A DNA stretch of 64,000 nt from Pseudomonas sp. Seg1 (GTDB lineage: Bacteria; Pseudomonadota; Gammaproteobacteria; Pseudomonadales; Pseudomonadaceae). The stretch covers positions 5,887,501 through 5,951,500 of the forward strand of contig NZ_AP021903.1 in assembly GCF_018326005.1 (NCBI RefSeq), written 5' to 3'. Below are positions 1 through 64,000 of this stretch, piece after piece; position 1 is the first letter of the stretch; each line of letters starts with the position of its first letter. A program made the position numbers and the translations under genes. The notes under the pieces are model-generated. The model had not been told where the DNA came from. It saw only the letters and a list, made by a program, of their open reading frames with translations, and did not search any database.

Positions 1-17
1 TCGACTGCGCCGGAAGT

Positions 18-52
18 GGGGCGAATTATAGACCTCTAGAATTCGCCGTCAA
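18..52 (-). promoter_or_regulatory. Strong sigma-70 promoter, probably of an rRNA operon leaving the window leftwards
   Basis: On the minus strand a -35 TTGACG (47-52) and a perfect -10 TATAAT (25-30) are separated by 16 bases and followed by a GC-rich discriminator (TCGCCCC). That combination is typical of stringently controlled stable-RNA promoters. It lies just downstream of tyrS and points off the left edge. In P. aeruginosa the tyrZ gene is followed by a 16S rRNA gene (recalled), so an rRNA operon outside the window is the natural target. The downstream gene itself is not visible. Confidence 0.7.
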
Positions 53-67
53 CCCCTAATTCCAACT

Positions 68-1267
68 TTATTCAGATTTCAACGTAATGCGTGCAAAAGC
101 CTTCTTGCCAGCCTGGCAAACGTGGGTCGCGCCCACTGCGTATATAAAGGAGCGATCAACCACCTCACCATCTATACGTACACCGCCAGCTGCCAGCAGA
201 TCACGAGCAGCTGCCGAGTTCTTCACCAGGCCTGCCTTATTAAGGACAGCGGCAATCGGCATATCCTCAGCAGAGGTCAGTTCGATTTCCGGCAGATCAT
301 CCGGCAACTCACCTTCTTTCATGCGATTGCCCGCACCGCGGTGAGCATTCGCTGCTGCTTCTTCGCCATGAAAACGCGCAACGATCTCTTCAGCCAGCTT
401 GATCTTGATGTCACGAGGATTGGCACCCGCCTCTACATCAGCACGGAACGCATTGATCTCATCCATCGAACGGAAGCTGAGCAATTCGAAGTAACGCCAC
501 ATCAGCGCATCCGGAATCGAAACCAGCTTGCTATACATGACACCCGGAGCTTCCTGAATACCGACATAGTTGCCCAGCGACTTGGACATCTTCTTCACGC
601 CATCCAGACCTTCAAGCAACGGCATGGTCAGAATGCACTGAGCCTCTTGACCATAACCACGCTGCAACTCACGACCCATCAGCAAATTGAACTTCTGATC
701 GGTACCACCCAACTCGACATCCGCGCGCAGAGCAACCGAGTCGTAACCCTGAACCAGCGGATAGAGGAACTCATGAATGGCAATCGGCTGATTGGTGGTG
801 TAGCGCTTGTCGAAGTCATCACGCTCAAGCATACGAGCGACAGTGTATTGCGAAGTCAGGCGAATGAAGTCCGCCGGCCCCATCTGATCCATCCAGGTGG
901 AGTTGAACGCAACTTCGGTTTTCGCCGGATCAAGAATCTTGAAAACCTGAGTCTTGTAGGTCTCGGCATTCTCGAGAACCTGCTCGCGAGTCAGTGGCGG
1001 ACGAGTGGCGCTCTTGCCACTCGGGTCACCGATCATCCCGGTGAAGTCACCTACAAGGAAGATCACCTGATGCCCCAGCTCCTGGAACTGACGCAGCTTA
1101 TTAATAAGCACGGTATGACCCAAGTGCAGATCCGGGGCGGTCGGATCGAAACCAGCCTTGATACGCAGCGGTTGGCCGCGCTTGAGCTTCTCGATCAGCT
1201 CGGACTCGACCAATAGTTCTTCCGCACCACGTTTAATCAGCGCTAGCTGCTCTTCAACCGACTTCAT
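68..1267 (-). CDS. tyrS: Tyrosyl-tRNA synthetase (TyrZ-type)
   Basis: Class I aminoacyl-tRNA synthetase that charges tRNA-Tyr in the cytosol. The ATG at 1267 gives 399 residues; the frame stays open 19 codons further upstream, but that extension does not look like family sequence. Visible motifs are the HIGH-type HLGH at residues 48-51, KMSKS at 226-230, and a C-terminal S4 RNA-binding domain over roughly the last 65 residues. KMSKS instead of the KFGKS seen in E. coli TyrS suggests the TyrZ branch, which in Pseudomonas can coexist with a second TyrS. It is divergent from the M23 peptidase gene, and its 3' end abuts the putative rRNA promoter. Length and motifs are normal, so the assignment is firm. 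Confidence 0.96.
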
Positions 1268-1480
1268 AACAGACCCGCAAGGCTCAGATTCAAAGGGAAC
1301 CAACCATACAAGATCGTGCACCAATTACAAGTTTTGCCCGGCGCACGGACACCAATCCACAGACGCGACGTCTGTAGACTTGCTTCAGAGATGATTTGGT
1401 TATATTTTATACAGTTATTTCATCTTCATCATGTCATTCATCTTTTCCAATTCATCACTTTTCAAAAGTCAAAATTACTT

Positions 1481-2905
1481 ATGACCACCGAACCGTCTAA
1501 AGCGCCACCGCTTTACCCGAAGACCCACCTGCTCGCCGCAAGTGGAATCGCCGCCCTACTTAGCCTGGCGCTCCTGGTATTTCCTTCCAGCGATGTTGAA
1601 GCCAAAAAGACGACCCTGAGCCTTGAACTGGAAAGTCCTGCTGAACAACTGACACAAGATCAAGACGCTGCCGACGCGGCTCAAGCCACAAATGAGCCTG
1701 TAACCTCCCCGTTTGCACAGATAGAAAACAGCGACGAAACCACTTCGCAAACGGCTGAAGCCGCACCCGCGCCAGCACCCGTCGCCGAAAAACCAAAAGC
1801 CCCAGGTCATCGAGAAGTTGTTGTCGCGAAAGGCGATACGCTATCTACGCTGTTTGAAAAGGTAGGCTTGCCGGCCGCGGCCGTGCATGAAATTCTGGCC
1901 AGCGACAAGCGAGCCAAGCAGTTCAGCCAGCTCAAACACGGCCAGAAGCTCGAGTTTGAACTCAACCCCGAAGGCCAACTGACCAGCCTGCACAGCAAGG
2001 TCAGTGACGTTGAAACCATCACCCTGACCAAGAATGACAAGGGTTATGCGTTTAACCGCGTCACTGCAAAGCCAACCGTTCGCACCGCTTACGTCCACGG
2101 CGTAATCAATAGCTCGCTGTCTCAGTCTGCTGCCCGCGCCGGCCTGTCACATAGCCTGACCATGGATATGGCCAGCGTATTCGGCTATGACGTCGACTTT
2201 GCTCAGGACATCCGTCAGGGCGACGAATTCGACGTGATTTACGAACAGAAAGTGGTCAACGGCAAGGCTGTCGGCAATGGCCCGATCCTCTCGGCGCGCT
2301 TCACCAACCGCGGCAAGACCTACACCGCCGTGCGTTACACCAACAAGCAAGGCAACAGCAGCTATTACACCGCCGATGGCAACAGCATGCGCAAGGCGTT
2401 CATCCGTACGCCGGTGGACTTTGCCCGTATCAGCTCCAAGTTCTCCATGGGCCGCAAACACCCGATCCTCAACAAGATCCGCGCTCACAAAGGCGTTGAT
2501 TACGCAGCCCCACGCGGCACGCCAATCAAGGCTGCCGGTGACGGTAAAGTGCTGCTCGCCGGCCGCCGCGGCGGTTACGGCAACACGGTGATCATCCAGC
2601 ACGGCAACACCTACCGCACGCTGTACGGCCACATGCAGGGCTTCGCCAAAGGCGTGAAAACCGGCGGCACCGTGAAGCAGGGGCAAGTGATCGGCTACAT
2701 CGGCACTACCGGCCTGTCGACTGGCCCGCACTTGCACTACGAGTTCCAGGTTAACGGCGTGCACGTCGACCCGCTGGGCCAGAAGCTGCCAATGGCCGAT
2801 CCGATTGCCAAAGCCGAGCGTGCTCGCTTCTTGGCTCAGAGCCAGCCATTGATGGCGCGTATGGACCAAGAGAAGGCCACCATGCTGGCCTCGAGCAAAC
2901 GCTGA
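1481..2905 (+). CDS. M23-family peptidoglycan endopeptidase with LysM/OapA-like domain
   Basis: Envelope metallo-endopeptidase expected to cut peptide cross-links in peptidoglycan. The ATG at 1481 gives 474 residues; the open frame begins at 1316 but that stretch reads as leader DNA. A hydrophobic segment near residues 15-35 is a signal anchor, followed by a Pro/Ala/Gln-rich linker. A LysM/OapA-like domain (VVVAKGDTLSTLF) lies near 110-160, and a second Csd3-like domain before the catalytic domain. The zinc site of the M23 fold is visible: H336 and D340 (HKGVD), and H417-x-H419 (PHLHYE). The stop is three bases before anmK, so the two are probably co-transcribed: an enzyme opening the wall and a kinase salvaging its sugar. 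It resembles the MepM/YebA group. Confidence 0.9.
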   Translation: MTTEPSKAPPLYPKTHLLAASGIAALLSLALLVFPSSDVEAKKTTLSLELESPAEQLTQDQDAADAAQATNEPVTSPFAQIENSDETTSQTAEAAPAPAPVAEKPKAPGHREVVVAKGDTLSTLFEKVGLPAAAVHEILASDKRAKQFSQLKHGQKLEFELNPEGQLTSLHSKVSDVETITLTKNDKGYAFNRVTAKPTVRTAYVHGVINSSLSQSAARAGLSHSLTMDMASVFGYDVDFAQDIRQGDEFDVIYEQKVVNGKAVGNGPILSARFTNRGKTYTAVRYTNKQGNSSYYTADGNSMRKAFIRTPVDFARISSKFSMGRKHPILNKIRAHKGVDYAAPRGTPIKAAGDGKVLLAGRRGGYGNTVIIQHGNTYRTLYGHMQGFAKGVKTGGTVKQGQVIGYIGTTGLSTGPHLHYEFQVNGVHVDPLGQKLPMADPIAKAERARFLAQSQPLMARMDQEKATMLASSKR

Positions 2906-4000
<1,095 letters not shown>

Positions 4001-4014
4001 GTCAAACGCCGACA

Positions 4015-4057
4015 ACAAAAAACGCCGCAGAACCGTGAGGCTCTGCGGCGCTTTGTT
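4015..4057. terminator. Bidirectional rho-independent terminator, anmK / erpA
   Basis: A 9-bp perfect stem, CGCCGCAGA (4023-4031) with TCTGCGGCG (4042-4050). On the minus strand it is followed by a T-rich run (TTTTTTGTTG), a classic terminator for erpA; on the plus strand it is followed by CTTTGTTG, serving anmK. The two genes converge here. Confidence 0.85.
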
Positions 4058-4074
4058 GTGTGCAGCGAGTGCAA

Positions 4075-4425
4075 TCAGATCGAGAACGAAGACCCGCAAC
4101 CACACGTGGTGGTGGCGTTCGGATTCTTGATCACGAAGCGCGAACCTTCCAGACCTTCCTGGTAGTCCACTTCGGCACCCGCCAGGTATTGGAAACTCAT
4201 CGGATCCACCACCAGACTCACGCCTTCGCGCTCGACAATGGTGTCGTCCTCGGCCACATCTTCATCGAAGGTGAAACCGTACTGAAACCCCGAACAACCG
4301 CCGCCCGTAACGAATACGCGCAGCTTCAAGCGATCATTCCCCTCTTCATCGACCAGGCTCTTCACCTTGTGCGCGGCACCCTGGGTGAATTGCAAAGCCG
4401 TGGGGGTGAAGGATTCGACGCTCAT
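4075..4425 (-). CDS. erpA: Iron-sulfur cluster insertion protein ErpA
   Basis: A-type Fe-S carrier that hands assembled clusters to apoproteins; in E. coli it is needed for isoprenoid-synthesis enzymes. It has 116 residues. The three cluster-ligand cysteines of the family are present at C44 (GGGCSGF), C108 and C110 (CGCGSSF). The start at 4425 yields the expected N terminus. The gene is monocistronic between two terminators. ErpA is distinguished from IscA by its length and the SFTPTAL-type N terminus. Confidence 0.94.
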
Positions 4426-4548
4426 GCTGACTATCTCCCGGCGTTACGCCGCCATAATGCGTGATGACGCGCATTATCCGCTTGTCCTAGAAAATCGGTC
4501 AACTATTGTTACGGTATATCAATAAAGCCGATCACCGGTTCAGAATGC

Positions 4549-4575
4549 AAAAAGGCCCGCTTAACGGGCCTTTTT
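4549..4575. terminator. Bidirectional terminator downstream of argC
   Basis: AAAAAGGCCCG (4549-4559) pairs with CGGGCCTTTTT (4565-4575) around a short loop. A-tract and T-tract flank the stem symmetrically, so it can work in both directions. It lies 18 bases past the argC stop on the minus strand and shields erpA's upstream region. Confidence 0.85.
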
Positions 4576-4593
4576 GCTGTGCGCGATAAAGTG

Positions 4594-5628
4594 TTACGGC
4601 AGCATACCGGCATGGGACAGGCCGAAGCGCTCATCCAGGCCAAACAGAATGTTCATGTTCTGCACAGCCTGACCCGACGCGCCTTTGACAAGGTTATCGA
4701 TCACCGACAACACCACCACCAGATCACCATCCTGCGGACGATGCACCGCGATACGGCAGACGTTGGCACCGCGCACGCTGCGGGTTTCCGGATGGCTGCC
4801 AGCCGGCATCACGTCGACGAACGGTTCATTGGCATAGCGCTTTTCGAACAATGCCTGCAAACCCACCGAACGATCGACCACCGTCGCGTAAAGCGTCGAG
4901 TGGATACCACGAATCATTGGCGTCAGGTGCGGAACGAAGGTCAGACCAACGTCCTTGCCTGCTGCACGACGCAGGCCCTGACGAATTTCCGGCAGGTGAC
5001 GGTGACCCTTTACCGCGTAAGCCTTCATGCTTTCCGACGTCTCGGAGTACAGCGAACCTACAGCCGCACCGCGACCGGCACCGCTGACACCGGATTTGCA
5101 GTCGGCGATCAGACGCGAGGCATCGGCCAGACCCGCCTCAAGCAACGGCAGGAAACCGAGCTGAGTAGCAGTCGGATAGCAGCCCGGAACAGCAATCAGG
5201 CGCGCTTTTTTGATCTGCTCGCGATTGACTTCAGGCAGACCGTAAACCGCCTCATCCAGCAGCTCCGGCGCGCCGTGCGGCTGACCGTACCACTTGGCCC
5301 ACTCTTCTGCATCCTGCAGACGGAAGTCAGCCGACAGGTCAATGACCTTGGTGCCCGCTGCCAGCAGTTCACCCGCCAGTGCGTGAGCAACACCATGCGG
5401 CGTGGCGAAGAACACCACGTCGCAAGCGCCCAGAGTTTTGATGTCCGGCACGCTGAATGCCAGGCCGTCGTAATGACCGCGCAGGTTCGGGTACATGTCA
5501 GCCACGGCCAGACCGGCCTCGGATCGGGAAGTGATCACGACCACTTCTGCCTGCGGATGCTGTGCCAACAGACGCAGCAGTTCGACACCGGTGTAACCCG
5601 TGCCGCCGACGATACCGACCTTGACCAT
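4594..5628 (-). CDS. argC: N-acetyl-gamma-glutamyl-phosphate reductase
   Basis: Third step of arginine biosynthesis: NADPH-dependent reduction of N-acetylglutamyl-5-phosphate to the semialdehyde, in the cytosol. The ATG at 5628 gives 344 residues beginning [14 protein letters not shown], the Rossmann glycine motif; the 24 codons upstream are not family-like, and an RBS-like GAGGGCAGG precedes the ATG. The catalytic cysteine sits in VPGCYPTAT at C150. Other arg genes are not adjacent, as usual in pseudomonads. Divergent from hemJ. Confidence 0.96.
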
Positions 5629-5763
5629 AAACCTGCCCTCAACGAACCCACTGGAAAGCCGTCGATAATAGGGGCCGCGCGCGCCTGCGACAACCGTCAA
5701 GGTGACGTGCGGACGCTCAAGCCTCTACTATCCGGGCTACCGTGAACCTGGGAATAACTAAAA

Positions 5764-6192
5764 ATGCTCTATCTATGGATCAAAGCGTTTCATATCGTCA
5801 GCATCGTGTGCTGGTTTGCCGGCCTGTTCTATCTGCCGAGACTGTTCGTTTATCACGCGCAAAGTGAAGACACGATCAGCAAAGAACGCTTCAGCGTCAT
5901 GGAGCGCAAGTTGTATCGCGGCATCATGGGGCCGGCGATGATCGCCACGTTGATCTTCGGCGGCTGGCTGATCTATCTCAACCCGAGCATCTTCAGCATG
6001 GGCGGCTGGATCCACGCCAAGCTGACCCTTGTGGTCCTGCTGATCGGTTACCACCACATGTGCGGCGCGCAGGTAAAACGTTTTGCCCGTGGCGAGAACA
6101 CCCGCAGCCATGTCTTTTATCGCTGGTTCAATGAAGTCCCGGTTCTGATATTGCTGGCTATCGTAATTCTGGTCGTGGTCAAGCCGTTCTAA
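5764..6192 (+). CDS. hemJ: Protoporphyrinogen IX oxidase, HemJ type
   Basis: Integral membrane enzyme of the HemJ family (formerly an uncharacterised family) that oxidises protoporphyrinogen IX in heme synthesis. It has 142 residues with about four membrane helices. The conserved histidine is at position 10 (KAFHIVSIVCWFAG), and the family's MGGWIHAKLTLV segment is present. It is followed after 33 bases by the nitronate-monooxygenase-like gene, so co-transcription is likely. Family membership is clear; the enzymatic role is known from homologues. Confidence 0.9.
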   Translation: MLYLWIKAFHIVSIVCWFAGLFYLPRLFVYHAQSEDTISKERFSVMERKLYRGIMGPAMIATLIFGGWLIYLNPSIFSMGGWIHAKLTLVVLLIGYHHMCGAQVKRFARGENTRSHVFYRWFNEVPVLILLAIVILVVVKPF

Positions 6193-6225
6193 CTTCAACA
6201 AGTACAACTCTTTGGGGTGTTCATA

Positions 6226-7194
6226 ATGTCGTTGCCCGCTTTGCTCGAACAACGTCTGCGTTTGCCGGTAGTGGCGGCGCCGATGTTCCTGATTTCCAAC
6301 CCGGAACTGGTGCTGGCCTGTTGCCGAAACGGCGTGGTCGGCAGCTTTCCGGCACTGAATCAACGCGAAAGCAGCGGGTTCAAAGCCTGGCTGGAGCAGA
6401 TCGAGGCGGGCCTAGCGACACTGGACAACCCGGCGCCATACGCAGTGAACCTGATTGTTCACAACAGCAACCCGCGCTTGCAGGCGGATTTGAACATCTG
6501 CGTCGAACATAAAGTGCCGATCGTCATCACCAGCCTTGGCGCCGTCAAGGAACTGGTGGATGCGGTGCACAGCTATGGTGGCCTGGTCTTTCACGACGTC
6601 ACCACGCGCCGGCATGCCGAGAAGGCTGCCGAGGCCGGTGTCGACGGTTTGATCGCGGTTGCGGCCGGCGCCGGGGGCCATGCTGGTACCTGGAGCCCGT
6701 TTGCGCTGATCGCCGAGATCCGCGAGTTCTTCGACAAGACGCTGCTGCTTGCAGGATGTCTGAACCATGGTCATGAGATTCTGGCTGCGCAGATGCTTGG
6801 TGCGGATTTGGCCTACTTCGGTACGCGTTTTATCGGCACCACCGAAAGTCATGCGCCTGACGCCTACAAGGAGATGCTGCTGACAGCCAAAGCGGCAGAC
6901 ATCATCCATACTCCAGCGGTGTCGGGAGTACCGGCCAGTTTCATGCGCCAAAGCCTGGAGGCGGCCGGTTTCGACTTGGCCGCACTGCAAGGCAAAGGTG
7001 AAGTGAATTTCGGCGACAAGCTCAAACCGATCAGCGACGAAGCCAAGGCCTGGAAGACCGTGTGGTCAGCCGGCCAGGGTGTGGGGCAGATCGATGATCT
7101 GCCAAGCGTCGATCAGTTGATCACGCGCCTCGACGCGGAATATCGTCAGGCCCAGGAACGTGCAGCACAGTTGCCGAAGCGCTGGCCGCGCTAA
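6226..7194 (+). CDS. Nitronate monooxygenase-like flavoprotein
   Basis: FMN-dependent TIM-barrel enzyme of the 2-nitropropane dioxygenase / nitronate monooxygenase family, probably detoxifying alkyl nitronates; the substrate is not shown by the sequence. The chosen ATG at 6226 (MSLPALL, 322 residues) has GGGGTG about 10 bases upstream; an alternative ATG three codons earlier exists. The N-terminal VAAPMFLISNPEL and the GAGGHAGTW loop with the family's active-site histidine are intact. It follows hemJ closely. Confidence 0.85.
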   Translation: MSLPALLEQRLRLPVVAAPMFLISNPELVLACCRNGVVGSFPALNQRESSGFKAWLEQIEAGLATLDNPAPYAVNLIVHNSNPRLQADLNICVEHKVPIVITSLGAVKELVDAVHSYGGLVFHDVTTRRHAEKAAEAGVDGLIAVAAGAGGHAGTWSPFALIAEIREFFDKTLLLAGCLNHGHEILAAQMLGADLAYFGTRFIGTTESHAPDAYKEMLLTAKAADIIHTPAVSGVPASFMRQSLEAAGFDLAALQGKGEVNFGDKLKPISDEAKAWKTVWSAGQGVGQIDDLPSVDQLITRLDAEYRQAQERAAQLPKRWPR

Positions 7195-7200
7195 AAAATC

Positions 7201-7225
7201 AGGCCAGTCGCGAGCAGACTGGCCT
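7201..7225. terminator. Hairpin after the nitronate monooxygenase-like gene
   Basis: A 9-bp perfect inverted repeat, AGGCCAGTC (7201-7209) and GACTGGCCT (7217-7225), loop of 7. It lies seven bases after the stop codon. No clear T-run follows on the plus strand, so it may be a weak terminator or an mRNA 3'-end stabiliser. Confidence 0.55.
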
Positions 7226-7271
7226 TACACTGACGACCTTTGAATCTAATCGCGACAAGGATGCCTCGGCC

Positions 7272-8228
7272 ATGAGCGACCCCCGTTACAAGATCGTTTT
7301 CGACGGTGCTCTACAGCCCGGCGTCGACATCACCACTGCCAAGCTCAATCTGGCAGACCTGTTCAAAAGCGACGTGGCCGCCATTGAGCGCCTGTTCAAC
7401 GGCCGCACAGTGGCACTCAAACGCGATCTGTCCCATAGCGACGCGCAAGCCTATCTGCAAGCGCTGAGCAAAACCGGGATCGATGCACGCGTCGAAACTG
7501 AAACTGCCATCGAGCTGAATCTCTCGGACGTCCACGAGCACTCCCCTGCTCCAGCCTATGCAGAGCCTAGCTCGCCTTATGCACCTCCCCAGGCCAACGT
7601 CGGTGAAAACCTTCCGGCATTCGCTATGCTCAAGCCGTTCAGCGTCGAAGGCCGGATCGGGCGCCTGCGCTTTCTGGCCTGGACCATGGTCGTAACGCTG
7701 GTGAGCCTGCCGATTCTCAGCATATTCGCGCTGATTGCCGTGGGACTTGTCAGTTCCGACTCCACCGGTGGTCTGATCATCGGCGGCATCGTCGCGGTCT
7801 TTTTAGGCTTGGCGCTGATCATCATCAGTATTCTGTTCACTGTTCAACGCCTGCACGATATCGGCTGGTCCGGCTGGCTGTGGTTGCTCAACCTCGTCCC
7901 GCTGGTCGGCAGCATTTTTCCTTTTGTGATCATGGTCGTACCAGGCAATACCGGCGCCAATCGCTACGGCCCACCACCGCCGCCCAACAGCACGGCGGTC
8001 AAAGTGCTGAGCGCACTGTGGATCGTGTTTATCGGGCTGTTTTTTGTGGGTGGAATGCTCGGAGGGATCTCGGCCATTCAGCAGGAGTACGAAACCAGCC
8101 TCGAAAGCAGCTACGACAGCGGCTCGGTGACCACCGATGAAATCGACGTAGAGGTCGAACCGGCAGCGAATTCTGCTGACGATGCAGCCGAAGCGGCGCA
8201 GGCCCCTGTAGACTCTGCGAAAGAATGA
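7272..8228 (+). CDS. DUF805 membrane protein with extra N-terminal domain
   Basis: Inner-membrane protein of unknown function, 318 residues. Residues 1 to about 75 form a small soluble alpha/beta-looking module (YKIVFDGALQPG start) that I cannot name. A Pro/Ala-rich linker follows, then a DUF805 domain near 115-235 with the family's hallmark VQRLHDIGWSGW between membrane helices. One more helix and an acidic Asp/Glu/Ala-rich tail follow. Four helices are visible in total. It is monocistronic in appearance; a role cannot be assigned. Confidence 0.8.
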   Translation: MSDPRYKIVFDGALQPGVDITTAKLNLADLFKSDVAAIERLFNGRTVALKRDLSHSDAQAYLQALSKTGIDARVETETAIELNLSDVHEHSPAPAYAEPSSPYAPPQANVGENLPAFAMLKPFSVEGRIGRLRFLAWTMVVTLVSLPILSIFALIAVGLVSSDSTGGLIIGGIVAVFLGLALIIISILFTVQRLHDIGWSGWLWLLNLVPLVGSIFPFVIMVVPGNTGANRYGPPPPPNSTAVKVLSALWIVFIGLFFVGGMLGGISAIQQEYETSLESSYDSGSVTTDEIDVEVEPAANSADDAAEAAQAPVDSAKE

Positions 8229-8289
8229 ACAGCGCTCCCCGCCGTGACACCCGCGTCGCTGGCGCGGAGCTGTTGCGATGGAGAATTGC

Positions 8290-9078
8290 ATGACCCGTTA
8301 CGCTCTGATCACTGGCGCCTCCAGCGGCATTGGCCTGGCCATGGCCGAAGCCCTGGCCCGGCGCGGCCGCAGCTTGATTCTGGTGGCAAGACAGCGTGAT
8401 CAGCTGGAAAGTATTGCAATCGAACTGACCCAACGCTTCGGCGTTGAGGTGTTGTTTCGTGCCTGCGACCTGGGCGAGCCGTTGCGCCTGTCCGGTTTCC
8501 TGCTGGAGCTGGAAGAAGGCGACCGGCAGATCGATCTGTTGGTGAACTGCGCCGGCATTGGCACCTGCGGCCCGTTTCTCGCTCAGGACTGGATGACCGA
8601 GCAGGACCTGATTGAAGTGAACATCCTCGCCCTCACCCGCCTGTGCCATGCCATCGGCAACAGCATGGCGCTGCAGGGTGGCGGCCAGATTCTCAACGTC
8701 GCCTCGGTAGCGGCGTTCAATCCTGGCCCGTGGATGAGCACCTATTACGCCAGCAAAGCCTACGTGCTGCACTTCTCCGAAGCACTGCGGGTCGAGCTCA
8801 AACAAAGCGCGGTAAAGGTATCGGTGCTCTGCCCCGGCCCTACCCGCACGGCTTTCTTTCGTACCGCACAACTGAACAGCGACAAACTCAAAGACAGCAA
8901 ATTGCTGATGAGCCCGGAAGAAGTCGCGCTTTACACCGTGCGAGCACTGGAGAAGAACCGCGCGATCATCATTCCGGGACGACGCAATCGCTGGTTCGCC
9001 TTTCTACCGCGACTGGGTTCGCGCTGGCTCAATCGCACCATCGTTGGCATGGTCAACAAGGCCTACTGCCCGCGCTGA
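8290..9078 (+). CDS. Short-chain dehydrogenase/reductase
   Basis: NAD(P)-dependent oxidoreductase of the classical SDR fold, 262 residues from the ATG at 8290, which has GGAG seven bases upstream (an ATG four codons earlier lacks such spacing). The cofactor motif TGASSGIG is near residues 7-14, NCAG follows, and the catalytic pair is Y153 and K157 (YYASK). The C terminus is Arg/Trp rich, like the YbbO/DltE-type SDRs that may associate with the membrane. Substrate unknown. The stop is followed by 81 bases before the HIT gene. Confidence 0.87.
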   Translation: MTRYALITGASSGIGLAMAEALARRGRSLILVARQRDQLESIAIELTQRFGVEVLFRACDLGEPLRLSGFLLELEEGDRQIDLLVNCAGIGTCGPFLAQDWMTEQDLIEVNILALTRLCHAIGNSMALQGGGQILNVASVAAFNPGPWMSTYYASKAYVLHFSEALRVELKQSAVKVSVLCPGPTRTAFFRTAQLNSDKLKDSKLLMSPEEVALYTVRALEKNRAIIIPGRRNRWFAFLPRLGSRWLNRTIVGMVNKAYCPR

Positions 9079-9159
9079 ACCGTCCTACGGCAAAACAACT
9101 GGGCGGGTTCATTCCCCATGAGTAGACTCAGACTCGCCCACACAACGGAGAAAACAGCA

Positions 9160-9498
9160 GTGGATACTCTGTTCACCAAGATCATCAACCGGGAGATCCC
9201 GGCCAAGATCATTTACGAGGACGACCAGGTTCTGGCGTTCCATGACATCGCTCCACAGGCACCAGTGCATTTTCTGGTGATCCCGAAGAAACCGGTGCGC
9301 ACCCTCAACGACCTCACCGAAGACGACAAGGCACTGGCCGGGCACATCCTGTTCACAGCGCAACGTCTGGCGCTGGAGCTGGGCTGTGAAGAAGGCTTCC
9401 GGGTGGTGATGAACTGCAATGAAAAAGGTGGGCAGACCGTCTACCACATTCATATGCATGTACTCGGTCAACGCCAGATGAACTGGCCGCCGGGCTAA
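9160..9498 (+). CDS. HIT-family nucleotide hydrolase (HinT-like), GTG start
   Basis: Purine nucleoside phosphoramidase-type protein of the histidine-triad superfamily. The start is a GTG at 9160, chosen because GGAG (9147-9150) sits nine bases before it and because translation then begins MDTLFTKIINREIPAK, the usual HinT beginning; this gives 112 residues. The triad is visible as YHIHMHVLG near the C terminus. In E. coli HinT hydrolyses aminoacyl-adenylates. It is followed by a REP-type repeat. Confidence 0.92.
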   Translation: MDTLFTKIINREIPAKIIYEDDQVLAFHDIAPQAPVHFLVIPKKPVRTLNDLTEDDKALAGHILFTAQRLALELGCEEGFRVVMNCNEKGGQTVYHIHMHVLGQRQMNWPPG

Positions 9499-9514
9499 AC
9501 GTCACACGCACACT

Positions 9515-9601
9515 GTGGGAGCGAGCCTGCTCGCGAAGACGTCGGCACATTCAATTCATCAGCGCCTGACAATATGCCTTCGCGAGCAGGCTCGCTCCCA
9601 C
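9515..9601. repeat. REP pair, class A (inverted)
   Basis: Two copies of GTGGGAGCGAGCCTGCTCGC in head-to-head orientation (9515-9537 and 9579-9601) separated by about 41 bases, each itself a hairpin. This is the common extragenic palindrome of fluorescent pseudomonads, here between the HIT gene and coq7. Confidence 0.88.
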
Positions 9602-9692
9602 GAAAGCTTGACCGCGCATCAAATGACCCAGCGCAAACCTTCTCCGGCCGATTCGGTTAAACTGGCCGCCGAGATTCTTCCCGGAGGTCAGC

Positions 9693-10340
9693 ATGACTAC
9701 CCAACGTCACTATTCGCCAATTGACCGTCTTCTGCTGCAAGCCGATGCCGCGATGCGTACCTTGCTGCCCTTCAGCGGTCAGCCGTACCGTCCGTCGCCG
9801 GCGATTCTGCAGCCGGAAACGCAAATGAGCGACGAAGACACTCGCCATGTTGCCGGCCTCATGCGCATCAACCATACCGGCGAAGTCTGTGCCCAGGCGC
9901 TGTATCAGGGGCAGGCGCTGACCGCCAAGCTGCCGCAGGTACGCGAAGCCATGGAGCACGCGGCCGAAGAGGAGATTGATCATCTGGTCTGGTGCGAACA
10001 GCGCATTCACCAGTTAGGCAGCCATACCAGCGTGTTGAATCCGCTGTTCTACGGCATGTCGTTCGGCATTGGCGCGGTTGCCGGGCTGATCAGCGACAAG
10101 GTCAGCCTCGGGTTTGTTGCGGCGACCGAGCATCAGGTGTGCAAGCATTTGAATGAGCATCTGGAGCAACTGCCGGCCGAGGATGAGAAGTCCCGGGCGA
10201 TTCTTGAGCAGATGCGTATAGATGAAGAGCACCATGCGGAGAGTGCGCTGGAGGCTGGTGGCTTCCGGTTTCCGGCGCCGGTGAAATTCGGGATGAGTCT
10301 TTTGGCCAAGGTGATGACCAAAAGCACTTATCGGATCTGA
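9693..10340 (+). CDS. coq7: Ubiquinone biosynthesis di-iron hydroxylase Coq7
   Basis: Carboxylate-bridged di-iron monooxygenase that hydroxylates the demethoxyubiquinone ring late in aerobic ubiquinone synthesis; it replaces UbiF in many pseudomonads. It has 215 residues. The ligands fall in the expected repeats: [26 protein letters not shown] and RIDEEHHAE. The RBS GGAGG lies just upstream of the ATG. It is followed by one REP copy and a terminator shared with convergent speD. Confidence 0.95.
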
Positions 10341-10363
10341 GATCTGTTTGGGTGCTGAGGGCC

Positions 10364-10390
10364 TCATCGCGAGCAGGCTCACTCCTACAG
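10364..10390. repeat. Single REP copy
   Basis: CATCGCGAGCAGGCTCACTC followed by CTACAG, a variant of the class A palindrome, one copy only, 24 bases after the coq7 stop. Confidence 0.75.
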
Positions 10391-10410
10391 GGTTCTTTGT
10401 TTGAGCAATA

Positions 10411-10446
10411 AAAAAGGCGACGGTCCTGAGACAGTCGCCTTTTTTT
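10411..10446. terminator. Bidirectional terminator, coq7 / speD
   Basis: GGCGAC (10416-10421) pairs with GTCGCC (10434-10439), flanked by an A-run upstream and seven T downstream, so it terminates both convergent genes. Confidence 0.85.
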
Positions 10447-10459
10447 GTGCCTGAAACTC

Positions 10460-11254
10460 TTACGCTGGCATGTTGCGCGCGTAGAAAATCTCGAGCATTT
10501 CGTGTTTCACACGATCGGTCACCTGGGCACGTTGCTCAGGGGACAGGTTGCTGGTGGCATCGCCGAACAGGTAGTTGTCCAGTTCGAAGTTTTTCAGCAG
10601 CATTTTGGTGTGGAACAGGTTTTCCTGGTACACGTTCACGTCGGTCATCTGATACGCGTCGCGAGTGTCTTCGGACAGGTAGTTCTGGATCGAATTGATC
10701 TCGTGGTCGATGAAGTGCTTGTTGCCCTCAACGTCACGGGTGAAGCCGCGCACACGGTAATCCACAGTCACGATGTCCGAATCGAACTGGTGAATGAGGA
10801 AATTGAGCGCTTTAAGCGGTGAAATGACACCACAGGTCGACACATCGATGTCCACACGGAAAGTCGCGATACCGGCGTCCGGATGGATTTCCGGGTAGGT
10901 ATGCACCGTGATGTGGCTCTTGTCGAGGTGGGCCAGGATAATTTCGGGCAAAGGACCCGGCGATTCTTCGATCTGGCTTTCGGTCGGGGTTACCGGCTCT
11001 TCCGAGATCAGAATCGTGACGCTGGCACCCTGAGGCTCATAGTTCTGACTCGCAATGTTCAGAATGTTGGCACCAATGATTTCGACAACTTCCGTGAGGA
11101 TCTGCGTCAGGCGTTCGGCGTTGTACTCTTGATTGATGTACTCGACGTAAGCCTGCTGGTCTTGCGGGGTCTCCGCGTAGCAGATGTCATAGATGTTGAA
11201 GCTCAAGGTCTTTGTCAGGTTATTGAACCCGTGGAGCTTGAGTTTGCTTTTCAC
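10460..11254 (-). CDS. speD: S-adenosylmethionine decarboxylase proenzyme, GTG start
   Basis: Supplies decarboxylated SAM for spermidine synthesis. It is a pyruvoyl enzyme made by self-cleavage of the proenzyme. The start is the GTG at 11254: GAGAG lies nine bases upstream and translation begins [12 protein letters not shown] as in long class 1A enzymes, giving 264 residues. Cleavage is predicted between K112 and S113 in [10 protein letters not shown], the serine becoming the pyruvoyl group. No speE neighbour is present. The 237-base gap to the OsmC gene should hold its promoter; nothing distinctive was seen there. Confidence 0.94.
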
Positions 11255-11491
11255 CGTTAAAAACTCTCTATGTATGCGGCACGGCCGCGTGATCAAGCAT
11301 GCCCGTCAAGTGCGAACAACGCACCTGCGTAGGACGGTTAACACCTCTTCGCGATGGCGATTTTGGTTATCTGTTCAGGCGGATGACCCGTCGGTTGACC
11401 GATCACTGCCCTGAAAAAAGTGGCGCATTATGCAGACGTCAGCGGGGGATCGCCAGAGTCTGCACTGCTTTTATGATAGTTGAATGTCGGC

Positions 11492-11914
11492 TCAACCGAG
11501 TTCGATGATTTCGTAGTCGTGGGTAATTGCCACACCTGCGGCGCCAAGCATGATCGAGGCCGAGCAATACTTTTCGGCGGACAGCTCGATGGCGCGTTTG
11601 ACCTGGGCTTCTTTCAGGCCACGGCCCTTGACCACGAAGTGCATGTGAATCTTGGTGAACACCTTCGGATCTTCGGTTGCGCGCTCGGCTTCAAGGAAGG
11701 CTTCGCAGCTCTCAACAGCCTGACGGGACTTCTTCAGAATGCTGACCACGTCGAAGTTACTGCAGCCGCCGACGCCCAGCAGCAGCATCTCCATCGGGCG
11801 AACACCCAGATTACGGCCACCGGCGTCCGGCGGACCATCCATGACCACGACATGACCACTGCCGGACTCGCCGAGGAACATGGCTTCGCCAGCCCATTGG
11901 ATGCGTGCCTTCAT
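11492..11914 (-). CDS. OsmC-family thiol peroxidase-like protein
   Basis: Member of the OsmC/Ohr superfamily, 140 residues from the ATG at 11914, which has GGAG eight bases upstream; a TTG two codons earlier is less likely. The two redox cysteines of the fold are present at C51 (GVGGCSNFDV) and C117 (EKYCSASIM). OsmC proteins reduce organic hydroperoxides using reduced lipoylated or thiol partners; this member is of the YhfA-like group, whose physiological role is less clear. Divergent from vfr. Confidence 0.87.
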   Translation of the reverse strand: MKARIQWAGEAMFLGESGSGHVVVMDGPPDAGGRNLGVRPMEMLLLGVGGCSNFDVVSILKKSRQAVESCEAFLEAERATEDPKVFTKIHMHFVVKGRGLKEAQVKRAIELSAEKYCSASIMLGAAGVAITHDYEIIELG

Positions 11915-12151
11915 CGCCAAGACTCCACTGTAGAAAAAAGGGTCGCCAGCTTAGCACAGCGCCCCGGTCTGACAGCCAGCGGCGATCCTAGGACGGATGC
12001 CTCTAGGACGTAGGTAATTTCTCGAATTTTCGACGAAGTGTCTGGTAAGCTGGCGCCAATTCGCTGGCGCCCATGCCAGCTGTGTAGCGACCGCCTTCAG
12101 CGCCTCATAAAAAAATCAAACATCACCGTGCAGTCTTTTCGGGATACAACC

Positions 12152-12796
12152 ATGGTTGCTATTACCCCAACACCCAAAATCAAGAACCTCGACAAGCTGC
12201 TGATGCATTGCCAGCGTCGTCGCCATGCGGCCAAGAGCAACATTATTTGTGCTGGCGACCGTTCCGATACGCTGTACTTCATCATCAAGGGCTCGGTGAC
12301 GATCCTGATCGAAGATGACGATGGCCGCGAGATGATCATCGCTTACCTCAACGCCGGAGATTTCTTCGGTGAACTGGGCCTGTTCGAACAGGCCGGCCAG
12401 GAGCAAGAACGCAGTGCCTGGGTGCGCGCCAAGGTCGAGTGCGAAATCGCCGAAATCAGCTACGCCAAGTTCCGCGAATTGTCCCAGCAGGATCCAGACA
12501 TTCTTTACGTGCTGAGCGGACAAATCGCACAACGCCTGCGCAACACCACGCGCAAGGTCGGCGATCTGGCATTCTTCGACGTCACCGGTCGTGTCGCCCG
12601 TTGCCTGCTGGAGTTGTGCAAGCAGCCGGACGCCATGACCCACCCGGACGGCATGCAGATCAAGGTGACCCGCCAGGAAATCGGACGGATTGTCGGCTGT
12701 TCACGGGAGATGGTCGGTCGCGTGCTCAAGGATCTTGAGGAACGCAACCTGGTCGATGTGAAAGGCAAGACCATGGTGGTCTTCGGTACACGGTAA
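12152..12796 (+). CDS. vfr: cAMP-dependent global regulator Vfr (CRP homologue)
   Basis: Transcription factor of the CRP/FNR family, 214 residues, nearly the same as P. aeruginosa Vfr as I recall it ([17 protein letters not shown] start). The cyclic-nucleotide-binding domain covers about residues 15-130, with the [11 protein letters not shown] and RSAWVRAK signature of cAMP binding. The C-terminal winged helix includes [20 protein letters not shown]. The ATG at 12152 is preferred over the 38-codon upstream extension. In P. aeruginosa Vfr controls virulence and quorum genes; in fluorescent species its regulon is less defined. The gene converges on the lipoate-ligase-like gene with only 11 bases between, and no terminator is visible. 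Confidence 0.95.
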
Positions 12797-12807
12797 GCCG
12801 GTAAAAA

Positions 12808-13506
12808 TCAGGCGCTGTACATCTGCGCCAGCATCAGACGAAACAACTCATCAAGACGCGCCAACGCCTGTGGCGCGTTGAATTTTTCGTGCAGGGCAAT
12901 GTGGCTTTGCGCCCGCACCCGCTGCTCCAGGCCGCAAGCTTCGTTGAAGCGATTGACGGCCGCCACCATCGATTCACGCTCGTTATCCATCAGCATTGCA
13001 CCGTGAACCAAGCCAACCGGACGTTGCCCGCCCTGACTCTGGCGCCAACGTTGAGCCGTGCCGACCATTTTGCGACCGTCGAGATTAACGTTGAAGCGAC
13101 CATCGCAGAACGCGCCTTCGATTTCACCCAACGACGAAACACCACCCAACTCATCGAGTAACTGACAGATCGGATCGCACAGACGTCGATAGCCGGTTTC
13201 GATCCGGTTCAGATCGCCTTCGCTGCGTGGCGGGGCGTAGACCAAGGCGATGTTGATGGTTGCGGTCGATTGCGGGACCGGTTCACCGCCGGTTTCACGC
13301 AACAGGACCGGCCAACCGGCAGCAGCGGAGACTTCGCAGGCGTGTTCGAATCCGGGCAGGCGATTGAGGCGGCGCGGCATGACCAGGGCGCGGTCGCTGG
13401 GTTGCCAGAACAGCAGGCCGAACTCGGCGTCGCCGGCGCAGATCGAGGCCAGTAAATCCTGTTCGGCTTGCAGGCCGGCTTCGATGGTCAGGGGGGTGGG
13501 GATCAT
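12808..13506 (-). CDS. Lipoate-protein ligase A-like protein
   Basis: Cofactor-transferase fold of the LplA/LipB/BirA family, 232 residues. The presumed adenylate-forming lysine is in DGRKMVGTAQRW, and the substrate loop reads RETGGEPVPQSTATINI. Canonical ligases carry an R-x-x-GGGAVYHD-like loop; here the third glycine and the histidine are missing, so activity may differ (octanoyl/lipoyl transfer, ligation or another acyl group). It lies between vfr and trpC and is read in the same direction as trpC, 97 bases upstream of which is a REP copy. It is not a standard lipB. Confidence 0.75.
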   Translation of the reverse strand: MIPTPLTIEAGLQAEQDLLASICAGDAEFGLLFWQPSDRALVMPRRLNRLPGFEHACEVSAAAGWPVLLRETGGEPVPQSTATINIALVYAPPRSEGDLNRIETGYRRLCDPICQLLDELGGVSSLGEIEGAFCDGRFNVNLDGRKMVGTAQRWRQSQGGQRPVGLVHGAMLMDNERESMVAAVNRFNEACGLEQRVRAQSHIALHEKFNAPQALARLDELFRLMLAQMYSA

Positions 13507-13545
13507 AAGGGTTCCGTAGGACGATGAGTCTGAGGTGAGTCTTAT

Positions 13546-13576
13546 GCCGCCTTCGCGGGCAAGCCCGCTCCCACAG
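13546..13576. repeat. Single REP copy, class GCGGGCAAGCCCGC
   Basis: A CTTCGCGGGCAAGCCCGCTC palindrome followed by CCACAG, between the lipoate-ligase-like gene and trpC. A second member of this class is at 61254-61282. Confidence 0.75.
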
Positions 13577-13603
13577 GGGACGCGGGCGCCTGAGAAGACT
13601 TGA

Positions 13604-14443
13604 TCAGTCGAGGGTCGAACCGCTGACTACCGGACCACCGCGCTCCGGGAAGAACAACCGCTGCAGTTCGGTGCCCGGGTTTTCCGCGCGCATGAACGCC
13701 TCGCCGACCAAAAACGCGTAAACGTCGCTGATTTCCATCAGCTCGACATCGGCGCGGTTGAGAATGCCGCTCTCGGTAATGACCAGGCGATCACGCGGAA
13801 TACGCGGCAACAGGTCGAGGGTGGTTTCCAGGCTGACGTCGAAGGTGTGCAGGTTGCGGTTGTTGATCCCAACCAACGGCGTGTCGAGGGTTTTCAACGC
13901 GCGCTCCAGCTCATCGCCGTCATGCACTTCCACCAGCACGTCGAGACCGACGCCTTTGGCGACGGATGCCAGCTCGGCCATTTTCACGTCATCCAGTGCG
14001 GAGACGATCAACAGTACGCAGTCGGCGCCGAGCGCACGGGCTTCGACGATCTGGTACGGGTCGATCATGAAGTCCTTGCGGATCACCGGCAACTTGCACG
14101 CCGCACGCGCCTGTTGCAGGTAGATGTCGGCGCCCTGGAAGTAATCGATGTCGGTCAGCACCGACAGGCAGGTCGCCCCGCCCTTCTCGTAGCTTTTGGC
14201 GATGTCGGCCGGCACGAAGTTCTCGCGGATCACGCCTTTGCTCGGCGAGGCCTTTTTGATTTCGGCAATCACCGCAGGCTGCTTCTTCTTGGCTTGCGCC
14301 AGTAATGCCTGGGCAAAACCACGGGGTGCATCGGCCGCCTTGGCCAGACTTTCCAGCTCGCTCAGGCTGACGCGAGCGCTACGCTCGGCAACTTCCTGAA
14401 CTTTGCGCGCCAGAATGTTTTCCAGAACCGTCGGTACACTCAT
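13604..14443 (-). CDS. trpC: Indole-3-glycerol phosphate synthase
   Basis: TIM-barrel enzyme closing the indole ring from CdRP in tryptophan synthesis. It has 279 residues and is a monofunctional enzyme, not fused to TrpF. Motifs include [30 protein letters not shown] and the phosphate-binding ESGI near the C terminus. Its ATG overlaps the trpD stop by four bases (ATGA), so translation is coupled. Last gene of trpGDC, read on the minus strand. Confidence 0.97.
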
Positions 14444-15489
14444 CCCTCATTCTCCACTTTGAATACCGCGGTAAAGGCACCCAGCTCCTCGAGTTTTTCC
14501 CGAGCGAGCCCAGTGTGCAGAGCGTCGTGCGCAAGCTCCACGCCCTGTTTCAAACTGCTGGCCAGGTCAGCGGCATACATCGCCGCACCGGCATTGAGCA
14601 CAATCATTTCGGCGGCTTTCTGGCCGTTTTCGGTTTTGCGCTTGCCCAACGCGTCGCGAATCAGCGCCAGCGACGCTTCCGGGCCTTCGACCGACAGACC
14701 GTGCAGGCTCTGGCTCTTCATGCCCAAGTCTTCGGGTTCGACCCAATATTCAGTGATTTCGTTGTTTTTCAGCTCGGCGACAAAAGTCGGCGCAGCGAGG
14801 CTGAATTCGTCCAGGCCATCTTTCGAATGCACGACCAGTACGTGTTTGCTGCCCAGACGCTGCAAGACTTCGGCCAGCGGCCGGCACAAGGCTTGAGTGA
14901 AAACGCCCACCACCTGATGTTTCACACCGGCCGGATTCGTAAGCGGGCCGAGCATGTTGAACAGCGTACGCAGACCGAGATCGCGGCGCGGGCCGGCGGC
15001 GTACTTCATGGCTTTGTGGTGCGTCTGGGCAAACATGAAACCGATGCCGACGTTGTCGATGCAACGGGCGACCTGCACCGGCGTCAGGTTCAGATAAATG
15101 CCGGCCGCCTCCAGCAGATCGGCACTGCCGCTTTTGCCCGAGACCGCGCGGTTGCCGTGTTTGGCCACGGTGCAACCGGCAGCGGCGACAACAAAGGAAG
15201 AAGCGGTCGACACGTTGAAGATGTTGGCACCGTCACCGCCGGTACCCACCACATCGACCACGCCGTCGAGGGTTTTCAGTTCAACCTGATCGGCCAGCTC
15301 GCGCATGACCGACACGGCGCCGACGATTTCGTCGATGCTCTCGCTCTTCATGCGCATGGCCATCATGAACGCGCCGATCTGCGCGTCGGTGCATTGGCCA
15401 GTCATGATTTCGCGCATCACGTCGCGCATTTCATCGGTGCTGAGGTCGAGGTGATCGACGATACGGCTCAGGGCTGTCTTGATATTCAT
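14440..15489 (-). CDS. trpD: Anthranilate phosphoribosyltransferase
   Basis: Transfers phosphoribosyl from PRPP to anthranilate. It has 349 residues. The PRPP loop [14 protein letters not shown] and the KHGNRAVSG segment are intact. It starts nine bases after trpG and overlaps trpC by four, so trpG-trpD-trpC is one operon. It lacks the fused TrpG domain found in enteric TrpD. Confidence 0.97.
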
Positions 15490-15498
15490 GGGAAGTCC

Positions 15499-16092
15499 TT
15501 AGCGCGTGCCGCCGGTTTGTTTGAGGAAGTTGGCAAACAGTTCATGGCCCTGTTCGGTCAGGATCGACTCGGGGTGGAACTGTACGCCCTCAATGTTCAG
15601 GGTCTTGTGACGCAGGCCCATGATTTCGTCGACGCTGCCGTCATCGTGTTGTGTCCACGCGGTCAGCTCCAGGCAATCGGGCAACGTCTCGTGCTTGACG
15701 ATCAGCGAGTGATAACGGGTAACGGTCAGCGGATGATTCAGGCCTTGGAAAACGCCCTTGTCCTCGTGGAATACCGGGCTAGTCTTACCGTGCATGACTT
15801 GGCGGGCACGTACTACGTCGCCACCGAAGGCCTGGCCGATGGACTGGTGGCCGAGGCAGACACCGAGGATCGGCAGTTTGCCGGCAAAGTGCTTGATGGC
15901 TTCGATGGAGATGCCGGCTTCGCTCGGCGTGCACGGACCGGGGGACACCACGATACGCTCGGGGTTGAGCGCTTCGATTTCGGCGATGGTCAGTTCGTCG
16001 TTGCGCACGACTTTGACTTCGGCACCCAGCTCGCCGAGGTATTGCACAACGTTGTAAGTAAAGGAGTCGTAGTTGTCGATCATCAGCAACAT
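15499..16092 (-). CDS. trpG: Anthranilate synthase glutamine amidotransferase subunit
   Basis: Class I glutaminase that supplies ammonia to TrpE; in pseudomonads the same subunit often also serves aminodeoxychorismate synthase (PabA role). The ATG at 16092 gives 197 residues ([11 protein letters not shown]), the family N terminus; the 37 codons open upstream belong to the leader region. The catalytic triad is C79 (GVCLGH), H173 and E175 (FHPES). It is first gene of trpGDC and is preceded, 163 bases away, by a short Trp-codon-containing leader. Confidence 0.97.
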
Positions 16093-16255
16093 GGCGTTTC
16101 GAACCTCTTGAATTCTGACTTGAAGACAGCCTTCAGATGACCTGCCCGCAGAGCGCTGCACGATGTCGGACGCGCCAGTGGCGTCGGCAAAGCGGTATTT
16201 CAAACGGGCAAGGAAGGCAAAGCGATACAGATCCGGCGGAGCCGGCAGAAAAGAT
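16093..16255 (-). promoter_or_regulatory. Putative trpG attenuator region
   Basis: Between the leader stop and trpG lies a GC hairpin, CCGGC-GGA-GCCGG on the plus strand (16233-16245), 11 bases after the leader stop, followed by a mostly pyrimidine stretch. A similar GCCGGC hairpin follows the gph tail before trpE. No clean T-run follows, so a textbook intrinsic terminator is not seen. I call this regulatory mainly because of the leader peptide and its duplicate. Confidence 0.5.
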
Positions 16256-16342
16256 TCAGGCGCGCCAACGCCAGCGGGCGTGTGCCTTGATGACTTGATC
16301 CAGAAGTTTGCTGGTGATCAACACGGGGAAGGTCTCGTTCAT
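16256..16342 (-). CDS. Candidate trpGDC leader peptide (28 codons)
   Basis: A minus-strand ATG at 16342, with CCGGAA just upstream, opens 28 codons ending ...[11 protein letters not shown] and TGA (16256-16258). Two of the last five codons are TGG, as expected of a ribosome-stalling leader. The same ending, [14 protein letters not shown], recurs as the last residues of Gph immediately before trpE, and DNA is clearly similar over about 75 bases, so both were probably derived from one element. Attenuation of trpE and trpGDC has been reported for P. putida (recalled), which supports this reading. It is too short for usual gene callers. Translation is not proven. Confidence 0.72.
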
Positions 16343-16499
16343 ACGTTCCGGCACAGTAACTTAGCTGGGCGGAGCGTGCAATATGGCCGGGCCTGCGGGA
16401 GATAAAACCGGGGGAGGATTCGCGACCGATGGCAAAAGGCCGGAAGTTTTTGGTACTGTCGTTTCGTTCACCTACAACAATAAATAAACGGACTTGCTC

Positions 16500-18407
16500 A
16501 TGATCAAACAGACGTTGTTTGTACCGCTGGCCGGATGCTTGCTCGCACTGGCCTGCGCCCAGGCGAATGCAGCGCCAAATCCCTACTCGAATTTCATTGT
16601 CTTCGGCGACAGCCTCAACGATGCCGGGACCTTCACCGACACCGGCGGCCCGGCCGGTGCCACTCAGCGCTACACCAACCGTACCGGCCCGGTTTATCTG
16701 GACGGCAGCGGTGAACAGCGCTCGCTGAATGCCACCCAACTACTCGGTGGCCGCCTCGGTTTCACCCCGGACCAGACAGCGTCTTCCAGTTCGGCTGTGC
16801 GCGCCAACGAAGGCCTGCCGGATGGCAACAACTGGGCAGTGGGCGGATATCGTACCGACCAGATTCTCGATTCGATCACCACTCAATCCGCGACCGGCGA
16901 ACGCACCCGCGCAGGCTACTTGCCGTCGAACGGTTTGCGCGCCGATCCGAACGCGCTGTACTACATCTCCGGCGGCGGCAACGACTTCCTGCAAGGGCGG
17001 ATTCTCAGCCTGCCCCAGGCCAACGCCGGTGCCGACCGATTGGCCGACAGTGTGCAAGCGCTGCAAACCGCCGGCGCCAAATACGTGATGGTCTGGCTGT
17101 TGCCTGACGTCGGCCTGACCCCGGCCATCAACGGCACCCCGTTGCAGGCGTTCAGCAGTCAGCTCGCCAGCCAGTTCAACAGTCAACTGGTGACCCGCCT
17201 GCAAGGCATCAACGCCGAAATCATTCCGTTGAACATTCCGGCGTTGTTGTCGGAAGTGTTCGCCGACCCGGGGCGCTTCGGCCTCGCCACCGATCAAAAC
17301 CTGACCGCGACCTGCTTCAGCGGCAGCAGTTGCCCGGAAAACGCCCGTTACGGCATCAACAGTGCGACACCGGATCCGAGCAAGTTGATCTACAACGACG
17401 GCGTACACCCGACCGAAGCCGGACAGAAACTCATCTCCGATTACGCCTATTCACTGCTCGCCGCGCCGTGGGAACTGACACTGTTGCCGGAAATGGCCCA
17501 CGCCACCGTGCGTGCGCATCAGGATGAGCTGCGCAGCCAATGGCAGGCGGACTGGGAGAACTGGCAAGCGGTCGGCCAATGGCGGGCGATTGTCTCCGCC
17601 GGCGGCCAACACTTGGATGTCGACAGCCAAAGCAGCGGCGCCAGCGCCGATGGCAGCGGTTACAACCTGAATGTCGGCGGCAGTTATCGCCTCAACGATG
17701 CTTGGCGCGTTGGCGTGGCAGCGGGCTTCTACCGGCAGAACCTGGAGGCCGGTCATAACGATTCGGACTACAAACTCAACAGCTATCTGGCTACAGCGTT
17801 TGCCCAATTCCAGCAAAACCGTTGGTGGGCTGACGCGGCATTGACCGGCGGCAAACTCGACTACGACAACCTCAAGCGCAAGTTCGACCTGGGCGCCAGC
17901 GAGGGTGCGGAAAAGGGTGATACCGACGGCCATCTGTGGGCCTTCAGCACCCGTGTCGGTTACGACATCGCTCAGCCGGGCAGCGAATGGCATCTGTCGC
18001 CGTTCGTCAGCGCCGATTACGCCAGCGTCGATGTCGATGGCTACTCGGAGAAGAGCAACCGCGCCACGGCGCTGACCTTCGATGACCAGGCTCGCGATTC
18101 GAAACGTTTGGGCGTCGGCATTCAGGGCAAGTACAACTTCACTCCGCAAACTCAGGTGTTTGGTGAGTACGCGCATGAGCGTGAGTACGAAGATGATGTG
18201 CAGAAGGTCAACATCGCGCTTAATACCTTGCCGGCGAATGACTTCAAGCTTGAGGGCTATACGCCGCAGAGCCACTTGAACCGTTTGAGCTTGGGCGTCA
18301 GCCACAAGCTCACGGCGGATCTGGCGCTGCGTGGCGGGTACACATTGCGCAAGGATGATGACTTTACCCAGCAGGGCGTGAATGTTGGGGTGGTACTGGA
18401 TTTTTAA
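16500..18407 (+). CDS. estA: EstA-type autotransporter GDSL esterase
   Basis: Outer-membrane-anchored lipolytic enzyme (EstA in P. aeruginosa, EstP in P. putida), 635 residues from the ATG at 16500. A signal peptide ends at about residue 24 (AQANA/AP). The nucleophile is S38 in FGDSLND, which becomes Ser14 of the mature protein, matching the EstA numbering I recall. The block-V pair is D300 and H303 in [10 protein letters not shown]. The passenger runs to about residue 330. A 12-strand-type autotransporter barrel occupies the last 270 residues, ending in VVLDF with the terminal aromatic residue used for barrel insertion. It stands between trpG and trpE, divergent from trpGDC. In P. aeruginosa EstA affects rhamnolipid production and motility. 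Confidence 0.93.
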
Positions 18408-18413
18408 GCGGTA

Positions 18414-18450
18414 GATCAAAAGATCGCAGCCTACGGCGGCTCCTACAGGG
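18414..18450. repeat. Single extragenic repeat (GATCAAAAGATCGCAGCC class)
   Basis: GATCAAAAGATCGCAGCC followed by CTACGGCGGCTCCTACAGG, a repeat class frequent in P. fluorescens genomes, seven bases past the estA stop. Confidence 0.65.
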
Positions 18451-18466
18451 GTTTGTTGCAGGCCAT

Positions 18467-18501
18467 AAAAAAGCGGCGCCCTCACAGGCGCCGCTTTTTT
18501 T
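18467..18501. terminator. Bidirectional terminator after estA
   Basis: AGCGGCGCC pairs with GGCGCCGCT around CTCACA, with six A before and seven T after. Serves estA on the plus strand and, facing the other way, could stop read-through from trpE. Confidence 0.88.
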
Positions 18502-18533
18502 ATGGATCATATTTTCCGGGATGGGCGACATTG

Positions 18534-18690
18534 ACCTGTGGCGAGGGGATTTAGCGAAACGTCGCACCGCCCCGATCGGCGGCGCAGCAGTCGAAAACCC
18601 ATTGCGCACGGTACACCTGAAGAATCCGTGTTGCAGCTTTCAGGGCCGCTTCGCGCCCCATCGGAGATAAATCCCCTCGCCACAAAGGCT
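18534..18690. repeat. REP pair, class B (GTGGCGAGGGGATTTA)
   Basis: GTGGCGAGGGGATTTA near 18539 is mirrored by TAAATCCCCTCGCCAC ending near 18684, about 130 bases apart. The same class is at 25433-25565. Together with the estA terminator and another repeat it fills the 306-base gap between estA and trpE; no gene is visible there. Confidence 0.78.
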
Positions 18691-18713
18691 CACGCCTACA
18701 GGGGGATGTGTGG

Positions 18714-20192
18714 TCAGTCCGGGGTTTGCTCGGCCAGGGCCACGGCGCGGAACATCGCGCGGCGTTTGTTCAGGGTTTCTTCCCATTCCAGCGCCGGCAC
18801 CGAGTCGGCGACGATGCCGCCACCGGCCTGCACGTGCAACTCGCCGTTCTTGATCACCGCGGTGCGGATCGCAATCGCAGTGTCCATGTTGCCGTTCCAG
18901 GCGAAGTAACCGACTGCACCGCCATACACGCCACGTTTGACCGGCTCCAGTTCGTCGATGATTTCCATCGCACGAATTTTCGGCGCGCCGGACAAGGTGC
19001 CCGCCGGCAGAATCGCCCGCAATGCATCCATCGCCGTCAGCCCTTCTTTCAACTGGCCAGTGACGTTGGAAACAATGTGCATCACGTTGGAATAACGCTC
19101 GATGACCATTTTCTCGGTGAGCTTCACCGAGCCGATTTCCGAAACACGCCCCGTGTCGTTACGCCCCAGATCGATCAGCATCAAGTGCTCAGCGATCTCT
19201 TTGTCGTCCGACAGCAAGTCTTCTTCCAGCGCCAGATCCGCTTCTTCGGTCGCCCCACGCGGGCGCGTACCGGCGATCGGGCGCACGGTGATCAGGTTGT
19301 CTTCGACCCGCACCAGCACTTCCGGCGAACTGCCGACGACATGGAAGTCACCGAAGTTGAAGAAATACATGTACGGCGTCGGGTTGAAACAACGCAGTGC
19401 GCGGTACAGATCGATCGGCGCAGCCTTGAAGTCAATCGACATGCGCTGCGACGGCACGACCTGCATACAGTCACCGGCGAGGATGTATTCCTTGATGGTG
19501 TCGACGGCTTTTTCGTAATCGTCCTGGGTGAAACTGGAACGGAACACCGGATCAGCCGCTTGCTGCTTGCTGAAGTCCAGGCCACGGCGCGGAGTGATCG
19601 GCTGGCGCAATTTCTCCAGCAGTTCCTGCAATTGCGCCTGACCTTGCTCGTAGGCATCAGTCTGCGAAGGATCGGCCAAGACGATCGCGTGCATCTTGCC
19701 GGCAAGGTTGTCGAACACCACGACAGCGTCGGAGACCATCAGCAAAATGTCTGGCACACCCAGCGGATCCGGGTTCGGGCATTTGCCCAAGCGCTTCTCG
19801 ACATAACGCACGCAGTCGTAACCGAAGTAACCGACCAGGCCACCGTTGAAACGCGGCAGGCCGGCGATGGTCGGCACGTTGTAGCGCGCCTTGAAGGTTT
19901 CGACGAAGGCCAACGGGTCTTCGACGTCATGACTTTCGGTCTCGACGCCGTCGACGGTGATGCTCACGTGATGATCGTGAACCCGCAGCACGGTGCGGCA
20001 CGGCAGGCCGATGATCGAATATCGGCCCCATTTCTCGCCGCCCTGCACCGATTCGAGCAGGTAGGAGTTGGGCTGGTCGGCCAGTTTCAGGTAGATCGAC
20101 AGCGGCGTGTCGAAGTCGGCCAGGGTTTCGCAGGCCAGCGGGATGCGGTTGTAGCCGTCGGCGGCCAAGCGCAGGAATTCTTCGCGGATCAT
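18714..20192 (-). CDS. trpE: Anthranilate synthase component I
   Basis: Chorismate-utilising subunit that makes anthranilate with TrpG, first step of tryptophan synthesis. It has 492 residues. The allosteric tryptophan-binding LLES motif is visible in [10 protein letters not shown], so feedback inhibition is expected. The C-terminal catalytic domain has PSGAP-like [14 protein letters not shown] and the IAGTRPRG segment. RBS GAGG is six bases before the ATG. It is read in the same direction as rpe-gph and begins 71 bases after the gph stop, whose tail carries tandem Trp codons. Confidence 0.97.
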
Positions 20193-20308
20193 AAGGTGCC
20201 TCGTGGTGTGAGGGGCAAATCAGTCAGGTGTGCAAACGCGCCGGCAGGCCGGCCAGGAACAAGTCAGGCGCGCCAACGCCAGCGGGCCAGGGCCTTGATG
20301 ACTTTCAT
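20193..20308 (-). promoter_or_regulatory. Putative trpE attenuator; leader peptide embedded in the gph 3' end
   Basis: The last codons of gph read ...[19 protein letters not shown], with three TGG codons. An internal ATG at 20308 would give a separate 14-residue leader ([14 protein letters not shown]). The stop is followed after about ten bases by a GCCGGC-AG-GCCGGC hairpin (20240-20253 on the plus strand) and then the trpE RBS. The arrangement parallels the free leader in front of trpG. Ribosome stalling at the Trp codons could therefore control trpE, with gph translation itself serving as the sensor. No T-run follows the hairpin. Confidence 0.6.
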
Positions 20309-21082
20309 CCAGAGTTTGCGGGTGACCACCACGATGGCGTTTCCAGAAGGGGATTGAGAAGCGTCGGGCAACGTTATCTCAGCGGCCGTACCGAGGCAAC
20401 CGGGAATTAGCTTGCGCAGATCGTCGATCACCAGCGCCGGGGATTCCTCGGCAATCGGTCGGCCATGGTTGTAGCCGTAACTCAGTGCCACGCATTTGAC
20501 CCCTGCCGCTTTCGCCGCCAGCACGTCGCTGCGCGAGTCGCCGACGAACAACGATTGCGAGGCCGGGATGTTGGCCATTTTCATCACGAAGAACAGCGCG
20601 GCCGGGTCAGGCTTCTTCTGCGGCAGCGTGTCACCGCCGATGATCCACTTGAAGTAGCGGCCGATCTTCATCTGATCCAGCAACGGCGCGACGAAGCGCT
20701 CCGGCTTGTTGGTGATCAGCGCCATGGCCACGCCCTGCTTGTGCAGCCACTTGAGGGTGTCGCGCACGCCGGGATAAACCACGGTCAGCTCATGGCTGGC
20801 GCCGTAAGCCTCCATGAAAACCTCGAGCGCGTGCTCGGCCTCGACGTCATCCACGGCGGAGTGATCGATGCCACCGGCCAGTGCGCGGCGCACCAGTACA
20901 GGCGCGCCGTTGCCAACCCACTCGCGCACCGCGTCGATGCCCGCAGGTTGGCGGCCGAGGGTGAGCAGCATGTTGTCCACCGCTGCCGCCAGGTCGGGAA
21001 CCGAGTCGATCAGCGTGCCATCCAGATCGAACATCACCAACCGTGGCAGTTTGCCCGGGAACAGCTGCTCAAAACCGCTCAT
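20264..21082 (-). CDS. gph: Phosphoglycolate phosphatase with trp-leader-like C-terminal tail
   Basis: HAD-superfamily phosphatase that removes 2-phosphoglycolate arising from DNA repair. It has 272 residues. The nucleophile motif [14 protein letters not shown] is near residues 18-31, and the ITNKPERF and [15 protein letters not shown] motifs follow. E. coli Gph has 252 residues; the extra C-terminal 25-30 residues match the trpG leader peptide, including the ARWRWRA end. Its start overlaps the rpe stop by four bases (translational coupling). Context with rpe and trpE supports Gph over the related MupP, which in pseudomonads lies next to ubiG. Confidence 0.9.
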
Positions 21083-21753
21083 GGACGTGCCAGCGCCAGC
21101 TCGGAACGCATCTTGTCGATGACTTCCTGATAGTTCGGCGCGTTGAAGATCGCCGAGCCGGCCACGAACGTGTCGGCGCCAGCGGCGGCGATTTCACGGA
21201 TGTTGTTGACGTTGACGCCGCCATCGATTTCCAGACGGATGTCACGGCCCGAGGCATCGATGATCGCCCGCGCTTCGCGCAGTTTGTCGAGGGTGCCGGG
21301 AATGAACTTCTGCCCGCCAAAGCCCGGGTTGACGCTCATCAGCAAGACCATGTCGACCTTGTCGATCACGTACTTGAGCACGTCCAGCGGGGTCGCCGGG
21401 TTGAACACCAGACCGGATTTGCAGCCGCCCTCACGGATCAGTTGCAGCGAGCGATCGACGTGCAGCGTGGCTTCCGGGTGGAAGGTGATGTAAGTCGCGC
21501 CGGCCTCGATGAAGTCGCCGACGATGCGGTCCACCGGGCTGACCATCAGGTGCGCGTCGATCGGCGCGGTGATGCCGTACTTGCGCAGTGCCGCGCAGAC
21601 CATCGGACCAATGGTCAGGTTGGGCACGTAGTGGTTGTCCATGACATCGAAGTGAACGAAGTCGGCACCAGCGGCCAGAACGTTGTCTACTTCTTCGCCG
21701 AGGCGAGCGAAGTCGGCAGAGAGAATCGACGGAGCAATTACGAAGGGCTGCAT
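21079..21753 (-). CDS. rpe: Ribulose-phosphate 3-epimerase
   Basis: TIM-barrel epimerase interconverting ribulose-5-phosphate and xylulose-5-phosphate in the pentose phosphate pathway. The ATG at 21753 ([15 protein letters not shown]) gives 224 residues, with AAGGTG upstream; the 22 codons further upstream are not family-like. The metal/catalytic segments [12 protein letters not shown] and [15 protein letters not shown] [14 protein letters not shown] are intact. First gene of the rpe-gph-trpE run. Confidence 0.96.
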
Positions 21754-21867
21754 GACGCACCTTTTCTGAGCTAAATCACGATGGCGCGCATTGTATACCT
21801 CAAGTTTCCGCGCGCGCACCGTGACCGCGATGATTGGGTTGTGCCATGAGCGGTGACCGATGTCGAC

Positions 21868-23016
21868 TCAGTACGCCGCGCGATAGATCTTCTCGATATC
21901 CACGGCGCTGAGCTTGCGTGGGTTGTTGCGCATCAAGCGCTCGATGCCCGCGGCCTCCACGGCCATGGCCGGGATCGCCTCTTCCGGCACACCGAAACTG
22001 CGCAGACCGGCAGGAATTTCCACCGCTGCGCACAGATCGGTCATGGCCTGCACGGCTTTGTCTGCCGCTTCGCTGGCACTCAGATGAGCGGTCTTCACCC
22101 CCATGGCTTCGGCAATATCCTGCATGCGTTCGACGCAGGCCATTTTGTTCCAGGTCATGACATACGACAGCAACAAGGCATTGCTGACCCCGTGAGCGAT
22201 GTTGTAGCGCCCGCCCAACGGATACGCCAGCGCATGCACCGCGCCAACCCCGGCATTACCGAACGCCATGCCGGCCATCAGGCTTGCGGTGGCCATGTCT
22301 TCGCGGGCTTGCAGATTGGCGCCGTTGGCGTAGGCCTTGGGCAACGCCTTGGCAATCAGTTTGATGGCACCGATGGCCAGCGAGTCGGTGATCGGCGAGG
22401 CATTTACCGACAGATAGGACTCGATGGCGTGAACCAGCGCGTCGACGCCACTGGCGGCGGTGACGCTGCGCGGGCAAGTCAGGGTCATCTGCGGGCTGAC
22501 CAGCGCCACGTCCGGTAATAGATAGTCGCTGACGATGCCTTTCTTCAACTGCGCGACTTTGTCGGAGAGGATCGCCACGTTGGTTACTTCCGAGCCGGTG
22601 CCGGCGGTGGTCGGAATGGCGATCAGCGGCGGGCCTTTGCGCGGCACCTGGTCGACGCCGAACAGGTCCTCCAGCGCGCCGTGGTAACCGGCGTACGCCG
22701 CCACGCTTTTGGCGATGTCGATGGCGCTGCCGCCACCGAGGCCGATCAAACCGTCATGCCCGCCCTCGCGGTAAACGCGCATGCAGTCTTCGACGATGGC
22801 GATTTCCGGGTCCGGCAGTACGCGGTCGAAGATCTCGTAGTCGCGCCCGCCGAGTTGTACCAGCGCCAACTCGACGGTGCCGGACTTGACCAGCGCGACG
22901 TCGGTGACGATCAGCGGGTTGTCGATGTCGAGGCGCGTGAGTTCGGCGGCCAGTTGCTCGATGGCGGCGGCGCCGGTGATCAGTTTGTGAGCGATTTTGA
23001 ACTGGGACAGACTCAT
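21868..23016 (-). CDS. Iron-containing (group III) alcohol dehydrogenase
   Basis: NAD-dependent dehydrogenase of the Fe-ADH family, 382 residues from the ATG at 23016 (MSLSQFKIAHKLI). The nucleotide-binding GLGGGSAIDIAK and the PTTAGTGSE motif are intact, and the metal-binding histidines fall in the VGAVHALAYPLGG and NIAHGVSNALL segments. The substrate is not revealed; relatives act on butanol, lactaldehyde, 1,3-propanediol or 4-hydroxybutyrate. It sits directly downstream of the Agt-like transporter genes on the same strand, separated by a repeat element, so it may share their substrate range. I do not recall it between agt and rpe in P. aeruginosa. Confidence 0.85.
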   Translation of the reverse strand: MSLSQFKIAHKLITGAAAIEQLAAELTRLDIDNPLIVTDVALVKSGTVELALVQLGGRDYEIFDRVLPDPEIAIVEDCMRVYREGGHDGLIGLGGGSAIDIAKSVAAYAGYHGALEDLFGVDQVPRKGPPLIAIPTTAGTGSEVTNVAILSDKVAQLKKGIVSDYLLPDVALVSPQMTLTCPRSVTAASGVDALVHAIESYLSVNASPITDSLAIGAIKLIAKALPKAYANGANLQAREDMATASLMAGMAFGNAGVGAVHALAYPLGGRYNIAHGVSNALLLSYVMTWNKMACVERMQDIAEAMGVKTAHLSASEAADKAVQAMTDLCAAVEIPAGLRSFGVPEEAIPAMAVEAAGIERLMRNNPRKLSAVDIEKIYRAAY

Positions 23017-23129
23017 CGTGCGCAGCCTCTTATAGATGTGGGAGCTGGGCACAAGATTAGCTGAGGGTTTGGGGTTGTCTGCTATTCAGGTGGTGAATGA
23101 CCCAGTCGCGAGGATGGTACACACTGATT

Positions 23130-23236
23130 GTTCCCACGCTCCGCGTGGGAATACAGCCGGGGACGCTCTGCGTTCCATCCGCGAGCTGGAACGCGGAGCG
23201 TCCCGAGAGGCATTCCCACGCAGAGCGTGGGAACGA
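23130..23236. repeat. Composite palindromic repeat of about 107 bp
   Basis: Outer arms GTTCCCACGCTCCGCGTGGG and the mirrored CCCACGCAGAGCGTGGGAAC enclose a second inverted pair, GGGACGCTCTGCGTTCCA against TGGAACGCGGAGCGTCCC. It forms a nested cruciform and sits just past the stop of the last permease gene, before the dehydrogenase. This is a known-looking repeat class in P. fluorescens genomes, distinct from the REP classes elsewhere in the window. Confidence 0.85.
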
Positions 23237-23242
23237 TCGGCG

Positions 23243-24067
23243 TCAGACCTGAGCGGTACGCAGTTTTTCGCTGCGGCCTCGTAACCATTCCAGGGTCAGC
23301 AGCAGGATGACGGAAAAGGCGATCAGCAACGTAGCCGCAGCAGCGATGGTCGGGCTCAAGTTCTCCCGAATCCCGCTGAACATTTGCCTTGGCAACGTCG
23401 CCTGCTCAGGCCCGGCCAGAAACAGCGTCACCACCACTTCATCAAACGACGTCGCGAAGGCAAACAGCGCCCCGGAAATTACCCCCGGCGCAATCAGCGG
23501 CAAGGTCACCCGGCGGAACGCCGTCAGCGGCGATGCACCGAGACTCGCGGCCGCACGCACCAGATTGTGGTTAAACCCCTGCAACGTCGCCGACACCGTG
23601 ATGATCACAAACGGCACACCCAGCACCGCATGCACCACGATGAGCGAGAAGAAGCTGTTACCCAAACCCAGCGGTGCGAAGAACAGATAACTCGCCACAC
23701 CAATGATCACCACCGGCACCACCATCGGCGAAATCACCAGCGCCATCACCAGCGATTTTCCGGGGAAGTCGCCGCGGGTCAGACCGATCGCCGCCAGTGT
23801 GCCGAAGACCATCGCCAGCACCGTCGCGGCCGGGGCGACGATGATGCTGTTCTTCAGGGCGCGCATCCATTCCGCCGAAGCAAAAAAATCCTGATACCAA
23901 TGCAGCGAAAAGCCCTGCAGCGGGTACACGAGAAAACTGCCCGAGTTGAACGACAGCGGCACGATCACCAGCACCGGCAGAATCAGGAACAGCAGGATCA
24001 AGCCGCAGAGAATCCGCAAGCTGTAGAACCACACCCGTTCGATGGGCGACATGTAAGGACTCAGCAT
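23243..24067 (-). CDS. ABC transporter permease (PotI-like)
   Basis: Inner-membrane permease subunit, 274 residues, about six helices. The EAA-type coupling motif is AAASLGASPLTAFRRVTLP, which contacts the ATPase. It resembles PotI/YdcV of polyamine-type importers. It follows the partner permease by 12 bases. In P. aeruginosa the syntenic transporter (Agt) imports GABA and 5-aminovalerate (recalled), and the adjacent AgtSR-like genes support the same substrate class here. Confidence 0.9.
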   Translation of the reverse strand: MLSPYMSPIERVWFYSLRILCGLILLFLILPVLVIVPLSFNSGSFLVYPLQGFSLHWYQDFFASAEWMRALKNSIIVAPAATVLAMVFGTLAAIGLTRGDFPGKSLVMALVISPMVVPVVIIGVASYLFFAPLGLGNSFFSLIVVHAVLGVPFVIITVSATLQGFNHNLVRAAASLGASPLTAFRRVTLPLIAPGVISGALFAFATSFDEVVVTLFLAGPEQATLPRQMFSGIRENLSPTIAAAATLLIAFSVILLLTLEWLRGRSEKLRTAQV

Positions 24068-24079
24068 TTCAAATTCCCC

Positions 24080-25327
24080 TTAGCTCAGGCGCAGGCGACT
24101 GGCGCCCACCAGCCAGCTGTAGATCAGATAAAGCACCACGGTCGCCAGCAGCAGCAAGCCGCCCAACGCAGTGGCCATGCCCCAGTTGATGCTGGTGTTG
24201 GTGTAGAACGCGACGAAGTAGCTGACCATCTGATCGTTCGGACTGCCGAGCAGCGCCGGGGTGATGTAGTAGCCGATGGCGAGGATGAACACCAACAGGC
24301 AACCGGCGCCGACACCGGCATAGGTCTGCGGGAAGTACACCCGCCAGAAACTGGCGAACGGGTGGCAGCCCAGCGAGATCGCGGCGCGCATGTAGGTCGG
24401 CGAGATGCCTTTCATCACGCTGTAGATCGGCAGGATCATGAATGGCAGCAGGATGTGCACCATCGAGATGTACACGCCGGTCCGGTTGAACACCAGTTCC
24501 AGCGGTTTATCGATGATGCCCATGGCCAGCAGCGCACTGTTGATCAACCCGCCTGATTGCAGGAGCACGATCCATGCGGCGACCCGTACCAGAATCGAAG
24601 TCCAGAACGGCAGCAGCACCAGAATCATCAACAGGTTGCTTTGGCGAGAAGGCAGGTTCGCCAGCAGATACGCCAGTGGATAAGCGAGCAGCAGGCAGAT
24701 CACCGTGATGATCAGGCCCATCCAGAAGGTGCGGGCAAAGATATCGAGGTAGATCGCCTGATCCGGCGTGGCCGGGGCGATTTCGCCGAGGTCGTCGATA
24801 CGGTGGTCGACCGCCGCCAGCAGGTAGTAAGGCGTGATACTGCTGGTGTTGCGTTCCACCGCTTGCCAGTAGGCCGGATCGCCCCAACGCTCGTCGAGCG
24901 CTTCCAGTGCTTCTTTATAGGAGGCCGGTTCGCTGGCGAATGGCAGCGCCCGGGCGGTTTTGGTCAGCAGGCTGCGATAGCCGGCCAACTCCATGTTCAA
25001 GCGCTTGGACAGATCGCCCAGCGTCTGGTTTTTGCGTGCTTCGGCGAGGTCTTCGCCGGCGGCTTTGTAGACCGGCTCAGCGGGCAAGCCACGGCCGTCC
25101 CAACTGGCGATGGCCGCCACCGTGCGCGGCATGCCGCCGACCACTTCGGGGTTGCCGACGCTTTTGTAGAGCAGCGCCACGATCGGCACCAGGAACACCA
25201 GCAACAGAAACAGCACCAGCGGCGCAATCAGCGCCTGGGCCTTCCAGCGGTTGACCCGCTCGGCGCGTTTGAGCTTCTGCTTCAAGGTGGGGCTGGCGCC
25301 CTCGTTCAGGGGAACGGCGATGGCCAT
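24080..25327 (-). CDS. ABC transporter permease (PotH-like) with large periplasmic insert
   Basis: Second permease subunit, 415 residues from the ATG at 25327 (MAIAVPLNEG), which suits the family better than the ATG 15 codons upstream. A cytoplasmic head is followed by helix 1 (ALIAPLVLFLLLVFLVPIV). About 130 periplasmic residues then come before the remaining helices, typical of the large PotB/PotH subgroup in pseudomonads. The coupling motif is AAISLGCHPFASFWRVYFP. It pairs with the smaller permease downstream. A 305-base gap holding a REP pair separates it from the binding-protein gene. Confidence 0.9.
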   Translation of the reverse strand: MAIAVPLNEGASPTLKQKLKRAERVNRWKAQALIAPLVLFLLLVFLVPIVALLYKSVGNPEVVGGMPRTVAAIASWDGRGLPAEPVYKAAGEDLAEARKNQTLGDLSKRLNMELAGYRSLLTKTARALPFASEPASYKEALEALDERWGDPAYWQAVERNTSSITPYYLLAAVDHRIDDLGEIAPATPDQAIYLDIFARTFWMGLIITVICLLLAYPLAYLLANLPSRQSNLLMILVLLPFWTSILVRVAAWIVLLQSGGLINSALLAMGIIDKPLELVFNRTGVYISMVHILLPFMILPIYSVMKGISPTYMRAAISLGCHPFASFWRVYFPQTYAGVGAGCLLVFILAIGYYITPALLGSPNDQMVSYFVAFYTNTSINWGMATALGGLLLLATVVLYLIYSWLVGASRLRLS

Positions 25328-25432
25328 GACGTACTCCGCAAATCTTTGATCGTTACAGAGGTGGCGAGCCACCGCTGTTGTGTTGAAACACTACTACCGC
25401 TGGGAGCGAGCCTTCCTGAGAGAGCGAACCTT

Positions 25433-25565
25433 TGTGGCGAGGGGATTTATCCCCGATGGGTTGCGAAGCAGCCCCAAGACCACGCAGCTCGTTGTGTCAG
25501 GAAGATTGAAGTCTCAGGTTTTACGACTGCTACGCAGCCGATCGGGGATAAATCCCCTCGCCACA
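25433..25565. repeat. REP pair, class B
   Basis: TGTGGCGAGGGGATTTATCC and its mirror GGATAAATCCCCTCGCCACA are about 90 bases apart. It occupies most of the 305-base gap between the permease and binding-protein genes of the transporter. In mRNA this could act as a 3' stabiliser, letting the binding protein be made in excess over the permeases. No gene is visible in the gap. Confidence 0.85.
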
Positions 25566-25632
25566 AAAATCTCACTCCCCACACAAACTCAGCACACCAT
25601 AAGCCCGCCCTCAAACGAGAGCGGGCCTCGGG

Positions 25633-26676
25633 TTACTTCGCAGCCCAGGAATTGAAGCGCTGTTCCAGTTGCTCGCCGTTGTCAGCCCAGAAGCTGACGT
25701 CGATCTGCACCTGGTTGGCGATGTTTTCCGGGGTGGTCGGCATGTCTTTCAGCACGTCCTTGCTCAGCAGCGGAACGGCTTGGGTATTGGCCGGGCCGTA
25801 GGCGATGTTTTCCGAGTAGGTCTTCTGCTGCTGTGGCTGGACCGAGTAGGCGATGAATTTCTTCGCCGCTTCAGCACGCGCCTTGTCCAGGCCTTTCGGG
25901 ATGGCCCACGCGTCAAAATCGTAGATACCGCCGTTCCACACCACTTTCAGGTTGGATTCTTTCTGCACCGCCGCGATACGACCGTTGTAGGCCGAGCTCA
26001 TGACCACGTCACCGGAAGCGAGGTATTGCGGCGGTTGCGCGCCAGCTTCCCACCACTGGATATTCGGCTTGAGTTCATCAAGCTTCTTGAACGCACGATC
26101 CTGACCACCCTTGCTCGCGAGTTCCTTGTAGACGTCTTTCGGCGCAACGCCATCAGCCATCAACGCGAATTCGAGGGTGTACTTGGCACCTTTGCGCAGA
26201 CCACGCTTGCCCGGGAATTTCTTCGTGTCCCAGAAATCCGCCCAGCTGGTCGGCGCGGTTTTCAGCTTGTCAGCGTTATAGGCCAGTACGGTCGACCAAA
26301 CGAAGAAACCCACGCCGCAAGGCTGAATCGCGCCTTTGACGTAGTCTTCGGTTTTGCCGAACAGCGCCGGATCGAGTTGCTCGAACATGTCTTCGTCGCA
26401 ACCACGGGACAGTTCTGGCGATTCAACTTCCACCAGATCCCACGACACGCTCTTGGTGTCGACCATGGCTTTGACCTTGGCCATCTCGCCGTTGTACTCG
26501 CCAGCAACGATCTTGCCGTTGCCCGCCGCTTCCCACGGTGCATAGAAGGCTTTGACTTGCGCCGCCTTGTTCGCCCCGCCAAACGACACCACGGTCAAAT
26601 CCGGGCCAGCGGCCATTGCGCTTGCCGCACCCATCAGGCCCAGGGTCAGGGCGGTGAACTTCAGGGATCTCAACAT
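25633..26676 (-). CDS. ABC transporter periplasmic binding protein (PotD/PotF-like)
   Basis: Solute-binding protein, 347 residues, with a clear signal peptide ending near residue 22 (AASAMA/AG). The mature protein has the type II SBP fold of the PotD/spermidine-putrescine family (LTVVSFGGANKAAQVKAF start). There is no lipobox cysteine, so it is free in the periplasm. It is encoded between the ATPase and permease genes. The expected ligands, by synteny with the Agt system, are GABA and 5-aminovalerate; the sequence alone does not show this. Confidence 0.88.
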   Translation of the reverse strand: MLRSLKFTALTLGLMGAASAMAAGPDLTVVSFGGANKAAQVKAFYAPWEAAGNGKIVAGEYNGEMAKVKAMVDTKSVSWDLVEVESPELSRGCDEDMFEQLDPALFGKTEDYVKGAIQPCGVGFFVWSTVLAYNADKLKTAPTSWADFWDTKKFPGKRGLRKGAKYTLEFALMADGVAPKDVYKELASKGGQDRAFKKLDELKPNIQWWEAGAQPPQYLASGDVVMSSAYNGRIAAVQKESNLKVVWNGGIYDFDAWAIPKGLDKARAEAAKKFIAYSVQPQQQKTYSENIAYGPANTQAVPLLSKDVLKDMPTTPENIANQVQIDVSFWADNGEQLEQRFNSWAAK

Positions 26677-26725
26677 TTATTGTTCTCTCCACGTGCAGGG
26701 TTGGTGTTGGTACAACGGGGGGCGA

Positions 26726-27850
26726 TCAGTTCGCCTCTAACAGCGGGTCAAGCGCACGAACGTGCTCGACCTGCCAGCCAAGCGGTACCACGTCGCCGAC
26801 GGCGAGCGCAGGATCGAGCTCGGCAATCGGTTGTTTCACGAAGAAGTCGGTCTTGCCGCAGACTTCCAGGCGCACCCGGACGTGGTCGCCCAGATAGATG
26901 AATTCCGCCACCCTCCCTGAGAAGCGGTTGACGCATTGGTCGCTGGAACCGTTGAGGCTCACGCGTTCCGGACGGATCGACAGGGTCACCGGTTCACCGG
27001 TCTGGCCGACGTTGACTGCCAGCGCCTCGACCTTTTCGCCACGCCCCAACTCGACCACGCAGCGCTCGCCGCTCTGACTGAGCAGGCGACCATTGAGGCG
27101 GTTGTTCTCGCCGATGAAGTTGGCGACGAAGGTGTTTTTCGGTTCTTCGTAAAGCGTGCGCGGTGGCGCGATCTGCTGGATTTCGCCTTGATGGAAGACT
27201 GCAACGCGATCAGACATGGTCAGCGCTTCACCCTGATCGTGAGTCACGTAGACCACAGTCACGCCGAGACGCTGGTGCAGGTGCTTGATTTCCATCTGCA
27301 TGTGTTCACGCAGCTGTTTATCGAGGGCACCGAGGGGTTCATCCATCAGCACCAGTTGCGGTTCGAACACCAAGGCGCGGGCCAGGGCCACACGTTGCTG
27401 CTGACCACCGGACAACTGCGCCGGGTAGCGCGAGGCGAACGCATCGAGTTGGACCATGCTGAGGACTTTCTTCACACGGTCGCTGACGTCGCTCTTGTTC
27501 AAGCCACGTACAGTCAGTGGGAAGGCGAGGTTTTCCGCGACGGTCATGTGCGGGAACAGCGCGTAGTTCTGGAACACCATGCCGATGTCGCGCTTGTGCG
27601 GCGGCACGTTGTTGATTGCGCGACCCGCCAGAAGGATTTCGCCGGCGGTCGGCGTCTCGAAACCGGCGAGCATCATCAGGCTGGTGGTCTTGCCGGAACC
27701 GGACGGCCCGAGCAGGGTGAGAAATTCGCCTTTGCGAATGTCCAGGTTGAGGTCTTTGACGATCAGGTTCTCGCCGTCGTAGCTCTTCTGCACTCCACGA
27801 AAGCTGACCAGCACATCACTGGCCCCTGCGTTTGAATCGACCTGGCTCAT
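26726..27850 (-). CDS. ABC transporter ATP-binding protein (PotA-like)
   Basis: Cytoplasmic ATPase of the same importer, 374 residues from the ATG at 27850 (AGGTG upstream); a GTG two codons earlier is an alternative. Walker A is GPSGSGKTT, the signature LSGGQQQRVALARAL, Walker B LVLMDEPLGALD, and a C-terminal TOBE domain covers about the last 90 residues. It is first gene of the transporter operon. The 348 bases upstream hold a 16-bp palindrome and a REP pair before the regulator gene. Confidence 0.93.
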   Translation of the reverse strand: MSQVDSNAGASDVLVSFRGVQKSYDGENLIVKDLNLDIRKGEFLTLLGPSGSGKTTSLMMLAGFETPTAGEILLAGRAINNVPPHKRDIGMVFQNYALFPHMTVAENLAFPLTVRGLNKSDVSDRVKKVLSMVQLDAFASRYPAQLSGGQQQRVALARALVFEPQLVLMDEPLGALDKQLREHMQMEIKHLHQRLGVTVVYVTHDQGEALTMSDRVAVFHQGEIQQIAPPRTLYEEPKNTFVANFIGENNRLNGRLLSQSGERCVVELGRGEKVEALAVNVGQTGEPVTLSIRPERVSLNGSSDQCVNRFSGRVAEFIYLGDHVRVRLEVCGKTDFFVKQPIAELDPALAVGDVVPLGWQVEHVRALDPLLEAN

Positions 27851-27961
27851 ACCCACACCTTTGTTGTTGATGACTGCTTGTGTATCAAGCCTAGTGGCTG
27901 GCGGCAGGCACGCAAATCGGGGCGCAGGAGAGATTCGCCTCAGCCGGATGGAAGGTTGGGG

Positions 27962-27977
27962 GTAGGGATTGCCCTAC
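27962..27977. promoter_or_regulatory. 16-bp palindrome, candidate operator of the transporter operon
   Basis: GTAGGG-ATTG-CCCTAC, a perfect 6-4-6 inverted repeat about 112-127 bases upstream of the ATPase start codon. Its size and symmetry suit a LuxR/NarL-type response regulator dimer, and such a regulator is encoded just beyond it. No binding data exist here. A weak promoter-like TTGCGT-N16-TAGGCT lies between the palindrome and the gene on the minus strand. Confidence 0.4.
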
Positions 27978-28092
27978 AAGGATGGCGTTAATGGATAAGG
28001 CAGTTGCAAGCGCCGAGCAGCAAGCCGCAAGAACCAGCAAAAGCGCGTGTCGCTAATGGGTACGTCCACATTCGCAGGCTACACAGAGAAAC

Positions 28093-28193
28093 CTGTGGGA
28101 GCTGGCTTGCCAGCGATAGCGGTGGGTCAGCCGACATTGATGTGACTGACACTCCCTCATCGCTGGCAAGCCAGCTCCCACAGGTTTTTGTGG
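28093..28193. repeat. REP pair, class C (GTGGGAGCTGGCTTGCCAGC)
   Basis: CTGTGGGAGCTGGCTTGCCA and its mirror sit about 50 bases apart between the response-regulator stop and the transporter promoter region. Its right edge is five bases from the regulator's stop codon. Confidence 0.85.
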
Positions 28194-28198
28194 TGTGT

Positions 28199-28840
28199 TT
28201 AGAGAAGTTTGTGTTCCATCGCGTATTTCACCAGTTCGGCGAGCGAGGTGATGTTGAGCTTCTGCATCAACCGCGCCTTGTGCGTACTGATGGTTTTGCT
28301 GCTCAGGGCCAATTGCTGGGCAATGTCGTTGACGTTGGCGCCTTGGGCGAGGCGCTCGAACACCGAGAACTCACGCTCGGACAACAAGGAGTGCAGTGGC
28401 CGCGTATCAGTCAGGCCAACTTCGAAGACCATGCGATCCGCCAGATCCGGATCAATGTAACGCCCGCCCGCCGCGACTTTGCGGATCGCCGTGAGCAACA
28501 GCGCCGGATCGCTGTCCTTGGTCGCATACCCGGCCGCACCAACCTTCAAGGCGCGAGCGGCCATTTGCGCTTCGTCGTGCATCGACAGCACCAGAATCGC
28601 CGGTGGGTTGTTCAGCGCACGGATTCGCGGGATCGCCTCCAGACCGTTTACGCCGGGCATGGAGATGTCCAGCAACACCACTTCGCACGGCACGTTGCGC
28701 AGGGTTTCGAGCAACTGTTCGCCATTGCTCGCCTCCCCCACTACTTGCAGATCCTTGGCCAGGCCGATCAATTGCTTGATGCCTTCACGGACGATGGTGT
28801 GGTCTTCGGCTACCAGTACACGGATCACGTTTTTCTCCAT
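28199..28840 (-). CDS. agtR: NarL/LuxR-family response regulator, AgtR-like
   Basis: Response regulator of 213 residues. The receiver domain spans about 1-120, with the phosphoacceptor D58 in VVLLDISMPG and the acidic pair near residue 12 (AEDHT). The LuxR-type helix-turn-helix is at about 145-205 (LSEREFSVFERLAQGANVNDIAQQL and following). By position next to the transporter and sensor it corresponds to P. aeruginosa PA0601/AgtR, reported to control 5-aminovalerate/GABA uptake genes and responses to peptidoglycan fragments (recalled). It follows the sensor gene by 114 bases, which hold a REP pair. The symbol rests on synteny. Confidence 0.75.
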   Translation of the reverse strand: MEKNVIRVLVAEDHTIVREGIKQLIGLAKDLQVVGEASNGEQLLETLRNVPCEVVLLDISMPGVNGLEAIPRIRALNNPPAILVLSMHDEAQMAARALKVGAAGYATKDSDPALLLTAIRKVAAGGRYIDPDLADRMVFEVGLTDTRPLHSLLSEREFSVFERLAQGANVNDIAQQLALSSKTISTHKARLMQKLNITSLAELVKYAMEHKLL

Positions 28841-28864
28841 TGTTCTTATTCAGCGCCAAGGTCA

Positions 28865-28928
28865 TTCGCGAGCAGGCTCGCTCCCACAGGGAAAAGCATT
28901 CCAATGTGGGAGCGAGCCTGCTCGCGAA
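28865..28928. repeat. REP pair, class A
   Basis: Two head-to-head copies of the GCGAGCAGGCTCGCTCCCAC palindrome with a 14-base spacer, inserted between sensor and regulator genes of one putative operon. Confidence 0.88.
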
Positions 28929-28954
28929 AGCCCGACCCAAACACCACATAACCA

Positions 28955-31351
28955 TCAGACCTCATTCACCGGCACCCAGACATGCAGACTGGTGCCCTCC
29001 CCCGGCTCACTCTCCAGCACCAGCCGCCCGCCCATGATCAGCACCCGCTCTCGCATGCCGACCAGGCCAAACGAGGTCGGCCGAGCGGCAGCGGCGACAA
29101 AGCCTACGCCGTCATCACTGACCGTCAGACACAATTCATCGCCCTCCAGCGCCAGCGTCAGTTCGACAGTATGCGCCTGAGCATGGCGCATGACGTTGGT
29201 CAGCGCCTCTTGCAGGATGCGGAACAGGCCAATCGCCTTGGCATCGCTCAGCGCCGGCAGATTGTCCGGCACCTGCACCAGACACGGGATCTGCGTGCGC
29301 GCCTCGAACCGTCGCGCCTGCCACTCGATGGCCGAGGCAATCCCCGCATCGAGAATCGGCGGACGCAATGCCGTGGCCACATCGCGCACCAATTGAAACA
29401 ACTGAGCGATCAGGCGTTTCATGCTGTTCAGCCGCTCATTCAGACCGGGATCGAGTTGTGCGTAGGCCAGTTCGCACATCGACGTCTCCAGTTTCAGCAC
29501 CGTGAGCATCTGCCCCAGCTCATCGTGAACCTCGCGGGCGATTCGCGCCTTTTCCTCTTCGCGCACGCTCTCAAGGTGCGCCGACAGTTCCCGCAGTTGC
29601 TCGCGCGACGCCGCCAGTTCCAGCTCGATGCGTTTGCTCTCGGTGATGTCCCAGACGATGCCATCCCAGACATAGGCGCCATCTTCCAGTTGTCGGGTAA
29701 TCGCCTTGATTTCGGCCCAGCGCTGTTGCCCCTGGCGCGTGAGAATTCGCCCCTGCCACGACCAATCGCTGTCAGTGTCCAGCGCCTGATCCTGGGTCTG
29801 GTGATAACTGGCCCTGTCGTCCGGATGCACCAGACTGCGCAGGCCCATGTCGCGGTGAGCGATGGCCGCTGGCGCGTAACCCACCAGACTTTCACTGCCC
29901 TCGGAGATGTAGGCAAAGTCGATCTGCCCGGTCACCGGCGCCCGCTCCAGCCGGAACACCAGCCCCGGCACGTTGGCGGCGATACCCTGCAGGCGCGCCT
30001 CGCTTTCCTGCAACGCGGCCAGTGCCCGGCGGCGCTCGGTGACGTCATTGAGATAGACCACCAGATATTCACTGTCGCGAAAACGCAGGAAACTCAGCGA
30101 CACGTCCGCGGGTAAAACACTGCCGTCGGCACGTACGCAGCTTGTTTCAAAACTCAGCGGCCCTTCTTCACTGGCCCGTGCGCGTTTCCACAGGTTGAGC
30201 CAGCGGTCCATGTGCAAACCCGGTTCGAAGTCGATCAGCGGTCGTTCGATCAGCCCACCCGATGGATAACCGAGCATGTTTTCCGCCGCGCGGTTGGCGT
30301 AGCGCACATGGCTGTCCCAATTGACCCAGAGGATGCCGACGGTGCTTTGGTCGATGGAAAACTGCGTCAGCCGCAAGGCTTCTTCGCTGGCGGCACGCAA
30401 GGCGATGTCTTCGCGCGCGGCCAGCAGACGCTGTTCAAGACTGTGCTGCTGGCGCCGCTGCCAGAACACGATGGCCACGCAACTGAGCAACATGACGGCA
30501 AACAACAGACTGAGGTTCTGCCAGAACCCCGGCGACTCCGACAGTCGCGGGTATTTCGGTTGCAGCCATTGGTTGTGCAGGCGTTCGAGATCCTTGGCCG
30601 GGATCACACGCAATGCGCTCTGGACGATACCGGCCAGTTCCGGCCAGTCACGGCGCGATGCCACCCGCAGCAGTTGCGGCAGCCCGATATCGCCGACCAC
30701 CACCAGTTCGGCAAACTCCGGTTCTGCCGAAAGTCGACCGAGCTGCGCCTCATCAACGATCGCGTATGACGCTTGCTGACTCAACAACAGCTGCAATGCC
30801 TGACGCTCAAGGGGCACGCCTTGCAGGTTCAAATGCGGATAGTTACCGCGCAGATAGTCGGCGGTGGTGCTCGGCATGCGCACGGCGACGCGGGTCTGGC
30901 TGTCGAGTTTCTCCAGATCCACCCCGCCGCTGGCCTTCTGATCGCTGACCACCAATTGCGGCACACGCATGTACGGATCGGAGAACTGCCAAAGACGCAG
31001 GGCGCTGGGCGTCTGGGTCAGCCCCGGGGCGATATCGATTTCGCCTTCGCGCGCGGCCGCTTCCAGTTGCGCCAGATCCTGAAAGTTGCGCCAGCTCAGC
31101 TCGACATTGAGCGCCTTCGCCAACAGCTTCATCAGCTCGACGTTGGCCCCGGACAAACGCTGCAAGCGCCGGTCGTATTGCGCGTACGGCGCCTGCAACA
31201 CCAGACCGACGCGCAATTCGTTGTGCTGCGCGAGCCATTGCTGCTCACTCGCCGACAACTGCGCAACGTGCGCTGGTGGCGCAGGCGCCGCCCAGCCCAT
31301 CAAGGGAAGCCACAGACAGCCGATAACCCACAGGCAGCAAAATCGCTTCAT
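28955..31351 (-). CDS. agtS: Sensor histidine kinase with periplasmic solute-binding domain, AgtS-like
   Basis: Membrane sensor kinase, 798 residues from the ATG at 31351. Domains in order: signal peptide (1-22), a periplasmic SBP_bac_3-type solute-binding domain (about 35-260), one membrane helix (about 270-290), two PAS/PAC domains (about 330-445 and 455-575), a HisKA_3 dimerisation domain with H609 in REVHDELGQ, and an HATPase_c domain (VSDDGVGF, GLVGMRERV). The HisKA_3 type is the usual partner of NarL/LuxR regulators, as encoded next door. The external domain implies direct sensing of a small amine, amino acid or wall fragment. The symbol rests on synteny with P. aeruginosa PA0600. Confidence 0.75.
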   Translation of the reverse strand: MKRFCCLWVIGCLWLPLMGWAAPAPPAHVAQLSASEQQWLAQHNELRVGLVLQAPYAQYDRRLQRLSGANVELMKLLAKALNVELSWRNFQDLAQLEAAAREGEIDIAPGLTQTPSALRLWQFSDPYMRVPQLVVSDQKASGGVDLEKLDSQTRVAVRMPSTTADYLRGNYPHLNLQGVPLERQALQLLLSQQASYAIVDEAQLGRLSAEPEFAELVVVGDIGLPQLLRVASRRDWPELAGIVQSALRVIPAKDLERLHNQWLQPKYPRLSESPGFWQNLSLLFAVMLLSCVAIVFWQRRQQHSLEQRLLAAREDIALRAASEEALRLTQFSIDQSTVGILWVNWDSHVRYANRAAENMLGYPSGGLIERPLIDFEPGLHMDRWLNLWKRARASEEGPLSFETSCVRADGSVLPADVSLSFLRFRDSEYLVVYLNDVTERRRALAALQESEARLQGIAANVPGLVFRLERAPVTGQIDFAYISEGSESLVGYAPAAIAHRDMGLRSLVHPDDRASYHQTQDQALDTDSDWSWQGRILTRQGQQRWAEIKAITRQLEDGAYVWDGIVWDITESKRIELELAASREQLRELSAHLESVREEEKARIAREVHDELGQMLTVLKLETSMCELAYAQLDPGLNERLNSMKRLIAQLFQLVRDVATALRPPILDAGIASAIEWQARRFEARTQIPCLVQVPDNLPALSDAKAIGLFRILQEALTNVMRHAQAHTVELTLALEGDELCLTVSDDGVGFVAAAARPTSFGLVGMRERVLIMGGRLVLESEPGEGTSLHVWVPVNEV

Positions 31352-31425
31352 TGAAGTCTCATACACTGACAAATTCTGACCAACCCATTAGGCTGCCGGG
31401 ATACTTTTCTGGCCTGGAATAACCG

Positions 31426-32415
31426 ATGCCCTCTGTCTACCGCCTGGCAATGCCAGCATTGTGCCTGTCGCTGATCCTGCCTTGTGCGTTTTCCGTCAAC
31501 GCGGCCGATCCGGCCCCGGCCGCCGCTGCGGAAAAATCCGCTGAAGAAAAACCGGCCGAACGCCAGCCACTGCTTGAGCGTAGTCAGGAAGAAGCCGCCG
31601 CACTGCAACGCAAAGTCCCGGCGCAGGAACAGCAACAGTTGCAGGCCGCCAGCGACACCTTCCTCGCCTTGTGGAAACCGGCCAATACCGCCGAGCCCAA
31701 AGGCGCGGTGATTATCATCCCCGGCACAGGCGAAACCGCTGACTGGCCTCAGGCAATCGGCCCGTTGCGGCGCAAGTTGCCGGACGTTGAATGGAGCAGC
31801 CTGAGCATCACCCTGCCCGACCTGCAAGCCGACACCATCGCGCCGCGTGTGATCGAGCCGTCTGCGGCCCCGAAAGCACCTGAGTCGGGCAGCAAGGATT
31901 CCACCACCGCGCAACCGATCGAGCAAGCGGCGGGCGGTGGGGCTGAAGTGGCTGACCAGGTGGTTGCCGAGACGACCGAAGAACAATCCAAAGCCGATGC
32001 CGAACGCATCTTCACGCGAATCGACGCAGCCATTGCCTACGCCGAACAGCAAAGTGCGCGGCGCATTGTCGTGCTCGGTCACGGTACCGGCGCGTATTGG
32101 GCCGCACGCTACTTGAGCGAACGGCAAACGGCGCAGGTGGAAAAATTTGTCATGGTCGACGCGCAGACACCGCTCAAGGCCAAGCCGGCACTGGCGGAAC
32201 TGACGCCGACGCTGAAGCTGCCGACGGCGGACATTTTCTACATGGACAAACCGCTGGATCGCAATGCCGCGCTGGAGCGCATGCAGGCGAGCAAGCGTTT
32301 GAAGACGTCGGCATTCAGCCAGGTGGCGCTCAAGGCACTGCCGGATAACAACGCTGAGCAGGAGCAGCTGTTCCGCCGCGTGCGTGGCTGGTTGAATCCG
32401 CAGAACACCGACTGA
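31426..32415 (+). CDS. DUF3530 alpha/beta-hydrolase-fold protein
   Basis: Exported protein of unknown function, 329 residues. A signal peptide ends near residue 27 (SVNAADP). An Ala/Glu/Lys-rich linker follows, then an alpha/beta-hydrolase-like core (AVIIIPGTGETADWPQ). The position of the nucleophile elbow reads VLGHGTGAYWA, so the usual GxSxG serine is a glycine and classical esterase chemistry is unlikely. An acidic, Pro/Ala-rich insert lies in the middle. Divergent from the sensor kinase gene. Confidence 0.8.
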   Translation: MPSVYRLAMPALCLSLILPCAFSVNAADPAPAAAAEKSAEEKPAERQPLLERSQEEAAALQRKVPAQEQQQLQAASDTFLALWKPANTAEPKGAVIIIPGTGETADWPQAIGPLRRKLPDVEWSSLSITLPDLQADTIAPRVIEPSAAPKAPESGSKDSTTAQPIEQAAGGGAEVADQVVAETTEEQSKADAERIFTRIDAAIAYAEQQSARRIVVLGHGTGAYWAARYLSERQTAQVEKFVMVDAQTPLKAKPALAELTPTLKLPTADIFYMDKPLDRNAALERMQASKRLKTSAFSQVALKALPDNNAEQEQLFRRVRGWLNPQNTD

Positions 32416-32436
32416 CCGATAAACCGAGTCGCGTCC

Positions 32437-32520
32437 ATCGCGAGCAGGCTCACTCCTACAGGTGATTACGCTCCAATTGAAGGAACCCGATCAACTGTAG
32501 GAGTGAGCCTGCTCGCGATG
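32437..32520. repeat. REP pair, class A variant
   Basis: CATCGCGAGCAGGCTCACTC and its mirror GAGTGAGCCTGCTCGCGATG, about 35 bases between the arms, in the gap between two convergent genes (DUF3530 gene and djlA-like gene). Confidence 0.85.
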
Positions 32521-32550
32521 AGGCCACTTCAAACGATACACATCTAACGA

Positions 32551-33318
32551 CTAGCGAAAATCCCGCCGCTCACGAATCAATGTATAGGCGTTGTGCAGCT
32601 CGCGGGTTTTCTCGGTCGCGTCGCGCACCTGCGCTGGCGTCGCACCACTGCCGGCAATCTTGTCCGGATGATGACGACTGAGCAGACGCCGATAGGCACG
32701 CTTGATCTGCGCCGGCTCGCTGGATGCCGACACACCCAACAGGCGCATCGCCTCCTGATAGCTCACCGCCGCACTGACGATGGGCCGCTTGCCGGGCTCG
32801 TAATCACTGGCCAGTGCTTGCACCTGATGCGTCGTCCAGCCCAGCCATTTACCCCACTGCGCCAACAATTCCCGCTCACTGACGCCCGCCCGGCCATCGG
32901 CCCAGACCATCCGCCAGCAGGCGCGCAACACACCTTCGGCCGCGTGTGGCTGCGCACTCAGGCGGCGCAGATAACCGCGCAGATGATCGCCACCGGACTT
33001 GCCCCGGTTGAACGCCGCGATCGCCCGACGCGTTGCCGGTTCACTCATCTCCAGCGCGCGCATCTCGTTCCGCGCCTGCTGGATATGCCCATCCGTGACC
33101 CGCCCGTCGCTCTTGGCCAGACGCCCGAGCAACACGAACAATAATTCGTCGTTGCGCAGCATCGGCCGGCCGCCGAGTTTCTCGCGTAAATGCCCCCAGC
33201 TCTGCAAGTGCAGGCGCCGATCCAGCGCCTGTCCCAACAACGCCCCAAGCATGGCCCCCGGAATGCTGGCGATCGCAAAACCCGCTCCGGCTCCAATCAG
33301 AGTCCCTGGCCACAACAT
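32551..33318 (-). CDS. djlA: DjlA-like membrane-anchored J-domain protein
   Basis: Co-chaperone that stimulates DnaK at the inner membrane. It has 255 residues: a glycine-rich N-terminal membrane segment (about 5-30), a TerB-like helical domain (about 50-165) and a C-terminal J domain with the essential HPD in RRLLSRHHPDKIAG. The ATG lies one base after the murU stop, so amgK-murU-djlA forms a tight operon. E. coli DjlA influences capsule signalling; no client is indicated here. Confidence 0.88.
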   Translation of the reverse strand: MLWPGTLIGAGAGFAIASIPGAMLGALLGQALDRRLHLQSWGHLREKLGGRPMLRNDELLFVLLGRLAKSDGRVTDGHIQQARNEMRALEMSEPATRRAIAAFNRGKSGGDHLRGYLRRLSAQPHAAEGVLRACWRMVWADGRAGVSERELLAQWGKWLGWTTHQVQALASDYEPGKRPIVSAAVSYQEAMRLLGVSASSEPAQIKRAYRRLLSRHHPDKIAGSGATPAQVRDATEKTRELHNAYTLIRERRDFR

Positions 33319-33319
33319 A

Positions 33320-35007
<1,688 letters not shown>

Positions 35008-35137
35008 TGCAAGGGTCTCCGACGGCGCTAGCCGTCAAGCGGGTCATGCTTTATTATCCAGCATCTTTTTCAGACCATCGAGAGGCGTGCGGCCCACACC
35101 GCGGGCAGATGGCACGCAGGAAGCCCGGACTAATAAG

Positions 35138-37936
35138 ATGGCATTGAAATCCCCCGCGTTTCGTAAAAAATTTCCGTTGTTGGTAACCGGCAGTCTGCTG
35201 GCTATGCAACCTCTGGCCAGTCAATTCGTTGTCGCCGCCGAGCAGTATGACTGCTCTGTCTCGGCTACGGGTGCCTGGGACTGTTCGCCCAAGACGCCGG
35301 CGGCTGCATTGCCTCCGCGTCCAGTGCATGACGGCAGTGCCGTCAGCGCCACCGGCGAAGCCCCGGCACAGAACGGTTCGACTTCCGACACTGGCGCCAA
35401 ACCAGCGCTGGTGACCGAAGCCAAGGGCCGCGGACTGAAATCCCGTAGCGAAGACTTCAGTCACCTCGACTGGGTTCCGCGCGAGAAACTCACCGCTGCC
35501 CAATTGGCTGAAACCGGTCCGTATTGCTCTGGTGCTTACATCGAGCCGACTCGTCCTGGCATGAATGACAAGACGAATAAAAGCGATGCACCGACCTTTA
35601 TCGGCGCAAAAGCTTCGCGCTATAACACCGATGATCAAGTTGGCACCCTGGCCGGTGATGTTGTCCTGCGTCAGGGCAGCATGCAGGTCGAGTCCGATGA
35701 GGCGAGCCTGTATCAGGCCGAGAGCCGCGCCGAACTCAACGGCGATGTGCGCATCCGCGACAACGGCGCGCTGATCGTCGGCGACCACGCCGATGTGCAG
35801 CTCGACACTGGTGAAGCCAAGGTCGACAACGCCGAATACGTGATGCACAAATCGCGCATCCGCGGTAACGCGCTGTACGCCAAGCGTGCCGAAAACGCGA
35901 TCATTCGTCTCAAGGACGGCACGTACACCACGTGCGAACCGAACAGCAACGCCTGGCAGCTCAAGGGTAATAACATCACCCTGAACCCGGCCACCGGCTT
36001 CGGTACCGCGACCAACGTGACGTTGCGTGTAAAAGACATTCCGATCCTGTATACGCCATACATCTACTTCCCGATCGATGATCGTCGCCAGTCGGGCTTC
36101 CTGCCGCCGACCATCGGCAGCGGCACCGACACCGGCTTCATGCTGGTCACCCCGTACTACTTCAACCTGGCGCCTAACTACGACGCCACGTTGTACCCGC
36201 GTTACATGAGCAAGCGCGGCATGCTGGTGGAAGGCGAGTTCCGTTATCTGACCAAGTCCAGCGAAGGCCAGTTCGGCGCTGCGTACCTGAACGATGACGA
36301 CACCGAACGCAGCAAGCAGACCGACTACGAAAAAACCCGCTACATGTACAACTGGCAGCACAAGGGCGGTCTCGACTCCCGTGTGTTCACCCAGGTTGAT
36401 TACACCAAGATCAGCGATCCTTACTACTTCCAGGATCTGCAGACCGATCAGATTGGCGTGAAATCCAGCGACTTCGTGAATCAGCAGGGTTCGGTCACTT
36501 ATCGTGGTGATAACTACACCGCACGCCTGAACGCTCAGCAGTACCAATTGGCGACTGTTTCGAACATTACGCCGTATGGTCGTCTGCCGCAGATCACCTT
36601 CAATGGTCAGCTGCCGTATCACCCGGAAGGTTTGAATTTCGATTACGAGACCGAGATTGTGCGGTTTGACCGTGATTTGAAAACCGGTGATTTCATCGAC
36701 GAAAATGGCACCGCGTCACCGCGTCTGGATACCAACATCCGTGGCCTGGACCGCGCCAACGGCGATCGTCTGAATCTGAAGCCAGGTGTCAGCCTGCCAA
36801 TGAATTGGTCCTATGGTTTCCTGAAACCATCGCTCAAGTACCAGTACACGCAGTACCAACTTGACCTGGACGGCACTGGCAAGTCGCAGATTGATGCGAT
36901 GACGCCTGAGCAACGCAAGCTCAATGGCACTTTCGACAGCAACCAGAATCGTGGCGTCCCGATTGCCAGTATCGACAGCGGCCTGTACTTCGACCGCAAC
37001 ACTTCGTACTTCGGCAAAAACTACCGCCAGACCCTGGAACCGCGCCTGTTCTACCTCTATGTACCTGAGGTGGATCAAGAGGACATTCCGGTATTCGACA
37101 CCAGCGAAACCACGTTCAACTACTCCTCGCTGTTCCGTGACAACCGTTTTTCCGGCTCCGACCGTGTCGGTGACGAGAACAAGCTGTCGCTGGGCGTAAC
37201 CAGCCGCTGGATCGAAGATAACGGCTTTGAGCGTCAACGCATCAGCGTAGGCCAGGCGTTGTACTTCAAGGATCGCAAGGTTCAACTACCGGGTATCGCC
37301 TTCAACGATCGTGACGACGCGAAATCCAACGTTTCGCCGTACGCACTGGAATACGAATACCGCTGGAACCGCGATTGGCGCACCACTGCTGACTACAACT
37401 GGGATCCGGACAGCCGCAGCCCACGCTCCGGCAGTGCGATGTTCCACTACCAGCCTGAAGACAACCCGAACAAGGTTATCAACGCCGGCTATCGCTATCG
37501 CAACGACCAGGTTCGTTACGACCAGAACACCGGTAAATGGACTGTGGGTGGTGGTGACTACGGCACCCCGGGCACGCCTGGCTACGTGAAGGACTACTAC
37601 AAGATCCAGCAGCATGACTTCTCGGTCATCTGGCCGATCGTTCCACAGTGGAACGCGATCAGCCGCTGGCAGTACGACTACAACCGTAACCGTACCCTGG
37701 AAGCCTTCGGTGGTTTCGAGTACGACAACTGCTGCTGGAAACTGCGCCTGATCAACCGTTACTGGGTTTCCTATGACGAGTTCAGTCAGGAAGCTCCGCA
37801 AAACGAAAAAGGCGACCATGGCGTCTTCCTCCAAATTGTTCTGAAGGGACTCGGTGGCCTCACTGGCGCCAAGGTAGAGAGCTTCCTCGACAAAGGCATT
37901 CAAGGTTATCGTGAACGTGAAGACCAAGCTTTCTGA
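35138..37936 (+). CDS. lptD: LPS-assembly protein LptD
   Basis: Outer-membrane component that inserts lipopolysaccharide into the outer leaflet with LptE. The ATG at 35138 gives 932 residues; 17 earlier codons are not family-like. The signal peptide ends near residue 34. An N-terminal extension rich in Ala, Ser and Cys ([11 protein letters not shown]) leads into the OstA/LptA-type periplasmic domain (about 150-290). The large beta-barrel then runs to the C terminus. Cys-Cys pairs at both ends (near residues 39-49 and CCWKLR late in the barrel) fit the disulfide-dependent maturation of LptD. The 3' end overlaps surA by 26 bases, coupling it to its own chaperone. Confidence 0.95.
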
Positions 37937-39233
37937 TTGTCTGCGCCCGCTGATGCTGGGCGCGCTGTTCCTGGGTACGGCGGCCAACGCCGCCGTACAG
38001 TCCATCGATAAAGTGGTAGCGATCGTCGACAACGACGTGGTCATGCAGAGCCAACTGGACCAGCGCGTCCACGAAGTTCAGCAGACCATCGCCAAGCGTG
38101 GAGGTGGCTTGCCACCTCCAGGTGTACTGGATCAACAGGTGCTTGAGCGCCTGATCGTCGAAAACCTGCAACTGCAGATCGGCGAACGTTCCGGCATCCG
38201 CATCACCGATGAAGAACTGAACCAGGCTGTCGGCACCATCGCCCAGCGCAACAACATGACTGTTGACCAGTTCCGCGCCGCCCTGGCACGCGACGGCCTG
38301 TCTTATGACGACGCTCGTGACCAGATCAAGCGCGAGATGGTCATCAGCCGTGTCCGTCAGCGCCGCGTGGCAGAACGCATTCAGGTCTCCGAGCAGGAAG
38401 TGAAGAACTTCCTCGCCTCCGACTTGGGCAAGATGCAACTGTCCGAAGAGCTGCACCTGGCCAACATCCTGATTCCGACCCCGGAAAGCGCCAACTCCGA
38501 AGCCATTCAGAGTGCCGCACGTCAGGCCATGGAGGTTTACCAGCAGCTCAAGCAAGGCGCCGACTTCGGTCAATTGGCCGTGGCCAAATCCGCCAGCGAC
38601 AACGCACTGGAAGGTGGCGACATGGGCTGGCGTAAAGCCGCTCAACTGCCACCTCCGTTCGATCGCGAGCTGAGCAGCATGGCCGTTGGCGATGTAACTC
38701 AGCCGGCACGTACGCCAGGTGGTTTCATCATCCTCAAGTTGCTGGCCAAGCGCGGCGGCGAAGCCCAGACCCGTGACGAGGTGCATGTGCGCCACATCCT
38801 GGTCAAGCCAAGCCCGATCCGCGACGAAGCCAAGACCAAAGCCCTGGTTCAATCGCTGTATGAGCGAATCCTGGCAGGTGAAGACTTCGCCACTCTGGCG
38901 AAGAGCTACTCTGAAGACCCGGGTTCCGCCCTCAACGGTGGCGACCTGAACTGGATCGACCCGAACGTACTGGTGCCGGAATTCCGCGAAGTGATGGCCA
39001 AGACCCCACAAGGTCAGCTGTCCAAGCCGTTCCAGACCCAATACGGCTGGCATGTTCTGGAAGTCCTTGGCCGTCGCGCCACCGACAGCACCGAACAGGC
39101 CCGCGAGCAGCAGGCAATGACCGTACTGCGTAACCGCAAATACGACGAAGAGCTGCAAACCTGGCTGCGTCAGATCCGTGACGAAGCGTACGTAGAGATC
39201 AAACTCCCTGGTGCAGACCAGGCAGCGCAGTGA
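37911..39233 (+). CDS. surA: Periplasmic chaperone / peptidyl-prolyl isomerase SurA
   Basis: Chaperone for outer-membrane beta-barrels, LptD being its best-known client. Two GTG starts are possible: 37911 (440 residues, AAGG five bases upstream) and 37917 (438 residues, MKTKLSDCL, the form I recall for pseudomonads). A signal peptide ends near residue 27, followed by the N-terminal chaperone domain. Two parvulin domains are visible (about 185-285 with [12 protein letters not shown], and about 295-395 with [12 protein letters not shown]). The gene begins inside lptD and its stop overlaps pdxA by four bases. Confidence 0.95.
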
Positions 39234-40219
39234 AACCCAAGCGTTTCGCGCTGACACCCGGCGAACCAGCCGGCATCGGTCCCGACCTGTGCCTGCTGCT
39301 CGCCTCGCAAGCCCAGCCACATCCCCTGATTGCCATCACCAGCCGCGACCTGCTCCTTGAGCGGGCCGCGCAGCTGGGGCTGGCCGTCAATCTGCTGGAT
39401 GTCGGCCCGGATCACTGGCCGGACGCCCCGGCGCCCGCCAACAGCCTGTATGTCTGGGACACTCCGCTCAGCGCCACTGTGGTGGCCGGGCAACTGGACA
39501 AGGCCAATGCGGCCTTCGTCCTCGAAACCCTGACCCGCGCCGGCAACGGCTGCCTCTGCGGCGATTTCGCCGGGATGATCACAGCACCCGTGCACAAGGG
39601 CGTGATCAACGAGTCGGGTATCGCCTTCTCTGGACACACGGAATTTCTCGCTGACCTGACCCATACCGCCCAGGTGGTGATGATGCTCGCTACCCGCGGT
39701 TTGCGTGTGGCACTGGTCACCACTCACCTGCCCCTGCGTGACATCGCCGATGCGATCACGCCGGAGCGGCTGGAGCGGGTCACGCGGATTCTGCACAGCG
39801 ACCTGCAAAACAAATTCGGCATCGCCCAGCCACGCATCCTCGTTTGCGGGCTCAACCCGCACGCCGGTGAAGGCGGACACCTGGGCCGTGAAGAAATCGA
39901 CATCATCGAACCGACATTAGAGCGCCTGCGCGGCGAGGGCATGGACCTTCGTGGCCCGCTGCCCGCCGACACTCTGTTTACCCCCAAATATCTGGAGCAC
40001 TGCGATGCAGTGCTGGCGATGTACCACGACCAGGGTTTGCCTGTGCTTAAGTACAAAGGCTTCGGCGCTGCCGTCAACGTGACCCTGGGTTTGCCGATCA
40101 TCCGTACATCGGTCGACCATGGCACCGCCCTGGATCTGGCCGGCAGCGGCAAAATCGACACCGGCAGCCTGCAAGTCGCCCTGGAAACCGCCTACCAGAT
40201 GGCCGAGACCCGTTTATGA
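39230..40219 (+). CDS. pdxA: 4-hydroxythreonine-4-phosphate dehydrogenase, GTG start
   Basis: NAD-dependent enzyme of pyridoxal-5-phosphate synthesis. It has 329 residues starting at the GTG at 39230, which overlaps the surA stop (GTGA). The [15 protein letters not shown] terminus and the [11 protein letters not shown] metal-binding segment are intact, as is the late [12 protein letters not shown] motif. It overlaps rsmA by four bases; the surA-pdxA-rsmA-apaGH order is the same as in E. coli. Confidence 0.96.
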
Positions 40220-41034
40220 CCGAGCAATACCAACACAAGGCGCGCAAACGCTTTGGCCAGAACTTCCTGCACGATGCCGGCGTCATCGACCGCATCCTGC
40301 GCTCCATCAGTGCCAAGTCCGAAGACCGCCTGCTGGAAATCGGCCCGGGCCAGGGCGCACTGACCGCCGGCCTGCTCAACTCAGGTGCGCAACTGGACGT
40401 GGTGGAACTGGACAAGGATCTGATCCCGATCCTCAATCAGCAGTTCGCCGGCAAGAGCAACTTCAACCTGCATCAGGGCGATGCGCTGAAGTTCGACTTC
40501 AACACGCTCAACGCCGCGCCGAACAGTCTGCGCGTCGTCGGCAACCTGCCGTACAACATCTCTACACCGCTGATTTTTCACTTGCTGAACAACGCCGGCA
40601 TCATTCGCGACATGCACTTCATGTTGCAGAAAGAAGTGGTCGAGCGCCTGGCAGCAGGCCCTGGCGGTGGCGACTGGGGTCGCCTGTCGATCATGGTTCA
40701 GTACCACTGCCGCGTAGAGCACCTGTTCAACGTCGGCCCGGGCGCGTTCAACCCGCCGCCGAAAGTCGACTCGGCGATCGTCCGGCTGGTGCCGCACGCG
40801 GTGCTGCCACACCCGGCAAAAGATCATCGCCTGCTGGAGCGCGTCGTGCGCGAAGCCTTCAACCAGCGCCGCAAGACCCTGCGCAACACGCTCAAGCAAT
40901 TGATGACCGCTGCCGAGATCGAAGCGGCCGGCGTCGATGGCAGTTTGCGTCCAGAGCAACTCGACCTTGCCGCGTTCGTGCGCCTGGCTGACAAGCTCAG
41001 CGAACAAGTCCCGCCAGCCCCCGCCGCCGACTGA
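40216..41034 (+). CDS. rsmA: 16S rRNA adenine dimethyltransferase (KsgA)
   Basis: Dimethylates two adjacent adenosines near the 3' end of 16S rRNA during 30S maturation. It has 272 residues. The SAM-binding motif EIGPGQG is at 41-47 and the catalytic NLPYNIS begins at N110. Its start overlaps pdxA by four bases. Loss of this enzyme gives kasugamycin resistance in many bacteria. A 12-bp inverted repeat follows the stop. Confidence 0.96.
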
Positions 41035-41048
41035 CCGGCGATGAACGC

Positions 41049-41085
41049 TATCGGGCAGTACGCCACTCTGGTTTACTGCCCGATA
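41049..41085 (+). terminator. Perfect 12-bp stem between rsmA and apaG
   Basis: TATCGGGCAGTA (41049-41060) and TACTGCCCGATA (41074-41085) form a 12-bp stem with a 13-base loop, 14 bases after the rsmA stop. No T-run follows, so it may be an intercistronic stabiliser or partial terminator separating surA-pdxA-rsmA from apaG-apaH. Confidence 0.55.
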
Positions 41086-41148
41086 CTTGCCTAGACTGAT
41101 TCCCCATCAGCTACGCCTCGCGTTCCGCTTTGTTTAAGGCCCTTTTGC

Positions 41149-41529
41149 ATGTCCGATCCTCGTTATCAGGTCGATGTCAGCGTCGTTACCCACTATCTGG
41201 CAGACCAATCGCAACCCGAACACGACCGCTTCGCCTTCGCCTACACCATCACCGTGCAGAACAATGGCGAGCAACCCGCACGCCTGATGTCGCGCCACTG
41301 GGTGATCACCGACGGTGACGGCCATGTCGAAGAGGTGCGCGGCGCGGGTGTCGTCGGCCAGCAACCGCTGATCGATTCAGGCAAAAGCCACACTTACAGC
41401 AGCGGTACGGTGATGACCACCAGGGTCGGCACCATGCAAGGTACTTACGAGATGGTCGCCAGTGATGGCAAACATTTCGACGCAATCATCAAGCCCTTCC
41501 GCCTCGCCGTCCCCGGAGCCCTGCACTGA
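41149..41529 (+). CDS. apaG: ApaG protein
   Basis: Small fibronectin-III-like protein of 126 residues, conserved beside apaH. The conserved [20 protein letters not shown] segment is intact. The function is not well established; structural work suggests a role in protein-protein interaction, and it has been linked to Co2+ resistance and Mg2+ efflux. It shares one base with the apaH start. Confidence 0.93.
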
Positions 41530-42410
41530 TGGCGACGTATGCCGTCGGCGACCTGCAAGGCTGCCTCGAACCGCTCAAGTGCCTGCTCAAGCAAGTCGCT
41601 TTCGACCCGAAACTCGATCGGCTCTGGCTGGTGGGCGATCTGGTCAACCGTGGCCCGCAGTCGCTGGAAACCCTGCGTTTTCTCTATGCCCTGCGCGATT
41701 CGCTGGTCTGCGTCCTCGGTAATCACGACCTGCATCTGCTGGCGGCAGCAAAGAATATCGAACGTTTGAAGAAGTCGGACACGCTGCGCGAGATCCTTGA
41801 GGCGCCAGACTGCGCCGAACTGCTTGAGTGGGTGCGACAACAAAAGTTGATGCACTACGACGAGCAGCGCGACGTCGCCATGGTCCACGCCGGCATTCCA
41901 CCGCAGTGGTCGCTGCGCCGCGCCTTGAAGTGCGCCGACGAAGTCGAAACCGCCCTGCGCGACGACAACCTGTTTCCTGCTTACCTCGACGGCATGTACG
42001 GCAACGATCCGGCGAAATGGGACAACGACCTCAAAGGTGTGACCCGCCTGCGCGTCATCACCAACTATTTCACCCGCATGCGTTTCTGCACCGCCGAGGG
42101 CAAGCTCGACCTCAAGAGCAAGGAAGGCCTCGACAGCGCACCGCCAGGCTACAAACCGTGGTTCCAGCACAAGGAACGCAAGACCAAAGGGCTGCGAATC
42201 ATTTTTGGTCACTGGGCGGCGCTGGAAGGCAATATCCATGAGCCAGGCATCTCGGCGCTGGACACCGGTTGTGTCTGGGGCGGCAGCCTGACCCTGATGA
42301 ACGTCGACAGCGGCGAACGCCTGTCGTGCAAATGCGATGAACATGGCGGCCTCGCCCCGACCGTCGCACCACTTATCCCCGAAACTTCGCCAGTCAGCGC
42401 ACCGCGCTAG
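41529..42410 (+). CDS. apaH: Bis(5'-nucleosyl)-tetraphosphatase, symmetrical
   Basis: Metallophosphoesterase that hydrolyses Ap4A to two ADP, controlling alarmone levels and, in E. coli, removing Np4 caps from RNA. It has 293 residues. The motifs GDLQGC (near residue 7), [10 protein letters not shown] and GNHDLH are all present. It starts within the apaG stop codon region, so translation is coupled. glpE follows after 33 bases. Confidence 0.95.
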
Positions 42411-42443
42411 ACTGCGCATTCAGCCGAGCAACAGGAACCCGCC

Positions 42444-42773
42444 ATGAGCGAATTCAAACGAATCCCCCCGGAGCAGGCTCAGGCCCTGCGTGAGCAAGGT
42501 GCTGTCGTGGTCGACGTGCGCGACCCGGCGACTTTCGCTGCCCTGCATATCAGCGGCTCGAAGCATCTGGACAACCACTCACTGCACGCCTTCATCCAAG
42601 GCGCCGATCTCGATGCACCGACCGTTGTCGTCTGCTACCACGGCAATTCCAGCCAAGGCGCTGCGGCGTACCTGATCAGTCAGGGCTTTTCCGACGTCTA
42701 CAGCATGGACGGCGGCTTTGAGCTGTGGCGTACGACCTATCCTGCAGAAACTGCCCAAGGCACCGCCGAATAA
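42444..42773 (+). CDS. glpE: Thiosulfate sulfurtransferase GlpE
   Basis: Single-domain rhodanese, 109 residues, transferring sulfane sulfur from thiosulfate to cyanide or thioredoxin. The catalytic cysteine is C64 in [13 protein letters not shown], matching the GlpE loop. It ends the apaGH run. In E. coli it lies in the glp locus; here it does not. Confidence 0.92.
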
Positions 42774-43071
42774 TTTTTTTTGTCACGCGCAGGCCCCGGC
42801 TGCCGTGGGCCTGCGCCGGGCAGACGAACGGTCTGCCACAACTAATTACGTATCTCGCCTTTACCTCCCGAATTCCCAACTATCCTTAAGCCCAGGCCAT
42901 CCAAAACAGGGGAGAGCCGGTACACCGGCGCACGGGTCATCGGGAGTGACTTTCACGATTGTCGGTCGTGAAAGTGTTCTGGGGGGTAAACAAACAGCTG
43001 CCACAACGGTTGTTTGCCAGCATCGACTGAGTGATCCGGCGTCGGCTCCACGTATCGAGCGAGGTGACGTC
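42774..43071 (+). promoter_or_regulatory. Upstream region of the prkA operon with palindromes
   Basis: This 298-base gap holds no gene. It has a GC palindrome CGCAGGCCC/GGGCCTGCG (42788-42815) after glpE, a perfect TTTCACGA-N7-TCGTGAAA (42951-42973), and a looser CAAACA/TGTTTG pair (about 42989-43017). The second and third lie 50-120 bases before the prkA start and may be operator sites or mRNA structures. I could not find a convincing -24/-12 or -35/-10 pair by eye. Confidence 0.5.
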
Positions 43072-44994
43072 ATGAGTATCTTTAGCCACTTCCAACAACG
43101 CTTCGAGTCCACACGCCAGGAAGAACTCTCGCTGCAAGAGTACCTGGAGCTGTGCAAGAAAGACCGAAGCGCCTACGTTTCCGCCGCCGAGCGTCTATTG
43201 CTGGCCATCGGCGAACCGGAACTGCTCGACACCTCGACCAACTCGAGGCTGTCACGCATCTTCTCCAACAAGGTGATCCGTCGCTATCCGGCCTTTGAAG
43301 ACTTCCACGGGATGGAAGAATGCATCGACCAGATCGTCTCGTATTTCCGCCACGCCGCCCAAGGCCTGGAAGAGAAGAAACAGATCCTTTATCTGCTCGG
43401 CCCTGTTGGTGGCGGTAAATCGTCCTTGGCCGAGAAGCTCAAGCAACTGATCGAAAAAGTGCCGTTCTATGCGATCAAGGGCTCGCCGGTATTCGAATCG
43501 CCTCTGGGTCTGTTCAACGCCACCGAAGATGGCGCGATCCTCGAAGAAGACTTCGGCATCCCACGGCGCTACCTGAACACCATCATGTCGCCGTGGGCGA
43601 CCAAACGTCTGGCCGAATTCGGCGGCGACATCAGCCAGTTCCGCGTGGTCAAACTCTACCCGTCGATCCTCAATCAGATCGCCGTGGCCAAGACCGAACC
43701 GGGTGACGAGAACAACCAGGACATCTCTGCCCTGGTTGGTAAAGTCGACATCCGCAAACTCGAGGAATACCCACAGAACGACGCCGACGCATACAGCTAC
43801 TCCGGTGCGCTGTGCCGGGCCAACCAGGGCCTGATGGAATTCGTCGAAATGTTCAAGGCACCGATCAAGGTGCTGCACCCATTGCTGACTGCGACTCAGG
43901 AAGGCAACTACAACAGTACCGAAGGTCTCGGCGCGATTCCGTTTACCGGGATCCTGCTCGCCCACTCCAACGAATCGGAGTGGCACACCTTCCGTAATAA
44001 CAAGAACAACGAAGCGTTCATCGACCGGATCTACATCGTCAAAGTGCCGTACTGCCTGCGGGTCAGCGACGAAGTGAAGATCTACGACAAACTGTTGTTC
44101 AACAGCTCTCTGGCCAAGGCCCATTGCGCACCGGACACGCTGAAGATGCTCGCGCAGTTCACCGTGCTGTCGCGCCTCAAGGAGCCGGAAAACTCCAACA
44201 TCTATTCGAAGATGCGCGTCTACGACGGCGAAAACCTCAAGGACACCGATCCGAAAGCCAAGTCGATTCAGGAATACCGCGACTCTGCAGGCGTTGATGA
44301 AGGCATGAACGGTCTGTCGACCCGATTTGCGTTCAAGATCCTGTCCAAGGTGTTCAACTTCGATCCGCACGAAATCGCCGCCAATCCGGTACACCTGCTC
44401 TATGTGCTGGAACAGCAGATCGAACAGGAACAGTTCCAGGCTGAAACCCGTGAGCGTTACCTGCGCTACCTGAAGGAATACCTGGCACCGCGTTATATCG
44501 AATTCATCGGCAAGGAGATCCAGACCGCGTACCTCGAGTCTTACAGCGAGTACGGCCAGAACATCTTCGACCGCTACGTGCTGTATGCGGACTTCTGGAT
44601 TCAGGATCAGGAATACCGTGATCCGGAAACCGGCGAAATCCTCAACCGCGTGGCCCTCAACGAGGAACTGGAAAAAATCGAAAAACCGGCCGGCATCAGC
44701 AATCCGAAGGATTTCCGCAACGAAATCGTCAACTTCGTCCTGCGCGCCCGAGCCAACAACAACGGCAAGAACCCGACCTGGCTCAGCTACGAAAAACTGC
44801 GGGTGGTCATCGAGAAGAAAATGTTCTCGAACACCGAGGATCTGCTGCCAGTCATCAGCTTCAACGCCAAGGCCAGCAAAGAGGATCAGCAGAAACACAA
44901 CGACTTCGTTACACGAATGGTCGAACGCGGCTACACCGACAAACAGGTACGGCTTCTTTCCGAATGGTACCTACGGGTCCGGAAGTCGCAGTGA
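43072..44994 (+). CDS. prkA: PrkA-family serine protein kinase
   Basis: AAA-ATPase/kinase of the PrkA (YeaG) family, 640 residues from the ATG at 43072 (GAGGTGAC upstream); the upstream in-frame extension is non-coding. The P-loop GPVGGGKSS is at 110-118 within the AAA domain, and the C-terminal kinase-like PrkA domain follows. In E. coli YeaG is induced by nitrogen starvation and stationary phase and acts with YeaH; its natural substrates are unclear. It forms an operon with yeaH and spoVR downstream. Confidence 0.94.
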   Translation: MSIFSHFQQRFESTRQEELSLQEYLELCKKDRSAYVSAAERLLLAIGEPELLDTSTNSRLSRIFSNKVIRRYPAFEDFHGMEECIDQIVSYFRHAAQGLEEKKQILYLLGPVGGGKSSLAEKLKQLIEKVPFYAIKGSPVFESPLGLFNATEDGAILEEDFGIPRRYLNTIMSPWATKRLAEFGGDISQFRVVKLYPSILNQIAVAKTEPGDENNQDISALVGKVDIRKLEEYPQNDADAYSYSGALCRANQGLMEFVEMFKAPIKVLHPLLTATQEGNYNSTEGLGAIPFTGILLAHSNESEWHTFRNNKNNEAFIDRIYIVKVPYCLRVSDEVKIYDKLLFNSSLAKAHCAPDTLKMLAQFTVLSRLKEPENSNIYSKMRVYDGENLKDTDPKAKSIQEYRDSAGVDEGMNGLSTRFAFKILSKVFNFDPHEIAANPVHLLYVLEQQIEQEQFQAETRERYLRYLKEYLAPRYIEFIGKEIQTAYLESYSEYGQNIFDRYVLYADFWIQDQEYRDPETGEILNRVALNEELEKIEKPAGISNPKDFRNEIVNFVLRARANNNGKNPTWLSYEKLRVVIEKKMFSNTEDLLPVISFNAKASKEDQQKHNDFVTRMVERGYTDKQVRLLSEWYLRVRKSQ

Positions 44995-44997
44995 AGC

Positions 44998-45100
44998 AGC
45001 TGCAAGCTTCTAGCTACAAGCTGCAAGAACAAAGCGCGTAACCCACTGATGCCCGGGAACCTGCTTTTACTTGCAGCTTGAAGCTCACAACTTGAAGCTG
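44998..45100. repeat. Inverted repeat built on AGCTTGAAGCTGCAAG
   Basis: AGCTGCAAGCTTCTAGCTAC with its extension (44998-45027) is mirrored by CTTGCAGCTTGAAGCTCACA and its extension (45070-45100). It fills the gap between prkA and yeaH in one operon. This repeat type, rich in AAGCT, is different from the REP classes elsewhere in the window. Confidence 0.7.
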
Positions 45101-45115
45101 CCCGGAGGGCCTCCT

Positions 45116-46387
45116 ATGAGTTATGTGATCGACCGACGTCTCAATGGCAAGAACAAGAGCACGGTGAACCGTCAGCGCTTCCTGCGGCGTTACCGTGACC
45201 ACATCAAAAAGGCTGTCGAAGAGGCGGTCAGCCGGCGCTCCATTACCGATATGGAACACGGCGAGCAAATCAGTATTCCCGGTCGCGACATCGACGAACC
45301 GGTGCTTCACCACGGCCGTGGCGGCAAGCAGACCGTGGTTCATCCTGGTAACAAAGAATTCACGGCCGGCGAACACATAGCCCGGCCACCGGGTGGTGGC
45401 GGCGGGCGCGGACCGGGCAAGGCCGGCAATTCCGGCGAAGGCATGGACGAATTCGTCTTCCAGATCACCCAGGAAGAATTCCTCGAATTCATGTTCGAAG
45501 ACCTCGAACTGCCCAACCTGGTCAAACGCAACCTCAGCGGCACTGACACGTTCAAAACCGTACGCGCCGGGATCAGCAACGAAGGCAATCCGTCACGGAT
45601 CAACATCATCCGCACCCTCCGTTCGGCTCATGCTCGGCGCATCGCCCTGTCCGGCAGCAGCCGGGCGAAGCTGCGCGAAGTCAAAGAAGAACTGGAGCGC
45701 CTGAGACGCGAAGAGCCGGACAACTTCGGCGATATTCAGGAACTCGAAGCCGAAATCGAAAAACTCAGCGCGCGCATCCACCGTGTGCCGTTTCTCGATA
45801 CCTTCGACTTGAAATACAACCTGCTGATCAAACAACCCAACCCCAGTTCGAAAGCGGTGATGTTCTGCCTGATGGACGTCTCCGGCTCCATGACCCAGGC
45901 GACCAAGGACATCGCCAAACGCTTTTTCATCCTGTTGTATCTGTTCCTCAAGCGGAACTACGACAAGATCGACGTGGTGTTCATCCGCCACCACACCAGT
46001 GCCCGGGAAGTCGATGAAGAAGAGTTTTTCTATTCGCGGGAAACCGGCGGCACCATCGTTTCCAGTGCGCTGAAGCTGATGCAGGAGATCATGGCCGAGC
46101 GTTATCCGAGCAATGAATGGAACATCTACGCGGCACAGGCTTCCGACGGCGACAACTGGAACGACGACTCGCCGATCTGCCGCGACATTCTGATCAACCA
46201 GATCATGCCGTTTGTGCAGTACTACACTTATGTGGAGATCACCCCGCGCGAACACCAGGCCCTCTGGTACGAATACGAGCGCATCGCCGAAGCCTTTTCC
46301 GACACGTTTGCCCAGCAGCAACTGGTCTCGGCCGGGGATATCTATCCGGTCTTCCGTGAACTCTTCCAGCGCAGGTTAGTGACATGA
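45116..46387 (+). CDS. yeaH: YeaH/DUF444 VWA-domain protein
   Basis: Partner of PrkA, 423 residues from the ATG at 45116 (RBS GGAGG upstream). The N-terminal half is charged, with a glycine-rich stretch ([12 protein letters not shown]). The C-terminal half is a von Willebrand A domain with a MIDAS motif DVSGS at 254-258, so a metal-dependent protein contact is expected. Function not established; it is co-transcribed with prkA in enterics. Its stop overlaps the spoVR start by four bases. Confidence 0.92.
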
Positions 46388-47946
46388 CCGCCAAAGAGCA
46401 GAAGCGCCAACCCATTTCCACCGGCTCCGAATGGACATTCGAGCTGATCCAGACCTACGACCGCGAAATCGCCCGTATCGCGGCCGGTTATGCGCTGGAT
46501 ACTTATCCCAACCAGATCGAAGTGATCACCGCCGAGCAGATGATGGATGCGTACGCCTCGGTGGGCATGCCGCTGGGTTACCACCACTGGTCCTATGGCA
46601 AACACTTCCTCAGCACCGAAAAATCCTACAGTCGCGGGCAGATGGGGCTGGCCTACGAGATCGTGATCAACTCCGATCCGTGCATCGCCTATCTGATGGA
46701 AGAAAACACCATCTGCATGCAGGCGCAGGTGGTGGCGCACGCGTGCTACGGCCACAACAGCTTCTTCAAGGGCAATTACCTGTTCCGCACCTGGACCGAC
46801 GCCAGCTCGATCATCGATTACCTGGTGTTCGCCAAGCAGTACATCATGCAATGCGAGGAACGCCACGGCATCGACGCGGTGGAAGACCTGCTCGACTCCT
46901 GCCACGCCTTGATGAACTACGGCGTCGACCGCTACAAGCGCCCCTATCCGATTTCCGCCGAGGAAGAACGGCGACGTCAGAAGGATCGCGAAGAACACAT
47001 GCAGAAGCAGATCAACGATCTGTGGCGCACGATTCCCAAAGGTGCGGACAAATACAGCGACAAGGACAACGCGCGCTTCCCCGCAGAACCGCAGGAAAAC
47101 ATCCTGTACTTCATCGAGAAACACGCGCCGTTGCTGGAACCGTGGCAACGCGAGATTGTGCGTATCGTGCGCAAGATCGCCCAGTATTTCTATCCACAAC
47201 GCCAGACTCAGGTGATGAACGAAGGCTGGGCAACGTTCTGGCACTACACGCTGATGAACGATCTGTATGACGAAGGCCTGGTCACCGACGGTTTCATGAT
47301 GGAGTTCCTGACGTCGCACACCAGCGTGGTGTTCCAGCCAGGTTTTGACAGCCCCTACTACAGCGGCATCAACCCTTACGCCTTGGGCTTTGCCATGTAC
47401 CGGGACATCAGGCGCATGTGTGAAGAACCCACTGAGGAAGACCGTCACTGGTTCCCGGACATTGCCGGAACCGACTGGCTGTCGACCATCAAGTTCGCCA
47501 TGAGCAGCTTCAAGGACGAGAGCTTCATCCTGCAGTACCTGTCACCCAAGGTTATCCGCGACCTGAAACTGTTCAGCATCCTCGATGACGACCAGAAGGA
47601 CGATCTGCTGGTACCGGCAATCCACGACGAAACCGGTTACCGGATCATCCGCGAAACCTTGGCAGCGCAGTACAATCTCGGCAATCGTGAGCCGAACGTG
47701 CAGATCTACAGCATTGATCGCCGTGGTGATCGCTCCCTGACTCTGCGCCATCAGCAACATGACCGCAAACCGTTGGGCGACTCCACCGACGAAGTGCTCA
47801 AACACCTGCATCGCCTGTGGGGCTTCGATATTCATCTGGAAACCCTGCAGGGTGACCAGATCATGAAGACCCATCACGTTCCGCCACGCAGTGAACACAG
47901 CGAAGGGGATTACGGTCGGCTCGACCTGGCCGTCATTCATCTTTGA
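46384..47946 (+). CDS. SpoVR-family protein (YcgB-like)
   Basis: Soluble protein of 520 residues whose family is named after a Bacillus spore-cortex gene, although pseudomonads do not sporulate. The conserved [19 protein letters not shown] and the GWATFWHY segments look like metal-binding sites, but no enzymatic role is proven. It is translationally coupled to yeaH (ATGA overlap), completing prkA-yeaH-spoVR. cca follows after 63 bases. Confidence 0.92.
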
Positions 47947-48009
47947 TCCGGTTCTGGCCTCCGAAAGTCCGACGCAAGAGTTATCCTGTCGGGCTAACGG
48001 AGGTTTTTT

Positions 48010-49239
48010 ATGCAGATTTATAAGGTCGGCGGTGCAGTACGCGATCGCCTGCTGGGCAAACCGGTCACCGATATCGACTGGGTCGTTGTCGGCGCCAGCA
48101 CCGAGGAAATGCTCGCGCAAGGCTATCGCCCGGTCGGCGCGGATTTCCCGGTGTTTCTTCACCCAAAAAGCGGCGAGGAATATGCCCTCGCCCGCACCGA
48201 ACGCAAGAGCGGTCGTGGGTACGGCGGTTTCACCTTTCACGCCAGCCCCGAAGTAACGCTTGAAGAAGACCTGATCCGCCGCGACCTGACCATCAACGCC
48301 ATGGCCGAGGACGATCAGCAGAACCTGACCGATCCGTATCACGGCCAGCGCGACCTTGAAGATCGAATTCTTCGCCACGTTTCCCCGGCGTTCGCCGAAG
48401 ATCCCTTACGTGTCTTGCGCGTTGCTCGCTTCGCCGCACGCTATGCCGAACTGGGCTTCACCGTCGCGCCCGAGACCCTGGAGCTGATGCGTCAGCTCAG
48501 CGAATCCGGCGAACTGCAAGCGCTGACTGCCGAACGTAGCTGGAAGGAAATCTCCCGGGCACTGATGGAAGATCAGCCGCAGGTATTCATTGAGGTTTTG
48601 CGTCAATGCGGAGCACTGAAAGTGCTGATGCCGGAAGTCGATGCCTTGTTTGGCGTGCCGCAACCGGAAATCCATCACCCGGAAATCGACAGCGGCATCC
48701 ACACCCTGAGCGTGCTGGAGCAATCGGCGCTGCACAAACAACCACTGACCGTACGCTGGGCCTGCTTGCTGCACGACCTCGGCAAAGGGCTTACGCCAAA
48801 AGAAGAGTGGCCGCGACACATCGCCCACGAACACACGGGGTTGAAGCTGATCAAAGCGGTCAATGAGCGCTTCAAGGCACCGAAGGACTGTCAGGAATTG
48901 GCGCTACTGGTCGGCCAGTACCATACCCATGGACATCGCGCTCTGGAGTTGAAGGCTTCGACGCTGCTGGAGTTACTGCAGAGTTTTGATGTGTATCGCC
49001 GGCCGCAGCGCTTTGAGGAATTCATCATCGCTTGCGAGATGGATGCGCGCGGACGCAAGGGGCTGGAACAGCGCAGTTATCCACAGGCGGATTATCTGCG
49101 CGGCGCGGCCAATGAGGCGCGGGGCGTGGCGGTGCAGCCGTTGCTGGAGAAGGGATTTAAAGGCCCGGAGCTGGGCGAAGCGCTCAAGCGCGAACGGCTC
49201 AAGGCGTTGAAGGCTTACAAAGAGGCTTACACCTCCTGA
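48010..49239 (+). CDS. cca: Multifunctional CCA tRNA nucleotidyltransferase
   Basis: Adds or repairs the 3'-CCA of tRNAs without a template; proteobacterial long forms also have an HD domain with phosphatase/phosphodiesterase activity. It has 409 residues. The nucleotidyltransferase motif [11 protein letters not shown] is near residues 5-15, with DIDWVVVG following, [10 protein letters not shown] next, and the HD motif [11 protein letters not shown] in the middle. RBS GGAGG is six bases before the ATG. A REP pair follows the stop. Confidence 0.95.
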
Positions 49240-49243
49240 AATG

Positions 49244-49310
49244 CTTCGCGAGCAGGCTCGCTCCCACATTGGAATAGGATCTCCTGTGGGAGCGAGCCTG
49301 CTCGCGAAAG
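49244..49310. repeat. REP pair, class A
   Basis: Head-to-head copies of GCGAGCAGGCTCGCTCCCAC with about 17 bases between, between convergent cca and folK. Confidence 0.88.
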
Positions 49311-49321
49311 CGTCCGTCAGA

Positions 49322-49840
49322 TCAACGCAAATCCGAACGGGTCAGTTGTTCGCCGCGCCATTCAAAGGCGACCGGCGCCAACACCTGATCAATCTGCGCC
49401 TCGGCCCACAACGTTGCGAAGCTTTTTCCCACGCCCGGATGCACACATTCCGGCGCAATCAGCGACAGCGGCCACAGCACAAAAGCGTTTTTCAGGATTT
49501 CTGCCCGCGGCAGAACCAGACCGTCGAAGTTACCCACCAGATCGCCATACAGCAGCACGTCGATATCCAGCGGCAACCCCTTGCGCTCCGGCGCATAGCG
49601 CCCATTGTCCGCCTCGATGAACTTCAAGCGCCGATCCAGCTCCATCAACGGCAAATCGGTATACGCCGACACCACGAAGTTGAAGAACGGCCCGCTCTTG
49701 ATGCCCACCGGTTGACTCTCGAACACGGCCGAACAGCGGATATCCACGAGGAAGGTCGCCAACGCGTCGAGTCCGGCGCGCAAATGGGTTTCGCGCTCGA
49801 TATTGCTACCGAGCCCAAGATACACCTGAGTCAGCGACAT
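49322..49840 (-). CDS. folK: 2-amino-4-hydroxy-6-hydroxymethyldihydropteridine pyrophosphokinase
   Basis: Transfers pyrophosphate to the pterin in folate synthesis. It has 172 residues. It begins [17 protein letters not shown], and the LPLDIDVLLYGD and PLSLIAPE-like segments are present. The start overlaps the folB stop by 10 bases, so consecutive folate steps are co-expressed. Pseudomonads usually have another folK with panB; this is the folB-linked copy. Confidence 0.93.
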   Translation of the reverse strand: MSLTQVYLGLGSNIERETHLRAGLDALATFLVDIRCSAVFESQPVGIKSGPFFNFVVSAYTDLPLMELDRRLKFIEADNGRYAPERKGLPLDIDVLLYGDLVGNFDGLVLPRAEILKNAFVLWPLSLIAPECVHPGVGKSFATLWAEAQIDQVLAPVAFEWRGEQLTRSDLR

Positions 49841-50187
49841 CCGCGCTCGATCTCCACACCCACACCACCCTTGGCGGCCGGCACAGCGCCGGGCTTGGTC
49901 AGCTTCAGGCGGACCCAGGTAATCTTGAATTCCGTCATCAGCACTTCAACCAGGCGCTCGGCAAACGTCTCGACCAACTGGAATTGCGCCTGCTCGGCAA
50001 ACGCCTGAATGCGTGTGGAAACGCTGGCGTAGTCGAGCGCCAGGGTGAGGTCGTCACCGGCGGCGGCCGGGCGATTGTCCCAAGCGAAGCTCAGATCAAG
50101 GCGCAGGCACTGTCGGATGCCGCGCTCCCAGTCGTAGGCACCGATCACGGTGTCAACTTCCAGGCCCTCGATAAACACTCTGTCCAA
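49831..50187 (-). CDS. folB: Dihydroneopterin aldolase, TTG start
   Basis: Cleaves dihydroneopterin to hydroxymethyldihydropterin in folate synthesis. The start is the TTG at 50187: GGAG lies eight bases upstream and translation begins [21 protein letters not shown], the expected N terminus, for 118 residues. An ATG eight codons upstream lacks family sequence. Overlaps folK. Divergent from plsY, with 74 bases between. Confidence 0.92.
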
Positions 50188-50261
50188 GCACTTTTCTCCG
50201 CTGCACGACAAGGGCGCAATGCGCCGTTAGAATCAGGGCGTCCTCGCCCGGAATAGTTAGC

Positions 50262-50831
50262 ATGTTTTGGTTACTGGCGATCCTCGCCTACCTGCTCGGC
50301 TCGCTGTCCTTCGCCATTTTGCTCAGCCGCCTGACCGGAAACCCGGATCCGCGAATGAGTGGCTCGGGTAATGCCGGCGCCACCAACATGCTGCGCCTGG
50401 CCGGTCGCAAACTCGCGATCCTGACCTTGCTGGGTGATCTGTGCAAAGGCTTGCTGCCGGTGCTGATCGCAGCGGCTGCGGGCCTTTCGTTGCAGGATCA
50501 GGCCTGGATCGGCGTGTGCGCCGTGATCGGTCACCTGTTCCCGCTGTACTTCCGTTTTCGTGGCGGCAAGGGCGTTGCCACTGCCGCCGGCATGCTGCTG
50601 GGCCTGTATCCGCCCGCCGCGCTGCTGGCCGTATGCGCCTGGCTGCTGACGTTCTATCTGACCCGCACCAGCTCGCTGGCGGCGCTGATCGCCACGCCGC
50701 TGACCCTGCCGTTGCTCGCCTGGCAGGAACCGGAAGCGTTGCTGCCGATGAGCGCACTCACACTGCTGATCGTCTGGCGCCACCGCGGCAATCTACGCGA
50801 CCTGTTTGCCGGGCGCGAACGGCATTTTTAA
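50262..50831 (+). CDS. plsY: Glycerol-3-phosphate acyltransferase PlsY
   Basis: Inner-membrane acyltransferase using acyl-phosphate to make lysophosphatidate. It has 189 residues with about five helices. The three conserved loops are seen: [11 protein letters not shown], the FRGGKGVAT glycine motif, and the final [15 protein letters not shown]. Convergent with tsaD (23 bases between stops), without an obvious terminator. Confidence 0.94.
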
Positions 50832-50854
50832 ATACCGTTCATGAACGCCGCTCA

Positions 50855-51880
50855 TCACAACGCCGACAATTGCTCCATCGGCCAGCGCGCCTGCACGCTG
50901 ATCGCCAGACTTTCCTGCTGACCGGCCTGCAAACGCTGGCAACCGGCAAACGCGATCATCGCGCCGTTGTCGGTGCAAAACTCGGGACGGGCGTAAAACA
51001 CATCGCCTTTCATGTCACCAAGCATCTTCTCCAGCGAAACACGCAACGCCTTGTTGGCACTGACGCCGCCAGCGATCACCAGACGCTTCATGCCCGCCTG
51101 TTTCAGGGCGCGCTTGCACTTGATTGTCAAAGTCTCCACCACGGCCTGCTGGAACGCCAGCGCGATGTCGCAACGAGCTTGCTCGCCGTCGTCCCCGACG
51201 CTGACGCATTGCTGCCAGGTGTTGAGGGCGAAGGTTTTCAAGCCGCTGAAGCTGAAATCCAGCCCCGGGCGATCACACATCGGACGCGGGAAGGTGAAAC
51301 GTCCTGCGACGCCCTTCTCCGCCAACTTTGCGATTTCCGGTCCGCCCGGATAATTGAGGCCCATCATCTTTGCGGTCTTGTCGAACGCTTCGCCGGCGGC
51401 ATCGTCGAGCGTCTCGCCAAGCAGGCTGTATTGACCGATACCATCGACCTGAACCAGCTGCGTATGACCTCCGGAGACCAACAAAGCGACGAACGGGAAT
51501 TCAGGCGGTTTTGGCTCCAGCATCGGCGCGAGCAAATGGCCTTCCATGTGATGCACGCCCAACGCCGGAATGCCCCAGGCGAACGCCAACGCTTGAGCGC
51601 AGGAGGCGCCGACCAGCAGCGCGCCAACCAGGCCAGGACCCGCGGTATAAGCGATCGCATCGATCTCGGTCGGCACACAGTCAGCCTCGGCCAACACCTG
51701 ACGAATCAAGGGCAGCATGCGCTTGACGTGGTCACGCGAGGCCAGCTCAGGCACCACACCGCCATACACGCGATGCAGGTCGATCTGGCTGAACAATGCA
51801 TCGGCCAGCAGACCGCGTTCACTGTCATATAATGCGACGCCGGTTTCGTCGCAGGAGGTTTCTAATCCCAGTACTAGCAT
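50855..51880 (-). CDS. tsaD: tRNA threonylcarbamoyladenosine transferase TsaD
   Basis: Transfers the threonylcarbamoyl group to A37 of ANN-decoding tRNAs with TsaB and TsaE. It has 341 residues. The iron-binding motif HMEGH is at 111-115, with the ASKH-fold ATPase motifs LVSGGHTQ and the late [10 protein letters not shown]. It is divergent from rpsU, the conserved arrangement in many gamma-proteobacteria. Confidence 0.96.
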
Positions 51881-51985
51881 GGGTTTGCGCCTTGTTTAGG
51901 CTGAATTCGAAGGCGCGCATAATAGTCGCCGCGTGATGCCCCGACCAGCGGTTTTCGATCAGAGGCTTTGCATTCCGAGCGATGA

Positions 51986-52055
51986 GGGGTTAACATCCGC
52001 AACCCTTAAAAACCGACGTCTTCAAGTGCTCTTTTGCCGCGAGGATGTTGACCCC
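51986..52055. promoter_or_regulatory. Inverted repeat in the rpsU upstream region
   Basis: GGGGTTAACATCC (51986-51998) pairs along all 13 positions with GGATGTTGACCCC (52043-52055), one pair being G-U in RNA. It lies 25-94 bases upstream of the rpsU ATG. A promoter-like TTGCAT-N17-TAACAT (51968-51996) overlaps the left arm, so it may be an operator rather than an mRNA hairpin. Confidence 0.5.
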
Positions 52056-52079
52056 GGTAATGAATGAAGGTAGCTCTGG

Positions 52080-52295
52080 ATGCCAGCCGTCAAAGTTAAA
52101 GAGAACGAACCCTTCGACGTAGCTCTGCGTCGTTTCAAGCGCTCCTGCGAAAAAGCCGGTGTACTGGCTGAAGTTCGTAGCCGCGAATTTTACGAGAAGC
52201 CAACTTCTGAGCGTAAGCGCAAAGCAGCAGCCGCTGTTAAGCGTCACGCCAAGAAAGTTCAGCGCGAACAGCGCCGCGCCGTTCGTCTGTACTAA
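52080..52295 (+). CDS. rpsU: 30S ribosomal protein S21
   Basis: Small basic ribosomal protein of 71 residues that helps 30S subunits base-pair with Shine-Dalgarno sequences. The whole sequence is family-typical ([20 protein letters not shown] start, Arg/Lys-rich end). First gene of the classic rpsU-dnaG-rpoD macromolecular-synthesis operon, here with a long 485-base gap to dnaG. Confidence 0.96.
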
Positions 52296-52327
52296 TACAC
52301 AGACGTTCGTAGCAAGCTTCTTGCCTA

Positions 52328-52348
52328 AGCCCGGCCCTCAGCCGGGCT
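52328..52348 (+). terminator. Hairpin after rpsU
   Basis: AGCCCGGC (52328-52335) and GCCGGGCT (52341-52348) form an 8-bp stem with a 5-base loop, 33 bases after the rpsU stop. No T-run follows, so partial termination or processing is likelier than full stop; E. coli also has a leaky terminator at this place. Confidence 0.6.
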
Positions 52349-52780
52349 AATGGCATTTGCGTAAAACGCTTGATGCTTCACCGTCGAAGCCGCACACGCG
52401 ACCGAGACAAACCTGCTTCACGCGTCAGACCTGGCTCTTTTGCCAGCGGTGCACGTCTTTTCTGACGAGCCTTTCAAGGCTACTGACGAGCACACCCACT
52501 GATTCCTCTTACGACGATCAGCCCAAGGCACCTGCATGCGTGCCCGCTTTATTGAGCTATCCGAGGCCCTTTATCGGCCGTCAGCGGATTCAGCGAAACA
52601 CTTTCAAATAGTCGAAGACTGATCGGTACTAACGTCAGTGGATTTTCGGCAGATACACTTCCCGACAGCGATAACGCAGACGACACCGGTCGAGCCGCAT
52701 ATTTTGCGTGCCTACAGTAACGACCCGCGTCCGACAGCCTTTCGTATCGGACCCATTACAGCGCAGACGACGAGAACGCC
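52349..52780 (+). other. Long rpsU-dnaG gap without a visible gene
   Basis: About 430 bases between the rpsU hairpin and dnaG. Open frames here are short and of unlikely composition. The stretch is pyrimidine-rich with no strong inverted repeat. It should hold the dnaG/rpoD promoter or an RNA processing site; I saw no convincing -35/-10 pair. Confidence 0.5.
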
Positions 52781-54745
52781 ATGGCCGGGCTGATTCCCCA
52801 GAGCTTCATAGACGACCTGCTGAACCGCACCGACATCGTCGATGTGGTCAGCTCGCGCGTGCAATTGAAGAAGGCCGGCAAGAACTACACCGCCTGTTGC
52901 CCGTTTCACAAAGAAAAAACCCCGTCTTTCAGCGTCAGCCCGGACAAACAGTTCTACTACTGTTTCGGCTGCGGCGCTGGCGGCAACGCCCTCGGCTTCC
53001 TCATGGATCACGACAATCTGGATTTCCCCCAGGCAGTCGAGGATCTGGCGAAAGCCGCTGGCATGGAAATTCCCCGCGAAGAAAGCGGCCGTCCGCACAA
53101 ACCGCGCCAGCCGACCGATTCGCCGCTGTACCCGCTGCTGACCGCCGCTGCCGACTTTTATCGGCAGGCACTCAAGAGCCATCCATCGCGCAAAGCTGCG
53201 GTGGATTACCTCAAGGGCCGCGGCCTGACTGGCGAGATCGCCCGGGATTTCGGCCTCGGCTTTGCTCCGCCAGGCTGGGATAACCTGTTCAAACACTTGA
53301 GCAGCGACACGCTTCAGCAAAAAGCCATGATCGATGCCGGCCTGCTGATCGAGAACGCCGAAACCGGTAAACGCTATGACCGCTTCCGCGATCGCGTGAT
53401 GTTCCCGATCCGCGATACCCGGGGGCGCATCATCGCTTTTGGCGGTCGCGTCCTCGGCGACGACAAGCCGAAATACCTGAACTCACCGGAAACCCCGGTA
53501 TTCCATAAAGGCCAGGAACTCTACGGCCTTTATGAAGCGCGCAAGAACAACCGCAACCTCGATGAAATCATCGTCGTCGAAGGTTATATGGACGTCATCG
53601 CCCTCGCCCAGCAAGGCCTGAAGAATGCCGTCGCAACACTGGGCACCGCGACCAGCGAAGAACATATGAAGCGCCTGTTCCGAGTCGTACCGAACGTATT
53701 GTTCTGTTTCGACGGCGACCAGGCCGGCCGTAACGCCGCATGGCGGGCACTGGAAGCTACGCTTTCAAGCCTGCAGGACGGACGCCGTGCGCGCTTCCTG
53801 TTTCTGCCCGAAGGCGAAGACCCGGATACCCTGGTGCGCGCCGAAGGCACTGACGCGTTCAAGGCACGGATCAATCAGCACGCCCAGCCACTGGCAGATT
53901 ACTTTTTCCAGCAACTGACGGAAGAAGCCGACCCGCGCTCGCTCGAAGGCAAGGCCCATATGGCCACCCTCGCGGCACCATTGATTGACAAAGTGCCGGG
54001 CGCCAACCTGCGCATCCTGATGCGCCAGCGCCTGACCGAAATCACCGGCCTGAGCAGCGAAACCGTCAGTCAACTCGCCCAAAGTGCGCCGCAGGAAGCG
54101 CCGCCCGCTTACGATCCGGGCATCGATTACGACGCAATGCCGGATTACAGCGACTACCATCAGCCGCAGGCACAGGACATGTATGTGCCGCAGCAGGAAT
54201 GGACGCCGAAGAAACCCGGCGCCGGCGGCAAGAAATGGGACAAGAAACCCTGGGACAAGAATGGCAAGCGTGGCGGCGATCGCGACCAGCAGCGCCCGCG
54301 CACGCCGATTGGCGTCGAATCGCCGACCCTGACCGCCCTGCGCACACTGCTTCATCACCCGCAACTGGCCGAGCGCGTCGAAGATGCCGGGCACATTGCG
54401 GACGAAAATCAGACCAACGCCCAGTTGCTTGTGGCGTTGCTCGAAGCCGTACAGAAGAATCCCAAGCTAAACTCATTTCAGTTGATCGCGCGATGGCACG
54501 GCACTGAACAGGGTCGATTGCTCAAGGCACTGGCAGAAAAGGAATGGCTGATTGACGGAGATAACCTTGAACAACAGTTTTTCGACACCATTACTAGCTT
54601 GTCAGCCCGCCAACGCGAGCGAAATCTGGAACAACTGCTCAGGAAAGCGCGTCAAAGCGAACTGAGCCTGGAAGAGAAAAATCAACTGCGCGACCTTTTA
54701 AGTCGCAATGTTTCCGCATCAAACCCGACCTCAACTGGCGCGTGA
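52781..54745 (+). CDS. dnaG: DNA primase DnaG
   Basis: Synthesises RNA primers at the replication fork together with DnaB. It has 654 residues. The N-terminal zinc site is C40, H43, C61, C64 (CCPFHKEKTPSF and YYCFGCGAGG). The Toprim core follows (IVVEGYMDVIALAQ, FDGDQAGRNAAWRAL). A low-complexity linker rich in Pro, Gln, Lys and Gly (about residues 440-510) precedes the DnaB-binding C-terminal domain. The linker is longer than in E. coli primase. rpoD follows after 67 bases. Confidence 0.96.
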   Translation: MAGLIPQSFIDDLLNRTDIVDVVSSRVQLKKAGKNYTACCPFHKEKTPSFSVSPDKQFYYCFGCGAGGNALGFLMDHDNLDFPQAVEDLAKAAGMEIPREESGRPHKPRQPTDSPLYPLLTAAADFYRQALKSHPSRKAAVDYLKGRGLTGEIARDFGLGFAPPGWDNLFKHLSSDTLQQKAMIDAGLLIENAETGKRYDRFRDRVMFPIRDTRGRIIAFGGRVLGDDKPKYLNSPETPVFHKGQELYGLYEARKNNRNLDEIIVVEGYMDVIALAQQGLKNAVATLGTATSEEHMKRLFRVVPNVLFCFDGDQAGRNAAWRALEATLSSLQDGRRARFLFLPEGEDPDTLVRAEGTDAFKARINQHAQPLADYFFQQLTEEADPRSLEGKAHMATLAAPLIDKVPGANLRILMRQRLTEITGLSSETVSQLAQSAPQEAPPAYDPGIDYDAMPDYSDYHQPQAQDMYVPQQEWTPKKPGAGGKKWDKKPWDKNGKRGGDRDQQRPRTPIGVESPTLTALRTLLHHPQLAERVEDAGHIADENQTNAQLLVALLEAVQKNPKLNSFQLIARWHGTEQGRLLKALAEKEWLIDGDNLEQQFFDTITSLSARQRERNLEQLLRKARQSELSLEEKNQLRDLLSRNVSASNPTSTGA

Positions 54746-54759
54746 GGTCATAGCTCAGG

Positions 54760-54765
54760 TATAAT
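54760..54765 (+). promoter_or_regulatory. Candidate -10 element between dnaG and rpoD
   Basis: A perfect TATAAT 48 bases before the rpoD start codon. No good -35 hexamer lies 16-18 bases upstream, so this is an isolated -10 match that might serve an internal rpoD promoter. Confidence 0.35.
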
Positions 54766-54812
54766 CCTCGGCTTGTTTTTTGCCCGCCAAGACCTTCAGT
54801 GGATAGGGTGTT

Positions 54813-56660
<1,848 letters not shown>

Positions 56661-56669
56661 TACCAGAAT

Positions 56670-56696
56670 CCCCGGCCCAGGCCGGGGGTTTTGTTT
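56670..56696 (+). terminator. rpoD terminator
   Basis: CCCCGGCC (56670-56677) and GGCCGGGG (56680-56687) around a two-base centre, followed by GTTTTGTTTA. A good rho-independent terminator nine bases after the rpoD stop. Confidence 0.85.
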
Positions 56697-56786
56697 ATAT
56701 GGCAGATTAAATTCCTCGCAACGCCCCTCCCCCGCATACCCCGTCTACACTCGAAACAATCATCCCCGAGCCATAACGAGAGCGTT

Positions 56787-59700
56787 ATGCCCAGATTGGC
56801 GTCCGTGCTTTTTTTGCTGTCACTGATGATCTGGACCGCAACGGCTGACGCGCTGACTCTGACCGATGAAGAACGTAGCTGGCTGGCGGCTCATCCGGAC
56901 TTGCGCCTGGGTGTAGATGCGTCGTGGCCGCCCTTCGAGTTTCGCGATGACCAGGCGCGTTATCAGGGGCTCGCGGCTGACTATATCGATGTGATTCGCC
57001 AACGGCTGGCGATCAAGCTCACCCCCATCGAGCCGGTGAGCTGGACGGTGGTGCTGGAGCAGGTAAAAGCAGGCAAGATCGACCTGCTGCCGGGCATCAT
57101 GTCTACTCCGGAACGCCAGACCTACCTGTCATTCACCCGTCCCTATCTCGACTTCCCGATCGTCATTCTGGCCCACGTCGGTGGCGCCCAACCGCGCAAA
57201 CTCGAAGATCTGTACGGTTTGAAGATCGCCGTGGTGGAAAACTATGCACCCCACGAGTTGCTGCGCACCCATCACCCGGATCTGAACCTGGTGGCCATGC
57301 CTAACGTCAGTTCGGCGTTACAGGCATTGGCAACCGATGAAGTGGATGCCGTGGTGGGCGACCTTGCTTCCAGTGTCTGGAGTCTGCGCCAACTGAAACT
57401 CGACGGCTTGTATGTCAGCGGCGAAACCCCGTATCGCTACCAACTGGCAATGGGCGTGCCCCGGGACAACAAAGTGCTGGCGGGGATTCTGGACAAAGTC
57501 CTCGCCGACATGACCCCGGAGGAAATCAGCAGCATCCAAGAACATTGGGTGGGCAACGTTCTCGATCATCGGACATTCTGGTCTGATCTGCTGATTTACG
57601 GCCTGCCCGGCCTGTTGCTGCTGGTGATCATTCTGGCAGTGGTCATCCGCATCAACCGGCGCTTGAGTTCGGAAATTGCCCGACGTATCGACCTCGAACA
57701 GGAACTGCGCAGCAGCGAATATCACTATCGCGGTCTGGTAGAGAGCCTGTCGGCCATTGCCTGGGAAGCGCGGATGAGCGACTTCACCTACAGCTATGTC
57801 TCTCCGCATGCCGAAGATCTGCTCGGCTACCCACTGTCGCATTGGCTGATTCCGGGGTTCTGGCGCAACATCATCCATCCCGCCGACCTGACCCGCGCCC
57901 AAAGCTTCTGTGATCACGAAGTGTTGGCGGGACGCGATCACAGCCTCGATTACCGGGTGATCACCGCCGATGGTCGCTGCTTGTGGGTACGCGACATCGT
58001 CAGCCTGATCGAGCACGGCCATGAACCGGTGATGCGCGGGTTGATGATCGACATCAGCGAAACCAAGCGCACCGAAGAAGCGTTGCGGCTGTCGGAGCAG
58101 AAATTCGCCTCGGTCTTTCAGCAATGCCCGGACATTCTGGTGATCGCACGGCTGTCCGACGGCTGCCTGCTGGAGGTCAACGAAGCCTTTGAGGAACAGA
58201 TCGGACTGAAAGCAGAAGAGGTCATCGGTCAGACAGCCACCGAGCTGAACATCTGGGGCATTCCCGGCGTGGGTCCGGGCCTGTTGCAGCGTTTGCAGGC
58301 CGGCAGCATCCGCAACCTGGAGATGCCCTTTCGCCGCAACAACGGTCAGGTGTTTACCGGCCTGATCTCCGCCGAACCCTTCGACCTCGATACCACGCCA
58401 GCCTTGGTGGTGGTGGTGCGTGACATCACTCAGCTCAAGGAAACCCAACAGCAACTGCAAACCTCGGAAGAGAAGTTTGCCAAGGCCTTTCATGCTTCGC
58501 CGGACGGCTTGCTGCTATCGCGCCAGAGTGACGGATTGCTGCTGGAGGTCAACGAAGGTTTCAGCCGCATCACCGGGTTCAACAGCGCCATGTCGGTCGA
58601 CCGCTCGGCGCTGGACCTGGGGATCTGGGTCAACCTCAACGAACGCAAACAGATGCTCGACCTGCTGCACCGTGACGGCTTCGTTCGCGATTTCAGCTGC
58701 CATATTCGCCGTAGCGACGGGCAGATCCGCCTCTGCGAAGTATCCGCCCGGCCGCTACCGATCGGCGAAGAAGACTGCATGCTGACCATCGCCCGCGATA
58801 TCACCGAACGTCATCTGATGCAGGAAAAGCTGCAACAGGCCGCCACGGTATTCGAGAGCACTGCCGAAGGCGTATTGATCACCGATACCCAGCAGCACAT
58901 CAGCGCCGTCAACCGTGCTTTCACCGAGATCACCGGCTACACGGAAAGCGAAGCCCTCGGCCACACCCCACGCCTGCTCGCCTCGGGCCTGCACGACAGC
59001 GCGTTTTATGCGGCGATGTGGCACCAATTGACCGACGAAGGTCACTGGCAAGGCGAGATATCCAACCGACGCAAGAACGGCGAGCTGTATCCGAGCTGGC
59101 TGACCATCAGCGCCGTGCGTAACCGCGACAAGTTCATCACGCATTTTGTCGCCGTGTTTGCTGACATCTCCAGCCTCAAGCACGCCCAGGCGAAACTCGA
59201 TTATCAGGCTCACCATGACCCACTCACGGGCCTGCCGAACCGGACGCTGTTCGAAAGCCGCCTGTTGATGGCGCTGAACAGTCAGCAGGAAAATGGCGGT
59301 CAGGGTGCCGTGCTGTTTCTCGATCTTGATCGCTTCAAACACATCAACGACAGCCTCGGTCACCCGGTCGGCGACTTGCTGCTCAAAGGCATCGCGGTGC
59401 GCCTGAAAGAACAACTGCGCGACATCGACACCGTCGCCCGCCTGGGCGGTGATGAGTTCATCATCCTGTTGCCCGGCCTGCAGCAGGCCAGCGACGCCGA
59501 TAACATCGCGCTGAAACTGCTCAATTGTTTCGGGGCCCCCTTCCAGGCCGGCGAGCACGAGTTTTTCATCAGTGCCAGCATCGGCACCAGCCTCTACCCA
59601 CGCGACGGCTGCGACGTGGCCACGTTGGTGAAAAACGCCGACGCGGCGATGTATCGCTCCAAAGCCAAAGGCCGCAACCGGGTCGAGAGCTACACTCGCG

Positions 59701-60533
59701 ACCTCACCGCGCAAGCCATCGAACGCGTGGCACTGGAGCACGAACTGCGTCGAGCCATCGAACGCGATGAATTGTTCCTCTACTACCAACCGAAAATCAG
59801 CCTCGACGATCACCGCCTGGTCGGCGCCGAAGCGCTGATCCGCTGGCGGCATCCGACTTTTGGCGAAGTGCCGCCAGAGCACTTCATTCCACTGGCCGAA
59901 GAGAACGGCATGATCCTGCAGATCGGTGATTGGGTGCTGGAGACCGCGTGCCGACAAATGTTCGAGTGGGGCCAGATCTACGACAGCCTTGGGCCGCTGT
60001 CCGTCAACCTCGCAGGTGCCCAACTGCGTCAACCGAACCTGCTCGGACGCATCGAGCAACTGCTCAAGGAAAACCGCTTGAGGCCCGATTTACTGCAACT
60101 GGAAATTACCGAGAATTTCATCATGAGTCAGGCCGAAGAGGCGCTGGCGGTGCTGCACCAACTCAAGCACCTCGGTGTACAACTGGCAATCGACGACTTC
60201 GGCACAGGTTACTCCTCACTCAGTTACCTCAAGCGCCTGCCGCTGGACATCCTCAAAATCGACCAGTCATTCGTCCGCGGACTGCCCGATGACCCCCACG
60301 ACGCAGCGATTGTCCGCGCCATCATTGCACTGGGCCGGAGCATGCAATTCACCGTGATCGCCGAGGGTGTGGAAACCCGGGCGCAACAACAATTCCTCGC
60401 CGCCGAAGGCTGCGAACAGATCCAGGGCTACATCGTCAGCCTGCCGTTACCGCCGGAAGAATTCGCCGCAACATTTCTTCGTGTAACCGTATCGGATTAT
60501 TCGGATAGCACAGCCGAGAAACCGTCGCTATAA
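56787..60533 (+). CDS. rmcA: RmcA-like periplasmic-sensing GGDEF/EAL protein
   Basis: Membrane c-di-GMP enzyme, 1248 residues from the ATG at 56787. Domains: signal peptide (1-22), SBP_bac_3 solute-binding domain (about 30-265), membrane helix (about 275-297), four PAS/PAC domains (about 310-430, 440-560, 565-680, 690-810), GGDEF domain with intact GGDEF at 887-891 and an intact inhibitory RxxD site five residues before it, and EAL domain with EAL at 1015-1017 and DDFGTGYSS at 1136-1144. Both halves look catalytic. Architecture and position beside rpoD match P. aeruginosa RmcA (PA0575), a redox/phenazine- and arginine-linked regulator of c-di-GMP (recalled). A tRNA gene follows directly. Confidence 0.85.
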   Translation: MPRLASVLFLLSLMIWTATADALTLTDEERSWLAAHPDLRLGVDASWPPFEFRDDQARYQGLAADYIDVIRQRLAIKLTPIEPVSWTVVLEQVKAGKIDLLPGIMSTPERQTYLSFTRPYLDFPIVILAHVGGAQPRKLEDLYGLKIAVVENYAPHELLRTHHPDLNLVAMPNVSSALQALATDEVDAVVGDLASSVWSLRQLKLDGLYVSGETPYRYQLAMGVPRDNKVLAGILDKVLADMTPEEISSIQEHWVGNVLDHRTFWSDLLIYGLPGLLLLVIILAVVIRINRRLSSEIARRIDLEQELRSSEYHYRGLVESLSAIAWEARMSDFTYSYVSPHAEDLLGYPLSHWLIPGFWRNIIHPADLTRAQSFCDHEVLAGRDHSLDYRVITADGRCLWVRDIVSLIEHGHEPVMRGLMIDISETKRTEEALRLSEQKFASVFQQCPDILVIARLSDGCLLEVNEAFEEQIGLKAEEVIGQTATELNIWGIPGVGPGLLQRLQAGSIRNLEMPFRRNNGQVFTGLISAEPFDLDTTPALVVVVRDITQLKETQQQLQTSEEKFAKAFHASPDGLLLSRQSDGLLLEVNEGFSRITGFNSAMSVDRSALDLGIWVNLNERKQMLDLLHRDGFVRDFSCHIRRSDGQIRLCEVSARPLPIGEEDCMLTIARDITERHLMQEKLQQAATVFESTAEGVLITDTQQHISAVNRAFTEITGYTESEALGHTPRLLASGLHDSAFYAAMWHQLTDEGHWQGEISNRRKNGELYPSWLTISAVRNRDKFITHFVAVFADISSLKHAQAKLDYQAHHDPLTGLPNRTLFESRLLMALNSQQENGGQGAVLFLDLDRFKHINDSLGHPVGDLLLKGIAVRLKEQLRDIDTVARLGGDEFIILLPGLQQASDADNIALKLLNCFGAPFQAGEHEFFISASIGTSLYPRDGCDVATLVKNADAAMYRSKAKGRNRVESYTRDLTAQAIERVALEHELRRAIERDELFLYYQPKISLDDHRLVGAEALIRWRHPTFGEVPPEHFIPLAEENGMILQIGDWVLETACRQMFEWGQIYDSLGPLSVNLAGAQLRQPNLLGRIEQLLKENRLRPDLLQLEITENFIMSQAEEALAVLHQLKHLGVQLAIDDFGTGYSSLSYLKRLPLDILKIDQSFVRGLPDDPHDAAIVRAIIALGRSMQFTVIAEGVETRAQQQFLAAEGCEQIQGYIVSLPLPPEEFAATFLRVTVSDYSDSTAEKPSL

Positions 60534-60548
60534 TCCGCGGCCTACTGA
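60529..60548 (+). promoter_or_regulatory. Promoter -10 for the downstream tRNA, overlapping the rmcA stop
   Basis: A perfect TATAAT (60529-60534) covers the rmcA stop codon and is followed by a GC-rich discriminator (CCGCGGCC), the pattern of stable-RNA promoters. Predicted start near 60541, eight bases before the mature tRNA. The -35 is poor. Confidence 0.5.
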
Positions 60549-60625
60549 GGGCCTATAGCTCAGTTGGTTAGAGCAGAGGACTCATAATCCTTTGGTCCAC
60601 GGTTCAAGTCCGTGTGGGCCCACCA
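60549..60625 (+). tRNA. tRNA with CAU anticodon, probably tRNA-Ile2 (lysidine-modified)
   Basis: A 77-base cloverleaf ending in encoded CCA. Acceptor stem GGGCCTA/TGGGCCC, D arm, anticodon loop CTCATAA (anticodon CAT), variable loop and T arm with TTCAAGT. Its C4-G69 and C5-G68 pairs and the GGACTCATAATCC arm resemble tRNA-Ile2, whose C34 becomes lysidine by TilS and then reads AUA. Elongator tRNA-Met differs at those acceptor pairs. Some annotations would list it as tRNA-Met. Confidence 0.85.
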
Positions 60626-60630
60626 AATTG

Positions 60631-60656
60631 AAAGCCGCGCATTGCGCGGCTTTTTC
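60631..60656 (+). terminator. Terminator after the tRNA
   Basis: GCCGCGC and GCGCGGC form a 7-bp stem with an ATT loop, followed by TTTTTCGTTT, five bases past the CCA end. Confidence 0.82.
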
Positions 60657-60756
60657 GTTTCTGCGTTTAGCCCCGACCAATAAGGGGCTTCCATATTTTG
60701 CGGGTTGAAGCTGTAACATGCTCGCCCAAAGATCCGCGTCCCATGGAGCCGCTCCC

Positions 60757-61218
60757 TTGCCAGACACCCGCCCGCCCGTACTTGATGAAATCGACCGTCA
60801 GTTGATCGCTGCCCTGCAGATCAACGCCCGCGAGAGCGTGGCCATGCTCGCTCGGCAGTTGGGCATTGCGCGTACCACCGTGACTTCGCGGTTGGCGCGG
60901 CTGGAAAAGACCAAAGTCATCACCGGTTATGGCGTTCGCCTCGGTCAGCGTTTGGTCGATGGCGGGTTGCAGGCGTATGTCGGGATCAAGGTGCAGCCGC
61001 GTTCCGGCAAGGAAGTGTTGCGTCGCTTGAGTGCGATGGCGCAGGTGCAGCAATTGTGTGCGGTGAGTGGCGAATTTGATTATGTGGCGTGGTTGCGCAC
61101 CGATTCGCCGGAGCAGCTGGATCAGTTGCTGGATCAGATCGGGAGTGTGGATGGGGTGGAGAAGACGACGACTTCGATCATTTTGAGTAGCAAGATTGAT
61201 CGGGGGCAGCCGGTTTGA
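60757..61218 (+). CDS. Lrp/AsnC-family transcriptional regulator
   Basis: Feast/famine regulator with an N-terminal helix-turn-helix (DEIDRQLIAALQINARESVAM region) and a C-terminal RAM ligand-binding domain (YVGIKVQPRSGKEV). The TTG at 60757 is preferred: GGAG lies eight bases upstream and 153 residues is the family length. An ATG at 60718 would add 13 residues but has no good RBS. It lies 223 bases upstream of davBA on the same strand, in the position of the presumed lysine-catabolism regulator in P. putida (recalled). Probable ligand: lysine or a related amino acid; this is an inference from context. Confidence 0.82.
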   Translation: MPDTRPPVLDEIDRQLIAALQINARESVAMLARQLGIARTTVTSRLARLEKTKVITGYGVRLGQRLVDGGLQAYVGIKVQPRSGKEVLRRLSAMAQVQQLCAVSGEFDYVAWLRTDSPEQLDQLLDQIGSVDGVEKTTTSIILSSKIDRGQPV

Positions 61219-61253
61219 ATATTTTCACCGAGATTTCTCGGTTGAATTTCAGG

Positions 61254-61282
61254 GCCTCATCCCGGGCAAGCCCGCTCCCACA
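61254..61282. repeat. Single REP copy, class GGGCAAGCCC
   Basis: CATCCCGGGCAAGCCCGCTC followed by CCACA, the same class as 13546-13576, between the Lrp-type gene and davB. Confidence 0.7.
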
Positions 61283-61441
61283 ATGATCGAAGTGAAGTCG
61301 AATATCGTCACTCTGTTCAATTAATTATCAAAACGACGACACTTTGCGTCTTATTAACGTGTTCTACGCTCCCTAAAATGGCTGGCATCTTTTCCTATAC
61401 TCAGACGCGCATCCAGCGTCGGGTCGCCAGCAAGGTCAGCC

Positions 61442-63124
61442 ATGAACAAGAACAATCGCCATCCTGCAGACGGTAAGAAGCCAATCACCATTTTTGGCCC
61501 GGACTTCCCGTTCGGCTTCGACGACTGGATCGAACACCCGGCCGGTCTCGGCAGCATTCCCGAGCACAATCACGGCGCTGAAGTGGCGATCGTTGGCGCC
61601 GGTATCGCAGGGCTGGTGGCTGCTTACGAGCTGATGAAGCTTGGCCTGAAGCCGGTGGTTTATGAGGCGTCCAAACTCGGTGGTCGTCTGCGTTCGCAAG
61701 CGTTCAATGGCACCGACGGCATCGTTGCCGAACTCGGTGGCATGCGTTTCCCGGTGTCTTCCACGGCGTTTTATCACTACGTCGACAAACTCGGCCTGGA
61801 AACCAAACCTTTCCCGAACCCGTTGACGCCAGCCTCCGGCAGCACCGTGATCGATCTGGAAGGCAAAACCCATTACGCACAGAAACTGGCGGATCTTCCT
61901 GCGCTGTTCCAGGAAGTGGCTGACGCCTGGGCGGATGCGCTGGAAGCTGGCTCGCAGTTCGCCGATATCCAGCAAGCCATCCGCGACCGCGACGTGCCAC
62001 GCCTCAAAGAGCTGTGGAACACCTTGGTGCCGCTGTGGGACGACCGCACGTTCTACGATTTCGTCGCCACCTCCGAAGCCTTTGCCAAGCTGTCGTTCCA
62101 TCACCGCGAAGTGTTCGGTCAGGTCGGTTTTGGTACCGGCGGCTGGGACTCGGATTTCCCCAACTCGATGCTGGAAATCTTCCGTGTGGTGATGACCAAC
62201 TGCGACGATCACCAGCACCTGGTGGTCGGCGGCGTCGAGCAAGTGCCACAAGGCATCTGGCGCCATGCACCGGAACGCTGCGTGCATTGGCCGCAAGGCA
62301 CCAGCCTGAAGTCTCTGCACCGTGGCGCGCCGCGTTCCGGCGTGAAGAAAATCGCTCACGCACCGGATGGCCGTTTCGCCGTCACCGACAACAACGGCGA
62401 CACCCGCGAATACGCCGCCGTGCTGACCACGTGCCAGAGCTGGCTGCTGACCACCCAGATCGAATGCGACGAAACTCTGTTCTCGCAGAAGATGTGGATG
62501 GCGCTCGATCGCACCCGCTATATGCAGTCATCGAAGACTTTCGTGATGGTCGACCGGCCGTTCTGGAAGGACAAGGATCCGGAAACCGGCCGCGACCTCA
62601 TGAGCATGACCCTCACCGACCGCCTGACTCGTGGCACTTATCTGTTCGACAACGGCGACGACAAGCCGGGCGTGATCTGCCTGTCGTACTCGTGGATGAG
62701 CGACGCGTTGAAGATGCTGCCGCACCCGGTGGAAAAACGCGTTGAACTGGCGCTGAATGCGTTGAAGAAGATTTACCCGAAAGTCGACATCGCCGCGCGG
62801 ATCATCGGCGATCCGATCACCGTGTCGTGGGAAGCCGATCCGTACTTCCTCGGCGCGTTCAAGGGCGCCCTGCCTGGTCACTATCGCTATAACCAGCGCA
62901 TGTATGCGCACTTCATGCAGGACGACATGCCGGCCGAGCAGCGCGGGATTTTCATCGCCGGCGACGACGTGTCGTGGACCCCGGCGTGGGTCGAAGGCGC
63001 GGTGCAGACGTCGCTCAACGCGGTATGGGGGATCATGAAACATTTCGGCGGTTCTACACATAAAGAGAACCCGGGCCCGGGTGATGTGTTCAAAGACATC
63101 GGCCCTATCGCCCTGCCCGAGTAA
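61442..63124 (+). CDS. davB: L-lysine 2-monooxygenase
   Basis: FAD flavoprotein that oxidatively decarboxylates L-lysine to 5-aminovaleramide, the first step of the aminovalerate pathway in pseudomonads. It has 560 residues and closely matches the P. putida enzyme as I recall it. The FAD Rossmann motif VGAGIAGL is at 51-58 and the second flavin-amine-oxidase motif GGRLRS follows. The C-terminal FAD contact is IFIAGDDVSWTPAWVEGAV. AAGGTC precedes the ATG. davA starts 12 bases after its stop and uses the product. The related tryptophan 2-monooxygenase is a less likely identity given davA. Confidence 0.92.
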   Translation: MNKNNRHPADGKKPITIFGPDFPFGFDDWIEHPAGLGSIPEHNHGAEVAIVGAGIAGLVAAYELMKLGLKPVVYEASKLGGRLRSQAFNGTDGIVAELGGMRFPVSSTAFYHYVDKLGLETKPFPNPLTPASGSTVIDLEGKTHYAQKLADLPALFQEVADAWADALEAGSQFADIQQAIRDRDVPRLKELWNTLVPLWDDRTFYDFVATSEAFAKLSFHHREVFGQVGFGTGGWDSDFPNSMLEIFRVVMTNCDDHQHLVVGGVEQVPQGIWRHAPERCVHWPQGTSLKSLHRGAPRSGVKKIAHAPDGRFAVTDNNGDTREYAAVLTTCQSWLLTTQIECDETLFSQKMWMALDRTRYMQSSKTFVMVDRPFWKDKDPETGRDLMSMTLTDRLTRGTYLFDNGDDKPGVICLSYSWMSDALKMLPHPVEKRVELALNALKKIYPKVDIAARIIGDPITVSWEADPYFLGAFKGALPGHYRYNQRMYAHFMQDDMPAEQRGIFIAGDDVSWTPAWVEGAVQTSLNAVWGIMKHFGGSTHKENPGPGDVFKDIGPIALPE

Positions 63125-63136
63125 GAGGAATCCCTG

Positions 63137-63931
63137 ATGCGTGTAGCCCTTTACCAATGTCCGCCGCTGCCACTGGACCCCGCCGCCAACCTGCAACGCC
63201 TGCATCAACTGGCGATGGAGGCCAAGGGCGCCGACCTCTTGGTGCTGCCGGAGATGTTCATGACCGGCTACAACATTGGCGCCGAAGCGGTCAGCACACT
63301 GGCCGAGGTCTACAACGGTGAATGGGCGCAGCAAATTGGCCGGATCGCCAAGGCTGCTGGTCTGGCGATTCTTTACGGCTATCCCGAGCGCACTGCCGAC
63401 GGGCAGATTTACAACGCCGTGCAGTTGATCGACGCGAACGGCGAGCGCCTGTGCAATTACCGCAAGACGCATCTGTTCGGTGATCTTGATCGTTCGATGT
63501 TCAGCCCCGGCGAAGGCGAGTTTCCGGTTGTCGAGCTGAACGGCTGGAAGCTCGGTTTCCTGATTTGCTACGACCTGGAGTTCCCGGAAAATGCCCGTCG
63601 TCTCGCCCTTGATGGCGCCGAGCTGATTCTGGTGCCAACGGCGAACATGATTCCGTTCGACTTCATCGCCGATGTATCGGTACGCGCCCGCGCCTTCGAA
63701 AACCAATGCTACGTGGCCTACGCGAACTACTGTGGCCATGAAGTCGACATCCACTATTGCGGGCAAAGCAGCATCGCCGCACCGGACGGCAGCCGTATCG
63801 CTCAGGCCGGTCTCGATGAAGCCCTGATCGTCGGTGAGCTGGATCGCCAGTTGATGATCGACTCCCGCGCCGCCAATCGCTACCTCAGTGACCGTCGCCC
63901 TGAGCTATACGGCGCGCTGAACAAGCGCTAA
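63137..63931 (+). CDS. davA: 5-aminopentanamidase (delta-aminovaleramidase)
   Basis: Nitrilase-superfamily amidase hydrolysing 5-aminovaleramide to 5-aminovalerate and ammonia. It has 264 residues. The catalytic triad is E39 (VLPEMF), K110 (YRKTHLF) and C144 (LICYDLEFPE). It is in an operon with davB (12-base gap). The later enzymes DavT and DavD are not in the window. Confidence 0.93.
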   Translation: MRVALYQCPPLPLDPAANLQRLHQLAMEAKGADLLVLPEMFMTGYNIGAEAVSTLAEVYNGEWAQQIGRIAKAAGLAILYGYPERTADGQIYNAVQLIDANGERLCNYRKTHLFGDLDRSMFSPGEGEFPVVELNGWKLGFLICYDLEFPENARRLALDGAELILVPTANMIPFDFIADVSVRARAFENQCYVAYANYCGHEVDIHYCGQSSIAAPDGSRIAQAGLDEALIVGELDRQLMIDSRAANRYLSDRRPELYGALNKR

Positions 63932-63943
63932 TCCGCTAGCATT

Positions 63944-63968
63944 GGCACTTCACTGTTCTGGAAGTGCC
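63944..63968 (+). other. Inverted repeat over the RBS of a truncated downstream frame
   Basis: GGCACTTC (63944-63951) and GAAGTGCC (63961-63968) form an 8-bp stem with a 9-base loop, 12 bases after the davA stop. No T-run follows. The right arm contains GGAAG-like sequence just before an ATG at 63970, so it could mask that start or be a weak terminator. Confidence 0.45.
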
Positions 63969-63969
63969 C

Positions 63970-64000
63970 ATGCCTGCGCCGACTCACCCCCGCCCTCACA
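63970..64000 (+). CDS. Possible start of a gene cut by the window edge
   Basis: An ATG at 63970 with TGGAAG upstream opens MPAPTHPRPH before the sequence ends. Ten codons are too few to judge; the hairpin over the RBS makes it uncertain. Confidence 0.25.
   Translation, partial: MPAPTHPRPH

Follow-up and report, generated by a model that had tools for sequence, protein, structure and literature searches.

Why does the gph gene of Pseudomonas sp. Seg1 end in a tryptophan-rich tail shortly ahead of trpE, and is it the translation of Gph that senses tryptophan for the next gene? In this study we analyzed the locus in a window of 64,000 nucleotides (the whole stretch of DNA under analysis) and in related genomes. 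A first-pass annotation of the window had proposed that the Gph tail doubles as the attenuation leader of trpE. Its description of the locus was borne out by the window sequence: on the minus strand the 3' end of gph carries three TGG codons, followed by a GCCGGC hairpin (GCCGGCCTGCCGGC, 20253-20240), and the trpE ATG at 20192 lies 71 nt past the gph stop. An ATG at 20308 stands in the gph frame, 14 codons ahead of the stop. Gph of E. coli has 252 aa and that of the window 272 aa; the tail lies outside the HAD domains, since none of the Pfam HAD domains of Gph extends past residue 225. From the comparative analysis described below, the best reading of the tail is that of a trpE leader ORF in its own right, into which gph has grown. 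In Pseudomonas and close relatives, the trpE leader and a likely promoter at or just past the end of gph seem to form a unit of their own, rather than acting via Gph. We consider it likely that this unit is a self-contained tryptophan attenuator for trpE, made up of a promoter, a Shine-Dalgarno (SD)-like site, a 22-codon leader starting with GTG and a folding RNA, all nested in the 3' end of gph. The features of the junction are as follows.

20264 to 21082, minus strand: gph, phosphoglycolate phosphatase (HAD family), 272 aa, the last 22 codons being the trpE leader ORF.
18714 to 20192, minus strand: trpE.
20264 to 20332, minus strand: trpE leader ORF, 22 codons from GTG 20332.
20341 to 20344, minus strand: weak SD-like GGAA ahead of GTG 20332.
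20371 to 20399, minus strand: predicted sigma70-like trpE promoter in gph, -35 TTGCCT at 20399-20394, spacer 17, -10 TAACGT at 20376-20371.
20240 to 20253, minus strand: P3 hairpin GCCGG-CCTG-CCGGC, after the leader stop.
20314 to 20319, minus strand: 5' strand of helix P1, GCAAAC, leader codons 18-16 before the stop, proposed from covariation with the 3' strand.
20232 to 20237, minus strand: 3' strand of helix P1, GTTTGC, directly 3' of P3.

Searches with the TrpE N-terminus gave matches in 118 of 119 genomes sampled across the genus, 115 of 119 across the family and 115 of 145 across the order. With 80 longer stretches added there were 166 loci, of which 157 were retained (132 from Pseudomonadaceae and 25 from other families) once two loci from the DNA search of the window's own genome, a duplicate and six repeats sharing their upstream sequence had been excluded. 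With a strict pattern, which asked for [AG]RWRW close to the stop of the ORF, the leader was detected in 129/132 Pseudomonadaceae loci and in 0/25 loci from other families; three Pseudomonadaceae loci (L161, L162 and L163) were without a leader by this pattern. A looser pattern was discarded for its many chance matches. Both terminal Trp codons are retained in 129 of the 132 Pseudomonadaceae loci. A covariance model built from 36 leaders had matches in 108 of 119 Pseudomonadaceae genomes (one to three per genome), and in the genome of the window it found two strong copies, ahead of trpE and trpG. Among the 185 genomes of a class-wide sample the only match outside the family was a weak one (G418, E 4e-4), and no recognisable trp gene was seen by eye among its neighbouring ORFs. 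Second copies in G145 (C1:800672) and G159 (C2:3376131) lie ∼211 kb and ∼48 kb away from the leader of trpE and presumably precede a far-off trpG. In Rfam nothing scored above chance at the leader (one match at E 2, far below the gathering score), and a scan of the whole window returned only a tRNA away from it. Across loci, an extra ∼15-140 nt between the module and trpE is tolerated; its position is therefore not fixed relative to the start site of trpE. In one other family a similar ending, ERWRWRA before the stop, was observed (L083). Other Pseudomonadales families carry different short Trp-rich ORFs ahead of trpE, with endings such as RWRWRW, RWWRWRTG, TRWRW and CWRW before the stop (L062-L065, L067-L071, L074, L078, L079, L081-L083).

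The resemblance of the tail to the leader ahead of trpG, noted in the first-pass annotation, held up as well. A 251-nt query around the tail matched two places in its own genome, itself and the region ahead of trpG, the latter with 83% identity over 93 nt. The corresponding features ahead of trpG are these.

16256 to 16324, minus strand: trpG leader ORF from GTG, with an SD-like GAGA at 16336-16333.
16353 to 16381, minus strand: trpG promoter TTGCAC-17-TACTGT, predicted from sequence.
16233 to 16246, minus strand: hairpin past the trpG leader, GCCGGCTCCGCCGG.

The ACTGTG of the predicted trpG promoter is retained in most trpG leaders, a count made without a control. In the window, trpE and trpG are split by an opposite-strand autotransporter with a GDSL lipase domain (16494-18407). 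Across the sample trpG is visible in 95/157 loci, in 74 of them directly after trpE and without a leader and in 21 apart from it, a ratio that is biased because short stretches show trpG only when it is close, and that includes other families. Where trpG stands apart, 19 of 21 loci carry a second leader, while L157 and L158 do not.

Where does translation of the leader start? The sequences indicate that it is probably at GTG 20332 (22 codons) rather than at ATG 20308 (14 codons), because an in-frame GTG with an SD-like motif stands ahead of the leader. An in-frame GTG was found 22-27 codons ahead of the stop in 129/129 loci (at codon 22 in 98); our script picked the most distant GTG between 18 and 29 codons upstream, and a few of these may be non-homologous, with that of L112 probably not a start. 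An in-frame ATG at codon 14 is present in 121/129 loci. An internal start in the gph frame, as proposed earlier, is thus more likely to lie at GTG 20332, with ATG 20308 being largely kept too. We also looked at a set of at least 80 named loci, collected with a search pattern that requires an intact leader: among the matches listed, GTG occupies codon 22 in 75/80, a position beyond the end of the search pattern. All 19 trpG leaders contain an in-frame GTG, 17 of them at codon 22, and the ATG is absent from L091, L093, L096 and the window's own trpG leader. SD-like 4-5-mers ahead of the GTG were found in 116 of 122 distinct leaders vs 23.7 expected from shuffles, and a permissive motif list matched in 128/129 loci; in many other clades the motif reads AGAGA or CGAGA. 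For comparison, GTG makes up 58% of the Val codons in gph bodies (1091/1893; fused set before stop-codon correction). Some leaders have five extra codons (L038, L053, L126-L128, L133-L135, L138, L139, L146-L149, L151), and in several the insert can fold into a small hairpin of its own, placed after the P1 strand and before the ATG codon (L147: GGCTCG-AA-CGAGCC).

Two helices of the leader RNA are supported by comparison of sequences, P3 and a covarying long-range helix, P1, between the 5' half of the leader and the segment past P3. P3 begins ∼10 nt past the leader stop in nearly all loci. Its stem scores 15.28 vs 6.79 in shuffled sequence and lies above the shuffle in 110 of 110 distinct sequences; its arms change in concert (GCCGG/CCGGC, GCCGC/GCGGC, ACCGGC/GCCGGT, GTCGGC/GCCGAC). 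A permutation of the P3 arms gave 15.86 vs 12.32, a comparison biased by the arms having been picked for pairing. In P1, the conserved leader stretch GCAAAC is complementary to GTTTGC, and clades with a change on one side tend to be changed on the other as well: CACACAC occurs with GTGTGTG, GCACAG with CTGTGC, TGCAAGC with GCTTGCA and GGCAAAC with GTTTGCC. For 45 distinct 5' blocks the matched score was 15.64 vs 13.56 when permuted, and for the 21 blocks without GCAAAC it was 15.83 vs 12.86 (0/500 permutations as high in either case), P1 having first been spotted in the same data that later served for this test. Two negative controls were not above permutation (477/500 and 141/500 as high). 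The 5' block also scored above permutation, more weakly, against the spacer before the hairpin (0/500) and against a segment farther downstream (7/500). We read these signals as helices P2 and P0; shared ancestry could contribute to them and likewise to P1. P2, the weaker helix, pairs leader codons 18-9 with the stop and spacer (13.3 vs 12.0-12.4; 0/300) and overlaps the 5' arm of P3 in some clades, e.g. in L147. Some of the trpG leaders show a weak P1 or none at all.

A plain MAFFT alignment of 36 leaders has P1 paired in 88% of cells; here the joint covariation score of P1 and P3 beats shuffles (1/500 as high) and slid versions. The count of pairs with two-sided changes was not above shuffles in this alignment, in which P3 is misaligned (467/500 as high). 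RNAalifold found no useful structure in the full MAFFT alignment; it was uninformative because the spacing past the hairpin varies, and pairing was therefore tested by permutation. A classical antiterminator, in which leader codons 8-1 would pair with the 5' arm of P3, was tried and rejected: it showed no covariation, with 298/300 permutations scoring as high. L107 lacks P3 and retains the leader and GTTTGC, with 59 nt from the leader stop to trpE, and thus is a natural test case. In the window's clade, AAACGC of the SD region (20344-20333) is complementary to GCGTTT (20239-20234), which overlaps the 3' strand of P1, so that it may act as a competitor of P1 or mask the SD.

How might such an RNA control trpE? 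On a short trpE mRNA, ribosomes would start at GTG 20332 and would sense charged tRNA-Trp at the leader TGG codons 8, 18 and 20. Their position would decide between the folds of the leader RNA (P3, long-range P1 or the weaker P2), and the fold in turn would decide whether RNA polymerase gets to trpE. In the window's clade the gph frame runs on, so that the last 22 codons of gph double as leader. We infer here the use of the promoter and of the GTG, transcription termination as the output and the choice of the OFF conformer; the leader kept in any gph frame, the GTG with its SD, the promoter-like site, P3 and the covariation of P1 have the support of the sequence comparison.

Folding of the leader RNA from 10 species with assumed ribosome footprints bears on the output step. 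P1 formed in 8/10 free folds, in 7/10 with the ribosome at the fifth-last codon (TGG), in 6/10 with the ribosome at the stop and in 3/10 with the ribosome at the start. For P3 the numbers were 7/10 (free), 10/10 (fifth-last codon), 0/10 (stop) and 6/10 (start). The window's own sequence folded with P1 and without P3 when free, and with P3 and without P1 when stalled. In 9/10 free folds, 3 or more of the leader's first 12 nt were paired with RNA past the leader stop. A stall at the fifth-last TGG hence favors P3, and P3 is blocked when the ribosome stands at the stop; this is at odds with a P3 terminator that is relieved by stalling there. These models would be easier to reconcile with a stall at TGG codon 8 or with an ON function of P3. 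A canonical intrinsic terminator was not found either: of the 8 nt past P3, 3 are T in 96/122 leaders, and at least 4 are T in 9/122. It might thus be that the Trp leader is translated and folds into P1 and P3 with an output other than an intrinsic terminator, namely Rho-dependent termination, RNA processing, or a P3 that means ON while P0 or P1 hides the first codons of the leader. The weak T-tract, the behavior of P3 in the stalled and stop-codon folds and the pairing of the leader's first nucleotides all favor this alternative, which overlaps with the nested attenuator and differs from it at the output step. On the other side stand two reports of attenuation-like behavior. Olekhnovich and Gussin, in the title of a paper of 2001 (J Bacteriol 183:3256), reportedly describe attenuation of trpE and trpGDC in Pseudomonas putida, the same genes in the same genus, and the Trp-codon leader found here fits the link to miaA in that title. 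For P. aeruginosa, the passages on trpGDC in PMC8297930 describe premature 3' ends beside a potential GTG-started uORF ahead of trpGDC, with an effect above the cut-off only in azithromycin-treated biofilms; a GTG-started upstream ORF is common to both systems, and the one described there precedes trpGDC. Neither report says how transcription stops. We regard a different output as a serious possibility, with the balance tilting slightly against it.

The second alternative concerns the sensor, and here the relation between the leader and gph is informative. Of the 129 leader loci, 88 are fused in frame with gph, 39 are separate, 1 is frameshifted and 1 is without gph. In the 39 separate loci gph stops upstream, and the leader lies in frame 0, 1 or 2 relative to gph in 10, 10 and 17 cases, a tally that leaves out L041 and L045 with an unclear relative frame. 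The separate gph relatives stop after 223-247 codons, measured from where the match begins (omitting L041, L045 and L158, where little of gph is visible). L020 is probably frameshifted poor sequence, its TrpE frame also being broken, and was counted neither as fused nor as separate. Among the matches listed for the named loci, 4 P. fluorescens, 2 P. putida, 2 P. syringae and 1 P. chlororaphis are fused, and 3 Stutzerimonas and 1 P. mendocina are unfused. On a FastTree TrpE tree the fusion label needs ∼5 changes, 2 of them forced by well-supported branches, and all 69 tree rows from the core Pseudomonas clade are fused. Since so few changes are needed, persistence of the fusion in this one clade is no evidence of selection. 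An earlier tally of 101 fused loci and 14 tree changes was rejected, because in-frame stops had been overrun by the tblastn matches; the gph fusions that seemed present in other families (L062, L064, L068, L074) were artefacts of the same kind. The argument that selection maintains the fusion in the core clade rested on this inflated count and was dropped.

The predicted promoter ends 38 nt ahead of GTG 20332, within the last 45 codons of gph. The best-scoring sigma70-like site ends 32-47 nt ahead of the GTG in 113/122 leaders, compared with 24/122 in controls shuffled once each and 9/122 in gph-internal controls; the interval was picked after inspecting the data. The hits comprise 79/82 fused, 33/38 separate and 1/1 frameshifted leaders, and 0/1 without gph. 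A loose regular expression for the promoter matched 80/80 named loci among the matches listed, without a control. The 5' end of the main trpE mRNA would probably lie near 20364, within gph, and the main trpE mRNA would probably be without the gph start because the predicted promoter sits inside gph.

How do these data bear on the idea that ribosomes translating gph read through the tail and sense tryptophan on a gph-trpE transcript? It is favored by an open frame from gph through the leader stop in 88/129 loci, including every row of the core clade. Against it stand the 39 unfused loci with the leader in any frame, the promoter-like site and the GTG with its SD that are retained inside the fused genes, and the few tree changes, by which the persistence of the fusion in a clade is no sign of selection. 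Sensing by Gph translation is possible and not needed, and we consider it quite unlikely to be how the locus works. Thus of the original proposal, the tail as a trp leader homologous to that of trpG stands, and Gph translation as the main sensor is not supported. A combined picture is also conceivable for the fused clade, though rather improbable: two streams of ribosomes would read the leader, one from its own GTG 20332 and one finishing gph, Gph expression and tryptophan supply would jointly gate trpE, and the switch would be a long-range helix that hides the first codons of the leader, not a U-tract terminator.

With the nested leader as the preferred reading, one would expect constraint at the level of RNA and codons. 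In 81 fused genes we compared codon use at conserved 4-6-fold positions. For 91 columns from the gph body, 5 from the linker and 9 from the leader, mean synonymous diversity is 0.410, 0.285 and 0.121, respectively, so that the check for synonymous constraint proposed in the first-pass annotation came out in favor of a leader; low diversity is what an element constrained at the RNA and codon level predicts, here with few columns. Mean amino-acid conservation in the same genes is 0.87 for the body, 0.66 for the linker and 0.94 for the leader. That the tail is a functional C-terminus of Gph, with its likeness to a leader secondary, could draw on this higher protein conservation of the tail, and is nevertheless scarcely credible given Gph without the tail in 39 loci, the position of the tail outside the HAD domains, the low synonymous diversity and the paralogous peptide ahead of trpG.

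In E. coli, the trpL leader is a short peptide that has Trp codons toward its end and is followed by a GC hairpin. The Pseudomonas leader shares with this attenuator the short peptide ending in Trp codons and the GC hairpin. Unlike trpL, in many species it lies within an unrelated gene, and it is probably started by GTG; it also lacks a canonical U-tract and has a long-range helix from codons 18-16 to the segment past the hairpin. While attenuation of trpE and trpGDC has already been reported for P. putida, the nesting, the GTG start for trpE and P1 are new as far as could be seen. In the open-licence literature, including the accessible parts of PMC8297930, PMC13367071 and PMC1173090, we found no description of an overlap between gph and a trpE leader; in the main text of PMC8297930 gph does not occur and trpE occurs solely in the title of a reference.

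In conclusion, a nested leader would account for the Trp-rich tail of Gph in Pseudomonas and might serve as an example of a regulatory ORF that captured the end of a neighboring gene. It provides an RNA model supported by covariation for the attenuation reported in 2001. The proposed mechanism could be tested by compensatory mutations, for which the fused, unfused, hairpin-less and duplicated versions of the locus would be natural controls.
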